Assembly: GCA_019745195.1 (NCBI GenBank)
Contig: JAIETL010000005.1
Coordinates: 62,001-126,000 of the forward strand
Origin: Beijerinckiaceae bacterium
GTDB taxonomy: Bacteria; Pseudomonadota; Alphaproteobacteria; Rhizobiales; Beijerinckiaceae
Reading direction: 5' to 3'
DNA length: 64,000 bases
Shown: positions 1 through 64,000 of the stretch, one piece after another
Layout of the letters: every line of letters begins with the position of its first letter
Position numbering within the stretch: the stretch's first letter is position 1
Notes under the pieces: generated by a model
What the model was told of the DNA's origin: nothing
Databases searched by the model: none
What the model saw: only the letters and a program-made list of their open reading frames with translations
Program-made: the position numbers and the translations under genes

Positions 1-410
1 GCGGCAAGCTCGCCTGGGGCGGCGAACTGCTGAAGCGCGAGACGCCCGGCTTCTATCTCCAGCCGGCGCTGTTCACCGAGACCACCAACGCCATGCGGAT
101 CTCGCGCGAGGAGGTGTTCGGCCCGGTCGCCAACGTCATCCGCGTCAAGGATTACGAGGAGGCGCTGACCATCGCCAACGACACCGAGTTCGGCCTCTCG
201 GCCGGCATCTGCACCACCTCGCTGAAGCATTCCACGCATTTCCGGCGCAACAGCGAGGCCGGCATGGTGATGGTCAATCTCGCCACGGCCGGGGTCGATT
301 ACCACGTGCCCTTCGGCGGCCGGAAGGGCTCGAGCTACGGCCCGCGCGAGCAGGGCGCCTATGCCAAGGAGATGTATACGACCGTGAAGACGGCTTATAC
401 GCTGGCTTGA
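1..410 (+). CDS. Aldehyde dehydrogenase, C-terminal part (cut by window edge)
   Basis: This is the C-terminal third of an NAD(P)-dependent aldehyde dehydrogenase. The frame is open from base 3, so the gene begins upstream of the window. The segment EEVFGPV is the usual motif of the family, and the run TAGVDYHVPFGGRKGSSYG near the end resembles 2,5-dioxovalerate (alpha-ketoglutaric semialdehyde) dehydrogenases, which finish oxidative degradation of pentoses and hexaric acids. The catalytic Cys and Glu lie outside the window, so the substrate is inferred from the C-terminus only. The gene converges on pobA, and a perfect hairpin separates the two. Confidence 0.85.
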   Translation, partial: GKLAWGGELLKRETPGFYLQPALFTETTNAMRISREEVFGPVANVIRVKDYEEALTIANDTEFGLSAGICTTSLKHSTHFRRNSEAGMVMVNLATAGVDYHVPFGGRKGSSYGPREQGAYAKEMYTTVKTAYTLA

Positions 411-423
411 GCAAGCAGCTCTG

Positions 424-451
424 CAACGGGTCCGGACCGCCGGACCCGTTG
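424..451. terminator. Perfect hairpin between convergent genes
   Basis: Arms at 424-435 and 440-451 form a perfect 12-bp GC-rich stem with a 4-base loop. It lies exactly between the aldehyde dehydrogenase stop (410) and the pobA stop (457). No T-run follows on either strand, so it is a probable bidirectional terminator or 3'-end stabiliser rather than a canonical intrinsic terminator. Confidence 0.55.
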
Positions 452-456
452 GGGGC

Positions 457-1724
<1,268 letters not shown>

Positions 1725-1767
1725 AATTATGAAAAAGCGCTTGCGCGACGGCGCCCGCGAGCCGGGC

Positions 1768-2646
1768 TCATCCGACGGGGATGACGTCGACCGCGACGCC
1801 GACCTTCTGCGAGCCGGGACCGACCAGCACGCCGTCCAGCGGCGAGACGTCGGCATAGTCGCGCCCGAAGGCGGTGACGATGTGGTCGTCGGCGACGATC
1901 AGGTCGTTGGTAGGGTCAAGCCCGATCCAGCCGGTCTCCGGCCCGCACCAGAGCATCACCCAGGCGTGGCTGGCGTCCGCGCCTTCGAGCCGCTTCTGGC
2001 CGGGCGGCGGAATGGTGCGGATATAGCCGCTGACATAGGCCGCCGGCAGGCCAAGACCGCGCAGGCCTGCGATCATGATATGGGCGAAATCCTGGCAGAC
2101 GCCGTGGCGTTTGGCGAAGGCTTCGGCCAGCGGCGTCGAGACCTCGGTCGCCTCGGGGTCGTACTCGAACTCGGCGCGGATCCGCGCCATCAGATCGCAG
2201 GCGGCCTCCAGCACCGGCCGCAGCGGCGAAAAGCTCTTGCGGGCATAGGCGACGACAGCGTCGACCTGCGGCGCGAGCCGGCTCGGAAAGAGCTGGTGAG
2301 CCGGCGAATCCGGGGCGAGGCTGCCCGAGGCCAGCGCCAAAGCCGCCACCTCCTCCCAATGCCGGGTCAGGCCGGGATGGGGCGCGGGCGGACGATTGAC
2401 CGCGATTCGCGCCTTCATCTCGACTTTGAGCTCGCGATGCGGCTTCGAGATGATGACCGTCGTCATCCGGTTGCCGAAGAAGCATACGCCGTCGATCCGC
2501 TCGGCCGGACGTGGCGAGATCGAAAGCTCGCTGCGCTCGACGCACTGGCCGCCGTCATTGCGCGGCAGCAGCCGCAGGATGCAGCGCGCGAGCGGGACCG
2601 GACGGCTGTAGCCATAGGTCGTGATGTGACGCAGATCGTAGATCAC
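1768..2646 (-). CDS. Transglutaminase-like cysteine peptidase
   Basis: A 292-residue protein with an N-terminal beta-rich region and a transglutaminase-like fold. The catalytic triad is visible as Cys184 (HGVCQDFAH), His227 (SHAWV) and Asp244 (DPTND). Bacterial members of this family next to ATP-grasp and alpha-E genes are predicted to cleave or transfer peptide bonds. The start is GTG at 2646, overlapping the stop of the upstream gene as GTGA, which implies translational coupling; a longer open frame upstream is only shadow. It is the last gene of the three-gene minus-strand operon. The true substrate is unknown. Confidence 0.85.
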   Translation of the reverse strand: MIYDLRHITTYGYSRPVPLARCILRLLPRNDGGQCVERSELSISPRPAERIDGVCFFGNRMTTVIISKPHRELKVEMKARIAVNRPPAPHPGLTRHWEEVAALALASGSLAPDSPAHQLFPSRLAPQVDAVVAYARKSFSPLRPVLEAACDLMARIRAEFEYDPEATEVSTPLAEAFAKRHGVCQDFAHIMIAGLRGLGLPAAYVSGYIRTIPPPGQKRLEGADASHAWVMLWCGPETGWIGLDPTNDLIVADDHIVTAFGRDYADVSPLDGVLVGPGSQKVGVAVDVIPVG

Positions 2647-5165
2647 GCGATGCCCGTCAGCCTCGAGCCTTCGGGCGCGCTGTTCTGCAGGAAATAGCGC
2701 TCGGCGACCGCGCTGGAGAGCCCCATCAGCAACTGCTCGAACAGCAGGATGCCGCTGCGGTCGAGCCGGGCGGCCTCCGCGATGCGGCATTCGGCGGCGA
2801 GCTTCAGCGCAAGACGGCGCGGCGCCTCCAGCATGCCATCCTCGTTGAGCGAAGGGAGGGTGGCGATCTCGGCATCGAGCCGGTCGATCTGGAAGGCGGC
2901 CGAGCGCGGATTATAGGGATCGAGCATGACGAGATCGAGCACCGGCTGCAGGCTCGCGCCGAGCAGATAGCGCGAGCGGTAGGTGATCTGCGAATCGGTC
3001 AGGTCGAGCAGGGCGTCGAGCGCATCGGCCGGCGCGCTCGATTCGGCGAAATGGCGGGCGAAGCGGCAGGTGGCGATGCCTCGCTCGATCCGCCTGCCGA
3101 TGTCGAGGAAGCGCCACCCCGGCCCGCGCACCATGTTTTCCTGTGAGAGGCCCGAGAAGGCGGCGAGCGACTTCAGCGCGCGGTCGGCGATCTCATAGGC
3201 CTCGCCGGCGCTGGGCGGCTTGGCTGACGTGCGGGTCAACTGATGCTGCAGGTCGCTGAAGAGCCGCCAGGCGTCGATCGAAAGCCGCTCGCGGATGACC
3301 GAGGCCGTGCGCCTGGCCTCCATCACATTGGCCGCCGCCGAGCCGTAATGCTCCAGGTCGTGCAGCGCTGCCGAGGCCTGCAGTGTCGCCACCTGCCCCT
3401 TGCCGCCTGGCGCCGCGCCCCAGGCCACCAGGAGGTTGGCCAGCCTCTTCAGCGTATCAGTGCGGCCGGGCGTCGCCGTATCGGCGTCGATCAGCCGGCC
3501 GAGCAGCGCGCGCACCAGCCGAAGCGTCGCCTCGGTCCGCTCCAGATAGCGCCCGAGCCAGAACAGATTGTCGGCCGCCCGGCTCGGCAGCGTGCCGACG
3601 AGCCGGCGGATCGCGGTGCGCTCAGGCGTCTGCAGCAGCGTCACCGGCTCGACTGGCGCGTCCGACGTCACCCAGACATCCGAGGAGCGGACGCCGCTCC
3701 TCATGCTGACGGCGCGCGCGTCGGGCTCGTCGGAGATGCGGCAGAATCCGCCGGGCATCACCTTCCAGCCATCGGGGGTGGCGGCCGCGAACACGCGCAG
3801 CGTCACCGGGCGCGGCTGCAGCCGGCCGTTCTGAAACACCGGCATGGTCGAAAGCCGCACGACCTCCTGCCCGACATAATCCATGCCGCGCGCCTCGATG
3901 CGGGCGCGAAGCGCGGCCCGCTCCGCTGCCGGCAGTTCTCCCGCGAGCACCGGGCCGGTGTCGAGCCCGCCGCCGGCCGCCCGAAAGGCCGGCGCGACGC
4001 TCATCTCGTCCAGCCGCTCGAGCACGGCGGCGCGTTCCTTGGGCTGGCCGCACCACCAGGTCGCGATCGCGGGCAGGATCATCGCCTCGCCGAGAAGCTG
4101 CCTGCCGATCGCGGGCAGGAAGCCCATCAGAGCCCGCGCCTCGACGACGCCGGAGCCGAGCCCGTTTGCGACATGGACATTGCCCTGCCGTACGGCCTGG
4201 ACCAGTCCCGCCACGCCGAGCTGCGAATGCGCGTTGAGTTCGAGCGGGTCGGAGAAATCGCCGTCGATGCGGCGCCAGATCACGTCGGCGCGCTTGGGTC
4301 CGGCGATGGTGCGGACATGGATGCGCCCGTCGCGCATCATCAGGTCGCCGCCCTCGACCAAAAGGAAGCCGAGATAGCGCGCCAGATAGGTCTGCTCGAA
4401 ATAGCTTTCGTTCAGCGGGCCGGGCGTCAGCAGGCAGATGCGCGGCTCGACGCGCTTGGAACGGGACACAAGTCCGGCGCGAAAACCCTGGAAGAAGGCG
4501 GCCAGCCGCTCGATGTTCATGGTCCGGAACAGTTCGGGAAAGGCGCGCGCCTGGGCCAGCCGGTTCTCCAGCGCGTAGCCCGCGCCCGAAGGCGCCTGCG
4601 TGCGGTCGCCCAGCACCCACCAGCGCCCGTCGGGTCCCCGGCCGAGATCGGCCGCGTAGAGCTGGAGCGAACCGCCGCCGGGCGCGCCCTGCAGCGGGCG
4701 CAGATAATCCGGGCTGCCGGTGACGATCGAAGCCGGCAGCAAGCCGTTGGCGATCATCTCGCCGGGGCCATAGATGTCGTCGAGCAGGCCTGACAGCAGT
4801 TGCGCCCGCTGTGCGACGCCGGCTGCGATCGTCTCCCATTCCGCGCCGGGAATGAGCAGCGGCACATGGGACAGCGGCCAGGCGCGCTCGCCGGCGAGCG
4901 GATCGCGCGTATCGACATCGCCATGGACGCGGTAGGAGACGCCGGTGTCGCGGACATGCCGATCGGCGAGGCCGAAGCGCTGGCCGAGTTCGTCCTGGCT
5001 GAGCGCGCTCCATTCGGCCAGGAACGGCTCCCAATGCGGCCGGATCGCGCCGTCGCCATCCATCATCTCGTCGCGCGCGCCGGTCAGCGGCCGGTAGCCG
5101 GACAACAGGGCGTTGCGCCGTTCCGTCTTCAATCGTGTCGACGAGGAGCGGCCTTGCAGCGCCAT
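2643..5165 (-). CDS. Fused circularly permuted ATP-grasp and alpha-E protein
   Basis: An 840-residue two-part protein. Residues about 40-500 match the circularly permuted ATP-grasp family (CP_ATPgrasp_2, formerly DUF404/DUF407), with landmarks such as RVHGDVDTRDPLAGER and LTPGPLNESYFEQTYLARYL. Residues about 520-840 match the helical alpha-E domain (DUF403), beginning near PSRAADNLFWLGRYLERTEA. The ATP-grasp part is predicted to form amide or peptide bonds with ATP; alpha-E is a conserved helical partner. In many bacteria the two are separate genes, here one polypeptide. The upstream DUF2126 gene ends 9 bases before its ATG and the downstream transglutaminase overlaps its stop. The product made by the system is not known. 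Confidence 0.88.
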   Translation of the reverse strand: MALQGRSSSTRLKTERRNALLSGYRPLTGARDEMMDGDGAIRPHWEPFLAEWSALSQDELGQRFGLADRHVRDTGVSYRVHGDVDTRDPLAGERAWPLSHVPLLIPGAEWETIAAGVAQRAQLLSGLLDDIYGPGEMIANGLLPASIVTGSPDYLRPLQGAPGGGSLQLYAADLGRGPDGRWWVLGDRTQAPSGAGYALENRLAQARAFPELFRTMNIERLAAFFQGFRAGLVSRSKRVEPRICLLTPGPLNESYFEQTYLARYLGFLLVEGGDLMMRDGRIHVRTIAGPKRADVIWRRIDGDFSDPLELNAHSQLGVAGLVQAVRQGNVHVANGLGSGVVEARALMGFLPAIGRQLLGEAMILPAIATWWCGQPKERAAVLERLDEMSVAPAFRAAGGGLDTGPVLAGELPAAERAALRARIEARGMDYVGQEVVRLSTMPVFQNGRLQPRPVTLRVFAAATPDGWKVMPGGFCRISDEPDARAVSMRSGVRSSDVWVTSDAPVEPVTLLQTPERTAIRRLVGTLPSRAADNLFWLGRYLERTEATLRLVRALLGRLIDADTATPGRTDTLKRLANLLVAWGAAPGGKGQVATLQASAALHDLEHYGSAAANVMEARRTASVIRERLSIDAWRLFSDLQHQLTRTSAKPPSAGEAYEIADRALKSLAAFSGLSQENMVRGPGWRFLDIGRRIERGIATCRFARHFAESSAPADALDALLDLTDSQITYRSRYLLGASLQPVLDLVMLDPYNPRSAAFQIDRLDAEIATLPSLNEDGMLEAPRRLALKLAAECRIAEAARLDRSGILLFEQLLMGLSSAVAERYFLQNSAPEGSRLTGIA

Positions 5166-5174
5166 CGGTCCCGT

Positions 5175-8100
5175 TCATCCCCCCATCGGACGCCGCAGAT
5201 CCAAGGTCATTGGAAAATCCGGGCTGCGTTCTTCCGGCGGAATCGCCAGCGCTCCGGGACTATGACCGATTGACTCGAAACGCGCGAGCCGCCGCGCCTC
5301 CGCTTCGTAGGAATTCACAGGCGGCGTCTCGTAGTTGCGCCCGCCGGGATGGGCGACATGGTAGACGCAGCCGCCCAGCGAGCGCCCCACCCATGTATCG
5401 ACGATGTCGAAGGTCAACGGGGCATGTACCGGAATCGTCGGATGCAGGCCGGACGCCGGCTGCCAGGCCTTGAAGCGCACGCCGCCGATCGCATCGCCTG
5501 AACGGCCGGCGGGTGTCATCGGGATACGGCGGCCGTTGCAGGTCACGATATGGCGGCCGGGCACGAGCCCGCTCGCCTTGACCTGCAGGCGCTCCACGGA
5601 GGAATCGACATAGCGCACCGTGCCGCCGATCGCGCCTTCCTCGCCCATGACGTGCCATGGCTCCAGCGCCTGCCGGATCTCGATCTCGACGCCGCCATGC
5701 TCGACTCGGCCGTAGAACGGGAAGCGGAACTCGGCCTGCGCCTCGAACCAGGCCGGGTCGAAGGCGTAGCCGGCGCGGTTGAGGTCGGCGAGCACCTCGC
5801 CGAAATCCTGCCAGACCATCTCGGGCAGCATGAAGCGGTCATGCAGCGTCGTGCCCCAGCGCACCAGCTTGCCGGCTTGCGGCTCACGCCAGAACCATGC
5901 GACCAGCGCCCGGATTAGGAGCTGCTGCGCGAGGCTCATCCGCGCGTCGGGCGGCATCTCGAAGGAGCGGAACTCGATCAGTCCGAGCCGGCCGGTCGGC
6001 CCGTCTGGCGAATAGAGCTTGTCGATGCAGATTTCGGTGCGGTGCGTATTGCCCGAGACGTCGACCAGCAGGTTGCGCAGCAGCCGGTCGATCCGCCAGA
6101 GCGGGATCGCGGGCTCGCCGGGCCTGGGGATCATCGAAAGCGCGATCTCCAGCTCGTAGAGCTGGTCGTGGCGCGCCTCGTCGATGCGCGGGGCCTGGCT
6201 GGTCGGGCCGATGAACAGCCCCGAGAAGAGATAGGACAGGGACGGGTGGCGGTTCCAGTAGAGGATGATGCTCTTGAGCACGTCCGGCCGGCGCAGGAAG
6301 GGCGAATCCGGCGGGGTGACGCCGCCAAGAACGACATGGTTGCCGCCGCCCGTGCCGGTATGGCGGCCATCGACCATGAACTTCTCGGCGCAGAGTCGCG
6401 ACTGCCGCGCCTCCTCGTAGACGCCGCGCGTGATCGCGACCGCCTGTCGCCAGTTCTTCGCCGGGTGGATGTTGACCTCGATCACGCCGGGATCGGGTGT
6501 GACCTTGATGTTGCTCAGCCGCGGATCGTGCGGCGGCGAATAGCCCTCGATATGGACCGGCTGGCCGAGCTCCGTCGCCACCGCCTCGACGCTGGCGATC
6601 AGCTCGAGATAGTCCTCCAGCTTTTCGACCGGCGGCAGGAAGACGCAGAGCACGTTGTCGCGCACCTCGAGGCTGAGCGCGGTGCGGACATGCTCGCCGC
6701 CGATCTCCTGTTCGGTGCGGTCTTGTGCGCCAGAGCCCGGAGCAGGATCGACGGCGCGGGACATCTGCGCATGAGCCCCCATTCCGCCCCCCCAGTCCTC
6801 ATCCTGAGGAGCAGCCGAAGGCTGCGTCTCGAAGGAGCCTCCAGAGACCACTGGAGCATCCTTCGAGACGGCCACTGGCGCGGCCTCCTCAGGATGAGGT
6901 CTGAGGGATGCGGAAGGTGACTGGCTGGCCGATGGCAGCGGCCCGCGCGGCTCCATCGGATCCTGCGGGTGGATGTGCGGATACTCGTCCTTGGGCACGA
7001 CCGGCAGCGAGCCCAGCGGCAGCCGGTAGCCGACGGGCGAATCGCCCGGCACGAGAAAGAGCTTGCCGCGTCGGAGCTTCCATTTCTCCGAGCGCCAGCG
7101 CCGGTCGCCGGCTAAGCCCTGCCAGCGCTGCACGGGAATGACATAGCCGCGCGGATTGCCCAGGCCGAGCTGGAACACCTGCGCCATCCGCGCCCGCTCT
7201 TCCGGGTCGGCGAGACGCGGATCAAGCGGATCGACATTGTCTGGAAGCTGCGCCTCCTTCAACAGCCAGTGGCCGGTGTCTTCATAGGCCGGCAGCACAT
7301 ACTCCGCGCCGAGCCCGAGCTTCTCCGACAGGCCAGCCGCCAGCGCTTCCGCGTCGCGGATCGAGGCGGCCTGCTCCAGCTCGCGGTCGCCGCCGGTCTT
7401 CGCGCCGGGTTCGCGCGCGATCAGGGCGGCATCGCGCCAGATCGGCTCGCCATCGGCGCGCCAGTAGAGAGCGAAAGCCCAGCGCGGCAGGCTCTCGCCC
7501 GGATACCATTTGCCCTGGCCGTAATGCAGCATCCCGCCGGGCGCGAAGCGCTCGCGCAGCCGCCGGATGAGTTCGTCGGCTTTCTGGCGCTTGGTCGGGC
7601 CGACGGCGTCGATGTTCCATTCCGCCCCGGTCTGGTTCTCGATCGAGACGAAGGTCGGCTCGCCGCCCATCGTCAGACGGACGTCGCCGGCCGAAAGGTC
7701 CGCCTCGACCTGCTCGCCCAGCGCATCGAGCCGCTGCCAGGATTCGTCGGAGAAGGGCAGGGTAATGCGCGGCACCTCGTGGACGCGATCGACCCGCATC
7801 GAAAAGTCGAAAGAGGTTTCGGCATAGCTCGCAACGCCCGAGACCGGCGCGGCCGAGCGGTAATGCGGCGTCGCCGCCAGCGGCAGATGGCCCTCGCCGG
7901 TGAGCAGTCCCGAGGTCGGGTCGAGCCCGATCCAGCCCGCGCCGGGGATGTAGATCTCGGCCCAGGCGTGCAGGTCGGTGAAGTCCTTGTCGGTGCCGCG
8001 TGGACCCTCCAGCGGGTCGATATCGGCCTTCATCTGGATCAGGTAACCGGAGACGAAGCGCGCCGCGAAGCCCAGATGCCGCATGATCTGGACGAGCAGC

Positions 8101-8654
8101 CAGCTCGTGTCGCGGCAGGAGCCGGATTTGATGTCGAGCGTATGCTCGGGCTCCTGCACGCCGGGCTCCATCCGGATGCCATAGGCGATGCCGGCCGCCA
8201 GCCGCGCATTCAGGTCGACGATGAAGTTGACGGTGTTGGTCGGCTCGCGCGGGATCGTCTTGAGATAGGCCTCCAGCAGCGGCCCCGGCGGCTCGGTGAC
8301 GAGATAGGGCGCAAGCTCGGCCCGCAACTCGTCGGGATAGGCGAAGGGGAAGGTCTCGGCGTCGGTCTCGACGAAGAAGTCGAACGGATTGATGATCGAC
8401 AGCTCGGTGACGAGATCGACCTCGATCCGGAACTCCTGCACCGGTTCCGGAAAGACGAAGCGCGCCAGCCAGTTGCCGCTCGGGTCCTGCTGCCAGTTCA
8501 CGAAATGCTCGGCCGGCGAGACTTTCAGCGAGTAGCTGTTGATCGCGGCACGGCAATGCGGGGCCGGTCGCAGCCGGATGATCTGTGGGCCGAGCGTGAC
8601 CGGCCGGTCATATCTGTAATGAGTGACGTGGTTCAGCGCGGCGATGATGGCCAA
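5175..8654 (-). CDS. DUF2126 transglutaminase-like protein
   Basis: A 1159-residue protein, first gene of the transglutaminase/ATP-grasp operon. The N-terminal 300 residues form a transglutaminase-like domain with Cys180 (SGSCRDTSW), His229 (DLHAWAE) and Asp245 (GLDPTSG). The rest is the long DUF2126 region typical of this neighbourhood. The start is TTG at 8654, which gives the usual N-terminus ([14 protein letters not shown]). Around residues 586-620 a Pro/Ser/Ala-rich linker is encoded by a dispersed palindromic repeat (6797-6899) read in frame, so this segment is an insertion rather than conserved domain. Its role is presumably peptide processing together with the ATP-grasp ligase; this is inference from family context. 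Confidence 0.87.
6797..6899. repeat. Palindromic repeat read in frame inside the DUF2126 gene
   Basis: About 103 bases bounded by CCTCATCCTGAGGAG and its complement, with inner arms containing GGAGCATCCTTCGAGACG. The same element recurs at 38235-38350, where it is mostly outside genes. Here the minus-strand reading stays open and adds about 34 residues including PHPEEAAP and VSKDAP. Confidence 0.85.
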
Positions 8655-8916
8655 GACGGACCTGCTTCCATGCGCGAGGCGAAGGCGCCAGGCGCGGTTA
8701 CGTTAGCGGCGCAGAACGGGCGCGCAAAGCCGCAACTTGCGCAAGTCAGCGCCGGCAAAGCAGGCCTCTGCGCAAGAATCAGGCAATCTCTTCCTGGTTG
8801 TCGCACCTCCCTGATGGCGGCGCTGGACATCGCCTGCCGAGTGGTTCCACATTGCACGAAGCGCCACGGCCATCGTCCTCAAACGAGCCGCAGGCCTGCA
8901 ACAGATGGGGATTTTC

Positions 8917-10521
8917 ATGCGTCACGTCACCAAACTGATGGTCGCCTCCGCCTTCTCGGCGCTGATGGCGACGACCGCGCAGATCACGGTGTCCCTCGCG
9001 CAGACGCCCAAGGACACGGTCGTCATGGCCAAGCAGATCGACGACATCATCACGCTCGATCCCGCCGAGGCGTTCGAGTTTTCCGGCGTCGAGGTCGGCG
9101 CCAATGTCTACGACAAGCTGATCGGCGTCGATCTCGCCAAGGGCAACGCGCTCGTCGGCGAACTCGCCGCGAGCTGGACGGTCAGCCCCGACAACCTGAC
9201 CTACACCTTCAAGCTGCGGCCGGGCGTCAAGTTCCATTCCGGCAACGCCTTGACCGCCGCCGACGTGGTCTATTCCTTCCAGCGCGCCGTGACCCTGAAC
9301 AAGTCGCCCGGCTTCATCCTGACCCAGTTCGGCTTCACCAAGGACAACGTGCTGGAGAAGGTCAGGGCGAGCGACGATTCGACCGTCGTCATCACCGTCT
9401 CCAAGCCCTTCGCGCCGACCTTCTTTCTCAACTGCCTTACCTCGGGCGTGGCGTCTATCGTCGACAGCAAGCTGGTCAAGGCCAACGAGAAGGACGGCGA
9501 TTTTGGCAATGGCTGGATGAAGCTGAACTCGGCCGGCTCGGGCGCCTACAAGGTCCGCGCCTACCGTCCCAACGAGCAATATGCGCTCGACGCCAACGAG
9601 GGCTGGTACAAGGGCGCGCCCAAGAACAAGCGCGTCATCGTGCGCCACGTCGCCGAGCCCGCCTCGCAGCGCCTGCTGCTGGAGAAGGGCGACATCGACA
9701 TCGCCCGCAACCTCTCCAAGGACCAGCTCGCCGCGGTCAAGACCAACAAGGACGTCGAGATCGTCCAGGGCGACAAGGGCTATATCCTCTATCTCGGCCT
9801 GAACACGAAGAACCCGAACTTCGCCAAGCCGGAGGTGCGCGAGGCGCTGAAATGGCTGGTCGACTACAAGTCGATCGAAACCAACATCGTCGAGGGCACC
9901 TACAAGCACCATGAATCGTTCCTGCCCAAGGGCTTCCTCGGCGCGATCGACGACAAGCCCTACAGCTTCAATCCCGCCAAGGCGAAGGAACTGCTCGCCA
10001 AGGCCGGCCTGCCCAACGGCTTCTCGGTCACCATGGATGTGCGCTCGGTCTCGCCGATCACCGATATCGCCCAGGCGGTGCAGGCGAGCTGGGCCCAGGC
10101 CGGCATCAAGCTCGAGCTGATCCCCGGCGACGGCAAGCAGACGTTGACCAAGTACCGCGCCCGCACCCACGACATCTATATCGGCCAGTGGGGCCCGGAC
10201 TATCTCGACCCGCACACCAATGCCGAGACCTTCGCCATCAACGAGAACAATGGCGAGGACGCCAAGTCGAAGACGCTCGCCTGGCGCAACGCCTGGGATA
10301 TCCCGGACATGACCAAGGTCACCCAGGCCAACGTGCTGGAGACCGACGCCGCCAAGCGCGCCGCCGTCTACGGCTCGCTCCAGCGCGATCACCAGATGGT
10401 CTCGCCCTTCGTCATCATGTTCCAGCAGGTCGAGGTCTCGGCCGAGCGCAAGGGCGTCAATGGCTGGGTGATCGGACCGAGCTCCGACACCAATTTCTAC
10501 GCGCCGATCGCGAAGAACTGA
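8917..10521 (+). CDS. Peptide/opine-type ABC transporter substrate-binding protein (cluster A)
   Basis: A periplasmic solute-binding protein of family 5 (SBP_bac_5; DppA/OppA-like), about 534 residues. An N-terminal signal peptide ends near SLAQ. The family block FHSGNALTAADVVYSFQRA is clear, as is the C-terminal lobe with YIGQWGPDYLDPHTNA. ATG 8917 (MRHVTK) is preferred over ATG 8905 because GGGGA lies close upstream of it. It is the first gene of a five-gene importer and is divergent from the DUF2126 operon. A hairpin followed by a T-rich stretch separates it from the permeases, consistent with higher expression of the binding protein. The substrate cannot be told; dipeptides, oligopeptides or opines are the family range. 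Confidence 0.88.
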   Translation: MRHVTKLMVASAFSALMATTAQITVSLAQTPKDTVVMAKQIDDIITLDPAEAFEFSGVEVGANVYDKLIGVDLAKGNALVGELAASWTVSPDNLTYTFKLRPGVKFHSGNALTAADVVYSFQRAVTLNKSPGFILTQFGFTKDNVLEKVRASDDSTVVITVSKPFAPTFFLNCLTSGVASIVDSKLVKANEKDGDFGNGWMKLNSAGSGAYKVRAYRPNEQYALDANEGWYKGAPKNKRVIVRHVAEPASQRLLLEKGDIDIARNLSKDQLAAVKTNKDVEIVQGDKGYILYLGLNTKNPNFAKPEVREALKWLVDYKSIETNIVEGTYKHHESFLPKGFLGAIDDKPYSFNPAKAKELLAKAGLPNGFSVTMDVRSVSPITDIAQAVQASWAQAGIKLELIPGDGKQTLTKYRARTHDIYIGQWGPDYLDPHTNAETFAINENNGEDAKSKTLAWRNAWDIPDMTKVTQANVLETDAAKRAAVYGSLQRDHQMVSPFVIMFQQVEVSAERKGVNGWVIGPSSDTNFYAPIAKN

Positions 10522-10539
10522 GCTTTCGAGCTGCCACCA

Positions 10540-10580
10540 CCCGCCGTGTCCTGACCGGATGCGGCGGGCTTTCTGCTTTT
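10540..10580 (+). terminator. Hairpin with T-rich tail after the binding-protein gene
   Basis: CCCGCCG (10540-10546) pairs with CGGCGGG (10562-10568) around a 15-base loop, followed by CTTTCTGCTTTT. It sits between the binding-protein stop and the first permease. It is probably a partial terminator or an mRNA 3'-end stabiliser. Confidence 0.45.
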
Positions 10581-10650
10581 GACGAATGCAAGCCGGACGC
10601 ATGATCGAGCCAGAAACCGCCACGCCCGCTATGCAGGACAGGATGCGGCG

Positions 10651-11730
10651 ATGACGAGCCTCACCGACACGCCGATGCCTGTGCCGGTTCCGACCCGTAA
10701 GCCGGGGGCGGGGCGCGCGATGCGCTGGGGCAGGCTCCTCTGGCGCGAGCTGACCACGGTCGCGATCACGATCTTCGGCCTGCTGCTGGTGACCTTCTTC
10801 ATCGCCCGCGTCATCCCGATCGACCCGGTGCTCGCCGTCGTCGGCGACAATGCGCGCCCAGACGTCTACGAGAACGCCCGCATCGCGCTCGGCCTCGACA
10901 AGCCGCTCTGGCAGCAATTCGCATCCTATGTCGGCAAGGTCTTCACCGGCGATCTCGGGCGCTCCGTGCTCACCTCCAACACCGTCGTCGAGGACATCAA
11001 GCGCGTCTTTCCCGCGACGCTGGAATTGGCCACGCTCGGCACGTTGATCGGTGTTCTGCTCGGCGTGCCGCTCGGCATCGTGGCGGCGGTCAATCAGGGC
11101 CGCTGGCCCGACCAGTTCGCCCGCATCGTCGGGCTGATCGGCTATTCGATTCCCGTCTTTTGGCTCGGGCTGATGGGGCTCCTGCTGTTCTACGCCAAGC
11201 TCGGATGGGTGTCCGGCCCGGGCCGCATCGGCATCGCCTATCAGGACTTCGTCGACCCGATCACCAACATCATCATGCTGGACGCGGCCCTGCAGGGCGA
11301 ATGGGACGCGTTCCGCAACGCCTTCTCGCATCTGATCCTGCCCGCTTCGGTGCTGGGCCTGCTCAGCGTCGCCTATATCAGCCGCATGACCCGCAGCTTC
11401 ATGATCACCGAGCTGCAGCAGCAATACGTCATCGCCGCCCGTGTGAAGGGCCTGTCGGAATGGCGCGTGGTCTGGCGGCACGCCTTGCGTAACGCCGCCG
11501 TGCCGCTCGTCACCGTGATCGCGCTCTCCTACATGCATCTGCTTGAAGGTTCGGTGCTGACCGAGACGATCTTCGCCTGGCCGGGGCTCGGCCGCTACAT
11601 CACCAACTCCCTGCTCAACGCCGACATGAACGCGGTGCTCGGCGGCACGCTGGTCGTCGGTGCGGTCTTCATCGCGGTCAACCTGTTCACCGACATCCTG
11701 GCGCGCATCGCCGATCCGAGGGCGCGGTGA
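10651..11730 (+). CDS. ABC transporter permease, DppB type (cluster A)
   Basis: An inner-membrane permease of the dipeptide/nickel family, 359 residues, with six predicted membrane helices. The first is near TTVAITIFGLLLVTFF. The cytoplasmic EAA-type loop is visible as YVIAARVKGLSEWRVVWRHALRNA. The start ATG 10651 follows AGGACAGGA; an in-frame ATG 72 bases upstream lacks a good site. Its stop overlaps the ATG of the next permease as TGATG. Together with that gene it forms the heterodimeric channel. Confidence 0.9.
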   Translation: MTSLTDTPMPVPVPTRKPGAGRAMRWGRLLWRELTTVAITIFGLLLVTFFIARVIPIDPVLAVVGDNARPDVYENARIALGLDKPLWQQFASYVGKVFTGDLGRSVLTSNTVVEDIKRVFPATLELATLGTLIGVLLGVPLGIVAAVNQGRWPDQFARIVGLIGYSIPVFWLGLMGLLLFYAKLGWVSGPGRIGIAYQDFVDPITNIIMLDAALQGEWDAFRNAFSHLILPASVLGLLSVAYISRMTRSFMITELQQQYVIAARVKGLSEWRVVWRHALRNAAVPLVTVIALSYMHLLEGSVLTETIFAWPGLGRYITNSLLNADMNAVLGGTLVVGAVFIAVNLFTDILARIADPRAR

Positions 11731-12626
11731 TGGCCGTAACCTCCCGAACAGCCTGGCTCACCACCGACTCGCCGACCTCCCGACGGCAGGCGCGGCTGGG
11801 TCAACTCTACCGGCAATGGCTCGCTTTCCGGCGCAACCGGCTTGCGCTGGCCGGGCTCGGCATCGTCGTCGCGCTGCTGCTGATCGCGGCCTTCGCGCCG
11901 CTGCTGGCGCCGCAGGACCCGCTCGCGCAAAACCTGCCGGGCCGGCTCCAGCCGCCGTCATGGCAGCATCTTTTCGGCACCGACTCGCTTGGCCGCGACA
12001 TCTACAGCCGCATTGTCTACGGCACCCGCGTCACGCTGGTCATCGTCATCCTCGTCGTCATCCTGGTGGGGCCGATCGGCCTTTTGATCGGCGCGGCCTC
12101 GGGCTATCTCGGCGGCTGGGTCGATCGGCTCCTGATGCGCATCACCGACGTCTTCCTCGCCTTCCCCCGGCTCGTGCTGGCGCTTGCCTTCGTCGCCGCC
12201 CTGGGGCCGGGGCTGGAGAACGCGGTCATCGCCATCGCCATCACCGCCTGGCCGCCCTATGCCCGCGTCGCCCGGGCCGAGACGCTGATCATCCGCAGCC
12301 AGGACTATATCGCGGCCGTGCGCCTGCAGGGCGCCTCGCAATGGCGCATCGTCTGGAAGCATGTCGTGCCCATGTGCCTGCCCTCGCTCATCGTGCGCAC
12401 CACACTCGACATGGCTGGCATCATCCTCACCGCCGCGGGCCTCGGCTTCCTCGGCCTCGGCGCGCAGCCGCCGATCCCGGAATGGGGCGCGATGATCTCG
12501 GCCGGCCGCGAGCAGATCTTCGACCAGTGGTGGGTCGCGACCTTTCCGGGGCTGGCCATCTGCATCGTCGCGCTCGGCTTCAACCTGCTCGGCGATGGCC
12601 TGCGCGACGTGATGGACCAACGATGA
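11730..12626 (+). CDS. ABC transporter permease, DppC type (cluster A)
   Basis: The second channel subunit, about 298 residues. It has the characteristic N-terminal cytoplasmic stretch, a first membrane helix (LAGLGIVVALLLIAAFAPLL), the DppC landmark FGTDSLGRDIYSRIVYGTR, and an EAA-like loop (YIAAVRLQGASQWRIVWKH). ATG 11730 is chosen; a GTG directly before it is possible. Coupling is tight on both sides, by TGATG upstream and ATGA with the ATPase gene downstream. Confidence 0.9.
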   Translation: MAVTSRTAWLTTDSPTSRRQARLGQLYRQWLAFRRNRLALAGLGIVVALLLIAAFAPLLAPQDPLAQNLPGRLQPPSWQHLFGTDSLGRDIYSRIVYGTRVTLVIVILVVILVGPIGLLIGAASGYLGGWVDRLLMRITDVFLAFPRLVLALAFVAALGPGLENAVIAIAITAWPPYARVARAETLIIRSQDYIAAVRLQGASQWRIVWKHVVPMCLPSLIVRTTLDMAGIILTAAGLGFLGLGAQPPIPEWGAMISAGREQIFDQWWVATFPGLAICIVALGFNLLGDGLRDVMDQR

Positions 12627-13497
12627 GCATGCCGGTCGCCGCCAACGCCAACGAGCAGCCTTTGCTCGAACTCGACGATCTCCGGGTCGATTTCCACACG
12701 CCTACTGGCATCGTCAACGCCGTGCGCGGCCTGTCCTTCACGCTGGGGCGCGAGCGGCTCGGCATCGTCGGCGAATCCGGTTCCGGCAAGTCGATGACCG
12801 GCCGCGCGATCCTCGACCTGATCCCGTATCCGGGCGTGGTCAGCGCCGGCCGCATGGCCTATCGCGGCCAGAACCTGCTGACGATGGACAAGCGCAGCCG
12901 CCGCAAGCTGCGCGGCCGCCACATCTCGATGGTGATGCAGGATCCGAAGTTCTCGCTGAACCCGGTGCAGACCGTCGGCACGCAGATCGCCGAGGCCTAT
13001 CGCGTCCACCACAAGGCGAGCGCCCGCGAGGCGAGGGAGCGCAGCCTGTCCATGCTGGAGGCCGTGCAGATCAGGGAGCCCGCGCGCGTCTACGACCTTT
13101 ACCCGCACGAGGTCTCGGGCGGCATGGGCCAGCGCGTCATGATCGCGATGATGCTGATCGCCGAACCCGAGATCCTGATCGCCGACGAGCCGACCTCGGC
13201 GCTCGACGTCACGGTGCAGTTGCAGGTGCTGAAGATTCTCGACGATCTCGTCACCAGCCGCGGCATGGGGCTTATCTTCATCAGCCACGATCTGCACCTC
13301 GTACAGTCCTTCTGCGACCGGGTGATCGTGATGTATGGCGGCAAGGCGATGGAGACGCTGCCCGCCGCCGAGCTCTCCGATGAAGGCGCCCGCAGCCGCC
13401 GCCATCCCTATACGCTGGGCCTGCTCGGCTGCCTGCCGGAGCTCGACAGGCCGAAGGGCAAGCTCGCGACGTTGACCCGTGATCCGGCATGGCTGGC

Positions 13498-13501
<4 letters not shown>
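12623..13501 (+). CDS. ABC transporter ATPase, DppD type (cluster A)
   Basis: The first ATPase of the importer, 292 residues. The Walker A motif is GESGSGKS (50-57), the signature is EVSGGMGQRV, Walker B is ILIADEPTSALD, and the switch His is in ISHDLHL. The signature reads SGGMGQ rather than the commoner SGGQ/SGGMRQ, a mild variant. It starts at ATG overlapping the permease stop and ends with ATGA overlap into the second ATPase. The protein stops shortly after the regulatory segment and lacks the Cys-rich oligopeptide C-terminal extension seen in the cluster B ATPases. Confidence 0.9.
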
Positions 13502-14265
<764 letters not shown>

Positions 14266-14271
14266 AATACC

Positions 14272-14348
14272 CGTCATTGCGAGCGCAGCGAAGCAATCCA
14301 GGCGTCTCGCGCCGACCTCTGGATTGCTTCGCTGCGCTCGCAATGACG
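14272..14348. repeat. Palindromic repeat, CATTGCGAG family (copy 1)
   Basis: A 77-base inverted repeat opening with CGTCATTGCGAGCGCAGCG and closing with its complement, around a short variable centre. Related copies lie at 25773-25860, 44192-44267 and 63813-63900. It follows the last cluster A gene and could act as a transcript end. Confidence 0.85.
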
Positions 14349-14461
14349 ACAGGGCGACGATGCCCGTCGTCCAAAGCGTTTGGCATCGGGCCTGCTTGGT
14401 CGCATTGTCGTCGCAGCTCTGGGTTCGATTGCACCGGAGCCGATACGGAGCCTGGATACCC

Positions 14462-15967
14462 ATGGACGCCATCGTAGACCGCGCCATCCGCCCGGAGGCC
14501 GCGCCGCAGCGCACGCCGGTGCCGCCCTTCGACCTCGTCATCTTCGGTGCGAGCGGCGATCTCGCCCTGCGAAAACTCTTCCCGGCGCTGGCCCAGCGCA
14601 ATACCGAAGGCGTGCTGCCACCCGAAAGCCGCATCCTTGCCATCGTCCGCAAGGACGAGGACGTCGTGGGGCTGCCCGATCAGATCGCCGGACGGTTGAA
14701 GGAGGAGGGCCTCGCCGCCGACCAGATCGAGGGCTTTTTGCGCCGGCTGACCATGGTTCAGGCCGATGCGCTGAAGCCGGAGACGTTCGAGGCGCTGAAG
14801 ACGGCGCTGGGCGACACCGACCGTGTCCGCTCCTTCTACCTGTCGACCCCGCCCGATCTGTTCATCCCGATCTGCCAGAACCTCGCCAAGGCGGAGATCC
14901 TGACGCCGACCTCGCGCGTCATCCTGGAGAAGCCGCTCGGCCGCGACCTCGCTTCCGCGCGCGAGATCAACGACGCTGTCGCCGCGATCCTGCCCGAAAG
15001 CCGGACCTACCGGATCGACCATTATCTCGGCAAGGAGACGGTCCAGAACCTGCTCGTGCTGCGCTTCGCCAACACGCTGTTCGAGCGCTCCTGGTCGAGC
15101 CGCGACATCGACAACATCCAGATCACGGTGGCCGAGACCGTAGGCTTGGAGACCCGCGCCGGCTATTACGACAAGGCCGGCCATATGCGCGACATGGTCC
15201 AGAACCACGTCATGCAGCTTCTCTGCCTCTTCGCCATCGAGCCGCCCAACATGCTGGAGGCCGATGCGGTGCGCGACGAGAAAGTCAGGGTGCTGAAAGC
15301 GCTGCGGCCCATCGTCGGCCCCGATGTCCAGCGCCACACGGTGCGCGGGCAGTATGGGCCGGGCCAGAGCGAGGGCCAGCGCGTGCGCGGCTATGCCGAC
15401 GAACTCGGCCATGCCTCCAACACCGAGACCTTCGTGGCGATCCGCTGCGAGCTCGACACCTGGCGCTGGGCCGGCGTGCCGATCTATCTGCGCACCGGCA
15501 AGCGCATGGCGCAGCGCTATTCCGAGATCGCCGTGACCTTCAAGCCGGTGCCGCATTCCATCTTTGGGCAGGGCGGGGGCTGCGACAGGCTCGACGCCAA
15601 CCGCCTCGTCATCCGGCTCCAGCCCAATGACGGCGTCCAGCTTCAGCTCATGATGAAGGTGCCCGGCTCCGGCAAGCTGAAGATCGTGCCGCGCCAGCTC
15701 GATCTGCGCTACGAGACCGCCTTCGACGTGCGCACGCCCGACGCCTATGAGCGGCTGCTGACCGACGTGATCCGCGGCGACCAGACCCTCTTCATGCGCC
15801 GCGACGAGGTCGAGCAGGCCTGGGCCTGGATCGACCCGATCATCGCCGGCTGGCAGGAATACGCGCCGCAGCCGCATCGCTACGCCGCCGGCTCATGGGG
15901 GCCGTCGCAGGCGATCGGGCTGATCGAACGCGACGGCCGCTCCTGGGCCGATCCGGATTTCGTCTGA
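14462..15967 (+). CDS. zwf: Glucose-6-phosphate 1-dehydrogenase
   Basis: Oxidises glucose-6-phosphate to 6-phosphogluconolactone with NAD(P)+, the entry into the Entner-Doudoroff and pentose phosphate routes. The 501-residue protein has the nucleotide-binding motif GASGDLALRK (29-38), EKPLGRD (156-162) and the active-site motif RIDHYLGKE (184-192) with the catalytic His. Length is normal for the family. ATG 14462 is chosen; a longer open frame upstream runs into the repeat. The stop overlaps the pgl start as TGATG, so the two are co-translated. Confidence 0.97.
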   Translation: MDAIVDRAIRPEAAPQRTPVPPFDLVIFGASGDLALRKLFPALAQRNTEGVLPPESRILAIVRKDEDVVGLPDQIAGRLKEEGLAADQIEGFLRRLTMVQADALKPETFEALKTALGDTDRVRSFYLSTPPDLFIPICQNLAKAEILTPTSRVILEKPLGRDLASAREINDAVAAILPESRTYRIDHYLGKETVQNLLVLRFANTLFERSWSSRDIDNIQITVAETVGLETRAGYYDKAGHMRDMVQNHVMQLLCLFAIEPPNMLEADAVRDEKVRVLKALRPIVGPDVQRHTVRGQYGPGQSEGQRVRGYADELGHASNTETFVAIRCELDTWRWAGVPIYLRTGKRMAQRYSEIAVTFKPVPHSIFGQGGGCDRLDANRLVIRLQPNDGVQLQLMMKVPGSGKLKIVPRQLDLRYETAFDVRTPDAYERLLTDVIRGDQTLFMRRDEVEQAWAWIDPIIAGWQEYAPQPHRYAAGSWGPSQAIGLIERDGRSWADPDFV

Positions 15968-16668
15968 TGGCCATTCACGAGGCCGCGGCCGGGCCGGTCG
16001 CCTGGCACCGCTTCGAGGCGTTGGGCGACGCGTCGGAGGCGCTGGCCGAGGCCGTCGCGATCAGGCTTGCGGCCGTGATAGAGGCGCGTGGCGCAGCGCT
16101 GATCGCCGTGCCGGGCGGCACGACGCCGGCGCGTTTCCTCGCGGCGCTGGGCGCGCACGATGTGGCTTGGGACAAGGTCACGCTCCTGCCGACAGACGAG
16201 CGCTTCGTTTCGCCCGGCGACGCCGCCTCGAACGAACGCATGATCCGCGCGAGCTTCGCGCCGCTGGCGCAGGACAGGGCGCGCTTCCTGTCCTTTCACG
16301 ACCATGGCGACGATCTCGAAACCGCCGCCAGTGCGATATCCGGCGCGCTGGCCGATCTGCCGCCGATCGACATCCTCGTCGGCGGCATGGGCGCGGATGG
16401 TCACATCGCCTCGCTCTTCCCCGGCGACGCCGACGCGCTGGGCGCGGACCCGGCGCATCACGCGGTCGCCGCCCGCCCGCCCGGCCTGCCGGAGCGCATC
16501 TCGTTGTCGCCCTCGCGACTTGCCGAGGCAGGCTGGGCGGCGCTGCTGGTTTCGGGCGCGGAGAAGCAGCAGACGCTGGCCAGCGCCCAGGCGCTGCCCG
16601 CGTCCTTTCCCGTCGGTATTCTGCTCGGTCGGCCGCAGGGGCTCGACGTCTACTGGAGCAAGGTCTAA
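15967..16668 (+). CDS. pgl: 6-phosphogluconolactonase
   Basis: Hydrolyses 6-phosphogluconolactone to 6-phosphogluconate, the step after zwf. The 233-residue DevB-type protein shows PGGTTPARFLAAL near residue 50, the LLPTDERFV block and the GGMGADGHIASLFPG motif. ATG 15967 overlaps the zwf stop. The eda gene follows after 38 bases, so the three probably form one operon. Confidence 0.95.
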   Translation: MAIHEAAAGPVAWHRFEALGDASEALAEAVAIRLAAVIEARGAALIAVPGGTTPARFLAALGAHDVAWDKVTLLPTDERFVSPGDAASNERMIRASFAPLAQDRARFLSFHDHGDDLETAASAISGALADLPPIDILVGGMGADGHIASLFPGDADALGADPAHHAVAARPPGLPERISLSPSRLAEAGWAALLVSGAEKQQTLASAQALPASFPVGILLGRPQGLDVYWSKV

Positions 16669-16706
16669 GTCGTTCCGGTCCTTTCAATCGATTGAAGAGT
16701 TCCGCT

Positions 16707-17351
16707 ATGGATGAAGCCGCCGCCATCGCCCGCCTTCAGGCCTGCGGCATCGTGCCCGTGGTGGTGATCGAGGACGCGCATCTGGCCGCGCCGCTCGCCC
16801 GCGCTCTGCTGGCCGGCGGCATCGACGTGATCGAGGTCACCCTGCGACGCCCGGCCGCGCTCGCCGCGCTGGAGACGATCGCGCGCGAGGTCTCCGGCAT
16901 CCTCCCGGTCGCCGGGACGGTGGTGACGCCGGCTCAGGTCGTCGATGTGAAGGAGGCCGGCGCGCAGGCCGTGGTCAGCCCCGGTTTCAGCGAGGCGGTC
17001 GACGATGCGACGCGCGCCGCAGGACTGCCCTGGCTGCCGGGCGTCGCGACGGCGTCCGACTGCATGCGCGCGGTCTCGGCCGGCCGCCTGACCTGCAAAT
17101 TCTTCCCCGCCGAGCAGGCCGGCGGCACGGCGACGCTGAAGGCGTTGTCCGGCCCGTTCCCGCAGATGCGCTTCTGCCCGACCGGCGGCGTGAGCCTGAC
17201 CAATCTCGGCGACTACCTCGCTTTGAAACAGGTTCTCTGCGTCGGCGGGTCTTGGCTCGTTCCTGCGGACGCCATCGCCAATCGCGATTGGGCGCGGGTG
17301 ACGCAACTGGCGAGGGAAGCGCGCGAGAAGGTCGCGGCGCTGCGGGGGTGA
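16707..17351 (+). CDS. eda: KDPG/KHG aldolase
   Basis: 2-dehydro-3-deoxyphosphogluconate aldolase cleaves KDPG to pyruvate and glyceraldehyde-3-phosphate, the last Entner-Doudoroff step. The 214-residue class I aldolase shows Glu43 and Arg47 in IEVTLRR, the phosphate-binding region after PVAGTVVTP, and Schiff-base Lys131 in CKFFPAE. ATG 16707 gives the family N-terminus. The phosphogluconate dehydratase gene edd, usually its partner, is not next to it. The gene ends three bases before a convergent gene. Confidence 0.95.
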   Translation: MDEAAAIARLQACGIVPVVVIEDAHLAAPLARALLAGGIDVIEVTLRRPAALAALETIAREVSGILPVAGTVVTPAQVVDVKEAGAQAVVSPGFSEAVDDATRAAGLPWLPGVATASDCMRAVSAGRLTCKFFPAEQAGGTATLKALSGPFPQMRFCPTGGVSLTNLGDYLALKQVLCVGGSWLVPADAIANRDWARVTQLAREAREKVAALRG

Positions 17352-17354
17352 GCC

Positions 17355-17687
17355 TCACTTCCGGCAGGCGAAGGGCAGGAACGTGCTGCCCATGCCCTCG
17401 TTCATCGCCATCAGGACGAGGATGTTGGCGAGGTCGAGTTCCTCCTTCGAGCGCGGGCAGACATCGCCCGGCGTCGGGCAGCCCGAGGCGAGGAAGGCTT
17501 CGTGCCGCGCGATGAATTCCGGACTCAGTCCCGTCCTGCCGCGCTTAGCCAGCGCCTGCGTCCAGGCCTTGCCATAGCGCTCGCATTTGACCGCAGGCCA
17601 GTTCTCGATGCGGCTGACCTGCGCCTTGGCCGGCGCAAGCCCGGCGAGCAGCAGGCCGAACGCTGCGATCGAAAGCGCGCGCCTCAC
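17355..17687 (-). CDS. Small secreted Cys-containing protein of unknown function
   Basis: A 110-residue protein with a signal peptide (MRRALSIAAFGLLLAGL, cleavage likely after AKAQ). The mature part has four cysteines (VKCERY, SGCPTP, DVCPRS, FACRK), which could form two disulfides in the periplasm. I do not recognise a named domain. Its ATG overlaps the stop of the FAD-dependent oxidase upstream as ATGA, so the two are co-translated. Function is unknown. Confidence 0.7.
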   Translation of the reverse strand: MRRALSIAAFGLLLAGLAPAKAQVSRIENWPAVKCERYGKAWTQALAKRGRTGLSPEFIARHEAFLASGCPTPGDVCPRSKEELDLANILVLMAMNEGMGSTFLPFACRK

Positions 17688-18787
17688 GCCAGCCGCTCCA
17701 CCACCAGATCGGCGATGGCGAGCGAACTGGTCAGCCCCGGGCTCTCGATGCCGAGCAGGTTGACGAGGTTCGCCACGCGATGGACCGCCGGCCCGTCGAT
17801 CCGGAAATCCGGCATCGGCTCGCTCTGCGAATGCAGCTTCGGCCGGATGCCGGCATAGTCGGCGACGAGCGCGCCGTCCGGCAGCGCCGGCCAGTAGGTC
17901 CGGATCGCCGCGTAGAACCTGTCAGCCCGCGTCGGATCGACGATCAGATCCTGATCGTGCTCGACCCATTCGACGTCGGGCCCGAACTTCACCCGCCCCG
18001 CCATGTCGATGGTGGCGTGAATCCCTAAACCCGCGGCCTCTGGGATCGGGTAGACCAGATGTGAAAACGGCTGCTTGCCGAGCAGCGAGAAGTAGTTGCC
18101 CTTGGCGTAGTGCTGGACCGGCACATGCTCGGGCGGAAACCCCGAGAGCTTGCCCAGCAGGCGCGGCGCGCCGTGGCCGGCGGCGTTCACCACTGTCCTG
18201 ACCGTGTAGGTCGCCGGGTCCTCGCCGCCGAAATCGACGCTGAACCCGTCTCCCTCGCGCCGCCAGCCGGCGATCGGCGTGTTCAGCGCCAGCGATCCGC
18301 CCGCCGCCTCGGAGTCTCCGAGCAGCGACAGCATCAGCGCGTGGCTGTCGACGACGCCGGTCTCGGGCGAGAGCAGCGCGATCTCGCAGGTTACCTCCGG
18401 CTCCATCGCCCTGGCCTGCGCCGCGTCGACCCAGCGCAGGCTGTCGACGCCGGACGCGGTGGCGCGCGCCAGGATCGTCTCCAGCACAGGCTTCTGAGCG
18501 GCGGATGTGGCGACGATCAGCTTGCCGCAGGCCTTGTGCGGCAGTCCGCGCTCGCGGAGATAGGCGTAGAGGAGCTTGCGTCCCTCGACGCAGACCTGCG
18601 CCTTCAGCGAGCCCGGCGGATAATAGATGCCGGCATGGATGACCTCTGAGTTGCGCGCCGAGGTCTGCGTGCCGATGCCGTCCGCGGCCTCGGCGATCAC
18701 GACCTCGCGCCCGGCCAGCGCCAGCGCGCGGGCGCAGGCGAGGCCGACGACGCCGGCCCCGATGACGAGGCAGTCGATGTCGGTCAC
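17684..18787 (-). CDS. FAD-dependent oxidoreductase, L-2-hydroxyglutarate oxidase-like
   Basis: A 367-residue flavoprotein of the DAO/LhgO family. FAD is bound by the N-terminal GAGVVGLACARAL motif; SARNSEVIHAGIYYPPGS after it is typical of L-2-hydroxyglutarate dehydrogenases. The C-terminus shows YAGIRPKL and GIESPGLTSSLAIA, also family landmarks. The GTG start at 18787 is chosen because MTDIDCLVIGAG is the expected N-terminus and AAGGGGG stands five bases upstream. That ribosome-binding site belongs to the end of the neighbouring palindromic repeat. The substrate could be L-2-hydroxyglutarate or a related 2-hydroxy or amino acid. Confidence 0.85.
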   Translation of the reverse strand: MTDIDCLVIGAGVVGLACARALALAGREVVIAEAADGIGTQTSARNSEVIHAGIYYPPGSLKAQVCVEGRKLLYAYLRERGLPHKACGKLIVATSAAQKPVLETILARATASGVDSLRWVDAAQARAMEPEVTCEIALLSPETGVVDSHALMLSLLGDSEAAGGSLALNTPIAGWRREGDGFSVDFGGEDPATYTVRTVVNAAGHGAPRLLGKLSGFPPEHVPVQHYAKGNYFSLLGKQPFSHLVYPIPEAAGLGIHATIDMAGRVKFGPDVEWVEHDQDLIVDPTRADRFYAAIRTYWPALPDGALVADYAGIRPKLHSQSEPMPDFRIDGPAVHRVANLVNLLGIESPGLTSSLAIADLVVERLA

Positions 18788-18793
18788 GGGCAC

Positions 18794-18958
18794 CCCCTTC
18801 TCCCCTTGCGGGAGAAGGTGGCGCGCAGCGCCGGATGAGGGGTTGCACCGCCCTTGCCGAACGGACGACGGCAATCGCAATTGTGCGACAAAGCGCAGCG
18901 CGACCCCTCATCCGTCAGCGCTGCGCGCTGCCACCTTCTCCCGCAAGGGGAGAAGGGA
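18794..18958. repeat. Palindromic repeat, CCCTTCTCCC family (copy 1)
   Basis: Two inverted arms (18794-18842 and about 18902-18958) contain CCCTTCTCCCCTTGCGGGAG and its complement, with ATGAGGG and CCCTCAT at the inner edges. The unique centre is about 60 bases. The 18793-18799 end supplies the ribosome-binding site of the oxidase gene at 18787. Confidence 0.85.
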
Positions 18959-18980
18959 GCGCTCCCGGCGGCAACCATCC

Positions 18981-20165
18981 TCAGGCGTGCCTGGGCATCG
19001 CCATTTCGACGAGGCTCGCCCAATAGGTCACGCCGACGGGGATCGCCGCGTCGTTGAACTCGTAGGCCGGGTGGTGGACGCCGGCGGAATCGCCGTTGCC
19101 CATCATGATGTAGGCGCCCGGCCGCTCCTCCAGCATGAAGGAGAAATCCTCCGAGCCCATGGTCGGCGGAACCTCGGTGTCGATCGCGTCCTTGCTGAAG
19201 GCGCTGCGCACGGCGCTGGTGACGAAATCGGTCTGGCCGGCATGGTTGAAGGTCACCGGATAGCCGCGCTCATAGTCGATCTCGGCGCTAAGGCCGAAGG
19301 CCAGAGCCGTGCCGTTGACGATCTCGCGGAAGCGCTTCTCGGCGAGGTCGCGCATTCCGGCTGAGAGCGTGCGCACGGTGCCCTTGATCTCGACATGCTG
19401 GGGAATGACGTTGAAGGCCTCGCCCGCCTTGAACGCCGTTACCGAGACGACCACGGAATCGAGCGGATCGGCATTGCGCGAGGAGATGGTCTGCAGCGAG
19501 GTGACGAGCTGGCAGGCGGCCACCAGCGGGTCGATCGTCTCGTGCGGCTTGGCGGCGTGGCCGCCGCGCCCCTCGAGCTTGAGCAAAAAGCGGTCGGCCG
19601 CAGCCATCATCGCGCCCTTGCGGATCGCGAACCGGCCGATCGGGATGCCCGGCATGTTGTGCAGGCCGTAGACCTCCTGCACGCCGAAACGCTCCATCAG
19701 CCCGTCCTGGCACATCTCTCGCCCGCCTGCGCCGCCCTCTTCGGCCGGCTGGAAGATCATGATCGCGGTGCCATCGAAATCGCGCGTCTGCGCCAGGTAC
19801 TTCGCCGCGCCGAGCAGCATGGCGGTGTGCCCGTCATGGCCGCAGGCGTGCATCTTGCCAGGCACGGAAGAGCGGTGCTCCAGATTGGTCTCCTCATGGA
19901 TCGGCAGTGCGTCCATGTCGGCGCGCAGGCCGATGACCTTGCCGGAGCCTGCGCCCGAACTCGCACCCTTGCCCTTGATCACGCCGACGACGCCGGTGCG
20001 GCCGATGCCGGTGACGACCTCGTCGACGCCCCATTCCCGCAGCTTGTCGGCGACGATGCCGGCCGTGCGCTGCACGTCGTACATCAGCTCGGGGTGCTTG
20101 TGGAAGTCGCGGCGGATCGCGGTGATCTCAGGGCTGAGCGCGGCGATCAGGTCGGATTTGGGCAT
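18981..20165 (-). CDS. M20 family amidohydrolase (hippurate hydrolase/aminoacylase-like)
   Basis: A 394-residue zinc or cobalt-dependent amidohydrolase that removes acyl groups from N-acyl amino acids. Motifs are GLRADMDALPIHEETN, HACGHDGHTAML and the catalytic PAEEGGAGGREM. The dimerisation-domain signature GRGGHAAKPHETIDP follows, with FSFMLEERPG near the end. Start ATG 20165 is preceded by GAGGAC, and a much longer upstream frame is not supported. It lies close to an ArgE-family deacylase and peptide transporters. The natural substrate is not determined. Confidence 0.9.
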   Translation of the reverse strand: MPKSDLIAALSPEITAIRRDFHKHPELMYDVQRTAGIVADKLREWGVDEVVTGIGRTGVVGVIKGKGASSGAGSGKVIGLRADMDALPIHEETNLEHRSSVPGKMHACGHDGHTAMLLGAAKYLAQTRDFDGTAIMIFQPAEEGGAGGREMCQDGLMERFGVQEVYGLHNMPGIPIGRFAIRKGAMMAAADRFLLKLEGRGGHAAKPHETIDPLVAACQLVTSLQTISSRNADPLDSVVVSVTAFKAGEAFNVIPQHVEIKGTVRTLSAGMRDLAEKRFREIVNGTALAFGLSAEIDYERGYPVTFNHAGQTDFVTSAVRSAFSKDAIDTEVPPTMGSEDFSFMLEERPGAYIMMGNGDSAGVHHPAYEFNDAAIPVGVTYWASLVEMAMPRHA

Positions 20166-20517
20166 TGTCGTCCTCGGGCGAAAAGCGCGGCGGGCTGTCT
20201 GCGATGGGCGCAAACTAGCGGCGCAGCGATGCGCTGTCCAAGCCGATTGCCGCATGAGGGGGCGGAGCGGGCGGAATAGGGCAGGCGACCGGCGCGTGGG
20301 GCGGCAGATCTGTCGGCGGTGTGATTGAGTCGTTTGAAGATGATCATGGCGGTATCGGGCTGTTTCCATTTGATGGCGAGCAAGAACGCCAGGCGCATTC
20401 CGCATCGCCTGCCATGATTTGGCCTTGCCTTGTGAATAGGTCGCCAGATCAGCGCTCGGCCAGACCAGAATTGGTGGCCTGAGCTTTCCTCTCCTCCCAT
20501 CTCATGTCTGGACTGAA
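20166..20517. other. Intergenic region with no recognised gene
   Basis: This 352-base divergent spacer separates the M20 hydrolase (minus) from the secreted peptidase (plus) and must hold promoters for both. It contains short open frames on both strands, but none has family-like composition or a good ribosome-binding site. I see no repeat element and no clear -35/-10 pair. Confidence 0.5.
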
Positions 20518-20928
20518 ATGCGTCTTCTGATGACGGCCGCCTTTATTGCGGCCAGCGTTCCCGCGTTCGCGGCCGATGTTGCCACGCCCAAGATCTCCTT
20601 CCAGCCGCAGGTCAAGGGCACGGCCTGTCTCAAGCGCGAGACGCTGGCGATGATCGACGAACTCGTCGCCAAAATCGGCCCGATCCAGATCACCTCGACC
20701 TGCGGCGGCCGCCACGCCCGCCGCTCGCAGCACTACAGCGGCAAGGCGATCGACTTCCGTCCGCTCGCGACCTCGCCAAGGAAGGCCGCGGCCGCCGCCC
20801 GATCACTGGAGAGCGTCGGTGGAGTCGGCACCTATTCCAACGGCCTCGTCCATGTCGATGTCGGCGAGCGGGAGTTGTCCTGGCATGGGCATAAGCGGGC
20901 GAAGCGGCGTTACGCTCAGGCAAGGTGA
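20518..20928 (+). CDS. Secreted M15-type D,D-carboxypeptidase-like protein
   Basis: A 136-residue exported protein with a signal peptide (MRLLMTAAFIAASVPAFA). The rest matches the small Peptidase_M15_3 fold: zinc ligands His72 and Asp79 in SQHYSGKAIDFR and His112 in GLVHVDVG. Such proteins trim peptidoglycan stem peptides, or bind them, in the periplasm. The basic C-terminus (HKRAKRRYAQAR) may bind the cell wall or envelope polymers. It appears monocistronic, with a near-perfect hairpin overlapping its stop. Confidence 0.8.
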   Translation: MRLLMTAAFIAASVPAFAADVATPKISFQPQVKGTACLKRETLAMIDELVAKIGPIQITSTCGGRHARRSQHYSGKAIDFRPLATSPRKAAAAARSLESVGGVGTYSNGLVHVDVGERELSWHGHKRAKRRYAQAR

Positions 20929-20977
20929 GGCACGCCTCCCTTCTCCCCCTCGGGGGAGAAGGGAGGCGTGCCTCACC
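20924..20977. repeat. Near-perfect 54-base palindrome
   Basis: Two 26-base arms meet with only a two-base centre, so the structure is almost perfectly symmetrical. It carries the CCCTTCTCCC motif of the repeat family at 18794 but lacks its long centre. It overlaps the last bases of the peptidase gene and abuts a second repeat. Confidence 0.85.
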
Positions 20978-21104
20978 GTCATGGTCGGGCTTGTCCCGAC
21001 CATCCACGTCTTGACCACGTCTCCGCCGGACATCGCCATCAGAAGGCTCGCCCGCCACCAGCGGCGCAAGACGTGGATGGTCGCCACAAGGGCGACCATG
21101 ACGG
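20977..21104. repeat. Palindromic repeat, CATGGTCGGG family (copy 1)
   Basis: Arms beginning CCGTCATGGTCGGG and ending in CGACCATGACGG, with inner arms ACGTC...GACGT, flank about 50 bases of unrelated sequence. Related copies lie at 29801-29895 and 30958-31052. It is directly fused to the preceding palindrome. Confidence 0.8.
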
Positions 21105-21157
21105 GGAAGGGGCTGATAAGGCGAGTGCCTGCGTTCGACCCGTTGCGGTCGTGAGCG

Positions 21158-21559
21158 TCAGGGATACGGCGTGCCGTCCTTGTGAAGGAAGCGACCGTCG
21201 GCGTTTGCGCTCATAAGGTCTATATCGGAGCAGATCGTGACGTCCTCTGGATGCCGCGAACCAATCTCAATGTAGAGGGCATCCTTGGCAGAGCGATTGA
21301 TCATGTTATGGCCATTCCCCGCTCCTTTCGGAAAGGCGGCGGCGTCGCCGGCGCGGAGCACGGTCTCACCCTCATCTTCGACGAGGACGAGTTCGCCCTC
21401 CAGCACATAGACAAACTCGTCTTCGTGAGAATGCCAATGGCGTTGGCTTGACCACTCGCCCGGAGGCAAGCGCGTAACGTTCACGCCAAAATCGCTCAAT
21501 CCGCCAGCATCGCCCAGCTTCTTGCGAGATCGATGCGCGGTCAGTGCAGCGAAGGGCAT
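21158..21559 (-). CDS. Cupin-domain protein
   Basis: A 133-residue single-cupin protein. The first cupin motif HWHSHEDEFVYVLEGEL (from His41) supplies probable metal ligands His43, His45 and Glu48, with a fourth likely at His84 in GNGHNMINRS. The final segment SDIDLMSANADGRFLHKDG is typical of a subgroup of sugar- or amino-acid-related cupins without a fixed function. Base composition looks slightly less GC-rich than its neighbours. The ATG at 21559 is the only sensible start. It stands alone. Confidence 0.8.
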   Translation of the reverse strand: MPFAALTAHRSRKKLGDAGGLSDFGVNVTRLPPGEWSSQRHWHSHEDEFVYVLEGELVLVEDEGETVLRAGDAAAFPKGAGNGHNMINRSAKDALYIEIGSRHPEDVTICSDIDLMSANADGRFLHKDGTPYP

Positions 21560-21699
21560 GGGATAGCCGACCCCGATTCACTCCGGGACCCTCTCGATGT
21601 CAACTTTTGGCATCTCTGCCCCTCCAGAGCGGCAAGCGCTGCGACGATAATGCTATCATCGTCCGCAAACGACCCATAGCAGCCCAACCGCCGCCTCCC

Positions 21700-22668
21700 C
21701 TACACCCCAAACTCCGCCCGCCACGCCGCCACATCCTCCAGCGCCACGTTCGAGCCGCAGAGCACCAGCCCCACCCGCTCGCCCGGCTTGAACATCTCTT
21801 TTCGCGCCATCGCCGCCGCCACCACGCAGGCCGCCGCCGGCTCCAGCAGCACGCGGCCGTTCTGCAGCACCCAGACCAGTTCGCGCACGGCCTCGGCATC
21901 GGGCACCACGATGATGTCCTCCAGGAATTGCCGCGCCGCGGCCATGGTGCGTTCGGTGGCGAAGGGCGCGCCGAGCGTGCGCGCGATCGAGGTCGGGCGG
22001 ATCGCGACCGGCTTCCCCTCTGCCAGCGCCTGCGTCATGGTCGTCGCGCCCTCGGTCTCGACACCATGGATGCGCACCGCCGGATCGAGGCCCTTCAACG
22101 CGGCTGCGACGCCCGCCGAAAAGCCGCCGCCGCCGATCGAGACGAAGACATGGTCGAGACGACCGCTGGCGTCCGCCGCCATTTCAAGGCCGAGCGTGCC
22201 ATGGCCGGCGATGATCGCCGGGTCGTCATAGGAATGGACATTGGTCATGCCCTTGCCGGCATAGGCGTCGGCCTTGGCGAAGGCTTCGATCGAATCCTCG
22301 CAGAGCTCGACCTCGCCGCCGAGGCTCTTGGTCAGCGCGATGTTGAAGGGCGCGGCGTTCTTCGGCATCAGCACCAGTGCGCGCGTTCCCATCGCCTTGG
22401 CAACGAGCGAGACCGCGATGGCGTGGTTGCCGCCGGAGACGGTGACGACGCCGCGCGCCAGCTCCGCCTCGCTCAGTCGCATCAGCTTGTTGAAGCAGCC
22501 GCGCACCTTGAAGGAGCCCGCGAGCTGCAGCGCCTCGACCTTGACCATGGTCTCGACGCCGAGCCGGGCCGAGAGGCCGGCGCTGTGCCAGGTCGGCGTC
22601 CGGCGGACCTTGCCGGAAATGCGCGTGGCGGCGGCCTGGATGTCGGCAAGGGTCACGTCGAAGGTCAT
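21700..22668 (-). CDS. PLP-dependent threonine/serine dehydratase-like enzyme
   Basis: A 322-residue fold-type II PLP enzyme. The cofactor Lys is Lys54 in GSFKVRG, with the substrate/phosphate loops SGGNHAIAV and GGGGFSAGVAAAL. There is no C-terminal ACT domain, so it is a catabolic or short dehydratase rather than the feedback-controlled IlvA. It probably deaminates L-threonine or L-serine to 2-oxo acids; racemase or hydroxyaspartate dehydratase activity is also possible in this family. ATG 22668 is preferred; an in-frame GTG at 22695 is possible. Confidence 0.87.
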   Translation of the reverse strand: MTFDVTLADIQAAATRISGKVRRTPTWHSAGLSARLGVETMVKVEALQLAGSFKVRGCFNKLMRLSEAELARGVVTVSGGNHAIAVSLVAKAMGTRALVLMPKNAAPFNIALTKSLGGEVELCEDSIEAFAKADAYAGKGMTNVHSYDDPAIIAGHGTLGLEMAADASGRLDHVFVSIGGGGFSAGVAAALKGLDPAVRIHGVETEGATTMTQALAEGKPVAIRPTSIARTLGAPFATERTMAAARQFLEDIIVVPDAEAVRELVWVLQNGRVLLEPAAACVVAAAMARKEMFKPGERVGLVLCGSNVALEDVAAWRAEFGV

Positions 22669-22836
22669 GGCGGCAGGCTTTCGGTTGGTTTGCACCGGTT
22701 ATAGGCGCTGATTCAACTGCAGGTCAGCGTGCGTCACGCATCCCCGTCAAGCGCTTCCGGGATTGACCCGGCGCGCATGCCGACTAGCGTGCGGCACGAA
22801 ACCTGCCTTCGGTTGGAACTTTGGAGAAATGCCGTC

Positions 22837-23988
22837 GTGAACCTGTCGCCCAAGGAGATGCTCGCCAGACTGGTTTCGTTCAACACGGAATCGCAGCGCA
22901 GCAATCTCGAGCTGATCCATTTCTGCCGCGACTACCTCGCCAGCCACGGCGTCGAGAGCATGCTGGTGCCGAGCGAGGACGGGCAGAAGAGCAATCTCTT
23001 CGCCACGATCGGCCCGAAGGTCGATGGCGGCGTCGTCCTGTCGGGCCACACCGACGTCGTGCCGGTGGCGGGCCAGGACTGGACATCGGATCCCTGGACG
23101 CTGACCGAGCGCGACGGCAGGCTCTATGGCCGCGGCACCTGCGACATGAAGGGGTTCGACGCCATCGCGCTGGCGCTGGTGCCGGAGATGCTGAAGGCGC
23201 CGCTGAAGCGCCCGGTCCATATCGCGCTCTCCTATGACGAGGAGGTCGGCTGCTTAGGGGCGCGCATTCTCGCCAAGGCGATGACGGCGGCGGGCGTAAA
23301 GCCCTCGGCCGTGATCGTCGGCGAGCCCTCGATGATGCAGGTCGTCACCGGCCATAAGGGCGGCACCCGGATGAAGACGACCGTGCGCGGCCATGCGGTG
23401 CATTCCAGCCGCGTCGATGTCGGCGTGCCCGCCGTGATGATCGCGGGCGAGCTGATCGCCTGGCACAACCAGGTGATGGCCGAGAACAAGGCCCGCGCCA
23501 AACCCGACAATCCCTTCGAGCCGCCCTGGACCACGCTGCATGTCGGCGTCGTGCAGGGCGGCACGGCGGTCAACATCACGGCCGAACACTGCAGCTTCAG
23601 CCACGAGGTCCGGGTCATCCCCGGCGAGGAGGATGCCGACTATGTCGGCCGCTACCGCGCCAGGGTCGCGGAGCTGGAGGCCGGGATGAAGGCGATCGCG
23701 CCTGCCAGCGGCATCGACTGGGAGATCACCTCTTTCACCCCGCCGCTTGGCCCGGAGGTCAACGGCGAGGCCGAGGCGCTCTCGCGCCGGCTCACCGGCG
23801 ACAATGGCAGCCATGTCGTCGCCTATGGCACCGAGGGCGGCCTGTTCCAGGCCGAGGGCTGGTCGACCGTGGTCTGCGGGCCGGGCGACATCGCGCAGGC
23901 CCACCAGCCAGACGAGTTCATCACGGTGGCGCAGCTCGACGCCGGCGCGAAATTCGTGCGCGGCGTCATCGCCGAGCTGTCGCGCTGA
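22837..23988 (+). CDS. argE: Acetylornithine deacetylase family (M20) protein
   Basis: A 383-residue M20 metallopeptidase closest to ArgE, which releases ornithine from N-acetylornithine. Metal ligands are visible as His71 and Asp73 (GHTDVVPV), Asp103 (RGTCDMKGFD), and the catalytic Glu135/Glu136 pair (YDEEVGCLGA). The dimerisation domain and the late His in QAHQPDEF follow. The start is GTG 22837, with GGAG ten bases upstream and the family N-terminus (SPKEMLARLVSF). It may be a catabolic deacylase, since a peptide-type transporter follows, but the sequence alone cannot decide. Confidence 0.88.
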   Translation: MNLSPKEMLARLVSFNTESQRSNLELIHFCRDYLASHGVESMLVPSEDGQKSNLFATIGPKVDGGVVLSGHTDVVPVAGQDWTSDPWTLTERDGRLYGRGTCDMKGFDAIALALVPEMLKAPLKRPVHIALSYDEEVGCLGARILAKAMTAAGVKPSAVIVGEPSMMQVVTGHKGGTRMKTTVRGHAVHSSRVDVGVPAVMIAGELIAWHNQVMAENKARAKPDNPFEPPWTTLHVGVVQGGTAVNITAEHCSFSHEVRVIPGEEDADYVGRYRARVAELEAGMKAIAPASGIDWEITSFTPPLGPEVNGEAEALSRRLTGDNGSHVVAYGTEGGLFQAEGWSTVVCGPGDIAQAHQPDEFITVAQLDAGAKFVRGVIAELSR

Positions 23989-24159
23989 GCCGCCGGCTGT
24001 TCGAAAAGTTCGATCTGGAACGAAATCGCGTGAGCGGGGCTGGACGCCGGCGCGCAAGCCTCTCTACTCTGCCGCCATCTCCGGTTGTCCGCGCAACGAC
24101 GTCAGGACGACCGGAAGCCGCTCCCGGGAGGAGTGGACCACCACCATGGGAGATGTCGA

Positions 24160-25749
24160 ATGTCCTTCAAGACGAACTGCCTCGCCGCCGTCGCCGGCCT
24201 CGCGCTGCTCTGCGGCACAGCCCAGGCGCAGACCCTGCGCTACGCCAATCAGGGCGAGCTGAAATCGCTCGACCCCTACACCGTCAACGAGACCACGACG
24301 CACGCCCATCTCGGCCACCCCTATGAGGGGCTGATCCGGCGCGGCAAGAACCTCGAGATCCTGCCCGGCCTCGCCGAAAGCTGGACGATCTCGGATGACG
24401 GCAAGACCTGGCGCTTCGCGCTGCGCAAGGGCGTCAAGTTCCATGGCGGCGAGGATTTCACCGCCGACGACGTGGTCTTCTCGGCCGACCGCGCCCGCGC
24501 GCCGGGCTCCAACGTCCAGACCCGCGTGCCGACCGGCACCAAGGTCGTCAAGATCGACGATCACACGGTCGAGTTCCAGCTCACCTCGCCGAACCCGATC
24601 CTGCATTACCAGTGGGACACCTGGTACATCCTCTCGAAGACATGGGCCGAGAAGAACAACTCGACCGCGCCGACGCCAGCCAGCGCCACCACCCCGACCT
24701 TCGCCTCGCTCAACGCCAACGGCACGGGCGCCTTCAAGGTCGAGAGCCACCAGCCCGGCGTGAAGACCGTGTTCAAGGTCAACGAGAACTGGTGGAACAA
24801 GTCGCCGGAGCACAATCTGAAGGAGATCGTCTTCACGCCGATCGCGTCCGACGCCACGCGCGTCGCGGCCCTGCTCTCTGGCGAGGTCGACGTCATCGAG
24901 CCGGTTCCGATCCAGGACATCCAGCGCGTCAACGGCACGGGCACCGTGCAGGTCCTGACCGGGCCGGAGCTGCGCACCATCTTCCTCGGCATGGATCAGG
25001 TCCGCGACGAGCTGGTCGAGTCCAGCGTCAAGGGCAAGAACCCGTTCAAGGACATCCGCGTCCGCAAGGCCTTCTATCAGGCGATCGACATCGAGACGAT
25101 CAAGACCCGGGTCATGCGCGGCCTCGCGACGCCCTCTCCGTTGATGATCGCGCCGGAACTCTTCCCCCATACCGGCTTCACCCGCGCCAAGTTCGACGCG
25201 ACCGAAGCCAAGAAGCTGCTGACCGACGCCGGCTATCCCGACGGCTTCACCGTCGGCATGGACTGCCCCAACGACCGCTATGTCAATGACGGGCAGATCT
25301 GCCAGGCGGTCGTCGGCATGCTGGCGCGCATCGGCGTCAAGGTGAACCTCAACGCCCAGCCCAAGGGCCAGTATTTCGCCAAGGTGCTGAAGCCCGGCGG
25401 CTACAACACCTCGTTCTATCTGCTCGGCTGGACGCCCGGCACCAGCGATTCCCATAACGTCCTGTTCGACATCATGGGCTGCCGCGACAACCCGGCCTCC
25501 TCGCGCGGAGAGGCCAATGTCGCGGGCTACTGCAACAAGAAGGTCGACGAACTTACCGACAAGATCATCGTCGAGGCCGACAAGGCCAAGCGCGATGCCA
25601 TGATCAAGGAAGCCTTCCAGATCGCGGCCGACGATTTCGGCTACATCCCGCTGCACCAGCAGGCGCTGGCCTGGGGCGTCTCGAAGAAGGTCAAGCTGAC
25701 GCAGCGCGCCGACAACGCGGTGCATTTCCAGTACGCGGTCAAGGAGTGA
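24160..25749 (+). CDS. Peptide-type ABC substrate-binding protein 1 (cluster B)
   Basis: A family 5 solute-binding protein, 529 residues, with a clear signal peptide ending at GTAQAQ. The motif FHGGEDFTADDVVFSADRA marks the family. It resembles the second binding protein of this locus (28169-29770) along its whole length, including the shared CPNDRYVNDGQICQA block, so the two probably arose by duplication. Start ATG 24160 has GGGAG upstream. A palindromic repeat separates it from the permease gene. The nearby deacylases suggest N-acyl amino acids or peptides as ligands; this is inference. Confidence 0.9.
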   Translation: MSFKTNCLAAVAGLALLCGTAQAQTLRYANQGELKSLDPYTVNETTTHAHLGHPYEGLIRRGKNLEILPGLAESWTISDDGKTWRFALRKGVKFHGGEDFTADDVVFSADRARAPGSNVQTRVPTGTKVVKIDDHTVEFQLTSPNPILHYQWDTWYILSKTWAEKNNSTAPTPASATTPTFASLNANGTGAFKVESHQPGVKTVFKVNENWWNKSPEHNLKEIVFTPIASDATRVAALLSGEVDVIEPVPIQDIQRVNGTGTVQVLTGPELRTIFLGMDQVRDELVESSVKGKNPFKDIRVRKAFYQAIDIETIKTRVMRGLATPSPLMIAPELFPHTGFTRAKFDATEAKKLLTDAGYPDGFTVGMDCPNDRYVNDGQICQAVVGMLARIGVKVNLNAQPKGQYFAKVLKPGGYNTSFYLLGWTPGTSDSHNVLFDIMGCRDNPASSRGEANVAGYCNKKVDELTDKIIVEADKAKRDAMIKEAFQIAADDFGYIPLHQQALAWGVSKKVKLTQRADNAVHFQYAVKE

Positions 25750-25772
25750 GCGGGACCGGCTCTCAACCTCTC

Positions 25773-25860
25773 CCGTCATTGCGAGCGTAGCGAAGCAATC
25801 CAGAGCCGTGCGCTCAACGGCCCCTGGATTGCTTCGTCGCTCCGCTCCTCGCAATGACGG
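25773..25860. repeat. Palindromic repeat, CATTGCGAG family (copy 2)
   Basis: An 88-base inverted repeat between binding protein 1 and its first permease, inside the predicted operon. The arms open with CCGTCATTGCGAGCG and close with CTCGCAATGACGG. Confidence 0.85.
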
Positions 25861-25884
25861 GGAGCGCAGTCCCCCAAGGCGTCC

Positions 25885-26865
25885 ATGTTCGCTTTCATCC
25901 TGCGCCGCCTGTTCCAGTCGCTCATCGTCATGCTGAGCGTGGCGCTGATCGCCTTCGCGATGTTCCGTTTCGTCGGCGATCCGGTGAACCAGATCGTCTC
26001 GATCGACACGCCGCAGGCGCAGGTCGCCGAGATCAGGCGTTCGCTCGGGCTGGACGACCCATTTCTCGTCCAGTTCGCGCGCTACATCTGGAACGCCGCC
26101 CGGCTCGAATTCGGCGTCTCCTACCAGTTCCGCCTGCCGGTGATCTCGCTGCTCGGCGAGCGCGCGCCGGCGACTCTCGAACTCGCCTTGATGTCGGCGT
26201 TGTTCTCGCTCGTGGTCGGCATCCCGATGGGCGTCTACACGGCGCTCAAGCGCGAAAGCTGGCTGGCGAAAGTGTTCCAGGCGGTCTCGCTGATCGGCAT
26301 CAGCCTGCCGACCTTTCTGATCGGCATCCTGCTGATCTACCTGTTCTCGGTCACGCTCGGCGTGCTGCCCTCCTTCGGGCGCGGCGAGGTCGTCAGGCTC
26401 GGCTCATGGTGGACGACCGGGCTTTTGACGGTGTCCGGTCTCAAGGCGCTGGTGCTGCCCTCGATCACGCTCGGCCTGTTCCAGATGACGCTGATCATGC
26501 GGCTGGTGCGCGCCGAGATGCTGGAGGTGCTGCGCGCCGACTACATCAAGTTCGCCCGCGCGCGCGGCCTGAAGACGCGGGCCGTCCATTTCGGCCATGC
26601 GCTGAAGAACACGCTGGTGCCGGTCATCACCATCGCGGGCCTCCAGCTCGGCTCGATCATCGCCTTCGCCATCATCACCGAGACGGTGTTCCAGTGGCCC
26701 GGCATGGGCCAGCTCTTCCTGCGCTCCGTCCAGAACGTCGATATCCCGATCATGGCGGCCTATCTGATGCTGATCTCCTTCCTGTTCGTGACGATCAACC
26801 TCGCCGTCGATCTCCTCTACGCGGCGGTCGATCCGCGCCTGCGCGCGACGGTGGGGGCGCATTGA
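25885..26865 (+). CDS. ABC permease, DppB type (cluster B, module 1)
   Basis: A 326-residue inner-membrane permease with six predicted helices, the first in LIVMLSVALIAFAMFRFVGD. The EAA loop reads YIKFARARGLKTRAVHFGHA. It is strongly similar to the module 2 permease at 29928, with near-identical runs such as WWTTGLLTVSGLK and PVITIAGLQLG. The ATG follows shortly after the palindromic repeat and has only a weak ribosome-binding site, consistent with lower translation than the binding protein. Confidence 0.9.
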   Translation: MFAFILRRLFQSLIVMLSVALIAFAMFRFVGDPVNQIVSIDTPQAQVAEIRRSLGLDDPFLVQFARYIWNAARLEFGVSYQFRLPVISLLGERAPATLELALMSALFSLVVGIPMGVYTALKRESWLAKVFQAVSLIGISLPTFLIGILLIYLFSVTLGVLPSFGRGEVVRLGSWWTTGLLTVSGLKALVLPSITLGLFQMTLIMRLVRAEMLEVLRADYIKFARARGLKTRAVHFGHALKNTLVPVITIAGLQLGSIIAFAIITETVFQWPGMGQLFLRSVQNVDIPIMAAYLMLISFLFVTINLAVDLLYAAVDPRLRATVGAH

Positions 26866-26912
26866 TGGGATGATGATCGTGTCCAGAACTCATGCAGGAC
26901 GGCGGCGCAATA

Positions 26913-27045
26913 CCCCTTCCCCCCGCTTGCGGTGGGGAAGGCCGGGATGGGGGGGCGAACGACCGGGTGAGCCAGCCATCGCCATGTCGTACCCGGTCGG
27001 ACGGCCCCCCACCCTAACCCTCCCCACCGCAAGCGGGGTGAGGGG
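26913..27045. repeat. Palindromic repeat, CCCCGCTTGCGGTGGGG family (copy 1)
   Basis: About 133 bases with outer arms containing CCCCGCTTGCGGTGGGGAAG and a complementary CCCCACCGCAAGCGGGG, and inner arms GACCGGGT and ACCCGGTC. The other copy is at 35438-35573. It lies between the two permease genes of module 1. Confidence 0.85.
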
Positions 27046-27099
27046 ATTCGCGAAGTGCCTCGCCCGAACATGTCCCCATCTCATCGACGGCGGCATGGC

Positions 27100-28032
27100 A
27101 TGAGCACGTCCTCCGAAGCCCCCTCCCGCTGGTCCCGCATCCGCGACAGCGACATCCTCGCCAGCTTCCTGAAATCGAAGGTGACGATGGTCGCCGCCTT
27201 CGTCGTGCTGATCCTCTTCATCGGCGCGGCGTTCTCGCCCTGGCTCGCGCCGACGAACCCGTTCGACCCGGCCACGGTCTTTCTGGCGGATTCGATGATC
27301 CCGCCGGCCTGGCAGGATGGCGGCGAGGCCCGCTTCATCCTCGGCACGGACGATCAGGGCCGCGATCTCTACTCCGCGATCCTCTACGGCATGCGCGTCT
27401 CGCTGATCGTCGGCGGGCTCGGCGTCGCGCTCGCGGCCTCGATCGGCATCACGCTGGGCCTGCTCGCGGGCTATCTCGGCGGCCGCGTCGACGCTGTCAT
27501 CATGCGCATCGCCGATGTCCAGCTCACCTTCCCGGCCATCCTGATCGCACTCCTGATCGACGGCGTCGTGCGCGGCCTGTTCAAGAGCGCCTCCCGCGAG
27601 GACACCGCGATCTATGTGCTGGTGATCTCGATCGGCCTGTCCTTCTGGGTGCAGTATGCCCGCACCATTCGCGGCTCGACGCTGGTCGAGCGTAACAAGG
27701 ACTATGTCATGGCTGCCCGGCTCGTCGGCCTGCCGGCGCCGCTGATCATGCTGCGTCATGTCCTGCCAAACGTCATCGGGCCGGTGCTGGTCATCCTGAC
27801 GATCAATCTGGGCCTCGCGGTCATCACCGAGGCGACCCTCTCCTTCCTCGGCGTCGGCCTGCCGGCGACCCAGCCCTCGCTCGGCACGCTGATCTCGATC
27901 GGCAACCGCTACCTGTTCTCCGGCGACTGGTGGATTGTCGCCTTCCCCGGCATCACGCTGGCCGCGCTGGTGCTGGCGGTGAACCTGCTCGGCGACTGGC
28001 TGCGCGACGCGCTGAATCCGAGGCTGCGATGA
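27100..28032 (+). CDS. ABC permease, DppC type (cluster B, module 1)
   Basis: A 310-residue second channel subunit. It has the DppC landmark LGTDDQGRDLYSAILYG, the first helix MVAAFVVLILFIGAAFSPWL, and the loop YVMAARLVGLPAPLIMLRH. ATG 27100 is chosen over an upstream ATG (27055) that overlaps the repeat. It is highly similar to the module 2 permease at 31069 (shared LSFLGVG and TQPSLGTLI). With its DppB partner it forms one of two channels served by the single ATPase pair further downstream. Confidence 0.9.
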   Translation: MSTSSEAPSRWSRIRDSDILASFLKSKVTMVAAFVVLILFIGAAFSPWLAPTNPFDPATVFLADSMIPPAWQDGGEARFILGTDDQGRDLYSAILYGMRVSLIVGGLGVALAASIGITLGLLAGYLGGRVDAVIMRIADVQLTFPAILIALLIDGVVRGLFKSASREDTAIYVLVISIGLSFWVQYARTIRGSTLVERNKDYVMAARLVGLPAPLIMLRHVLPNVIGPVLVILTINLGLAVITEATLSFLGVGLPATQPSLGTLISIGNRYLFSGDWWIVAFPGITLAALVLAVNLLGDWLRDALNPRLR

Positions 28033-28168
28033 CCGGCGCAAAATTGTGCAAATGCCGCTTGGCCATGCGCTTTGCGCGCATTAGCACCGTGACTCGCGCG
28101 CACTCTTTCCCTAGCATCCGTCGCTTCGCCGGCCTCAGTCACGGGCCGCTCTCGGGAGGCATGATCTC

Positions 28169-29770
28169 ATGAAACCGCGTTTTCTCACCTTGGCCGCCGC
28201 GCTGCTGGGTGCTTCGGTCCTGGCGCTCGGCGCCGCCGATGCCCGCCCGCTGAAATGGGCCCGCTCGGGCGACGCCCTGACGCTCGACCCCCATGGCCAG
28301 AACGAAGGCCCGACGACGGCGCTGAACCAGCACATCTATGAGGGCCTGACGGAGCGCGACCACACCGGCAAGCTCGGCCCGCTGCTGGCGACCTCCTGGC
28401 GTGTCCTGCCCAATGACCCGACGACCTGGGAGTTCAAGCTCCAGTCCGGCATCAAGTTCCATGACGGAGCGCCCTTCACCGCCGACGACGTGGTGTTCTC
28501 CTATGAGCGCGCCATGCAGCCGACCTCGGACTTCAAGGGCTACCTGTCCTCGGTCGAGAAGGTCTCGAAGGTCGACGACCTGACCGTCCACATCAAGACC
28601 AAGGGTCCCAACCCGCTGCTGGTCAACAACACGGAATCGATCCGCATCCTGAGCAAGGCCTGGGCGGAGAAGAACAACGCCGTGAAGGCGCAGGACTTCA
28701 AGAACAAGGAAGAGAATTTCGCCGTCCGCAACGCCAACGGCACCGGCCCCTTCATCCTCGTCTCGCGCGAGACCGACGTGAAGACGGTGATGAAGCGCAA
28801 TGACGGCTACTGGAACAAGGCCAAGGTGCCGCTCGAGGTGACCGAACTCACCTTCGTGCCGATCAAGCAGGACGCCACCCGCGTCGCCGCCCTGCTCTCG
28901 GGCGAGGTCGATTTCGTTCAGGACGTGCCGGTGCAGGATATCGCCCGCCTGAAGAGCGCGCCGAAGATGCGCGTCACCTCCGGCGCCGAGAACCGTACCA
29001 TCTTCTTCGGCATGGACGTGGCGTCCGCCGACCTCAAGGGCGACGACGTCCAGGGCAAGAACCCCTTCGCCGACAAGAGGGTGCGACAGGCGCTCAACAT
29101 GGCGATCAACCGCGGCGCAATCCAGCGCGTCGTGATGCGCGGCGAGTCGGTGCCGACCGGCATCATCATGCCGCCCTTCGTCAATGGCTGGACCAAGGAA
29201 CTCGACGCCGCGCCGGCGACCGATGTCGCCAAGGCCAAGGCGCTGCTCGCCGAGGCGGGCTATCCCAACGGCTTCTCGACGACGCTCCATTGCCCCAATG
29301 ACCGCTATGTCAACGACGAGGGCATCTGCCAGGCGGCTGTCGGCATGTTCGGCCAGATCGGCGTCAAGGTGAACCTGGTCTCGCAGTCGAAGTCGATTCA
29401 CTTCACGCTGATCCAGAAGAACCCGCCCGAGACCGAGTTCTATCTCGTCGGCTGGGGCGTGCCGACCTATGACAGCGACTACATCTTCTCCTTCATGTAC
29501 CATTCCCGCACCGGCTCGCGCGGATCGTGGAACGCGACCGGCTACAAGGACGCCGAGATCGACAGCATGATCCAGTCGCTCTCGCAGGAGATCGACATCG
29601 CCAAGCGCGACGCGACCATCTCCAAGATCTGGACGAAGCTGAAGGACGAGACGATCTACCTGCCGATCCACCATCAGGCGCTGAGCTACGCGATGAACTC
29701 CTCGCTCGACATCCCCGTCGACGTGGCGAACTCGCCCAAGCTCAAGATGGTGTCGTTCAAGGGCTCGTAG
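28169..29770 (+). CDS. Peptide-type ABC substrate-binding protein 2 (cluster B)
   Basis: A 533-residue family 5 binding protein with a signal peptide ending near GAADA. The block FHDGAPFTADDVVFSYERA is the family signature. It is the paralog of binding protein 1, with a shared CPNDRYVNDEGICQA stretch, but differs in the ligand-binding lobes, so a different ligand is plausible. GGGAGG lies a few bases before ATG 28169. The 136-base spacer before it may contain its own promoter. A palindromic repeat follows the stop. Confidence 0.9.
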   Translation: MKPRFLTLAAALLGASVLALGAADARPLKWARSGDALTLDPHGQNEGPTTALNQHIYEGLTERDHTGKLGPLLATSWRVLPNDPTTWEFKLQSGIKFHDGAPFTADDVVFSYERAMQPTSDFKGYLSSVEKVSKVDDLTVHIKTKGPNPLLVNNTESIRILSKAWAEKNNAVKAQDFKNKEENFAVRNANGTGPFILVSRETDVKTVMKRNDGYWNKAKVPLEVTELTFVPIKQDATRVAALLSGEVDFVQDVPVQDIARLKSAPKMRVTSGAENRTIFFGMDVASADLKGDDVQGKNPFADKRVRQALNMAINRGAIQRVVMRGESVPTGIIMPPFVNGWTKELDAAPATDVAKAKALLAEAGYPNGFSTTLHCPNDRYVNDEGICQAAVGMFGQIGVKVNLVSQSKSIHFTLIQKNPPETEFYLVGWGVPTYDSDYIFSFMYHSRTGSRGSWNATGYKDAEIDSMIQSLSQEIDIAKRDATISKIWTKLKDETIYLPIHHQALSYAMNSSLDIPVDVANSPKLKMVSFKGS

Positions 29771-29800
29771 TCTTTCGCGAAGTCCTCATCTGACCCTTAT

Positions 29801-29895
29801 CCGTCATGCTCGCCCTTGTGGCGAGCATCCACGTCTTGGTCGTAGAGCGCGACGAAGGAAGACGTGGATGGTCGGGACAAGCCCGACCATGACGG
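29801..29895. repeat. Palindromic repeat, CATGGTCGGG family (copy 2)
   Basis: A 95-base element with arms GTCATGCTCGCCCTTGTGGC and GGTCGGGACAAGCCCGACC, plus inner arms CCACGTCTT and AAGACGTGG. It lies between binding protein 2 and its first permease, the position held by a different repeat family in module 1. Confidence 0.85.
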
Positions 29896-29927
29896 GGAAG
29901 AGCCGAACTCAGAAAGAAGAGCCCTGA

Positions 29928-30908
29928 ATGCTCGCCTATATCCTGCGCTCGCTGATGCAGGGGCTGGTGGTGATGCTCGCCGTCGCCTTCATCGCCTTCA
30001 CCATGTTCCGCTTCGTCGGCGACCCGGTCGTCAACATGCTGGGGCAGGAGGCGACGCTGCAGGACCGCGCCGAGCTGACCGAGCGGCTCGGCCTCAACGA
30101 CCCCGTGCCGCTGCAGTTCGCGCGTTTCGTCGCCGACGCGGCGCAGGGCGATTTCGGCGTGTCCTGGCGTCAGGGCCGCAAGGTCTCCTCGCTGATCGTC
30201 GAGAGGCTGCCCGCCACGGTCGAGCTCGCCGTGCTGTCGGCGATCTTCGCCTTCGTGGTCGGCATCGCGCTCGGCGTCTATGCCGCGATCAGGCGCGATG
30301 GCTGGATCGCCAATCTCGTCATGTCGCTCTCGCTGATCGGCGTCAGCCTGCCGACCTTCCTGATCGGCATCGGGCTGATCTATATCTTCGCGGTCGAGCT
30401 GCGCTGGCTGCCCTCCTTCGGGCGCGGCGACACGGTCCGCATCGGCTGGTGGACCACCGGGCTGCTCACGGTGAGCGGGCTGAAATCGCTGGTCCTGCCG
30501 GTGCTGACGCTGGGTTTCCTCCAGCTCACCCTGATCATGCGCCTCGTGCGCTCGGAAATGCTCGAGGTGATGCGCGCCGATTTCATCCGCTTCGCCCGCG
30601 CGCGCGGCATCCCCGAGCGCAAGATCGAGTTCCGCCATGCGCTGCGCAACACCATGATCCCGGTCATCACCATCGCGGGCTTGCAGCTCGGCGGCGTCAT
30701 CGCCTTCGCCATAGTCACCGAGACGGTGTTCCAGTGGCCGGGGCTCGGTGCGCTTTTCGTCAACGCCGTGCAGTTCGTCGATGTTCCGGTGATGTCGGCC
30801 TATCTGATGTTCGTCGCCTTCGTCTTCGTGCTGACCTCGCTGATGGTCGATCTGATCTATGTCGCGCTCGATCCTCGCCTGCGCGGCAGCCCGGCCATGG
30901 CGAAGTGA
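29928..30908 (+). CDS. ABC permease, DppB type (cluster B, module 2)
   Basis: A 326-residue permease paralogous to the module 1 DppB protein and of the same length. It has six predicted helices and the EAA-type loop FIRFARARGIPERKIEFRHA. The C-terminal segment after DPRLR differs from module 1 (GSPAMAK). It is flanked on both sides by repeats of the same family, which could recombine and delete it. Confidence 0.9.
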   Translation: MLAYILRSLMQGLVVMLAVAFIAFTMFRFVGDPVVNMLGQEATLQDRAELTERLGLNDPVPLQFARFVADAAQGDFGVSWRQGRKVSSLIVERLPATVELAVLSAIFAFVVGIALGVYAAIRRDGWIANLVMSLSLIGVSLPTFLIGIGLIYIFAVELRWLPSFGRGDTVRIGWWTTGLLTVSGLKSLVLPVLTLGFLQLTLIMRLVRSEMLEVMRADFIRFARARGIPERKIEFRHALRNTMIPVITIAGLQLGGVIAFAIVTETVFQWPGLGALFVNAVQFVDVPVMSAYLMFVAFVFVLTSLMVDLIYVALDPRLRGSPAMAK

Positions 30909-30957
30909 GGCGGGCGATGAGCATGAATGACCAGAGCGCTCGGGCGCTGAGCCCTCT

Positions 30958-31052
30958 CCGTCATGGTCGGGCTTGTCCCGACCATCCACGTCTTCCGTCG
31001 TCGAGCGCTACGCCCAAGACGTGGATGCTCGCCACAAGGGCGAGCATGACGG
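30958..31052. repeat. Palindromic repeat, CATGGTCGGG family (copy 3)
   Basis: A 95-base element with arms GTCATGGTCGGGCTTGTCCC and a CGAGCATGAC end, between the two permeases of module 2. Same family as 29801-29895. Confidence 0.85.
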
Positions 31053-31068
31053 CCTGGAGGAGCGCGCG

Positions 31069-32013
31069 ATGACAACTGCTGTTCCTCCCGCAAAGCCCCC
31101 CGGCCGCCTTGCGCGCTGGTGGGATTCCGACATCGCCTTTTCCTTCCGCTCCTCGCCGGTGACGGTCATGGCGACGCTGCTGGCGCTGCTGCTCGTGCTG
31201 GCGGCGGTCGCCGCGCCCCTGATCGCGCCCTACGATCCGTTCGATCCCGCCTCGCTCGATCTCTCCGACGGCTTCTCGAAGCCGATGGAGCCCAACGAGA
31301 TCACCGGGAAGGTGTTCTGGCTCGGCTCGGACGGGCAGGGGCGCGACATCTTCTCGGCGATTCTCTACGGCTCGCGCATCTCTCTGCTGGTCGGGGCGGC
31401 GTCCGTGCTGTTCTCGCTGGTCATCGGCGTGGGGCTCGGTCTCGTCGCCGGCTATGTCGGCGGCCGCACCGAGGCGCTGATCATGCGCGTTGCCGATATC
31501 CAGTTGTCCTTTCCCGCCATCCTCGTGGCGCTTCTCGTCTTCGGCGTGGCGCGCGGGCTGATCCCGCCGGCCCTGCAGGAGCGCGCGACGCTGTTCGTGC
31601 TGGTCGCCGCCATCGGCCTGTCGAACTGGGCGCAGTATGCGCGCACCGTGCGCGGCTCGACGCTGGTCGAGAAGAACAAGGTCTATGTCGATGCCGCCCG
31701 CCTGATCGGTCTGAAGGCCTGGCCGGTGATGCTGAAGCACGTCCTGCCCAACGTCGCCGGCCCCGTGCTCGTCATCGCCACGATCAACCTGGCGCTCGCC
31801 GTCATCGAGGAGGCGACCTTGTCCTTCCTCGGCGTCGGCATGCCGCCGACCCAGCCCTCGCTGGGCACCCTGATCCGCTTCGGCCAGCAGTACCTGTTCT
31901 CGGGCGAATGGTGGATCCTGCTGTTTCCGTCGCTGGTGCTTGTGCTGCTTGCGCTCTCGATCAACCTGTTCGGCGATTGGCTGCGCGACGCGCTCAATCC
32001 GAAGCTGAGGTGA
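31069..32013 (+). CDS. ABC permease, DppC type (cluster B, module 2)
   Basis: A 314-residue permease paralogous to the module 1 DppC protein. Landmarks are LGSDGQGRDIFSAILYGSR, the helix MATLLALLLVLAAVAAPLI and the loop YVDAARLIGLKAWPVMLKH. ATG 31069 has GGAGG upstream; an upstream in-frame ATG lies in the repeat and is rejected. Its stop codon forms part of the ribosome-binding site for the following ATPase gene. Confidence 0.9.
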   Translation: MTTAVPPAKPPGRLARWWDSDIAFSFRSSPVTVMATLLALLLVLAAVAAPLIAPYDPFDPASLDLSDGFSKPMEPNEITGKVFWLGSDGQGRDIFSAILYGSRISLLVGAASVLFSLVIGVGLGLVAGYVGGRTEALIMRVADIQLSFPAILVALLVFGVARGLIPPALQERATLFVLVAAIGLSNWAQYARTVRGSTLVEKNKVYVDAARLIGLKAWPVMLKHVLPNVAGPVLVIATINLALAVIEEATLSFLGVGMPPTQPSLGTLIRFGQQYLFSGEWWILLFPSLVLVLLALSINLFGDWLRDALNPKLR

Positions 32014-32018
32014 ATGGC

Positions 32019-33020
32019 GTGAGTCAACCCGTCCTCTCCGTCCGCGACCTCACGGTCGAGTTCGTCACCCGCCGCGCCACGCTGCGGGCGCTCGACAAGA
32101 TCTCCTTCGACATCGCGCGCGGCGAGGTGCTCGGCGTCGTCGGTGAGTCCGGCGCGGGCAAATCCGTCACCGGCTCGGCCATCATCGGCCTGATCGACCC
32201 GCCCGGCCGGATCGCGGGCGGCGAAGTCGTCCTGTCCGGCGAGCGCGTCGACAACCTGCCGCCCGACGCAATGCGCAAGGTGCGCGGCAAACGCATCGGC
32301 ATGATCTTCCAGGACCCGCTGACCAGCCTCAACCCGCTCTACCGCGTCGGCGAGCAGTTGATCGAGACGATCCAGACCCATACCGATTTGAACGCGAGCG
32401 ACGCCCGCAAGCGCGCCATCGCGTTGCTCGACGAGGTCGGCATCCCCGCCCCGGAGCGCCGCATCGACGGCTATCCGCACGAGTTCTCCGGCGGCATGCG
32501 CCAGCGCGTGGTGATCGCGCTCGCGCTCTGCGCCGAGCCGGAGTTCATCATCGCCGACGAGCCGACGACCGCGCTCGACGTGTCCGTGCAGGCGCAGATC
32601 ATCGCGCTGATCAAGCGGCTCTGCAAGGAACGCGGCACCTCGGTGATGCTGGTGACCCACGACATGGGCGTCATTGCCGAGACCGCCGACCGCGTCGCGG
32701 TGATGTATGCCGGCCGCATCGCCGAGATCGGCCCGGTGCGCGAGGTGGTGAAGCAGCCGCTGCACCCCTACGCCAAGGGTCTGATGGGCGCGATCCCCTC
32801 GCTCGAGGGCGATGCCGAGCGGCTCGTCCAGATTCCAGGCTCGATGCCGCGCCTCTCGGCCATCCCGCCCGGATGCGCCTTCAACCCGCGCTGTGCGCAG
32901 GTGTTCGCGCGCTGCCATGTCGAGCGGCCGGAACTGATCCCGGTCGGAGACCGCAAGGTCGCCTGCCACCTCTATGACGAACCGGGCGCGATGGGCGGTA
33001 AGGCGGAGATCGCGGCATGA
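32019..33020 (+). CDS. ABC transporter ATPase, DppD/OppD type (cluster B)
   Basis: A 333-residue ATPase with Walker A GESGAGKS, signature EFSGGMRQRVVIALAL, Walker B FIIADEPTTALD and switch His in VTHDMGVI. The C-terminal oligopeptide-transporter extension is present, with cysteines in PPGCAFNPRCAQVFARC that in some homologs bind an Fe-S cluster. GTG 32019 is chosen because GAGGTGA lies five bases upstream; GTG 32010 is an alternative. It is the only D-type ATPase for two permease pairs. Confidence 0.9.
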   Translation: MSQPVLSVRDLTVEFVTRRATLRALDKISFDIARGEVLGVVGESGAGKSVTGSAIIGLIDPPGRIAGGEVVLSGERVDNLPPDAMRKVRGKRIGMIFQDPLTSLNPLYRVGEQLIETIQTHTDLNASDARKRAIALLDEVGIPAPERRIDGYPHEFSGGMRQRVVIALALCAEPEFIIADEPTTALDVSVQAQIIALIKRLCKERGTSVMLVTHDMGVIAETADRVAVMYAGRIAEIGPVREVVKQPLHPYAKGLMGAIPSLEGDAERLVQIPGSMPRLSAIPPGCAFNPRCAQVFARCHVERPELIPVGDRKVACHLYDEPGAMGGKAEIAA

Positions 33021-34012
33021 GTGAAGCTCCCCTCATTCAGGTCCGCGACCTGCGCCGCGTCTTCGACGTCTCGAAGCCCTGGCTGAACCGCGTGCTGGAG
33101 AACTCCCCCCGGCAGTACCTGAAGGCGGTCGACGGCGTGTCCTTCGACATCCGCAAGGGCGAAACCTTCGCGCTCGTCGGCGAGTCCGGCTCGGGCAAAT
33201 CGACGGTGGCGCGCATGGTCGTCGGCCTGCTGCCTCCGTCGGATGGGACGGTGTCGATCGCGGGCGTCTCGATGAATGACGTGAACGTCGCGCAGGAGCG
33301 CCAGCGCCTGCGCCGCCGCATCCAGATGATCTTCCAGGACCCCTACGCCTCGCTGAACCCGCGCTGGCGTGTCGGGCGCATCATCGCCGAGCCGATCCGC
33401 GCCTTCCAGATCATCGACGGCGAGGCCGACATCCTCGCCCGCGTCGGCGAACTCCTGACGCTGGTCGGCCTGCATCCCGACGATGCGAAGAAATTCCCGC
33501 ACGAGTTCTCCGGCGGCCAGCGCCAGCGCATCGCGATCGCCCGTGCGCTCGCCTCCAATGCCGAGTTCATCGTCTGCGACGAGCCGACCTCGGCGCTCGA
33601 CGTCTCGGTGCAGGCGCAGATCCTCAACCTGATGCGCGACCTGCAGCAGAAATTCGGCCTGACCTACCTGTTCATCTCGCATAATCTGGCGGTCGTGCGG
33701 CACATGGCGACGCGCATCGGCGTGATGTATCTCGGCCGGCTCGTCGAGGTCTCGGAGGGCAAGAGCCTGTTCTCCAACCCGCGGCATCCCTACACCCGCA
33801 TGCTGCTCGACGCGGTGCCCGATCTCGCCATGGTCGGCAAGGCGCGCGAGGGCGTGAAGGGCGAGATCCCGAACCCGATCTCGCCGCCCTCGGGATGCAC
33901 CTTCCACCCGCGCTGCCCGCTGGTCTTCGACCGTTGCCGGGTCGAGAACCCGCCGGTGATCGACGGCGTCGCCTGCCATGCGGTCAATGAGGGCCGGGTC
34001 GCGGCGGCCTGA
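33017..34012 (+). CDS. ABC transporter ATPase, DppF/OppF type (cluster B)
   Basis: A 331-residue ATPase with Walker A GESGSGKST, signature EFSGGQRQRIAIARAL, Walker B FIVCDEPTSALD and switch His in ISHNLAVV. The N-terminal stretch WLNRVLENSPRQYLKAVDG is typical of OppF-type proteins. The C-terminal extension has PPSGCTFHPRCPLVFDRC. ATG 33017 overlaps the previous stop as ATGA. It is the last gene of cluster B and converges within three bases on the next gene. Confidence 0.9.
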   Translation: MSEAPLIQVRDLRRVFDVSKPWLNRVLENSPRQYLKAVDGVSFDIRKGETFALVGESGSGKSTVARMVVGLLPPSDGTVSIAGVSMNDVNVAQERQRLRRRIQMIFQDPYASLNPRWRVGRIIAEPIRAFQIIDGEADILARVGELLTLVGLHPDDAKKFPHEFSGGQRQRIAIARALASNAEFIVCDEPTSALDVSVQAQILNLMRDLQQKFGLTYLFISHNLAVVRHMATRIGVMYLGRLVEVSEGKSLFSNPRHPYTRMLLDAVPDLAMVGKAREGVKGEIPNPISPPSGCTFHPRCPLVFDRCRVENPPVIDGVACHAVNEGRVAAA

Positions 34013-34015
34013 GCG

Positions 34016-35287
34016 TCACTCGCTGGCGGGTGCGGTCCCGCCTGGCCCGGCCGCCTTCGGCCGCCCTTGCGCGCCGGCCCTCAGGGAGAGCGGCGCGACC
34101 GGCCGGTCGGTGCGGTACTGCCCGCGCGCGATCGCGCTGAACAGCAGCGCGACGGCCGCCAGCGTCATCAGCCACCAGGGCTGCAGCGTGGCGAAGCCGA
34201 GCGCCGTCAGCGCGAACGCCGTGACATAGGCCGCGACCCCGCCGGCCGCGAGCGCGCCAGGCATGCGGCCGGCGGCGCGGATGGCGAAGTAGAGGCAGGC
34301 GGAGGCCGCCGCCGCGCCGACGATGCCGAGCTCGTACCAGGTCTCGAACAGCAGCGTCGCCGGCGTCGTGGGCGGCAGCGCGCCGGTGATGCGCCCGCGC
34401 AGCACGGTGTCGAGCCCGTGTCCGGTGACGAGCTGGATCGGCGCGCGCAGCACGACATCGGCCCAGACGGCGAGCGCCAGCACGAAGTCGTTGGCGCTGT
34501 CGGGCAGCCGCGCCACGACCGGCGTCAGCAGGAAGGGCAGCAGCGGCGCAAACAGCATCGCAGCCGCGATGATCGCGGCGATGATCCGCACCGCCTTGTC
34601 GCGATTGGCGCTGACCGCCCCGAAGGCGACCGCGCCGCAGATCATCGCAACCGCCTCGCCATCCTCGAAGCGCGACAGCGCCAGCAAACCGACCGCGATC
34701 GACAGCGCCAGCGCGCTGAGGCCCCTGTCGCGCGAGAGCAGCCAGGCCAGCGCCGGCCAGGCCATGATCAGCACCACGCTGACGCCGCGCTCGACGCTGC
34801 CGGGCTCGGCCTCGACCGGGCGCAGGGCCGCGACCACGATCAGCGCCAGCGCGAACACGGCCGCCACGCCGGTGCCGAGCGCCGCCAGGTTGAGGTTTGA
34901 GGCCCGCATGCGCTCGGGCAGGGCGGCGACGCCGCAGAAGCCGAGCGCCACGGCCAGGACGAGGTTGCTCGCCTTCTCGGCGGCCGATATCGTGTAGGGG
35001 CTCCAGATCAGCGACAGCACCGCCCAGCCGACGAGCCCCAGCAGGATCATGCCCGGTCGGCTGAACACGGCGCGCTTGAGCGTCGCGGAAAAGATGGCGG
35101 GCGCCTCGACAAGCGCCGCGATCACCAGCAGCACGACGCCGATGGGCGCCAGCACCACGGCGGCGCGGCGCGAGACCAGCGATGCGATCGGCAGCGCCAC
35201 CGCGAGCGTCGCAAAGCCGATCCGGCGCAGCAGCAGGGCGGCGTCGGTGGCGGGGTCGAGTGGGCCTTGGGCGTTCCGGCGTGGCAT
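34016..35287 (-). CDS. O-antigen ligase/polymerase-like membrane protein
   Basis: A 423-residue integral membrane protein with about 10-12 hydrophobic helices. The periplasmic-loop pattern TGHGLDTVLRGRITG followed by LFETWYELGIVGA resembles the Wzy_C (O-antigen ligase/polymerase) family, in which a loop between late helices carries the active residues. No other surface-polysaccharide genes are in the window, so this is an orphan. ATG 35287 is chosen; a TTG three codons upstream is possible. The substrate is unknown. Confidence 0.7.
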   Translation of the reverse strand: MPRRNAQGPLDPATDAALLLRRIGFATLAVALPIASLVSRRAAVVLAPIGVVLLVIAALVEAPAIFSATLKRAVFSRPGMILLGLVGWAVLSLIWSPYTISAAEKASNLVLAVALGFCGVAALPERMRASNLNLAALGTGVAAVFALALIVVAALRPVEAEPGSVERGVSVVLIMAWPALAWLLSRDRGLSALALSIAVGLLALSRFEDGEAVAMICGAVAFGAVSANRDKAVRIIAAIIAAAMLFAPLLPFLLTPVVARLPDSANDFVLALAVWADVVLRAPIQLVTGHGLDTVLRGRITGALPPTTPATLLFETWYELGIVGAAAASACLYFAIRAAGRMPGALAAGGVAAYVTAFALTALGFATLQPWWLMTLAAVALLFSAIARGQYRTDRPVAPLSLRAGAQGRPKAAGPGGTAPASE

Positions 35288-35437
35288 CGGGGTCAACCAG
35301 AGGCTGGCCTCGTCCGGAAAAAGCGCCGGAGATCAACCTCTTCGCCAGCCTAGCGGGCCGCTTTGCGCAACGCTGTAGGTGCGGCGCAACACTGCGCGGC
35401 GATCTGAAAGTGGCGGTTGATCGTTGCACCGCCCTGT

Positions 35438-35573
35438 CCCCTTCCCCCCGCTTGCGGTGGGGAAGGGTTAGGGATGGGGGCGGCACGACCGGGTGAGCCG
35501 AGCATGATCGAAGTTGTGCCCGGTCGGACTGCCCCCCCACCCCAACCCTCCCCACCGCAAGCAGGGGGAGGGA
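35438..35573. repeat. Palindromic repeat, CCCCGCTTGCGGTGGGG family (copy 2)
   Basis: About 136 bases with outer arms like those of 26913-27045, and inner arms GACCGGGT and CCCGGTC. It occupies much of the spacer 35288-35655 between divergent genes. I see no further gene there; promoters for both sides must lie in the rest. Confidence 0.85.
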
Positions 35574-35655
35574 GCGGCAGGCGTCGTCGCATGAATGCCT
35601 TTCCGCGACGAAAGCCCTCTGGTCGGCGCGGCGCTTTCATGGGATGGAACGGGCG

Positions 35656-36171
35656 ATGACCCTGCTCGCCGCCATCCCCTATGCCCGGGGTTTCCCGATC
35701 GATCGCTTCATGGCCGATCTCGCGGCGCAGCTGCGCGGCTGCGGCCTGCGGCTCGCCGGCGTCGTCCAGCACAATGAGGGCGATTGCGACGGGGCCTGCG
35801 AGGCCATGGCGCTGGAGGAACTCGCCAGCGGGACGCGCTTTCCCATCAGCGAGAACCGGGGCGCGGGCGCGAGCGGCTGCCGGCTCGACGCGGGCGGCCT
35901 GGCGGCTGCCGGCGGCGCGCTGGGAGAGGCGCTGACTGGGCCGGTTGATCTCGTCATCGTCAACAAATTTGGCCGGCAGGAACTGCTGGGGCAGGGGCTG
36001 CGGCAGGAGATCGTCGCGGCGCTTGTGGCCGGTCTGCCGCTGCTGATCGCGGTTCGCGAGGATTTTCTGCCGGGCTTCCGCGATTTCGCCGGGCAGGACT
36101 GGGCCGAACTCCCGGCCGATGCGCAGGCCGTCGAGACCTGGGCGACGGCGCTCAGCCCTCTCGCGGCCTGA
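35656..36171 (+). CDS. DUF2478 family protein (molybdenum-linked)
   Basis: A 171-residue cytoplasmic protein that matches my recollection of DUF2478, often found beside molybdenum transport or formate dehydrogenase genes. Landmarks are LAGVVQHNEGDCDGAC near residue 34 and LVIVNKFGRQE near the middle, where a P-loop-like nucleotide fold is suspected. It begins the cluster DUF2478-fdhD-(PH protein)-mobA. ATG 35656 follows GGAACGGG; an ATG four codons upstream (35644) is possible. The biochemical function is not known to me. Confidence 0.75.
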   Translation: MTLLAAIPYARGFPIDRFMADLAAQLRGCGLRLAGVVQHNEGDCDGACEAMALEELASGTRFPISENRGAGASGCRLDAGGLAAAGGALGEALTGPVDLVIVNKFGRQELLGQGLRQEIVAALVAGLPLLIAVREDFLPGFRDFAGQDWAELPADAQAVETWATALSPLAA

Positions 36172-36186
36172 ACGGAGCGACCCGCC

Positions 36187-37080
36187 TTGGCGCAGGATAT
36201 GAGCTTCCTCGACGACTATCTGGTCCGGCCCGATCCCGCCGCAGCGCGCTTAGGGGCGTCCGTGACCGGCATCGACCAGACCGGCAGACCCGTCGAGACC
36301 CGCGTCGTCACCGAGCGCGCGCTGACGCTCTATCTGAACGCGCAGGAGATCGTCACCATGATGACGATCGGCGATCACCCCGACGCGCTGGCGCTGGGCT
36401 ATTTGCTCAACCAGAACATGTTGAAGCGCGGCGATGTCGTCGAGGCCGTCGATTATGACGAGGAGCTCGAGGTCGTCGTGGTGCGCACGCCGGAGCGGAC
36501 CAATTTCGAGGAGAAGCTGAAGAAGAAGACGCTGACCTCGGGCTGCGCTCAAGGCACGGCGTTCGGCGACCTGATGGAGGCGATCGACGAGATCGAATTG
36601 CCCAAAGCGGAACTGCGCACGAGCTGGCTCTATGCGCTGACGAAGAAGATCAACACCACGCCCTCGCTCTATCTGGAGGCCGGCGCGATCCATGGCTGCG
36701 TGCTCTGCGAGGCCGATCGGCCGCTGGTCTACATGGAGGATGTCGGCCGTCACAACGCCGTCGACAAGGTCGCCGGCTGGATGTTCCGCAACGATGTCGA
36801 TCCCGGAAAAATGATCTTCTACACCACCGGCCGGCTGACATCGGAGATGGTGATCAAGACGGTGCGCATGGGCATCCCCGTGCTGGTCTCGCGCTCGGGT
36901 TTCACCGAATGGGGGGTGGAACTGGCGCGCAAGGCGGGGCTGACGCTGATCGGCCGCGCGCGCGGCAAGCGCTTCGTCGCGCTGGCGGGGGAGGGGAACA
37001 TCGTCTTCGATCAGGATCCGGAGACCGTCGAGGAGGAGGGCGGCAAGAGCAAACGCAAGGGGGCGGGCGGCGATGAGTGA
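36187..37080 (+). CDS. fdhD: Formate dehydrogenase sulfurtransferase accessory protein
   Basis: FdhD passes sulfur from a cysteine desulfurase to the bis-MGD molybdenum cofactor before insertion into formate dehydrogenase. The 297-residue protein has the conserved EDVGRHNAVDKVAGW block and FYTTGRLTSEMV. The sulfur-loop motif reads TSGCAQGTAF with Cys120, so only one cysteine is present where E. coli has CxxC. The start is probably TTG 36187 with GGAG upstream; ATG 36199 is the alternative. The Lys/Glu-rich C-terminal tail is an extension. The following gene overlaps it by eight bases, so they are co-translated. Confidence 0.95.
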   Translation: MAQDMSFLDDYLVRPDPAAARLGASVTGIDQTGRPVETRVVTERALTLYLNAQEIVTMMTIGDHPDALALGYLLNQNMLKRGDVVEAVDYDEELEVVVVRTPERTNFEEKLKKKTLTSGCAQGTAFGDLMEAIDEIELPKAELRTSWLYALTKKINTTPSLYLEAGAIHGCVLCEADRPLVYMEDVGRHNAVDKVAGWMFRNDVDPGKMIFYTTGRLTSEMVIKTVRMGIPVLVSRSGFTEWGVELARKAGLTLIGRARGKRFVALAGEGNIVFDQDPETVEEEGGKSKRKGAGGDE

Positions 37081-37612
37081 CAAGGCGCTGACTGCGAATG
37101 CCAGTTTGCCTTGTCCTGCTCATCTGCTCAATTCTGACGAGCATGCAATCTGGTGGGACCGCCCAAATCCAATCCGCTATGCTCGACGGCAGGCTGGGAT
37201 CGCCGTTTTTGTTGGCGCGTTTTTTATAGCCATGGCTTCTTTCGCAGTCCTCAAGGCAATCGACGACCAATACTACTTGATCGTCGTATTATGCATTGGC
37301 TCGGCCGGCGTAGGTTTATACGCCATGAGCCAGCCACTGCGCCGCTACATTCAGGCGCGTCATGTAGTTTATCTGTTGACCGACAAGCGCGCCATCGTCG
37401 CTGACAGTTGGGTGATCAAAATTATCCTGCTGCCTATGATCTCGTCGATTGAGGTCACACGAACCAACAGTTCTTTCGCAGACGTGCTCTTCTTCGATGT
37501 CGTGTTTGAGAATAGCGAAGGCGCCAATACCATTCGCGACGGCTTCATCGGCATCCTCCATGCAGACGCCGTCGCGCGCGAAATGCGCCGCCTTCAGGCC
37601 GCCGCCTCATGA
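37073..37612 (+). CDS. Membrane protein with PH-like domain, low GC
   Basis: A 179-residue protein. Two hydrophobic helices (about 44-65 and 69-85) are followed by a bacterial PH-like segment ([16 protein letters not shown], then a strand-rich region ending in a helix). It resembles YdbS-type membrane PH proteins, but I cannot name a family. It is embedded in the fdhD-mobA operon, overlapping fdhD by eight bases and mobA as ATGA. Its GC content is visibly lower (about half) and its codon use differs from the neighbours, which suggests acquisition with retained coupling. A role in formate dehydrogenase biogenesis is only a guess. Confidence 0.75.
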
Positions 37613-38250
37613 CGCCCCCCACCCTCGGCCTGCTCCTCGCCGGCGGTCTCGCCCGGCGCATGGGCGGCGGCGACAAACCGCTTCGGACGATCGCGGGCAA
37701 GACTATCCTCGCCCATGTGATCGAGCGGCTCGCCCCCCAATGCGACGGGCTGCTGATCAACGCCAATGGCGATCCGGCGCGCTTTTCCGATTATACCCTC
37801 CCGGTCGTCGCCGACAGCGTCCCCGATTTCGCCGGCCCGCTGGCCGGCATCCTGGCCGGGCTCGACTGGATGGCTGAGAACCGCCCGGAACTGGACTGGC
37901 TGGTCAGCGTCGCGACCGACACGCCCTTCATCCCGCGCGACCTCGTCGCCCGCCTGCACGAAGCGCGCGCGCAGGCAAACCTCCCGCTCGCCTGCGCGGC
38001 GTCGGGCGGCTGGACGCACCCCGTCATTGGGCTCTGGCCGGTTAGCCTCCGCGCCGAGCTGCGCCACGCGCTCACCGTCGAGGACGAGCGCAAGATCGAC
38101 CGCTGGACCGCCCGCCATGGCTGCGCCTGCGCGGAGTGGCCGGTCGATCCCGTCGATCCTTTCTTCAACGCCAACAGGCCCGAGGATATCGACGAGGCCG
38201 AGCGGCTTTTCGCCTCGCTAGATGATCGAGACCCACAGCCCTCATCCTGA
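37609..38250 (+). CDS. mobA: Molybdenum cofactor guanylyltransferase
   Basis: MobA transfers GMP from GTP to molybdopterin, giving the MGD form used by formate dehydrogenase. The 213-residue protein has the N-terminal nucleotidyltransferase motif [14 protein letters not shown] (9-22), the [10 protein letters not shown] block, the metal-binding TDTPF and the C-terminal NANRPEDI. The start overlaps the previous stop as ATGA. The last three residues and the stop codon (38248-38250) are supplied by a palindromic repeat. Confidence 0.95.
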
Positions 38251-38350
38251 GGAGCAAGCCGAAGGCTTGCGTCTCGAAGGATGCTCCAGCCAGCTCCCTC
38301 TGGAGCATCCTTCGAGACGCCGCTTCGCGGCTCCTCAGGATGAGGGCTGT
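38235..38350. repeat. Palindromic repeat, CCTCATCCTGAGGAG family (copy 2)
   Basis: A 116-base element with outer arms ACAGCCCTCATCCTGAGGAG and its complement, and inner arms with GGAGCATCCTTCGAGACG. It is the second copy of the element found inside the DUF2126 gene. It overlaps the 3' end of mobA and supplies its stop. Confidence 0.85.
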
Positions 38351-38464
38351 GGGATACGCGGCAATTGATCCTGCTTCGTCGGAGCCGCTTGATCCGCAGG
38401 CCTCGCCTCGCTATCTCTCTTGCGAATAAGAAGAGCTTATCGGCACTGCCTTTGGGGGAAGACC

Positions 38465-38587
38465 ATGAAATCATTCGTTTTGGCCGTCGTGTTCGCCGTC
38501 GTTGCCGCTTTTGGCGCGAGCCTCGTGCTCGAAGGCTTCCAGCGCCCCGTCGACACCGCGTACTCGACCGGCGGCGTCAGGTTGTAG
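38465..38587 (+). CDS. 40-residue membrane or secreted miniprotein
   Basis: A short open frame of 40 residues: a basic start (MKSF), a hydrophobic stretch of about 18 residues, then a polar tail (FQRPVDTAYSTGGVRL). GGGGGAAG lies about five bases before the ATG, a strong ribosome-binding site. The tail ends five bases before the convergent mrp stop. The layout fits a single-pass inner-membrane protein or uncleaved signal. I recall similar short proteins in related alphaproteobacteria, but cannot verify this and no function is known to me. Confidence 0.7.
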   Translation: MKSFVLAVVFAVVAAFGASLVLEGFQRPVDTAYSTGGVRL

Positions 38588-38591
38588 AGCC

Positions 38592-39719
38592 CTACTCGAT
38601 CACGATCCGCGGCGCGGCCCTGACCGCGCCTCCAGCCAGCCCCGCCATCACCTTCCGCGCGATCGCTAGATAGGCCTTGGCGTGGCCTGAATCCGGATCG
38701 CTCGCGACGATCGGCCGGCCGCCATCCGAGGTCTCGCGGATCGGCATAGCAAGCGGAACCTCGCCGAGGAACGGCACGCCCTGCCGCTCCGCCTCGTGCC
38801 GCGCCCCGCCATGCGCAAAAATGTCCGAGCGCGTGCCGCATTCCGGGCAGATGAAATAGCTCATATTCTCCACGATGCCGAGGATCGGCACCTCGACCTT
38901 GCGGAACATCGCGACGCCGCGCCGCGCATCGAGCAGGGCCAGGTCCTGCGGCGTCGAGACGATCACGGCGCCGGCCAGCGGCGTCTGCTGCGCCATGGTG
39001 AGCTGCGCGTCGCCGGTGCCGGGCGGCATGTCGACGACCAGCACGTCGAGTTCGCCCCAGGCGACCTCGCGCAGCATCTGGGTGATGGCCGAGATCACCA
39101 TCGGCCCACGCCAGATCATCGGCGTCTCCTCGTCGATCAGGAAGCCGATCGACATGATCTTCAGCCCATAGGCCTCCATCGGCGCGAGCGTGCGGCCCTG
39201 GACCAGGCGCGGCTTGCCGGTGATCCCGAAGATTTTCGGCACTGAGGGGCCATAGATGTCGGCGTCGAGCACGCCGACGCGCAGGCCGAGCGTGGCGAGC
39301 GCGACGGCGAGATTGGCGGTGGTGGTCGATTTGCCGACGCCGCCCTTGCCGCTCGCGACCGCGATGATCTGCTTCACGCCGGGAATGCCGGCGGCCTTGG
39401 GCGTCGGGCCGCCGGGGCCGGGCGTCGGGCGCTGCGTCTGGGCCCGCGCCTGCGCGGCGGCTGATGTCGGGGCCTTGTCCGCAGTCAGCCCGACCAGAAC
39501 CTGCGTCACGCCGGGCAGGCCCGAAACCGCGCTCTCGGCCGCCTTGCGCACCGGCTCCATCGCGGCGGCCTCGGTGGCGTCGATGCCGATGGCGAAGATC
39601 ACCTTGCCGCCGTCGACAAGGATGTTGGCGACGCGGCCGGATGCGGCGAGCGACTGTCCGCTCGCCGGCAGTTTCACCAGTTCGAGCGCCCGCAGAATAT
39701 CGGCTTCGGTCAAGGCCAC
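38592..39719 (-). CDS. mrp: Mrp/NBP35-type Fe-S cluster carrier ATPase
   Basis: A 375-residue ApbC/Mrp-type P-loop ATPase that carries and delivers Fe-S clusters. It has an N-terminal MIP18-like domain (about 1-80), a Pro-rich linker, the deviant Walker A GKGGVGKSTTTANLA (from 124), LDADIYGPS, and the cluster-binding CPEC motif in YFICPECG. GTG 39719 is chosen; GGAG lies eight bases upstream. A tusA gene stands 25 bases upstream on the same strand, forming a sulfur/Fe-S pair. Formate dehydrogenase in this window is one possible client of the cell's Fe-S supply. Confidence 0.93.
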   Translation of the reverse strand: MALTEADILRALELVKLPASGQSLAASGRVANILVDGGKVIFAIGIDATEAAAMEPVRKAAESAVSGLPGVTQVLVGLTADKAPTSAAAQARAQTQRPTPGPGGPTPKAAGIPGVKQIIAVASGKGGVGKSTTTANLAVALATLGLRVGVLDADIYGPSVPKIFGITGKPRLVQGRTLAPMEAYGLKIMSIGFLIDEETPMIWRGPMVISAITQMLREVAWGELDVLVVDMPPGTGDAQLTMAQQTPLAGAVIVSTPQDLALLDARRGVAMFRKVEVPILGIVENMSYFICPECGTRSDIFAHGGARHEAERQGVPFLGEVPLAMPIRETSDGGRPIVASDPDSGHAKAYLAIARKVMAGLAGGAVRAAPRIVIE

Positions 39720-39744
39720 GCTGCCAGCTCCATCCGCCGCGCCG

Positions 39745-39975
39745 TCAGGCCGCGGCCTTGCGAATATGGAAGACGAGCAGCTCGCCATCGCTGTGGCTGT
39801 GCTCGATCAGATCGCCGGTTTCGCGCATCAGGTTGGGAATGTCGATAGCGGCCATCGCATCGGTGCATTCGACGACGAACAGGGCGCCGGGCGCTGCGCC
39901 CTTCAGCGCCTTGCGCACGCGCAAGGCGGGCAGGGGGCATTTCAGGCCGCGCAGATTAAGGGGGGTGGGGGACAT
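39745..39975 (-). CDS. TusA-family sulfur carrier protein
   Basis: A 76-residue TusA/SirA-fold protein. The persulfide-bearing Cys13 is in GLKCPLPALRVRKAL, the family motif. The rest follows the family (VECTDAMAAIDIPNLM). TusA proteins accept sulfur from cysteine desulfurases and relay it to tRNA thiolation, molybdenum cofactor or other targets. It precedes mrp on the same strand. Its position beside Fe-S and near molybdenum genes fits a general sulfur relay, but the target is not shown by sequence. Confidence 0.9.
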   Translation of the reverse strand: MSPTPLNLRGLKCPLPALRVRKALKGAAPGALFVVECTDAMAAIDIPNLMRETGDLIEHSHSDGELLVFHIRKAAA

Positions 39976-39990
39976 GGGGAGCGCCGCGTT

Positions 39991-40143
39991 CCCCTTCTCC
40001 CTCGGGGGAGAAGGTGGCCCGGCGTAGCCGGGTCGGATGAGGGAAGACAGGGCGAGCGCGCTAGAGATGAGCGTCCGCGCTTCGGCGGGGCCCTCATCCG
40101 TCAGCGCTCCGCGCTGCCACCTTCTCCCCCGAGGGGATAAAGG
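39991..40143. repeat. Palindromic repeat, CCCTTCTCCC family (copy 2)
   Basis: Two inverted arms with CCCCTTCTCCCTCGGGGGAG and CACCTTCTCCCCCGAGGGG flank about 60 bases of unique sequence. It lies between the tusA and fadB genes, both on the minus strand. Confidence 0.85.
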
Positions 40144-40153
40144 CGGTCAAGCG

Positions 40154-42349
40154 CTAAGCTGCCTTCGCCGCCCCGTAATAGCTCTCGCCGGTCTTGGCCA
40201 TGCGCTTCAGCTGCCGGTTCGGCTTGAAGCGCTCGCCATGCCTCTTCGCCAGCCCTTCGCAAAGCTTCACGAAGGCAGCCGCGCCCATATTGTCGATATA
40301 GCTCAGCGTGCCGCCTGAATAGGGCGCGAAGCCGAAGCCGATGATCGAGCCGACATCGGCCTCGCGCGGATCGGTGACGACGCCTTCCTCATAGGTGCGC
40401 GCGGCCTCCAGCGCCTGCGTCACCAGCAGGCGGTGGATCAACTCCTGCATGTCGACCTTCTCGGGATCGATGCGGTTCTTCGTCAGCTCGGCGAGGCCGG
40501 GCCAGAGCCGCTTGGGCCCGGCTTCCGGGTAGTCGTAAAAACCCTTCTTGTTCTTGCGGCCGAGACGGCCGTGTTTCTCGACCATGTCCGACAGCAGCTT
40601 CTCCTGCGCCGGATCGACCGCCGCGTCGCCGAGCTGGACCTTGGTCGCCTTCAGCACCTTGAAGGCGAGATCGACCGCGACCTCGTCGTTGAGCGACAGC
40701 GGCCCGACCGGCATGCCGGCCTGCTTGCCCGCCTGCTCGATCATCGCCGGCGGCACGCCCTCCATCAGCATGAGGTGACCCTCGCGGATGTAGTTGCCGA
40801 CGCAGCGATTGGCATAGAAGCCGCGCGTGTCGTTGACGACGATCGGCGTCTTCTTGATGGCGCGGACGAAGTCGAGCGCCATGGCGAGCGCCTTCTTGCC
40901 GGTCTTCTTCGCCATGATGATCTCGACCAGCAGCATCTTCTCGACCGGCGAGAAGAAATGCACGCCGATGAAATTCTTCGGCCTTTGCGAGTGCTCGGCG
41001 AGCCCCGTGATCGGCAGGGTCGAGGTGTTGGAGCCGAAGATGGTCTTGGGGCCGACGGCGGCCTCGACCTTGGCGATCACCTCGGCCTTGACCTTCGGAT
41101 CCTCGAACACGGCCTCGACGATCAGGTCGCAGCCCTTCAGGGCGGCGTAGTCGGCCGTCGCCGTGATGCGGCCGAGCAGCGCGTCGCGGTCGGCGGTCTT
41201 GGCGCGGCCCTTCATGATCTGGTCGGAGACCAGCTTGTGCGAATAGGCCTTGCCCTTGTCGGCGGCCTCCTGGTCGCGGTCGACCAGCACGACGTCCAGC
41301 CCGTTCTGGGCCGAGACATAGGCGATGCCGGCGCCCATGAAGCCGGCGCCGACGATGCCGACCTTCTTCAGCTTGGAAGCGGGCACGTCGGCCGGGCGGC
41401 GCGCGCCCTTGTTGAGTTCCTGCATCGAGACGAAGAGCGAGCGGATCATCGAGGCCGCCTCCTTCGTCCGCAGGATCTTCGCGAAATAGCGGCTCTCGAT
41501 CTTCAGGCCGAGGTCGATCGGGAGCTGCAGCCCCTCATAGACCGCCGACAGGATGGCGCGGGCGGCCGGGTAGTTGTCGTTGGTCTCGCGCCGATAGATC
41601 GCGTTGGCAGGCGGCCAGATTTGCATGCCGGCCGGCGAATGGACCTTGTTGGAGGGCAGCTTGAAGCCCTTCTGGTCCCAGGGCGCGGTCGCCGCCGGGT
41701 TGGCCTTGAGCCAGTCCTTCGCGTTCTGGACGAGCTCAGTGCGGGGCGCGACGGCATGAACGAGGCCGGTGTTGCGGGCGGGAAGCGCCTTCACCTGCTC
41801 GCCCTTGAACATCATCTGCAGCGCGTCGCCGGTCTGCATCAGCCGCGCCACGCGCTGCGTGCCGCCGGCTCCCGGGAACAATCCCACCTTGATCTCGGGC
41901 AGGCCGACGCGGGTGGAGGCGTCGTCGGAGGCGACGCGATACTGGCAGGCGAGCGCAAGTTCGAACGCCCCGCCGAGGCAGACGCCGTGGATCGCGGCGG
42001 CGAACGGCTTCCCGCAGGTCTCGAGCTTGCGATAGAGCAGCGAGAGCTTCCGGCTCTCGTCGAAAAAAGTCTGCATCGCGACCTGCTCGCCCTTGTCCTT
42101 GGCCAAGCCCACGTAGAGGTCGCGCAGGCCCTGCAGCATGGTCAGGTCCGCGCCGCCGGAGAAGGCCTCCTTGCCGGAGGTGATCACGCAGCCCTTGATG
42201 GCCTCGTCCGAGGCCACCTTGTCGATGATGGCGTCGAGTTCGGCCATCAGCTCGGGCGTGATGACGTTCATCGAGCGACCGGGCATGTCCCAGGTCGCGG
42301 TCGCGATGCCATCAGCGTCGGTCTCGAAGCGGAAATTGGTGAGGTTCAT
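40154..42349 (-). CDS. fadB: Fatty acid oxidation bifunctional protein: enoyl-CoA hydratase / 3-hydroxyacyl-CoA dehydrogenase
   Basis: A 731-residue multifunctional enzyme. The N-terminal 300 residues are an enoyl-CoA hydratase, with the two Glu positions in GGAFELALA and LPEIKVGLFPGAGG. From about residue 325 comes the NAD-binding domain (KVGIVGAGFMGAGIAY) with the catalytic His in IGVHFFSPVEKM, then the C-terminal dehydrogenase domain. It converts trans-2-enoyl-CoA to 3-ketoacyl-CoA in beta-oxidation. The thiolase and acyl-CoA dehydrogenase lie upstream on the same strand, but a DUF559 gene and repeats interrupt between it and the thiolase. GGAGAG precedes the ATG. Confidence 0.95.
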   Translation of the reverse strand: MNLTNFRFETDADGIATATWDMPGRSMNVITPELMAELDAIIDKVASDEAIKGCVITSGKEAFSGGADLTMLQGLRDLYVGLAKDKGEQVAMQTFFDESRKLSLLYRKLETCGKPFAAAIHGVCLGGAFELALACQYRVASDDASTRVGLPEIKVGLFPGAGGTQRVARLMQTGDALQMMFKGEQVKALPARNTGLVHAVAPRTELVQNAKDWLKANPAATAPWDQKGFKLPSNKVHSPAGMQIWPPANAIYRRETNDNYPAARAILSAVYEGLQLPIDLGLKIESRYFAKILRTKEAASMIRSLFVSMQELNKGARRPADVPASKLKKVGIVGAGFMGAGIAYVSAQNGLDVVLVDRDQEAADKGKAYSHKLVSDQIMKGRAKTADRDALLGRITATADYAALKGCDLIVEAVFEDPKVKAEVIAKVEAAVGPKTIFGSNTSTLPITGLAEHSQRPKNFIGVHFFSPVEKMLLVEIIMAKKTGKKALAMALDFVRAIKKTPIVVNDTRGFYANRCVGNYIREGHLMLMEGVPPAMIEQAGKQAGMPVGPLSLNDEVAVDLAFKVLKATKVQLGDAAVDPAQEKLLSDMVEKHGRLGRKNKKGFYDYPEAGPKRLWPGLAELTKNRIDPEKVDMQELIHRLLVTQALEAARTYEEGVVTDPREADVGSIIGFGFAPYSGGTLSYIDNMGAAAFVKLCEGLAKRHGERFKPNRQLKRMAKTGESYYGAAKAA

Positions 42350-42822
42350 GGGGACTCTCCTGAATCCAGGTGGCTCCCCTTCTCCCCTCGGGGGAGAAGG
42401 TGGCCCCGCGAAGCGGGGTCGGATGAGGGCCGGCCCGGCGCAGCCGGGACGGATGCGAGATGGCGTGCGAACGCGAGGCGTTGATCGATTTCGCGCAGGA
42501 CGAGTTCGAGGCCGGTCAAGACAATGTCGTTAGTGAAGCGGAGAATGAGGTAACCCTGACTCCGTAGGACTGAATCGCGCTGCGCATCGTGACAGCGCTG
42601 CTGGGCGTCTTCATGCGGCTCGCCATCCAGCTCCACGATGAGGCGCTGCTCGAAACAGCAGAAGTCGGCGATATATGGGCCGATCGCCATCTGCCGCTTG
42701 AACTTCAGCCCGCCGAACCGTCGGCCGCGCACCGCTTGCCAGAACATCGCTTCCGCGCATGTCGGCTCACGGCGCTGGCCGCGCCCGAAATCACGAGTGC
42801 GGGTGCTGTTCCAACGTTGCAG
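42346..42822 (-). CDS. DUF559 (Vsr-like) endonuclease-domain protein bracketed by repeats
   Basis: A 158-residue protein of the DUF559 family, related in fold to very-short-patch-repair endonucleases. Landmarks are AEAMFWQAVRGRRFGGLKF, PYIADFCCFEQRLIVELDG and a late RSQGYLILRFTN. Upstream of the usual ATG (42747) the frame stays open with family-like residues (QRREPTCAEA) to a stop at 42832. A CTG at 42822 preceded by AGGAGG at five bases is the best start, though non-canonical. The last 35 or so residues are encoded by a repeat, so the original end is lost. Its stop overlaps the fadB ATG. Two inverted repeat arms flank the gene. Confidence 0.78.
   Translation of the reverse strand: MQRWNSTRTRDFGRGQRREPTCAEAMFWQAVRGRRFGGLKFKRQMAIGPYIADFCCFEQRLIVELDGEPHEDAQQRCHDAQRDSVLRSQGYLILRFTNDIVLTGLELVLREIDQRLAFARHLASVPAAPGRPSSDPASRGHLLPRGEKGSHLDSGESP
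42376..42456. repeat. Repeat half, CCCTTCTCCC family (copy 3, left arm)
   Basis: CCCCTTCTCCCCTCGGGGGAG, followed by a GC-rich hairpin and ATGAGGG. It matches inverted sequence at 42858-42934 on the far side of the DUF559 gene. Its minus-strand reading forms the C-terminus of that protein. Confidence 0.8.
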
Positions 42823-42857
42823 TGGAGCCTCCTACGCGTCATGACTTTGAAAACCGC

Positions 42858-42934
42858 GTCCGACCCCGCTTCGCGGGCTCGGCCCTCATCCGTCAGCGCT
42901 GCGCGCTGCCACCTTCTCCCTCGAGGGGAGAAGG
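42858..42934. repeat. Repeat half, CCCTTCTCCC family (copy 3, right arm)
   Basis: The inverted partner of 42376-42456: CCCTCATCCGTCAGCGC then CACCTTCTCCCTCGAGGGG. The pair encloses the DUF559 gene. Confidence 0.8.
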
Positions 42935-42941
42935 ATTGGCG

Positions 42942-44150
42942 CTAGACCCGTTCGATGATCGTCGCCACGCCCATGCCGGCCGCGACGCACAAGGTCACCA
43001 GCGCCGTGGTCTTGTTCGTCCGCTCCAGCTCGTCGAGCACGGTGCCGAGGATCATCGCGCCTGTCGCCCCGAGCGGGTGACCCATCGCGATCGCGCCGCC
43101 ATTGACGTTGAGGATGTCGTCGTCGATGTCGAAGGCCTGCTGGAAGCGCAGCACGACTGAGGAGAAGGCTTCGTTCAGCTCGAACAGGTCGATGTCCTTC
43201 GTCGTCATGCCGGCCTTCTTCAGCACCAGCTCGGTGACGTCGACCGGGCCGGTCAGCATCAGGGCGAGATCGGAGCCGACGGTTGCGAAGGCGCGGATGC
43301 GGGCGCGGGGTTTCAGCCCTGCGGCCTTCCCGCCCTTCTTTGAGCCGACCAGAACGGCCGCCGCGCCATCGACGATGCCGGACGAATTGCCGGCATGGTG
43401 GACATGGTTGACGAACTCGACATCCGGATGCGCCGCGGTCGCGACCGCGTCAAAACCGCCCATCTCGCCCATCTGGACGAAAGAGGCCTTCAGCGCCGCC
43501 AGCGCCTGCATGTCGGTGTTGGGGCGGATCGTCTCGTCGCGATCGAGGATGATCAGGCCGTTGACGTCGGTCACCGGGATCACGGAGTTCTTGAAGCGGC
43601 CCTCGCCCCAGGCGGCGGCCGCGCGCTTGTGCGAGCGCACGGCATAGGCATCGACATCGTCGCGGGAAAAGCCGTATTTCGTGGCGATCAGGTCGGCCGA
43701 GATGCCCTGCGGCATGAAATAGGTGTCGATGGCGACGCTGGGATCGACCGCGATGCCGAAGCCCGAAGCACCCATGCCGACGCGGCTCATGCTCTCGACG
43801 CCGCCGCCGATCGCCAGCTCCTTCTGGCCCGACATCACCTGCGCGGCCGCGAAGTTCACCGCATCGAGCCCCGAGGCGCAGAAGCGGTTGATCTGGATGC
43901 CGGGCACCTCCTTGCCGTAGCCGGCCTTCAGCGCGACCGTGCGGGCGATGTCCGCGCCGGCCTCGCCGACCGGATCGACGCAGCCGAAGACGACGTCCTC
44001 GACCAGCTTCGGCTCGAAACCGCCGCGCTCCTTCAGCGCGCGCAGCGTGGTGGTGCCGAGCTCGATCGCGGTGACCTCGTGCAACGAGCCGTCCGCCTTG
44101 CCCTTGCCGCGCGGCGTGCGGACATGGTCGTAGATGAATGCGTCTGCCAT
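42942..44150 (-). CDS. fadA: Acetyl-CoA acyltransferase (thiolase)
   Basis: A 402-residue thiolase that cleaves 3-ketoacyl-CoA to acetyl-CoA and a shortened acyl-CoA. The nucleophile is Cys91 in NRFCASGLDA. The other active-site elements are NEAFSSV, the His in GGAIAMGHPLGATGA and the second Cys in LVTLCVAAGMGVA. Start ATG 44150 has GGGAGG upstream; the longer frame beyond it is spurious. It is the middle gene of the fadE-fadA-fadB order read on the minus strand. Confidence 0.95.
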   Translation of the reverse strand: MADAFIYDHVRTPRGKGKADGSLHEVTAIELGTTTLRALKERGGFEPKLVEDVVFGCVDPVGEAGADIARTVALKAGYGKEVPGIQINRFCASGLDAVNFAAAQVMSGQKELAIGGGVESMSRVGMGASGFGIAVDPSVAIDTYFMPQGISADLIATKYGFSRDDVDAYAVRSHKRAAAAWGEGRFKNSVIPVTDVNGLIILDRDETIRPNTDMQALAALKASFVQMGEMGGFDAVATAAHPDVEFVNHVHHAGNSSGIVDGAAAVLVGSKKGGKAAGLKPRARIRAFATVGSDLALMLTGPVDVTELVLKKAGMTTKDIDLFELNEAFSSVVLRFQQAFDIDDDILNVNGGAIAMGHPLGATGAMILGTVLDELERTNKTTALVTLCVAAGMGVATIIERV

Positions 44151-44191
44151 TTGCGGCCTCCCGGGTGGTATTCTTTTCGCTTGAACCTGGC

Positions 44192-44267
44192 CGTCATTGC
44201 GAGCGCAGCGAAGCAATCCAGCGTTTGCGCGAGACCTCTGGATTGCTTCGCTGCGCTCGCAATGACG
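44192..44267. repeat. Palindromic repeat, CATTGCGAG family (copy 3)
   Basis: A 76-base inverted repeat between the acyl-CoA dehydrogenase stop (44276) and the thiolase start (44150), opening with CGTCATTGCGAGCGCAGCG. It lies in the predicted intra-operon spacer. Confidence 0.85.
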
Positions 44268-44275
44268 AGCTTGCG

Positions 44276-46072
44276 TCAGAATTGATCGGCGCTCAGCGCC
44301 ATCGTCGAATCCGCGCCCGATGTGATCCGGGTCAGATGCGCCGCCGTCTCCGGCAGCGAGCGCTCCATGAAGAAGCGCGCCGTCGCCAGCTTCGTGTTCA
44401 TCCGCTCGGTCGAACCGTTCGCGCCGGCCTTGAGCTTGTCCTGCGCGACCTTGGCCATCTTCGCCCACATATAGCCGAGCGAGACCAGTCCGAGCAGATG
44501 CATGTAGTCGGTCGCGCCCGCGCCGGCATTGTCTGGCTTGGCGAGCGCGTTCTGCATGAACCACATCGTCGCCTGCTGGAGATGGCCGAGCGAGGCCGCA
44601 AGCGGGGTCAGCAGCGGCTTCAGCGCCTCGTCCTCGCCGTTTTCCTTCAGGAAGCCGCCGACCTCGTTGAAGAAGGCCATGATGGCGCGCCCGCCGTCGC
44701 GGCCGAGCTTGCGGCCGACGAGGTCCATCGCCTGCACGCCGTTGGCGCCCTCGTAGATCATCGCGATGCGGGCGTCGCGGACGAACTGCTCCATGCCCCA
44801 TTCGGCGATGTAGCCATGGCCGCCATACATCTGCTGGGCCTTGACCGCATTGTCGAAGCCGACATCGGTCAGCACGCCCTTGAGCACCGGCGTCATCAGG
44901 CCGAGCTGGTCGTCGGCGGCCTGGCGCTCGGCGGCGTCGCCCGAGCGATGGGCGATGTCGGACTTGATCGCGTTCCAGAGCACGAAGGCGCGTGCCGCCT
45001 CGTTGAAGGCCTTGATCGACATCAGCGTGCGGCGCACGTCGGGATGGACGATGATCGGGTCGGCGGCCTTGGCAGGCTCCTTCGCGCCGGTCAGCGCCCG
45101 GCCCTGAATGCGGTCCTTCGCATAGGCGACCGCGTTCTGGTAGGCGACCTCGGACTGGGCCAGCCCCTGGATCGCGACGCCGAGCCTTGCCTCGTTCATC
45201 ATCACGAACATGGCGTTGAGGCCCTTGTTCTCCGCGCCGATGAGCCAGCCCTTCGCCCCGTCATAATTCATGACGCAGGTGGCGTTGCCGTGAATACCCA
45301 TCTTGTGCTCGATCGAGCCGCAGGAGACGTGGTTGTTCTCGCCAACGGAGCCGTCCGCGCCCACGCTGTTGCGCGGCACGACGAAGAGCGAGATGCCCTT
45401 CACGCCGGCCGGCGCACCCTCGATCCGCGCCAGCACCAGATGGATGATGTTCTCGGTGATGTCCTGCTCGCCGGCCGAGATGAAGATCTTCGTGCCGGTG
45501 ATGGCGTAGGAGCCGTCTCCCTGCGGCACGGCCTTGGTCTTGATCAGGCCGAGATCGGTGCCGCAATGCGGCTCGGTCAGGTTCATGGTGCCCGACCAGA
45601 CGCCCTCGATCATCTTGGGGATGTAGGTGCGCTTCTGCTCGTCGGAGCCATGGACGTAGAGCGCCGCGATCGCGCCCATGGTCAGGCCGGGATACATCGC
45701 GAAGGCCATGTTCGCCGAGGAGGCGAACTCGTTCATCACCGCGCCCAGCGTATAGGGCAGGCCCTGCCCGCCATAGTCCGGGTCCATGGCCAGCCCGATC
45801 CAGCCGCCCTGCGCATAGGCCTCGTGCGCGGCCTTGAAGCCCTTCGGCGTGGTCACCCTGCCGTCGGGATGGCGCGTGCAGCCTTCCTGGTCGCCCGACA
45901 GGTTGATCGGCTGCAGAACCTCTTCGCAGAGCTTCGCGCCTTCGCCGAGCACGGCCTCGACCACGTCGGGCGTCGCATCGGCGAAACCAGGCAGGTTGTT
46001 GTAGCGTTCGATGTTGAAGACGTCGTTCAGCAGGAACAACGTGTCTTCGACGGGCGCCTTGTAGACCGGCAT
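44276..46072 (-). CDS. Acyl-CoA dehydrogenase
   Basis: A 598-residue acyl-CoA dehydrogenase of the long AcdA/FadE12-like type, which has an N-terminal cap and a C-terminal extension. It performs the first oxidation of beta-oxidation with FAD. Landmarks are FLLNDVFNIERY near the start, MNLTEPHCGTDLGL in the middle, the catalytic-region MIYEGANGVQAMDLVGRKL near residue 435, and QQMYGGHGYIAEWGMEQF. GGGAGGA lies before the ATG. The gene leads the beta-oxidation set and its upstream region has a palindrome overlapping a promoter-like sequence. Confidence 0.93.
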   Translation of the reverse strand: MPVYKAPVEDTLFLLNDVFNIERYNNLPGFADATPDVVEAVLGEGAKLCEEVLQPINLSGDQEGCTRHPDGRVTTPKGFKAAHEAYAQGGWIGLAMDPDYGGQGLPYTLGAVMNEFASSANMAFAMYPGLTMGAIAALYVHGSDEQKRTYIPKMIEGVWSGTMNLTEPHCGTDLGLIKTKAVPQGDGSYAITGTKIFISAGEQDITENIIHLVLARIEGAPAGVKGISLFVVPRNSVGADGSVGENNHVSCGSIEHKMGIHGNATCVMNYDGAKGWLIGAENKGLNAMFVMMNEARLGVAIQGLAQSEVAYQNAVAYAKDRIQGRALTGAKEPAKAADPIIVHPDVRRTLMSIKAFNEAARAFVLWNAIKSDIAHRSGDAAERQAADDQLGLMTPVLKGVLTDVGFDNAVKAQQMYGGHGYIAEWGMEQFVRDARIAMIYEGANGVQAMDLVGRKLGRDGGRAIMAFFNEVGGFLKENGEDEALKPLLTPLAASLGHLQQATMWFMQNALAKPDNAGAGATDYMHLLGLVSLGYMWAKMAKVAQDKLKAGANGSTERMNTKLATARFFMERSLPETAAHLTRITSGADSTMALSADQF

Positions 46073-46147
46073 CGCATCCTCCCTCGGTGGTCTCGACGTG
46101 TTCTGGCAAGGAACCGCGCGGCCGGTCGCAGCCGGTGGCGTCCTCGA

Positions 46148-46182
46148 TAGTTCATATATAAACTATTTGACGTCCAGGGCAA
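46148..46182 (-). promoter_or_regulatory. Candidate acyl-CoA dehydrogenase promoter with palindrome
   Basis: On the minus strand TTGCCC (46177-46182) is followed after 18 bases by TATATG (46153-46158). An 18-base near-palindrome, TAGTTTATATATGAACTA (46148-46165), overlaps the -10. This AT-rich block stands out in a GC-rich window. The binding regulator is unknown; the adjacent MerR protein is one candidate. Confidence 0.45.
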
Positions 46183-46239
46183 GAGGGTATGCCCGCCCTT
46201 CGATGCTGCCGGTCATCATCGCCCCGTCGTCGCCAAAGC

Positions 46240-46270
46240 AAAAGGCCCCGGACGCATGTCCGGGGCCTTT
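46240..46270 (-). terminator. Rho-independent terminator of the MerR gene
   Basis: A perfect 13-base stem (46241-46253 and 46258-46270) with a 4-base loop. On the minus strand it is followed by TTTTGCTTT. It stands about 50 bases after the merR stop. The plus-strand direction has only a weak T tail. Confidence 0.8.
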
Positions 46271-46319
46271 ATTGCGACGCTGACAGGGAGTCCGGCGCAA
46301 GATCGCGCCCGGCGCTGGC

Positions 46320-46808
46320 TCACGCCTTGGTCAGCCGGCCCAGCGTGGCCTCGAGTTCGGCGATCGCGCCCTCGATCTCGCTGCGCTGGCTGCGCAGCAG
46401 GTCGAGCTGCTCGACGATCTGCTCGCGGCTGAGCTGGAGGCCGCCGACGGAGGCCGAATCGGCCGTGCTGTCGGTCAGGCCCTTTTCCTCATTGGCGAGC
46501 ATGGCGCGGATTTCGACGAGGGTGAAGCCGAGCTGCTTGCCCTTCAGGATCAGCGCCAGACGGGCCTTGTCCCGGCCCGAATAGATCCGCGTCAGGCCTG
46601 AGCGGCTGGGCGCGAGCAGGCCGCGCGACTCGTAGAAGCGCAGCGTGCGCAGCGTCACGCCGAAATCGCGGGCGAGGTCGCTGATGGTGAAGCCGCCCGA
46701 GAGGTCCTGATCGGCGGCAATGGAGACGGATGCTTTCGAGGACGACGAGGCGGAAGAGCGGCTGTCCTGATTCGGGGCGGCCGCCAGAGCAAAGCTGTGG
46801 CGCGTCAT
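46320..46808 (-). CDS. MerR-family transcriptional regulator
   Basis: A 162-residue DNA-binding protein. The winged HTH begins near residue 38 (FTISDLARDFGVTLRTLRFY) with the MerR landmark ESRGLLAPSRSG and YSGRDKARLALI, then a C-terminal coiled coil (ESLQLSREQ-type dimer helix, seen as LQLSREQIVEQLDLLRSQRS). There is no Cys-rich effector loop, so it is not a metal sensor. It resembles regulators near fatty-acid or branched-chain acyl-CoA genes. ATG 46808 is chosen; the Ser-rich N-terminal 35 residues are an unusual extension. It likely controls the acyl-CoA genes and itself. Confidence 0.88.
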   Translation of the reverse strand: MTRHSFALAAAPNQDSRSSASSSSKASVSIAADQDLSGGFTISDLARDFGVTLRTLRFYESRGLLAPSRSGLTRIYSGRDKARLALILKGKQLGFTLVEIRAMLANEEKGLTDSTADSASVGGLQLSREQIVEQLDLLRSQRSEIEGAIAELEATLGRLTKA

Positions 46809-46879
46809 AATGATGATATCCCTGGGGTGAGAGCTCGGGGGGGCCGGCAACGATGGCGGCCATGTTCCGTTGGGTGAGC

Positions 46880-46908
46880 ACATAAGCGAGACGCTGTCCT
46901 AGCGTCAG
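46880..46908 (-). promoter_or_regulatory. Candidate merR promoter and operator
   Basis: The minus strand has CTGACG (46903-46908), a 17-base spacer, then TTATGT (46880-46885). A palindrome GACGC-N7-GCGTC (46890-46906) overlaps the -35 and spacer, the usual place for a MerR-type operator, so autoregulation is plausible. The leader to the ATG would be about 65 bases. Confidence 0.45.
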
Positions 46909-46997
46909 GTAATGAGCCCGTTTTCGGGGGCAAATTACGGTTATGTGACGCCTTCGGTTGCGAGGGCTGGCCGTGCGCTTGCGCCGTTCGCAAAAAA

Positions 46998-47036
46998 TTA
47001 ACCCGTCCGGCGGCCGATCTTAACCGGCTGTTTACC
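46998..47036 (+). promoter_or_regulatory. Possible CtrA sites upstream of the podJ-like gene
   Basis: TTAACCGGCTGTTTACC at 47020-47036 matches the CtrA consensus TTAA-N7-TTAAC with one mismatch, and a TTAAC half-site lies at 46998. In Alphaproteobacteria CtrA controls polar and cell-cycle genes, so the link with a PodJ-like gene is attractive but unproven. The rest of the 46909-47182 spacer shows nothing else I can name. Confidence 0.35.
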
Positions 47037-47182
47037 ATGGCTGCCAAAAGTCGGGGCTGCGGATCGGCGTTTCGTCAGCGGCAACCTAATCTTCACGGAT
47101 GGTCGAATTCGCAGGGAAGGCAGCGGCAAGCAGGGGCCTGCGCTTCTCCCAACAGGAACCGGCCCCGCAGGCGAGCGTTGAC

Positions 47183-50100
47183 ATGGCCACGAGCTTGCCC
47201 TGGAGCGTCAAGGGCGTCGATCCCCGGACCCGCGACGCCGCGAAGGCGGCGGCGCGCCGCGCCGGCATGACGCTGGGCGAATGGCTAGACCACAAGATCC
47301 GCGATGAATCGCAAGGCGCGTCCTCCGATGCGCCGGAGCAGCTCGACATCGCCGCCCTGTCCGAGCGGCTGGCGCGGCTCTCGCAAGGCCAGATGGAGAC
47401 CTCGTCGCAGGCTGCCGTCAGCGCGGCGCCAACTCGGTCCGAGCCCGCGCAGCCCGATATCGAGGCCGTCATCTCGCAGGCCGCCGCCACCGAAAGGCTG
47501 ACGCGCGAATCCAGCGCCAGGACGGCCGGCGCGCTCGATTCGATCGCGCGCTGGATCGAGAACACCGAGCACCGGATGACCGCGAGCGAACGCGCCGCCG
47601 CCGAGCGGCAGGAGCGCGCCACCACCGTCATCGCCGACGCGATCAAGACGATGGGCGAGCGGCTCGTCGATGTCGAACGCAAGGCCGTCGAGGCCCAGCG
47701 CAAGCCCGCTCAGGCGGAACCCGCCAGAAGCGAGCCCGCCCGCGCGCCGCGTCTCGCCTTCAGCCGGGACGGGCTGGCCGCCGCCGTCACCGACATCCGC
47801 ACGCGTCAGCGCGCGCTCGATGCCGACCGCATGCCGCAGGCCGCCATGTCTCATGCGGCACAGCGTGCGTCCCTGCCGGAGGCGCGCGTCGCCGCGCTGC
47901 GGCAGGATCTGCGCGATCTCAGCGCGCGAATCGTCCCGGCCGCCCAGCCGGCCGAACCGTCCTGGCGCCAGGCGACGACCGCCGCTTATGCTGCGCCTGC
48001 CGCCGCCTATCAGCCGGCCGGCAACCCGATCGAGCAGATGATCGCCGATCTCGGCGCGCGGCTCGACCGCCTCGACCGCCGCGACGGCCTCGATCCGGTG
48101 CTCAAGCCGCTGGCCCGCATCGAATCGGAAATGGCAAGGCTGGCGCAGGACCGCGCCGGCGACAGCTACCAGCGCGTCGAGCTGGAGATCGCCCATCTCG
48201 CCGCCAAGGTCGATGCGCTGGCCGCGCGCGGCGGCGACCGTTCGCTTCTCGCCCCGGTGATGCGCGACATTGGCGAACTGCGCGACATGATGGCGGCGTC
48301 CACCGGCGATCAGCGGCTGGAGGATGTCTCCCACCAGATCGCCTCGCTGTCATCCGAGCTCGGTCGCCTGCGCGACACCCAGCCGGACGGACGCGAAATG
48401 CGCAGCCTGGCGCTGGCGATCGAGGATGTGCGCGACGCCATCATGGCCGACCGCGCCCAGGACCGCGCCCATGGCGGCCACGCTGATCCCGCCCCGATGA
48501 ACGCGCTCGCCCGCCAGATCGAAGGGCTCGCCAGCCGCATCGACGCGCTGCCGACGATGCGTCCCGAACTGATCGACGCGCAGGCCGAGCAGCTTGCCGC
48601 CCGCATCGCCGAGATGGACCTGACCGGACGAGGCGTCTCGGATGATCTGTCGCGGCGGATCGAGACCTTGGTGGGCAGGCTCGAAAGCCTCGCCGAGCGC
48701 CAGCCCGGCGGGCTCGAAGGCCGTCTCGACGCCCTCCAGCAGCGCATCGAGACATTGGTCGAGCAGGGGCCGCAGGCGGTGACCCGCCAGATCGCGGCAT
48801 TGGCCGATCGGATCGAGACCCTCGCCGCCTCCAGCAATCTGGGCCAGGTCGTCGCCGATGGCGGCGCGGTGCAGGTCGCCCGGGTCGACCTTCGCCCCGT
48901 CGAGGACATGCTGCGCAATCTCGCCGACAAGATCGACGAAGCCGGCCGGCCCGGCGCGGATTCGGACGCCTTCGATGCGCTGGAGCAGCAGATCTCCGGC
49001 CTCGCCGCGCGGCTCGACCAGGCCGCCGCCACCCGCTCCGCCGAAAGCGGCATCGAACGCACGCTGCAGGACCTCGTCGGCCATCTCCAGACCCTGCGCG
49101 AGGAGACCACCCAAGCCATGCAGCGCGCCGCGAGCGCCGGCAAGGGCGCTCCCGCCAGCGGCATCGCGGAGCTGAGCAGTCTGGTCACCGGCCTGCGCGA
49201 CACCCATGTCTCGTCCGGCCGCCAGACCCAGGATGCGATCGGCGCCGTCCACCAGACGCTGGAGACGGTGATCTCGCGGCTCGCCAGCCTCGAGGCCGAT
49301 CTCGCCGCCGACCGCCAGAACGCAGCGCCCCGCACGCCGATGCCGCCGCGCGCCGCCGCCCAGCCGCTAAGCCGCCCGCCGGCGATGCCCAAGACTCGCG
49401 ATCTGACGCCGCAGGATGTCGGCGCACGCGATCTCGCCGGGCCGGAGCCGATGGTCGCCGCCGACCGCATCGTTGCCGATCGCTTGCCGCGCACGGATGC
49501 CGCGCCGGCTGTCTCGCTCGATCTGCCGCTGGAGCCCGGCTCGGGCCGTCCGCGCACCGAGGCCATGGCGGCGTCCGGACAGGATGCGCAGGCGATCCGC
49601 CAGAACCTCATCGCCGCCGCGCGCCGCTCGGCCAAGGCGGCGACCGACGCCGCGGCCGCCGCGCCCGCACCCGCAGCCGAGACGCCGAAGACCGGCGGCC
49701 GGCTCAAGGAGATCATGGAGAAGCGCAAGCGGCCGATCCTGCTCGGTCTCGCCGCGATCGTGCTGGCCATCGGCACGACCCATGTCGTGACCGGCGCGCT
49801 CAAGGGCGGCAAGACCCAGCCCAAGCCTGCGGTCGCGACGCCGGCGATCGAACCGTCGTCGGCCGCAGTGCCGGAGGCTCCGGCGGCCGACAAGACCAAG
49901 GATCAGAGCTCGGCGCTGGCGCCGGCCCCCGCCGTCGCGCCGGCCGCTCCCTCGCTTGCGATCGCGGGTCCGACGCTTGCGGCCACCGCAGCGCCTGAAG
50001 TGACGGGCTCGACGGCGCAAGGCGTGACGATGCCGCCCTTGCCTGCCGCACCGGAGCCGGTGCAGCAGGCGACGAATATCGGCGATCTGCCGGCCGGGCT

Positions 50101-50773
50101 CGGCGGCGCGGGCGTCCGCAAGGCGGCGCTCGCCGGCGATGCGCGGGCCGTCTACGAACTCGCCGCCCGCGCCGCCGACGGACCGGGCGCGGCGCGCGAC
50201 ACCAAGGTCGCCTTGCGCCTGTTCGAGCGCGCAGCCGTCGCCGGGCTGACCCCGGCGCAGTTCCGCCTCGGCAACATGTTCGAAAAGGGCATCGGCACGC
50301 CGCGCGACATCGCGCTCGCCCGGGTCTGGTACACCCGCGCCGCCGAGCGCGGCAACGCCAAGGCGATGCACAATCTCGCCGTGCTCCATGCCGAGGGCAT
50401 TTCCGGCAAGCCCGATTACGCGACGGCGACCGAGTGGTTCCGCAAGGCGGCCGAACTCGGCGTCCGCGACAGCCAGTACAATCTGGCGATCCTGCTCGGA
50501 CGCGGGCTCGGCGTGGCCGCCGATCTCGGCCAGTCCTATCTCTGGTTCGCGGTCGCGGCCGGCCAGGGCGACGAGGACGCGGCAAAGAAGCGCGACGAGG
50601 TCGCGCTGCGCCTGACGCCGGCCGATCTCGCCACGGCGAAGATGTCGGCCGAGCGCTGGCGGCCGGCCCCCCTCAAGGCGGAGGCCAACGAGGTCGTCCC
50701 GCCGGCCAAGGGCTGGGATGAAACTCCGACGGCGGCCAACAGGAAGCCCGCCAAGCCGCCGGCGCGGAGCTGA
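47183..50773 (+). CDS. PodJ-like polar localisation protein with Sel1 repeats
   Basis: A protein of 1196 residues. The N-terminus has the PodJ landmark LPWSVKGVDPRTRDAAKAAA. Residues about 40-800 are Ala/Arg/Asp/Glu-rich with long coiled coils. A single membrane helix lies near 850-867 (PILLGLAAIVLAIGTTHVV). The periplasmic end carries about four Sel1 repeats (about 990-1144; for example FRLGNMFEKGIGTPRDIALA and YNLAILLGRGLGVAADLGQS). PodJ organises the new pole in Caulobacter and rhizobia. No C-terminal peptidoglycan-binding domain follows the Sel1 repeats, unlike some homologs. ATG 47183 is preferred; ATG 47099 would add 28 residues. A Ser/Pro/Ala-rich linker follows the membrane helix. Confidence 0.85.
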   Translation: MATSLPWSVKGVDPRTRDAAKAAARRAGMTLGEWLDHKIRDESQGASSDAPEQLDIAALSERLARLSQGQMETSSQAAVSAAPTRSEPAQPDIEAVISQAAATERLTRESSARTAGALDSIARWIENTEHRMTASERAAAERQERATTVIADAIKTMGERLVDVERKAVEAQRKPAQAEPARSEPARAPRLAFSRDGLAAAVTDIRTRQRALDADRMPQAAMSHAAQRASLPEARVAALRQDLRDLSARIVPAAQPAEPSWRQATTAAYAAPAAAYQPAGNPIEQMIADLGARLDRLDRRDGLDPVLKPLARIESEMARLAQDRAGDSYQRVELEIAHLAAKVDALAARGGDRSLLAPVMRDIGELRDMMAASTGDQRLEDVSHQIASLSSELGRLRDTQPDGREMRSLALAIEDVRDAIMADRAQDRAHGGHADPAPMNALARQIEGLASRIDALPTMRPELIDAQAEQLAARIAEMDLTGRGVSDDLSRRIETLVGRLESLAERQPGGLEGRLDALQQRIETLVEQGPQAVTRQIAALADRIETLAASSNLGQVVADGGAVQVARVDLRPVEDMLRNLADKIDEAGRPGADSDAFDALEQQISGLAARLDQAAATRSAESGIERTLQDLVGHLQTLREETTQAMQRAASAGKGAPASGIAELSSLVTGLRDTHVSSGRQTQDAIGAVHQTLETVISRLASLEADLAADRQNAAPRTPMPPRAAAQPLSRPPAMPKTRDLTPQDVGARDLAGPEPMVAADRIVADRLPRTDAAPAVSLDLPLEPGSGRPRTEAMAASGQDAQAIRQNLIAAARRSAKAATDAAAAAPAPAAETPKTGGRLKEIMEKRKRPILLGLAAIVLAIGTTHVVTGALKGGKTQPKPAVATPAIEPSSAAVPEAPAADKTKDQSSALAPAPAVAPAAPSLAIAGPTLAATAAPEVTGSTAQGVTMPPLPAAPEPVQQATNIGDLPAGLGGAGVRKAALAGDARAVYELAARAADGPGAARDTKVALRLFERAAVAGLTPAQFRLGNMFEKGIGTPRDIALARVWYTRAAERGNAKAMHNLAVLHAEGISGKPDYATATEWFRKAAELGVRDSQYNLAILLGRGLGVAADLGQSYLWFAVAAGQGDEDAAKKRDEVALRLTPADLATAKMSAERWRPAPLKAEANEVVPPAKGWDETPTAANRKPAKPPARS

Positions 50774-50976
50774 ACCCGCCGGTTGCACGCATCCCAGGCG
50801 GAAAGGCAACGCAGGAGCGGCGTACCGTCATGGTTTCGACGCCTTGAGCGTTCATCACGACGCCATGGCGCGTCGTCCAACGCCCGTTCTCGCGACGTAA
50901 GGATTTGTCTAACCGGATTGGTGCAATCTGGGACGACAGGACGTCAGGCGCCGATTCCGGCGCGCGAGGATTGCGG

Positions 50977-51906
50977 GTGCAGATCTATCTTCCCATCGCG
51001 GAGCTGCCGATCAGCATCCTGATGGTGCTGGGACTGTCGGGCGCGGTCGGCTTCATCTCGGGCCTGTTCGGCGTCGGCGGCGGCTTCCTGCTGACGCCGC
51101 TCCTGATCTTCCTCGATATTCCCCCTGCGGTCGCGGTCGCGACGGTCGCCGCGCAGGTCGCCGGCTCCTCGATGACCGGCGTCCTGACCTATTGGCGCAG
51201 ACGCGCGCTCGATCTCAAGCTGGGTGGGGTGCTCGTCGTCGGCGGCATCGTCGGCACCGTGCTCGGCGTGCTCTTCTTCAATTCCATGCGGCGTCTCGGC
51301 CAGCTCGAACTGGTCATCAACCTGTCCTATGTCACGTTGTTCACCATCATCGGCGGGTTGATGCTCTACGACGCCATCCGCTCGGCCCTGCGCGTCCGCG
51401 CCGGCCAGCCCGGGCGTCTGCGGCGGCAGGCCGGGACGCACCCGCCCTGGATGGGCCTGCCCTGGCGGGTGCGCTTCCATCGCTCGCGGCTCTACGCCAG
51501 CGTCATCCCGATCGCGGGACTGGCGGTGGTGATCGGCTTCATCGGCGCTGTGCTCGGCGTCGGCGGCGGCTTCATCCTCGTGCCGGCGCTGATCTACTTT
51601 TTCCGCATCCCGACGGCGGTCGTGGTCGGCACCTCGCTCTTCCAGATCCTGGTGACCATGACCGGCGCGACGATGCTGCACGCGGTCACCAACCAGTCGG
51701 TCGATATCATTCTCGCCACGCTGCTGCTCATCGGCGGCGTCATCGGCGCGCAGTTCGGCGGGCGCGCGGCGCGCAATCTCAACGTCGAATCCTTCCGTCT
51801 GCTGCTGGCGCTGCTGATCCTCTCCGTCGGCCTGCGCTTCGTCATCGAACTCGTCGTGCCGCCGACCGAGCCGTTCTCGGTCATCCTGCCGGAGAGCGCG
51901 CGATGA
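50977..51906 (+). CDS. TSUP family (TauE/SafE-like) membrane transporter
   Basis: A 309-residue transporter with about eight predicted helices. It carries the two internal-repeat motifs of the family, GFISGLFGVGGGFLLTPLL and GFIGAVLGVGGGFILVPAL. TSUP proteins move sulfite, organosulfonates or related anions across the inner membrane. GTG 50977 with GAGGA six bases upstream is chosen; TTG codons upstream are weaker. The next gene overlaps its stop as ATGA, and that partner is typical of one TSUP subgroup. The substrate is inferred from the family only. Confidence 0.88.
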   Translation: MQIYLPIAELPISILMVLGLSGAVGFISGLFGVGGGFLLTPLLIFLDIPPAVAVATVAAQVAGSSMTGVLTYWRRRALDLKLGGVLVVGGIVGTVLGVLFFNSMRRLGQLELVINLSYVTLFTIIGGLMLYDAIRSALRVRAGQPGRLRRQAGTHPPWMGLPWRVRFHRSRLYASVIPIAGLAVVIGFIGAVLGVGGGFILVPALIYFFRIPTAVVVGTSLFQILVTMTGATMLHAVTNQSVDIILATLLLIGGVIGAQFGGRAARNLNVESFRLLLALLILSVGLRFVIELVVPPTEPFSVILPESAR

Positions 51907-52670
51907 GCCGGCGTCTCCTCATTCTGGCGATGTTCCTGCTGACGGCGCTGGCTCCCGCCCGGGCCGAGACGTTGATCGCCTCGATCTCGAGCCACCAGAT
52001 CCAGATCACCTCGAACTACACCGGCGACCAGCTCACCGTTTTCGGCCTCGTCGAGCGCGACGGGCGTACCGCCTCGCGCGGCGACCCCTATGACCTCGTG
52101 ATCACCGTGCGCGGGCCGCGCCGCATGCTGCTGGTGCGCGAGAAGGAGCGGCTCGGGCCGATCTGGATCAACCGCACGCAACGCCGCTTCCCCGACAGCC
52201 CGGTGTTTCTGTCGGTGTCGAGCAACCGCCCTCTAAGCGAGATCCTGAGCCCCGACACCGCGCTGCGGGAGCGCATCGGGCTGGCCAATGCGGACCGGCC
52301 GCCGCCGCTCTCGTTCGATGTCGATGCGCCGCTGGCGCGCTTCCAGGCGGGCATGATCAGGATGCTGGAGGAAAAGGGTCTCTATGCCGAGAACGAGCGC
52401 GGCGTGACCTTCCTTTCCGGCACGCTGTTCAGCGCGCCGATCGAGGTGCCGGCGACCGCTCCGACCGGACCCTACGAAATCGACATCGTGCTCTATTCGG
52501 GCGGCGTGCCGCTGGCGCGCCAGTCGACCAATTTCGAAGTGGTCAAGACCGGCCTCGAGCAGGGACTGGCGACGGGGGCCCATGAGCGGTCGTTCCTCTA
52601 CGGGCTCGCGACCGTTGCGCTGGCGCTGCTGCTCGGCTGGCTGGCGAGCGTCGTGTTCAGGCGCGACTGA
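51903..52670 (+). CDS. TIGR02186-family membrane-anchored periplasmic protein
   Basis: A 255-residue protein with a signal peptide (MSRRLLILAMFLLTALAPA) and a C-terminal membrane helix (LYGLATVALALLLGWLASVV). The middle 200 residues face the periplasm and match TIGR02186, a family of unknown function. Blocks such as ISSHQIQITSNYTGDQLTVF and DLVITVRGP are visible. It is co-translated with the TSUP transporter (ATGA overlap), which suggests that it assists anion export in a complex. Confidence 0.82.
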   Translation: MSRRLLILAMFLLTALAPARAETLIASISSHQIQITSNYTGDQLTVFGLVERDGRTASRGDPYDLVITVRGPRRMLLVREKERLGPIWINRTQRRFPDSPVFLSVSSNRPLSEILSPDTALRERIGLANADRPPPLSFDVDAPLARFQAGMIRMLEEKGLYAENERGVTFLSGTLFSAPIEVPATAPTGPYEIDIVLYSGGVPLARQSTNFEVVKTGLEQGLATGAHERSFLYGLATVALALLLGWLASVVFRRD

Positions 52671-52750
52671 GCGTCGCCGTGGCGCGCGCCTCGCGCGGCG
52701 TCTATAGCCTTGCAGGACAGCCACCGCCCCCGCTTCCGCGAAAGCCGCCC

Positions 52751-53206
52751 ATGTCCGACAAGACGATCCCGCTTCCGGCGCTGCTGCTGGGCGCTGCCGG
52801 GCTGATCCCGTTCGTGGCGGGGGCATCCGCGCTGACCTTGCAAGTGCCGCTGCCGGTGCTGGGAGCAGGCGAAGGGCTGGCGCGGCTCGTGATGATCTAC
52901 GGGGTCGCGATCCTGTCCTTTCTCGGCGGCGTGCGCTGGGGCATCGCGCTCGGCTTCGAGGACAGGCGGATGGCGGCGCGCGATTTCGTCGTCTCGGTCG
53001 TGCCCGCGCTTGTCGGCTGGGGCGCGGCCATGCTGACGCTGCCTGCGGCGCTTTGGGTTCTCTGCGTGGCGTTCGTGCTGCTCGGCCTGCTCGATTACGG
53101 GCTCATCTGCCGTTATGTCGCGCCGGAATGGTATGGCCGGCTGCGGCTCGCCTTGTCCGCGGTCGCGGCGACCGCGCTCGGCGTCGCGGCGTCCGCCGCC
53201 GCCTGA
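52751..53206 (+). CDS. DUF3429 family membrane protein
   Basis: A 151-residue protein with four or five hydrophobic segments. The landmark LARLVMIYGVAILSFLGGVR, then WGIALG, is typical of DUF3429. A longer upstream open frame from GTG 52679 is rejected because MSDKTIPLPALLLGAAG is the natural N-terminus. It follows the TIGR02186 gene by 80 bases and converges on moeA. Function is not known. Confidence 0.8.
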   Translation: MSDKTIPLPALLLGAAGLIPFVAGASALTLQVPLPVLGAGEGLARLVMIYGVAILSFLGGVRWGIALGFEDRRMAARDFVVSVVPALVGWGAAMLTLPAALWVLCVAFVLLGLLDYGLICRYVAPEWYGRLRLALSAVAATALGVAASAAA

Positions 53207-53214
53207 CGGTCGCG

Positions 53215-54486
53215 TCAGCCGAGCAGACCGGCATAGGCGTAGAAGGGCGCGAGCGTGCCCTCCGCGATCGTCGTCCAGTCATCGGCCATCTCGACCAGAC
53301 CGTCCGTCCGGGTGAGCGAGGTCAGGACGCCGGCACCGTCCTGGGCGTGCTTGCGCGCGACCATGACGCCGTCGTCGCCCGGCGACAGCGCGACGCGGAC
53401 ATATTCGCGCCGGCCCTCCTTCTTGCGGTAGGGGAAGCCGAGCCTGACCGGCAGCGCGGCCGGGGCGCGGTGCTCTGTCCCGGCGAGCCGCGCCAGCAGC
53501 GGCCGCGCCACGAAGGCGAAGGTGACGAAGACCGCGACCGGGTTGCCCGGCAGGCCGACGAACGGCGTGGTTCCGAGCGGTGTCTTGCCGATGACGCCCA
53601 TCGCCACCGGGCGGCCGGGCTTGATGCCGATCCGCCAGAAATCGAGCGAGCCGGCCCGGGCCAGCGCCGTCTTGACGTGGTCCTCCTCGCCGGTCGAGAC
53701 GCCGCCGGAGGTCAGGACCAGGTCGCAGGCTTGGGCGGCCTCGCCGAGCCGCTTCGCGAGGCTGTCGGGCTCGTCGCGCAGGATGCCGAGATCGAGAACC
53801 TCCGCGCCGGCCCGCGCGACCATGGCCGCGAGCAGGCTGCGATTGGCGTCGTAGATCGCAGCCGGCCCGAGCGGCTGGCCGGGCTCGGTCAACTCGTCGC
53901 CGGTGGAGAAGATCGCGACGCGCGGCCGACGGCGCACGGTGACCTGCGTCAGGCCCAGCGCCGCCAGCAGGCCGATATCCTGCGGGCGCAGGCGGTGGCC
54001 GGCGGCGAAGGCCTGCTCGCCGGCCGCGATGTCCTCGCCGGCAGGCCGCGCATTCGCGCCGCGCTTCAGCCCGGCCGGCAGACGCACGCAGCCAGCCTCG
54101 ACCGTAACGTCCTCCTGCATGAAGACCGTATCCGCGCCTGCCGGCATCGGCGCGCCGGTAAAGACGCGCACCGCCACGCCGGCCGTGGCGACCCCGGCGG
54201 CGTCCGCACCCGCCGCGATGCGGCCAGCGAGCGCCAGCGCCGTCTCCCCGGCAGGAGCGAGATCGGCGAAGCGCACCGCATAGCCGTCCACCGCCGAATT
54301 CGCGAAGGGCGGCAGGTCCAGCCCGGCGATGACGGCCTCGGCCAGCACGCGGCCGTCGGCCAGTCCGAGCGGCAGCGTCTCCACCCCGGTCACCGGCGCG
54401 GCGAGCCCGGCGGCGCGGACGCTCGCCTGCTCGACGCTCATCAGCGGTCCGCCGAACGCCTCGTCGTCGCGGCTTAGCTGCGCCAT
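53215..54486 (-). CDS. moeA: Molybdopterin molybdenumtransferase
   Basis: MoeA inserts molybdate into adenylylated molybdopterin. The 423-residue protein has the N-terminal FANSAVDGYAVR motif, GAPMPAGADTVFMQE, IFSTGDEL, LTSGGVSTGEEDHVK and GLPGNPVAVFVTF, all standard for the family. ATG 54486 is chosen; GAGG is upstream and the preceding mobB stop is eight bases away. It is the last gene of the minus-strand formate dehydrogenase region. Its product feeds the bis-MGD cofactor of the enzyme encoded upstream. Confidence 0.95.
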   Translation of the reverse strand: MAQLSRDDEAFGGPLMSVEQASVRAAGLAAPVTGVETLPLGLADGRVLAEAVIAGLDLPPFANSAVDGYAVRFADLAPAGETALALAGRIAAGADAAGVATAGVAVRVFTGAPMPAGADTVFMQEDVTVEAGCVRLPAGLKRGANARPAGEDIAAGEQAFAAGHRLRPQDIGLLAALGLTQVTVRRRPRVAIFSTGDELTEPGQPLGPAAIYDANRSLLAAMVARAGAEVLDLGILRDEPDSLAKRLGEAAQACDLVLTSGGVSTGEEDHVKTALARAGSLDFWRIGIKPGRPVAMGVIGKTPLGTTPFVGLPGNPVAVFVTFAFVARPLLARLAGTEHRAPAALPVRLGFPYRKKEGRREYVRVALSPGDDGVMVARKHAQDGAGVLTSLTRTDGLVEMADDWTTIAEGTLAPFYAYAGLLG

Positions 54487-54493
54487 GGCCGCC

Positions 54494-55021
54494 TCACTGC
54501 TTCGCCAGCCGCGCGAGCACCTCGGCAAGCGGCTCGGCGTGCTTCAGGGCGGCGTCGGCGATGGCGGCGATGTCGTCGAGGCCGATCACCGGGCGGCCGG
54601 CCTCTGGAAAGGCGGTGTCGCTGGCGACCGCGCGGATGGTCGCATCGCCCGGATGCAGCGGCGGCTTGCCGTTGGCGGCGCGATGCACCTCGATCTTCGC
54701 ATGCGGCGCGCGCTTGAAACCCTCGACGATGACGAGATCGACCGGCGAAAGCCGCCCCAGCAACTCCGCCAGCGTCGCCTCGGGCTCGGCTCGCAATTCG
54801 CGCATCAGCGCCCAGCGCCGCTCCGAGGAGATCAGCACCTCGCGCGCCCCGGCCTCGCGATGGGCGTAGGAATCCTTGCCCGGCGTGTCGAGATCGAAGG
54901 CGTGATGGGCGTGCTTCAGCGTCGAGACGGAGACTCCGCGACGGCCGAGTTCCGGGATGAGGCGCGTCAGCAGCGTTGTCTTGCCCGCGCCGCTCCATCC
55001 CGCCAGACCGATCACGCGCAT
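54494..55021 (-). CDS. mobB: Molybdopterin-guanine dinucleotide biosynthesis adapter
   Basis: A 175-residue P-loop GTPase, MobB, that assists MobA in making MGD. The Walker A is GWSGAGKTT near residue 9. Blocks such as STLKHAHHAF and VDLVIVEGFKR are standard. It lies between the formate dehydrogenase genes and moeA. A terminator stands between it and the cytochrome gene, so mobB-moeA may be expressed partly from read-through or their own promoter. Confidence 0.93.
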   Translation of the reverse strand: MRVIGLAGWSGAGKTTLLTRLIPELGRRGVSVSTLKHAHHAFDLDTPGKDSYAHREAGAREVLISSERRWALMRELRAEPEATLAELLGRLSPVDLVIVEGFKRAPHAKIEVHRAANGKPPLHPGDATIRAVASDTAFPEAGRPVIGLDDIAAIADAALKHAEPLAEVLARLAKQ

Positions 55022-55036
55022 CGAAAGCCTTTATGA

Positions 55037-55065
55037 GAAACAAAACCGGGCGCTTTCGCGCCCGG
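55037..55065 (-). terminator. Rho-independent terminator after the formate dehydrogenase genes
   Basis: An 8-base perfect stem (55046-55053 and 55058-55065) with a 4-base loop, followed on the minus strand by TTTTGTTT. It stands about 55 bases after the cytochrome subunit stop (55120) and separates fdh from mobB-moeA. Confidence 0.75.
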
Positions 55066-55119
55066 CTGTCATCTTTCAGTTTGCCCCGCGCGGTCAAGCC
55101 GGGCGGGGCAGGGAGAGGG

Positions 55120-56124
55120 TCATTCCGCCGGCTGGAGCTTGCCGCCGGGAACATGCCCCTTCTGCATCTCCTCGGCGACCCAGAGCGAATGATGCTCCTT
55201 GGCCCAGTTGAGATCGACCTCGCCGGAGCCCATAGCATCGAACGCGCCCTCCATGCCGATCGAGCCGATATAGATATGCGCGAGGATGACCGCGATCATG
55301 ATGACGCCGACCACGCCGTGGATGACGTTCCAGAACTGCAGGTTCAGCACGCCGCCTGCGAAGGCGGGGAAGAGCAGGTAGACGCCCGACACCGAGAGCG
55401 CCGCCCCGCCGAGCACCACCGACCAGAAGATCACCTTCTGGCCGGCGTTGAAGCGCCTCGCCTCGGGGTGCTTGTTTCCGACGATGCCGCCGCCTGCCGC
55501 GATCCATTTGAGGTCGAGCGCGCTCGGGATGTTGTCCTTGATCCAGACCACGAGCATCAGCGCAATGCCGAGCATGAACGGCCAGGCGAGATAGTTGTGC
55601 GACCACTTCGCCACGATCGAGACGTTGGTGAAAGCCTGCGGCCCGATCAGCGGCAGCAGCACCGCCTTGCCGAAGGTGACGTTCAGCCCCGACAGCGCCA
55701 GCACGATGAAGCAGGCGGCTGTCAGCCAGTGCATGAAGCGCTCGAAGGCGTTGAAGCGCGTCAGCGTGCGCCCGGCCGGGCCCGCCTCGATCTTGATGCG
55801 TCCGCGCACGAGGTAGAACACCGTCAGCAGCAGCAGCATGCCGATAACCGCGATCGCGCCGATCCTGACCATCGTGCCCTGGTGGAAGGCCCGCCATTCG
55901 CGGCCGGCAGGACGCTCTAGCGTCGCCGCCTTGCCGTCGGGAATGGTGATGCGGCCCTGGAGTTCGGCCGACGGATTGCCCTTCAGCGCGTCGAGGAACT
56001 GCTGTTCCTTGACGGCGTTGGCGGTCGGATTGACCTGCTGGGCGGACGCCGGGGCCGCCGGCAGGGCGGCGAAGGCCAGCAGCAGGCCGAGCGCCAGGAA
56101 ACGAAGGTGAGCGCCGAGACGCAT
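55120..56124 (-). CDS. Formate dehydrogenase cytochrome b subunit (gamma)
   Basis: A 334-residue protein with a signal peptide ending near APASAQ, a periplasmic stretch, then a four- or five-helix membrane part. It is the quinone-reactive diheme cytochrome b556 of formate dehydrogenase-N/O type. Haem-ligand histidines are candidates in FERFMHWLTA, WSHNYLAW and NVIHGVVGVIMIAVILAHIY. Start ATG 56124 has GAGAGGAT upstream. It anchors the periplasmic enzyme and passes electrons to quinone. The extra N-terminal signal and linker are longer than in E. coli FdnI. Confidence 0.92.
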   Translation of the reverse strand: MRLGAHLRFLALGLLLAFAALPAAPASAQQVNPTANAVKEQQFLDALKGNPSAELQGRITIPDGKAATLERPAGREWRAFHQGTMVRIGAIAVIGMLLLLTVFYLVRGRIKIEAGPAGRTLTRFNAFERFMHWLTAACFIVLALSGLNVTFGKAVLLPLIGPQAFTNVSIVAKWSHNYLAWPFMLGIALMLVVWIKDNIPSALDLKWIAAGGGIVGNKHPEARRFNAGQKVIFWSVVLGGAALSVSGVYLLFPAFAGGVLNLQFWNVIHGVVGVIMIAVILAHIYIGSIGMEGAFDAMGSGEVDLNWAKEHHSLWVAEEMQKGHVPGGKLQPAE

Positions 56125-56216
56125 GGGCGAAATCCTCTCGCGAGATGAACCGGATAGTGAGGCTATGGGGAGAACGCGCCCGGCCTCGCGGCCGGAGCGC
56201 GCCCAACCCCGAACTC

Positions 56217-56813
56217 TCAGATCGCGATCGTTTCCTTGTAGGCGGTCTGCCAACCCCAGGCGCCGGAGCCGTAGCCGCGCTTGACCACACGCTCCTTGTA
56301 GATCTGGGCGATGATCTCGCCGTCGCCAGCCAGCAGCGACTTGGTCGAGCACATCTCGGCGCAGAGCGGCAGCTTGCCCTCGGCCAGACGGTTCGAGCCG
56401 TATTTCTGGAACTCGGCCGGCGAGAGATCGGCCTCGGGGCCGCCCGAGCAATAGGTGCACTTGTCCATCTTGCCGCGCGAACCGAAGTTGCCGACCTTGG
56501 GATATTGCGGCGCGCCGAATGGGCAGGCGTAGAAGCAATAGCCGCAGCCGATGCAGAGGTCCTTGGAGTGCAGCACCACGGCGTCGGCCGTGGTGTAGAA
56601 GCAGTCGACCGGGCAGACGGCCGCGCAGGGCGCATCCGTGCAGTGCATGCAGGCCATCGAGACCGAACGCTCGCCGGGCTTGCCGTCATTGATCGTGACG
56701 ACGCGGCGGCGGTTGATGCCCCAGGGCACCTCGTTCTCGTTCTTGCAGGCGGTGACGCAGGCGTTGCACTCGATGCAGCGGTCAGCGTCGCAGAGGAATT
56801 TCATACGGGCCAT
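56217..56813 (-). CDS. Formate dehydrogenase iron-sulfur subunit (beta)
   Basis: A 198-residue four-cluster ferredoxin-like subunit. Cysteine groups are visible in CDADRCIECNACVTACK, CMHCTDAPCAAVCPVDC, CIGCGYCFYACPFG and KCTYC. It carries electrons from the catalytic to the cytochrome subunit. Unlike E. coli FdnH it lacks the C-terminal membrane helix, so it is presumably held by its partners. It lies 14 bases after the catalytic subunit's stop. Confidence 0.95.
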   Translation of the reverse strand: MARMKFLCDADRCIECNACVTACKNENEVPWGINRRRVVTINDGKPGERSVSMACMHCTDAPCAAVCPVDCFYTTADAVVLHSKDLCIGCGYCFYACPFGAPQYPKVGNFGSRGKMDKCTYCSGGPEADLSPAEFQKYGSNRLAEGKLPLCAEMCSTKSLLAGDGEIIAQIYKERVVKRGYGSGAWGWQTAYKETIAI

Positions 56814-56827
56814 GGTTCAGTTCCTCT

Positions 56828-59806
56828 TCACGCCGCAGCGATCTGGCAAAGCGTGACCTTGCCTTCGTGCATCGCAGTCACGGGGTCGTAGCCATAGGTG
56901 GTGACGGTGTTGACCGACTCGCCGAGCACGATCGGGTCGGTGCCCTTCGGGTAGTTCCCGCGCTGGTCCTGGCCCTGGTAGAAGCCGCCGAAGTGGAACG
57001 GCATGAAGGCCACGCCCTTGCCGACACGCTCAGTCACCAGCGCCTTGACGCGGGCTTTCGAGCCGTTCTCGGGGCCCGACACCCAGACGAACGCGCCGTC
57101 CCGGATGCCGCGCTCGCTTGCGTCCGCCGGGTTGATCTCGACGAACATGTCCTGCTGCAGCTCGGCCAGCCACTTGTTCGAGCGGGTCTCTTCGCCGCCA
57201 CCCTCGTATTCGACGAGGCGGCCCGAGGTCAGCACGATCGGGAACGACTTGGCGACGCCCTTCTCCACTGCGGCCTTCTGCACCGAGGTGTGCAGGTTGG
57301 GGATGCGCAGCGTGCGCTCGTCGGGACGGGCCGGCCATTTGGCGACGAGATCGACGCGCGGCGAGTAGATCGGCTCGCGATGGACCGGCACGGGGTCGGG
57401 CAGGTTCCAGGCGTTGGCGCGGGCCTTGCCGTTGCCATAGGGCACGCAGCCATGCTCCAGCGCAACGCGCTGGATGCCGCCCGAGAGGTCGTTCGCCCAG
57501 TTCACGGCGTCGATGTTGTTGCCGCCGATCCAGGAAATGGTCGCGATCTCGGCCGGCGTCAGGTCCTTGTCCCAGCCGAGCTTCTTCAGCGAGCCCATGG
57601 TGAACTCGGGGTATCCGTCCTTGATCTCCGAGTTCAGCGAGTAGGAGCCGTTCTCCGCCAGCATCGTGTCGTTGACCTTGCTGCCATCGGCGAGCGTGCG
57701 CTCGCGGGTCAGGCCGAAGCGCGGACGGAAGGTGCCGCCGCCATTCTTCGCCTCCAGCGAGGTGTTGTAGAGGATGTGCGTGCCGGGATGCTTGAACTCC
57801 GGCGTGCCCCAGCACGGCCAGGGCAGGCCGTAATAGTCGTTGGCGACGGGCGAGCCGGCCGCGCCGCGCAGTGAGACCAGGTCGAACTTGTCCTGGTTCG
57901 CCATGTGGAGCTTCAGGCGCTCCGGCGACTGGCCGGTATAACCGGTCGACCAGCCGCCCCTGTTGATCTCGCGCAGGATCGATTCAGGGCTCGGCTCGGC
58001 GCCGAACTTGCCCTGCACCATCTCGTAAGGCTTGAACATCGGCTCGGCGAAGCCGAGCTTCTGCGCCAGCCGGTAGATGATCCAGTAATCGTTGGCGGAC
58101 TCGAAGATCGGATCGACGACCTTCTCGCCCCACTGCACCGAGCGGTTGGAGCAGGTGCGCGAGCCCGAGCACTCGAACTGCGTCGCGGCCGGCAGGAGAT
58201 AGGTGCCGTTCTTGCGCTGGCCCAGCGAGACGAAATTGGTCGGATGCGGATCGGCGACGACCAGCAGTTCCAGCTTCTCCAGCCCCTTCACGGCGTCGGG
58301 CATGCGCGGGATGGTGTTGCCGCCATGGCCCATGACGATCATGGCCTTGAGGTTGTCCTTCTGGTCGACCTGCTCGGCCGGCAGATTGGCCGCGTCGAAC
58401 CAGCGGGTCGAGGTGTGGCCCGAGGTCTCCATATTGGCCTTGCGCGTGCGCGCCGGGCGGCCGCCCTTGGCGGGAACCTCGTCGAAGCGGGTGACGAAAT
58501 AGTCGTAATCGACGTTCCAGACGCGCGCCCAATGCCGCCAGGCGCCCTCGACCAGCCCGTAATAGCAAGGCAGATTCGAGATATCGAGGCCGAAATCGGT
58601 CGCGCCCTGCACGTTGCAGTGGCCGCGGAAGATGTTGGCGCCGTTGCCCATGCCGCCGACATTGCCGGTGGCCAGCAGCAGGTTGCAGATGGCGCGCACA
58701 TTGGCCGTGCCGACCGAGTGCTGGGTCACGCCCATGCACCAGATGAAGGTGGCGGGCTTGACCTTGGCGAAGGTCTCCGCGGCGCGCTTCATCTGCGCCT
58801 CGGGCACGCCGGTGATGTCCTCGACCGTCTTGGGATCGTATTTCTCGACCTCCTTGCGGACATCGTCCATGCCGTGGACGCGCGCGGCCAGGAACGCCTT
58901 GTCCTCCCAGCCATTCTTGAAGATGTGCCACATCATGCCCCAGATCACCGCGATGTCGGTGCCCGAGCGGATGCGGATATAATCGGTGGCGTGTGCGGCG
59001 GTGCGGGTCAGGCGCGGGTCGAAGACGATGACGTTGGCGCGCTGGACCTCCTTGCCCTCGAGGATGTGCTGCATCGAGACGGGATGCGCCTCGGCGGCGT
59101 TGGACCCCATGAAGATGACGGTCTTCGAATTCCGGATGTCGTTGTAGGAATTCGTCATGGCGCCGTAGCCCCATGTGTTCGCGACGCCGGCGACCGTGGT
59201 CGAGTGGCAGATGCGTGCCTGATGGTCGACGTTGTTGGTGCCCCAGAAGGCCGCGAACTTGCGGAAGAGATACGCGCCCTCGTTGGAGAACTTGGCCGAG
59301 CCGAGCAGATAGACGGAATCCGCGCCGGACTTGGCCCGGATCTCCATCATCTTGTCGCCAATCTCGTTGATCGCGACATCCCAGGAGATGCGCTGCCACT
59401 GCCCGTCGACCAGCTTCATCGGGTACTTGATGCGGCGGTCGCCATGGGTGAGTTCGCGCACCGACGCGCCCTTGGCGCAGTGCGAACCCCGGTTGATCGG
59501 GCTTTCCCAGGCCGGCTCCTGGCCGACCCAGACGCCGTTGGCGACCTCGGCCTTGACCGTGCAGCCGACCGAGCAATGGGTGCAGATGTTCTTGACGACC
59601 TTGGTTCCGGTCGCGGGGCCGAAGGTCGCGGCTTCCGCCTTGCGGACCGAGCCGATGGTCAGCGAGCCGGCGACGGCTGCGCCGCCGGCGACGAGCCCCG
59701 AGCGCCGCAGGAAGGTGCGGCGGTCCATGACGCCCGATGACAGGCCGGCCATCGCCGCCTGGAGCTTGCCGCGCTGGATGTCGGCCGATTTGCGCTTGAT
59801 GAGCAT
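56828..59806 (-). CDS. Formate dehydrogenase catalytic subunit (alpha), Cys-type, Tat-exported
   Basis: A 992-residue molybdenum (or tungsten) bis-MGD oxidoreductase that oxidises formate to carbon dioxide. The Tat motif is RRTFLRR (29-35). A [4Fe-4S] site uses Cys75, Cys78, Cys82 and Cys110 (CTHCSVGC). The active-site residue is Cys200 with His201 in RICHSTTVAG, encoded by TGC, so it is not selenocysteine. The cofactor-binding landmark AMTNSYNDIRNSKTVIFMGS follows. The enzyme is exported folded by Tat to the periplasm, consistent with the Tat-leader partner and TorD-type chaperone just upstream. ATG 59806 gives 28 residues before the twin arginines. Confidence 0.96.
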   Translation of the reverse strand: MLIKRKSADIQRGKLQAAMAGLSSGVMDRRTFLRRSGLVAGGAAVAGSLTIGSVRKAEAATFGPATGTKVVKNICTHCSVGCTVKAEVANGVWVGQEPAWESPINRGSHCAKGASVRELTHGDRRIKYPMKLVDGQWQRISWDVAINEIGDKMMEIRAKSGADSVYLLGSAKFSNEGAYLFRKFAAFWGTNNVDHQARICHSTTVAGVANTWGYGAMTNSYNDIRNSKTVIFMGSNAAEAHPVSMQHILEGKEVQRANVIVFDPRLTRTAAHATDYIRIRSGTDIAVIWGMMWHIFKNGWEDKAFLAARVHGMDDVRKEVEKYDPKTVEDITGVPEAQMKRAAETFAKVKPATFIWCMGVTQHSVGTANVRAICNLLLATGNVGGMGNGANIFRGHCNVQGATDFGLDISNLPCYYGLVEGAWRHWARVWNVDYDYFVTRFDEVPAKGGRPARTRKANMETSGHTSTRWFDAANLPAEQVDQKDNLKAMIVMGHGGNTIPRMPDAVKGLEKLELLVVADPHPTNFVSLGQRKNGTYLLPAATQFECSGSRTCSNRSVQWGEKVVDPIFESANDYWIIYRLAQKLGFAEPMFKPYEMVQGKFGAEPSPESILREINRGGWSTGYTGQSPERLKLHMANQDKFDLVSLRGAAGSPVANDYYGLPWPCWGTPEFKHPGTHILYNTSLEAKNGGGTFRPRFGLTRERTLADGSKVNDTMLAENGSYSLNSEIKDGYPEFTMGSLKKLGWDKDLTPAEIATISWIGGNNIDAVNWANDLSGGIQRVALEHGCVPYGNGKARANAWNLPDPVPVHREPIYSPRVDLVAKWPARPDERTLRIPNLHTSVQKAAVEKGVAKSFPIVLTSGRLVEYEGGGEETRSNKWLAELQQDMFVEINPADASERGIRDGAFVWVSGPENGSKARVKALVTERVGKGVAFMPFHFGGFYQGQDQRGNYPKGTDPIVLGESVNTVTTYGYDPVTAMHEGKVTLCQIAAA

Positions 59807-59819
59807 GGGATCGCGCCTC

Positions 59820-60023
59820 TCAGTAACGGTTCGAGCGGTAGAAGGCCTTGACGTGGTCGCTTTCCTTGTAGCGCGCCCTCGTCTCGTCCTTGCCGGGGTC
59901 GACGGCCTGCGCCGGCGTCACCATGGCCGGCGCGACCGCGACGGTCGCGCCGGCGCCGAGCGCCTTGAAGAAGCTGCGGCGGTCGAAGGCCGATTTTTCG
60001 GTCTCTTTTGCCTTTTGCGACAT
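59820..60023 (-). CDS. Small Tat-leader protein of formate dehydrogenase region (TIGR02811-like)
   Basis: A 67-residue protein that is mostly a Tat signal: DRRSFFKALGAGATVAVAPA then a short polar tail. Such small proteins often precede formate dehydrogenase genes and are annotated as formate dehydrogenase region Tat target. ATG 60023 is chosen; GGAGAAA is upstream. The mature part is only about 25 residues, so it may act in assembly or as a short lipid-side peptide. Its job is unknown. Confidence 0.85.
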   Translation of the reverse strand: MSQKAKETEKSAFDRRSFFKALGAGATVAVAPAMVTPAQAVDPGKDETRARYKESDHVKAFYRSNRY

Positions 60024-60049
60024 GGTCGTTTCTCCAGCGTCGAATGCGG

Positions 60050-60859
60050 TCACGACGGCAGCCTCGCGGCTTCCGTCTCGATGGCGATGAACAGGCTGCC
60101 GATGCGGCCCACGGTCCGATAGAAATTGGAGGCCCTGGCGACTTCGAGATCGGCGAAGAAGCGCTCGGCCCAGGGCGCGAGATGGCGGGCGAAGAACCCG
60201 TCGGCGTCGACGTCCTCGGCCACGAAGACGCCGCGCAGCAGATGCGCGGTGATGTCCATCAGGATGGCGATGTGGTCTTCCGGCTCGCCGGCGCGCTCGG
60301 CCCGCGCGATGCCGAGCTTGCCCATGTCCTCGCGAACCAGCGCCAGAGGCTTCTCGTGCAGAAAGCCGGTCAGGTAATAGGAGGCGTAGGGCAGAAGCTC
60401 GCCACGCCCGACGCCGACGAAGAGCTCGAAGAACTCGTCGCGGACCGCCTCGGGCGTGGTCTGGGCCGCGGCCTCGGCCAGCGCGATATGGGCCAGCCCG
60501 AGCGGCGTGCCGTCGCCCTGCAGCCCCTGCAGCGCCGCCAGCGTCTCGGCCGTCGGCGAACGCCAGAGCAGCGCGCCGATCAGTTCGAACTCGCTGGCGC
60601 GGGCTTCGTCGATCGGGTCGATGTCGGGGGCGGCCTCGGTATTCAACAGGATGGGCTCATGGGTTGGAGAGGCGAGGGGATAGAGGTCCGGCCGCAATTC
60701 GCTGCGCGAGACGCCCGTCAGCGCCTCCACCGAGAGCACGCGATCGGCAGGCACCCGCTTCCAGCTTGAAATGGCCGGCTGCGACACGCCGACACTGCGG
60801 GCGAGCGCTCTCACGCCGCCGGCCGCGCCGATTGCCCTGTCGAGTGCCGGATCCCGCAT
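60050..60859 (-). CDS. HTH-TorD fusion: Tat/molybdoenzyme chaperone with N-terminal DNA-binding domain
   Basis: A 269-residue protein with two parts. Residues 1-60 form a YdaS/Cro-type helix-turn-helix (AIGAAGGVRALARSVGVSQP, then WKRVPADRVLSVEALTGVS). Residues about 80-250 match TorD/DmsD-type chaperones that bind Tat signals and molybdenum apoenzymes, seen in YASYYLTGFLHEKPLALVRE and EPEDHIAILMDITAHLL. It likely proofreads the catalytic subunit before export. The HTH portion may bind DNA, perhaps the palindrome upstream. ATG 60859 is chosen; the longer frame upstream lies in the promoter region. Confidence 0.88.
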   Translation of the reverse strand: MRDPALDRAIGAAGGVRALARSVGVSQPAISSWKRVPADRVLSVEALTGVSRSELRPDLYPLASPTHEPILLNTEAAPDIDPIDEARASEFELIGALLWRSPTAETLAALQGLQGDGTPLGLAHIALAEAAAQTTPEAVRDEFFELFVGVGRGELLPYASYYLTGFLHEKPLALVREDMGKLGIARAERAGEPEDHIAILMDITAHLLRGVFVAEDVDADGFFARHLAPWAERFFADLEVARASNFYRTVGRIGSLFIAIETEAARLPS

Positions 60860-60924
60860 GGTCCGCGTCGTTCCCCTGAGCCAACTCGCGGCGTTCGATC
60901 GCCGCTGCCGTTTTTTAGAGCAGT

Positions 60925-60941
60925 GATAATGAGCGCTTATC
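60925..60941. promoter_or_regulatory. Palindrome in AT-rich patch upstream of HTH-torD
   Basis: GATAATGAGCGCTTATC is a 17-base site with five-base perfect arms, in a conspicuously AT-rich spacer (about 60915-60975) between DUF3306 and the HTH-TorD gene. A promoter for the formate dehydrogenase genes probably lies here. The HTH-TorD protein is one candidate binder. I cannot set exact -35/-10 boxes. Confidence 0.4.
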
Positions 60942-60971
60942 GCTTGAAAATACAACTATTCCAAACTGAAT

Positions 60972-61694
60972 TCAGACTGGCATCGCGCCACCGCCGCGTT
61001 TGCGAATCCGCACGGCCGGCGGGTCCGACGGCGCCGAATTTTGCGCTGCAGCATAAACGCCATCGACTGGAATCGCCGCTTTTTCGCCGCTTTTCAGCTC
61101 GCCGGCAGCGTCGCCCGTCAACCTGACGCTCTCGATGTCAGGGTCTTCGGCCACGTCTTGTTGCGGCGCAGCATCGTCATTGCGACTTTCGTCGTAGTTC
61201 ACATTCTGGTGCGGCATGCTGTCGCCGGTTGCCTCGGCAACCATCGGATCGGGCGTTTCCGGCTTCGGCGTCTCGCCGAAGATGCCACGCACCATCGCCG
61301 CGACATCGTCCGATTCCGTCAGCGGGCCATAGCCCGGAGCGCCGCCGGGGATGTTCCATTCCAGCGCATAGTCGCGCGCCGGATTTTCGAACCCGGCGAT
61401 GAACGGGTCGCTCTCCCAGGCCCGGCGCAGCGCGGCAAGCTTCCAGCTCTCGGGCACGTTCTGCTTCAGCCAGTGGGCGACGTCGAAATCCTTGTCGATC
61501 AGATCGAGCGAAGGTGGCTCGATCATTTCGGGCTCGGGCGCGGGCTCGATGGCGGTAGCTTCTGCCGGCGGTGCGGCCGGAGCGTCGGGCGTCGGAGCGG
61601 TTGCAGGTTTCTCAGCCAGCGCCTCGCGCTTGCGGCGCGACCAGCGCGTCAGGAAGCCGCCGTCATCCTCCTCGCCATCGCCGCGCGGAGCCAT
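60972..61694 (-). CDS. DUF3306 family protein
   Basis: A 240-residue protein of a family found beside formate dehydrogenase genes in Proteobacteria. The N-terminus is FLTRWSRRKREA, and the middle has FDVAHWLKQNVPESWKLAAL then RRAWESDPFIAGFENPARDY. The rest is low-complexity and acidic. No export signal or membrane segment is visible. It overlaps the DUF3305 gene as ATGA. A conserved role in formate dehydrogenase assembly is suspected but not established. Confidence 0.85.
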   Translation of the reverse strand: MAPRGDGEEDDGGFLTRWSRRKREALAEKPATAPTPDAPAAPPAEATAIEPAPEPEMIEPPSLDLIDKDFDVAHWLKQNVPESWKLAALRRAWESDPFIAGFENPARDYALEWNIPGGAPGYGPLTESDDVAAMVRGIFGETPKPETPDPMVAEATGDSMPHQNVNYDESRNDDAAPQQDVAEDPDIESVRLTGDAAGELKSGEKAAIPVDGVYAAAQNSAPSDPPAVRIRKRGGGAMPV

Positions 61695-62209
61695 CAGCCG
61701 TCCTCCCCGCGCCGCGGGCCGGCCTCCGGACGCGGTCCGCCGCCCTTGCGCGGGTCGTGCTCCTGGCGCTTGCGCTTGATGAATTCGCGCTCGACATGGT
61801 GCGCGTCGAAGAAGGCGAGCACCTGCTCGGCGATTCGTGCCGGCATCGGCAGCGCCTCGACGATGTCGCCGACATTCTCGCAGTAGTCCTCGCCCTCGAA
61901 TGGGTCGGCCGTGACGCCGACCAGCTCCAGCTCGGGCTCGATTCCGGTCGGCCTCACCGCCACCCAGAGCTTGGCCCGGCCGGCCTGAAAGTTCTCGCGG
62001 AAATGGGCGGTGTCGACCGAGTGCAGCGTCAGCACGGCCGGCCCAAGATAAAAGCTCGTCCGGTCCGGCTCCCGCTTCAGCTCGGTCCAGGGCGCGAGCG
62101 CGGGCGGCTCGGGCAGCACGGCGAGCGGCGTCCAGGCATGGTCGGCCCAGGGCGAGTCGATCCTGCGCCGTTCGACGACGATGCCGACCTCGATGTACTG
62201 CTCGGCCAT
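61694..62209 (-). CDS. DUF3305 family protein
   Basis: A 171-residue protein with a predicted beta-rich N-terminal two-thirds. Landmarks are VGIVVERRRIDSPWADHAW, FYLGPAVLTLHSVDTAHFRE and the Arg/Lys/Gly-rich tail. The middle carries LWVAVRP and VTADPFEGEDYCE. DUF3305 and DUF3306 almost always occur together, which suggests a stable complex. The ATG lies 10 bases after the DUF6352 stop. Confidence 0.85.
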   Translation of the reverse strand: MAEQYIEVGIVVERRRIDSPWADHAWTPLAVLPEPPALAPWTELKREPDRTSFYLGPAVLTLHSVDTAHFRENFQAGRAKLWVAVRPTGIEPELELVGVTADPFEGEDYCENVGDIVEALPMPARIAEQVLAFFDAHHVEREFIKRKRQEHDPRKGGGPRPEAGPRRGEDG

Positions 62210-62219
62210 GCCAGCCTCC

Positions 62220-63230
62220 TCAATGCGTCAGGGCGGGATCTGCGAGCGGCAGTCCCGCCACGAGGTTCTGCGGTTTCATGCGCAGGATTTTATCCTCCGA
62301 CATCGCCATCAGTAGATAGATCGGCGCACCCTTGGCGGCCGGCAGCACCTGCGCCTCGGCGGGCAACGTCAGCCGGTAGAGCGCCAGCAGCCGCGAGGCC
62401 GCATCCTCCGCCATCGTCTGCCCCTGCCAGAGCGCGTTGCCGATTGCGGTCGCCTCCGCATCGAGGCCGACGAACCAGCGCCAGTCGGCATCCTTGACGC
62501 TCTCGACCGGCTCGATCGTCGCCTCAAAACCGTGGATCGCGCGCAGCCAGTGCCGCAGCGCTTCGCCCAAAGCCGCGCGGCCCGATGGATTGCCGCCGAG
62601 ATCGAGCACCATGTCGAACCCGTCCGAGCGCTGCCAGTAGTGATCGGCATTGGCGGTCTTCAGGATGTCGAGCGAGGTCACCGCCGGGCCGCCCAGCATG
62701 GCGAGCAGCGGCGAGGCGTGCCGGTCGGCCTCGTGCCCCTCGATGATCTCGGCGTCGGCGAGCAGGATGGTGTTCTCGTGGAAGGTGACGCGCTGCGGGC
62801 GGAACAGACACTCGGCCGCCCGCACCACGAATGGGTCGTGGACCGCATCGAGCGCGCCGCGCAGGATCACATGGACGAGCTGGTCGAGAAACAGCGGCGG
62901 GATGCCGGCGACGCCCTGGCGGATCAGCGCCGCGTAAGCCGCCTCCAGCGTCGGGTGAGCGTTGAGCCGGTCGCGCCAGCCCAGCATGAAGCGCCAGTTC
63001 TCGCGCGCATCCTCATCCGCGATCGCGGCAATCTCGGCTTTGGAGATATCGGCCTGCGGCTGTTCCATCAGCTTCGCATGCAGGGCGCGCTCGGCGTCGC
63101 AGGCCTCCTCGGGCGGCAGCAGCTCCGGCCGCGCCAGATAAGCCTTGAGGAAGTCGTCGGTGACCGCGAGCCCGCCACTGGGCGCGCGGTCAAGCAGAAG
63201 ATGGCCGGATGTGGCCCAGAAATGCGTCAT
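62220..63230 (-). CDS. DUF6352 family protein
   Basis: A 336-residue cytoplasmic protein. Landmarks are FWATSGHLLLDRAPSGGLAV at the N-terminus, DENWRF-like helices, and IPPLFLDQLVHVILRGALD with LFRPQRVTFHENTILLADAE. I assign it to DUF6352 by recollection of this neighbourhood; no catalytic residues can be named. Its ATG overlaps the DUF6505 stop as ATGA. It belongs to the conserved accessory block. Confidence 0.78.
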   Translation of the reverse strand: MTHFWATSGHLLLDRAPSGGLAVTDDFLKAYLARPELLPPEEACDAERALHAKLMEQPQADISKAEIAAIADEDARENWRFMLGWRDRLNAHPTLEAAYAALIRQGVAGIPPLFLDQLVHVILRGALDAVHDPFVVRAAECLFRPQRVTFHENTILLADAEIIEGHEADRHASPLLAMLGGPAVTSLDILKTANADHYWQRSDGFDMVLDLGGNPSGRAALGEALRHWLRAIHGFEATIEPVESVKDADWRWFVGLDAEATAIGNALWQGQTMAEDAASRLLALYRLTLPAEAQVLPAAKGAPIYLLMAMSEDKILRMKPQNLVAGLPLADPALTH

Positions 63231-63799
63231 GAGGCCAAAGTCTTTCTCAAATCCTGGGTCTTGCTCAAATTCAGCAGGTCGACCTCCTCGGCCGGCCCCT
63301 CCTCGCCCTCGACCTCGAGGAACTCGAAGGCGCGAAAACCTTCGCTGTCATGACTGGCACGGGGCGTCAGCGTGCGGAAGCGCTCGCGGATTTCGCCATC
63401 CTCGAGGCTGCGGTGCAAGGCCAGCAGCGTCTGTGCCGGATGGTCGCAAAGCGAGGCCGCGAAAGCGATCTCGCCTTCGGCCGCCGCGCGGGCGGAAGCG
63501 AGATCGGGCGCGCCGAGCTTGTCGACGAGCTGCGCGGCAAGCTGCGCGACCGCCGCCTCGCGTTCGTCCTCGCTCGCCTCGGTCACGACCGCCAGCGTGC
63601 TCCAGCCGAAGCTGCCGATGCCGAGAAAGCCGGAGCGGAACGCGACCCGACCCTTGGCGTCGAGCCCCTCGATCCGTGCCGGATCGAACAGGAAGGAACC
63701 CGTCACGAGCCATTCGCCGGGTTCCGCCGCGCGGCGAAACACCAGCGTGTCGGAGGGGTCGAGCCGGATGGCGCGAGGCAATTTCAGGGGGAAGACCAT
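63227..63799 (-). CDS. DUF6505 family protein
   Basis: A 190-residue protein. The N-terminus is PLKLPRAIRLDPSDTLVFRR, then EWLVTGSFLFDP, and the middle has FLGIGSFGWSTLAVV. It is assigned to DUF6505 from the gene neighbourhood; no enzyme motif is clear. The start ATG 63799 is preceded by GGGGGAAG. The ATGA overlap with the next gene shows tight coupling. Confidence 0.75.
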   Translation of the reverse strand: MVFPLKLPRAIRLDPSDTLVFRRAAEPGEWLVTGSFLFDPARIEGLDAKGRVAFRSGFLGIGSFGWSTLAVVTEASEDEREAAVAQLAAQLVDKLGAPDLASARAAAEGEIAFAASLCDHPAQTLLALHRSLEDGEIRERFRTLTPRASHDSEGFRAFEFLEVEGEEGPAEEVDLLNLSKTQDLRKTLAS

Positions 63800-63812
63800 G
63801 TTCAGGCTCTAC

Positions 63813-63900
63813 CCGTCATTGCGAGCGAAGCGAAGCAATCCAGGGGGTTCGCGCAATCCCTCTGGATTGCTTCGTCGGCTGCGCCTCCTCGCAATGACGG
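63813..63900. repeat. Palindromic repeat, CATTGCGAG family (copy 4)
   Basis: An 88-base inverted repeat opening with CCGTCATTGCGAGCG and closing with CTCGCAATGACGG, in the spacer between the partial gene and DUF6505. It falls within the predicted operon. Confidence 0.85.
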
Positions 63901-63908
63901 AAAGCGGC

Positions 63909-64000
63909 TCACAGCTTCGGCCCGCCGCTGTCGCGGTCGAGCCAGTCGGCGCGGGCCAGCGCCTCGACAAGGCTGCGCTTCTCCGTGTCGGCTTGCGAGG
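63909..64000 (-). CDS. C-terminal fragment of an unidentified gene (cut by window edge)
   Basis: The last 29 codons and stop of a minus-strand gene that begins beyond the window. The visible end reads LVEALARADWLDRDSGGPKL. The tail alone does not identify a family. By neighbourhood it could be the biotin/lipoate-protein ligase-like gene that I recall beside DUF6505, but this is a guess. Confidence 0.5.
   Translation of the reverse strand, partial: SQADTEKRSLVEALARADWLDRDSGGPKL

Follow-up and report, generated by a model that had tools for sequence, protein, structure and literature searches.

The fdh operon described here is headed by a gene that joins a Cro/YdaS-type helix-turn-helix (HTH) domain and a TorD/DmsD-type chaperone domain in one chain (HTH-TorD). 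We propose that this protein represents a class of one-component regulator in which a Tat-leader-binding chaperone would serve as the sensor of unmatured or unexported formate dehydrogenase and would set transcription of the fdh genes and, in Bosea, of a membrane miniprotein gene. We give this reading as a whole a probability of about 0.42, and we found no such regulator class in the literature searched. One part of it, that HTH-TorD is a DNA-binding autorepressor of its own fdh operon, appears probable: as a 17-base palindrome accompanies the HTH in many relatives, the protein is very likely to regulate the operon that encodes it, and DNA-binding autoregulation is strongly supported by comparison between genomes. 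The other part, that holding a Tat leader alters how the protein binds DNA, which would make fdh transcription depend on the pool of free chaperone, is a conjecture that we consider close to an even bet, on the low side. Features of the window, by which we mean the whole 64,000-nucleotide stretch of DNA that was analyzed, are collected in Table 1.

Table 1. Features of the HTH-TorD system in the window (positions count from the first nucleotide of the window; residue ranges refer to the fusion protein).
Feature	Position	Strand	Details and basis
HTH-TorD fusion gene	60050..60859	(-)	269 aa; Pfam, translation, alignment, model, fold search
Domains of HTH-TorD protein			YdaS/Cro-type HTH, aa 4-60; variable linker, about aa 61-80; TorD/DmsD-type domain, aa 81-265
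Putative 17-bp operator	60925..60941	(-)	GATAATGAGCGCTTATC; in gene direction GATAAGCGCTCATTATC; conservation, top matrix site of window
Possible core promoter	60936..60964	(-)	-35 TTGGAA at 60959-60964, 17 bp, -10 GATAAG at 60936-60941 inside putative operator; by eye
Small protein with Tat-type leader (DRRSFFK), possible client	59817..60023	(-)	Translation
fdhA, formate dehydrogenase catalytic subunit with Tat-type leader (DRRTFLRR), likely client	56828..59806	(-)	Pfam, NCBIfam
fdhB, formate dehydrogenase beta subunit	56217..56813	(-)	NCBIfam FDH3_beta, above cut-off
Second putative operator	38425..38441	(+)	AATAAGAAGAGCTTATC; 40 bp before miniprotein ATG; 19.4 bits
40-aa hydrophobic membrane miniprotein, predicted second target	38465..38587	(+)	Co-occurrence in Bosea

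The open frame runs from 60050 to 60955 on the minus strand, and translation together with alignment to relatives places the conserved start at the ATG at 60859. A preliminary description of this DNA had given the span as 60050-60941; the gene does lie inside it, but its end at 60941 takes in the palindrome upstream of the conserved start. The fusion itself, which that description had proposed, was borne out by profile searches: YdaS_toxin (PF15943; aa 6-60, E 5.6e-15, 55.4 bits against a cut-off of 30) and P22_Cro (E 8.8e-8, 32.3 bits, cut-off 30.2) matched the HTH, and Nitrate_red_del (PF02613; aa 119-236, E 8.8e-26, 91 bits, cut-off 22.2) matched the chaperone half of the same protein, all above the Pfam cut-offs. 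Since HTH-TorD is a single open frame whose full length is kept in relatives, it is no frameshift artefact. Scores against the NCBIfam equivalogs for TorD (48.9 bits, cut-off 132) and DmsD (42.5 bits, cut-off 162) fell under their cut-offs, which makes the protein a member of the superfamily and neither TorD nor DmsD proper. The E-P-x-D-H motif is a hallmark of the TorD/DmsD/NarJ (REMP) family; it is present in the window protein, in 108 of 115 fused proteins and in 43 of 64 unfused ones. The gene also adjoins that of a molybdoenzyme with a Tat-type leader, in keeping with REMP membership.

A structure model built on 48 sequences (the window protein and 47 of the 80 named loci, which are the 80 most similar to the fused query among 426 relatives) had a mean pLDDT of 88.3, with short helices at residues 4-55, a low-confidence stretch at 64-77 and then an all-helical domain. 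When the model was used for fold searches, the HTH proved to have the fold of Xfaso 1 Cro, from a Xylella prophage (3bd1; 50% identity, rmsd 1.3 over 60 residues, Z 9.7), and the chaperone domain matched YcdY (Z 19.1), E. coli DmsD (Z 18.2) and NarJ (Z 14.0 and 13.8, the latter signal-peptide-bound), in agreement with the TorD/DmsD type first assigned to it. Loss of DNA contact residues, which the preliminary description had named as grounds for discarding a regulatory role, was not seen: Q27, P28, S31, W33 and R40 are invariant in the 48 aligned sequences. The linker has a mean pairwise identity of 0.18, compared to 0.68 for the HTH and 0.62 for the chaperone domain; being so poorly conserved, it gives no sign of tight domain coupling and no hint of mechanism.

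As originally described, the fusion gene heads the fdh genes, all on one strand: the Tat-target open frame starts at 60023, fdhA at 59806 and fdhB at 56813. The small Tat-leader protein is present in 66 of 72 named fused loci, and fdhA lies downstream on the same strand in all 72 named fused loci where more than 1.5 kb of downstream sequence is available. Upstream of HTH-TorD in the window are DUF3306, DUF3305, DUF6352 and DUF6505 genes, and DUF3306 precedes the fusion gene in 79 of 79 named fused loci. DUF3305 and DUF3306 also adjoin the dmsD-fdh operons of a published survey (PMC4464133), whose main text does not contain the words "helix-turn-helix" and "fusion".

We found no report of an HTH-TorD fusion in the literature searched. 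A full fusion was present in 26 of the 297 genomes of our order survey, in which 81 rows were TorD-only, and occurred in Bosea, Chelatococcus, Salinarimonas, Bradyrhizobium, Afipia, records labelled Pseudolabrys and Methylocystis, and others. Beyond the order, the class survey added fusions in 6 of 289 genomes, of which two have a different type of HTH; among 398 genomes of the phylum, no full-length match came from outside the class at E values up to 1e-30. One genome (G207, contig C97) carries fused and unfused TorD genes about 287 kb apart.

The palindrome reported in the gene's own promoter region is indeed there: GATAA-N7-TTATC, 17 bp at 60925-60941, with 65 bp between it and the ATG. With at most one mismatch, this pattern occurs twice in the window (the mean over 100 shuffles was 0.17), and the second occurrence is a related putative operator before the miniprotein gene. 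The site at the fusion gene has the best matrix score of the window (26.2 bits). Every one of 115 distinct fused genes has a strict site, nATA(A/G)-N7-(C/T)TATn, upstream, compared to 2 of 64 unfused TorD genes from the same order, so that the suggested pairing of palindrome and HTH holds well beyond the window; the strict pattern was derived from these same data, and as the fused genes form nearly one clade, the 115 are not independent. A looser pattern, nATA-N9-TATn, was found within about 250 bp upstream of the HTH in 129 of 129 fused loci and in 9 of 64 TorD-only loci. The unfused controls were 64 of the 81 TorD-only rows (E up to 1.3e-35; the other 17 were left out), and a partial gene at a contig end (L029) was also set aside. 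Because the strict pattern forces ATA and TAT, those columns carry no weight; at position 5, where the pattern does not impose pairing, the two arms are complementary in 98% of sites across the 115 genes, while the flanks are little conserved. A leave-one-out matrix, trained on sites found with the strict pattern and with close relatives kept in the training set, gave the site the top rank in every one of the 77 loci tested, each about 3-15 kb long; these are the 80 named loci less L051, L053 and L086, which fit neither training set. Away from this position, the strict core was seen 11 times in 1.06 Mb of the 80 named loci, and a single Bosea site that recurs accounts for 7 of those occurrences. 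All four loci with the same HTH type that were read later (L136, L223, L224 and L240) also have the site.

Operon context is alike in fused and unfused loci, since fdhA lies on the same strand in 19 of the 20 unfused loci checked. Five of six unfused genes that are nested among fused ones on the tree are without the site. The two unfused genes with a strict site are L139 and L207. The first is an unfused TorD gene nested among fused ones, with GATAGCCAGTCCTTATC 74 bp before the match, which may be a leftover or chance; L268, of the same genus, is without it. No separate HTH gene was found beside unfused torD when the fused-HTH profile was run against six-frame translations of 68 loci, mostly covering 1-1.5 kb upstream, at E of 10 or less.

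Perfect GATAA-N7-TTATC sites occur at five places in the window's own genome. The other four we judged by eye to be unrelated, one lying in long open frames, one in a 123-aa frame and two (position 1501 of L214 and of L215) upstream of non-fdh genes that look alike by eye. A further recurring element, GATAAT-N5-CTTATA, lies between divergent open frames in seven Bosea loci, heading genes upstream of HTH-TorD (at -3805 from the HTH in L037, -3903 in L038, -3773 in L040, -3735 in L041, -3734 in L042, -3796 in L043 and -4004 in L047). We set it aside: it could be an operator or a pair of back-to-back divergent -10 boxes, and none was present in the 5 kb searched in the window's genome (L269).

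Operator type varies with the recognition helix. Where the residue after QP is serine (79 unique genes), no gene has A5 on both arms, while 33 of 36 unique genes with alanine or threonine there do; the half-sites change together on both arms. This covariation is suggestive and not significant: it comes down to two residue changes on a quick tree with weak deep nodes, and a sign test on independent pairs had no power. Exceptions are L240 (T29 with CATAG) and L051, L053 and L086, in which residue 29 is A or T but A5 is not on both arms. In two Bosea genomes (G005 and G036), the protein is 50-54% identical to that of the window and goes with the operator type of its neighbor on the tree, the f20 family. 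K34 was also considered as a determinant of operator position 1 and dropped, as L061, L098, L134 and L136 have K or R34 without G1. Two further loci (L225 and L226) have TorD fused to a different YdaS-like HTH, whose helix carries VWHW, without the usual site, possibly a separate fusion; L225 has a perfect 17-bp palindrome of another sequence about 330 bp upstream.

Apart from the site at the fusion gene, the window has one strong site (the next-best scores 6.1 bits), and it precedes the miniprotein gene, which lies between a mobA-like gene (37609-38250) and an mrp/apbC-like gene (38592-39788). Searches with the miniprotein gave nothing in Pfam at E up to 5 and nothing above a cut-off in NCBIfam. 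Relatives of it are present in 21 of 41 genomes of the genus, and among 37 Bosea genomes searched for both, the set of 20 that have the miniprotein coincides with the set that have an HTH-TorD with at least 71% identity. A miniprotein profile matched G005 (2.3e-5), gave weak matches in G030 and G033 (0.08 and 0.04) and none in G036. Among the Bosea miniprotein genes, 15 of 21 have the site at -40 to -57 and 3 more a near match; the remaining loci have a degenerate site (L287 and L288) or none (L281). In Bradyrhizobium loci, the gene lies about 5.7 kb downstream of the fusion on the same strand, past fdhA and fdhB, and is part of the fdh operon, whereas in most Bosea it is separate with its own putative operator. 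Outside Bosea, 3 of 30 miniprotein loci have a site within 200 bp (G106, G142 and G367) and 27 do not, some of them inside the fdh operon. Comparison thus supports the pairing of HTH and operator, the dyad symmetry of the latter and, in Bosea, a second predicted target.

A possible core promoter at the fusion gene was placed by eye (Table 1), as was an alternative register, TTGTAT with CATTAT; a consensus promoter scan there returned no sigma-70-type match. With promoters again placed by eye, the putative operator in Bosea overlies a plausible -10 in front of the fusion gene; before the miniprotein it overlies the stretch just past the -10, and in other clades it apparently lies in the spacer or on the -35. 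As the site is on or next to the likely core promoter at a place that varies by clade, blocking fits better than activation from a fixed distance. A terminator-like hairpin followed by T residues lies antisense in the fusion-gene leader (60888-60905, plus strand).

These observations suggest a model in which the Cro/YdaS-type HTH, as a dimer, would bind the 17-bp palindrome on the promoter of torD, the Tat-target gene and the fdh genes and repress it, and in Bosea would also repress the miniprotein gene. We infer repression from the promoter overlap and from the precedent of YdaS. In the available part of the report on prophage CP-933P (PMC8630535), YdaS is argued to be a Cro analogue despite its Pfam name; it binds the two divergent promoters, needing a higher concentration at its own, and acts as a repressor of promoters that include its own. 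The TorD domain, in turn, would help mature the formate dehydrogenase encoded by the genes that HTH-TorD would control, holding the enzyme ahead of export. Because fdhA belongs to that operon and the FdhA leader is what a TorD domain naturally binds, a coupling of the two activities is an attractive idea. Repression by the client-free form would mean that expression rises with the amount of unexported enzyme, repression by the client-bound form that it falls. The homeostatic sensing loop put forward in the preliminary description is a hypothesis in either form.

The same operator evidence applies equally to plain negative autoregulation without sensing, in which the HTH would cap the level of chaperone and operon and the two domains would share a chain and pass no signal. 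A long, disordered and poorly conserved linker suits this explanation, and we regard it as a serious contender that falls somewhat short of an even bet. Against it, both domains stay conserved, and the fusion of the HTH to the client's own chaperone has been kept across many genera, which suggests a useful link between them.

Two other explanations concern the site itself. HTH-TorD may activate, or both activate and repress, from its palindrome, as Cro-type proteins can be dual in effect, and the promoter positions that speak for blocking were assigned by eye where the scan found none; the site's position on or next to the likely core promoter, at relative places that differ between clades, makes this unlikely. 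Alternatively, another regulator might bind the palindrome and the HTH be a passenger. The five perfect genomic copies, two of them near genes of another family, and the similar site in 2 of 64 unfused operons would agree with this, but 62 of the 64 unfused operons of the same order have no such site, the recognition-helix residues are invariant and the type of site follows the type of protein, and we consider a passenger HTH highly improbable.

To our knowledge, how synthesis of a cofactor-loaded, Tat-exported enzyme is matched to the capacity for its maturation is little understood in bacteria. A chaperone with its own repressor domain would make the link between synthesis and maturation a single, directly testable protein. 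Fused and unfused operons within one order provide a ready natural comparison, and binding tests can be designed around the operator types. The HTH-operator pairing also offers a regulatory handle on this formate dehydrogenase system, along with a predicted second target.

In the DnaK/sigma 32 and GroE/HrcA systems, the free chaperone pool controls transcription. If the proposed sensing is true, HTH-TorD would resemble these systems in linking chaperone occupancy to transcription; DnaK and GroE act on a separate regulator, whereas here chaperone and regulator would be one chain. In its fold and in its place beside fdh, DUF3305 and DUF3306 genes, HTH-TorD is like the TorD/DmsD/NarJ chaperones and the TorD-fdh and DmsD-fdh operons, but it differs from those operons, as they are described in the available part of PMC4464133, by an N-terminal DNA-binding domain with a putative operator. 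With lambdoid Cro/YdaS proteins (Xfaso 1 Cro and, in the accessible portion of PMC8630535, CP-933P YdaS), it shares the HTH fold and sequence and a palindrome by its own promoter. Unlike those small, separate prophage proteins, the HTH is here fused to a chaperone in an fdh operon, and the letters of the operator differ. Because it is fused to TorD and lies in an fdh operon and not in a prophage immunity region, we regard the HTH of this protein as a Cro/YdaS relative and not as a phage Cro.
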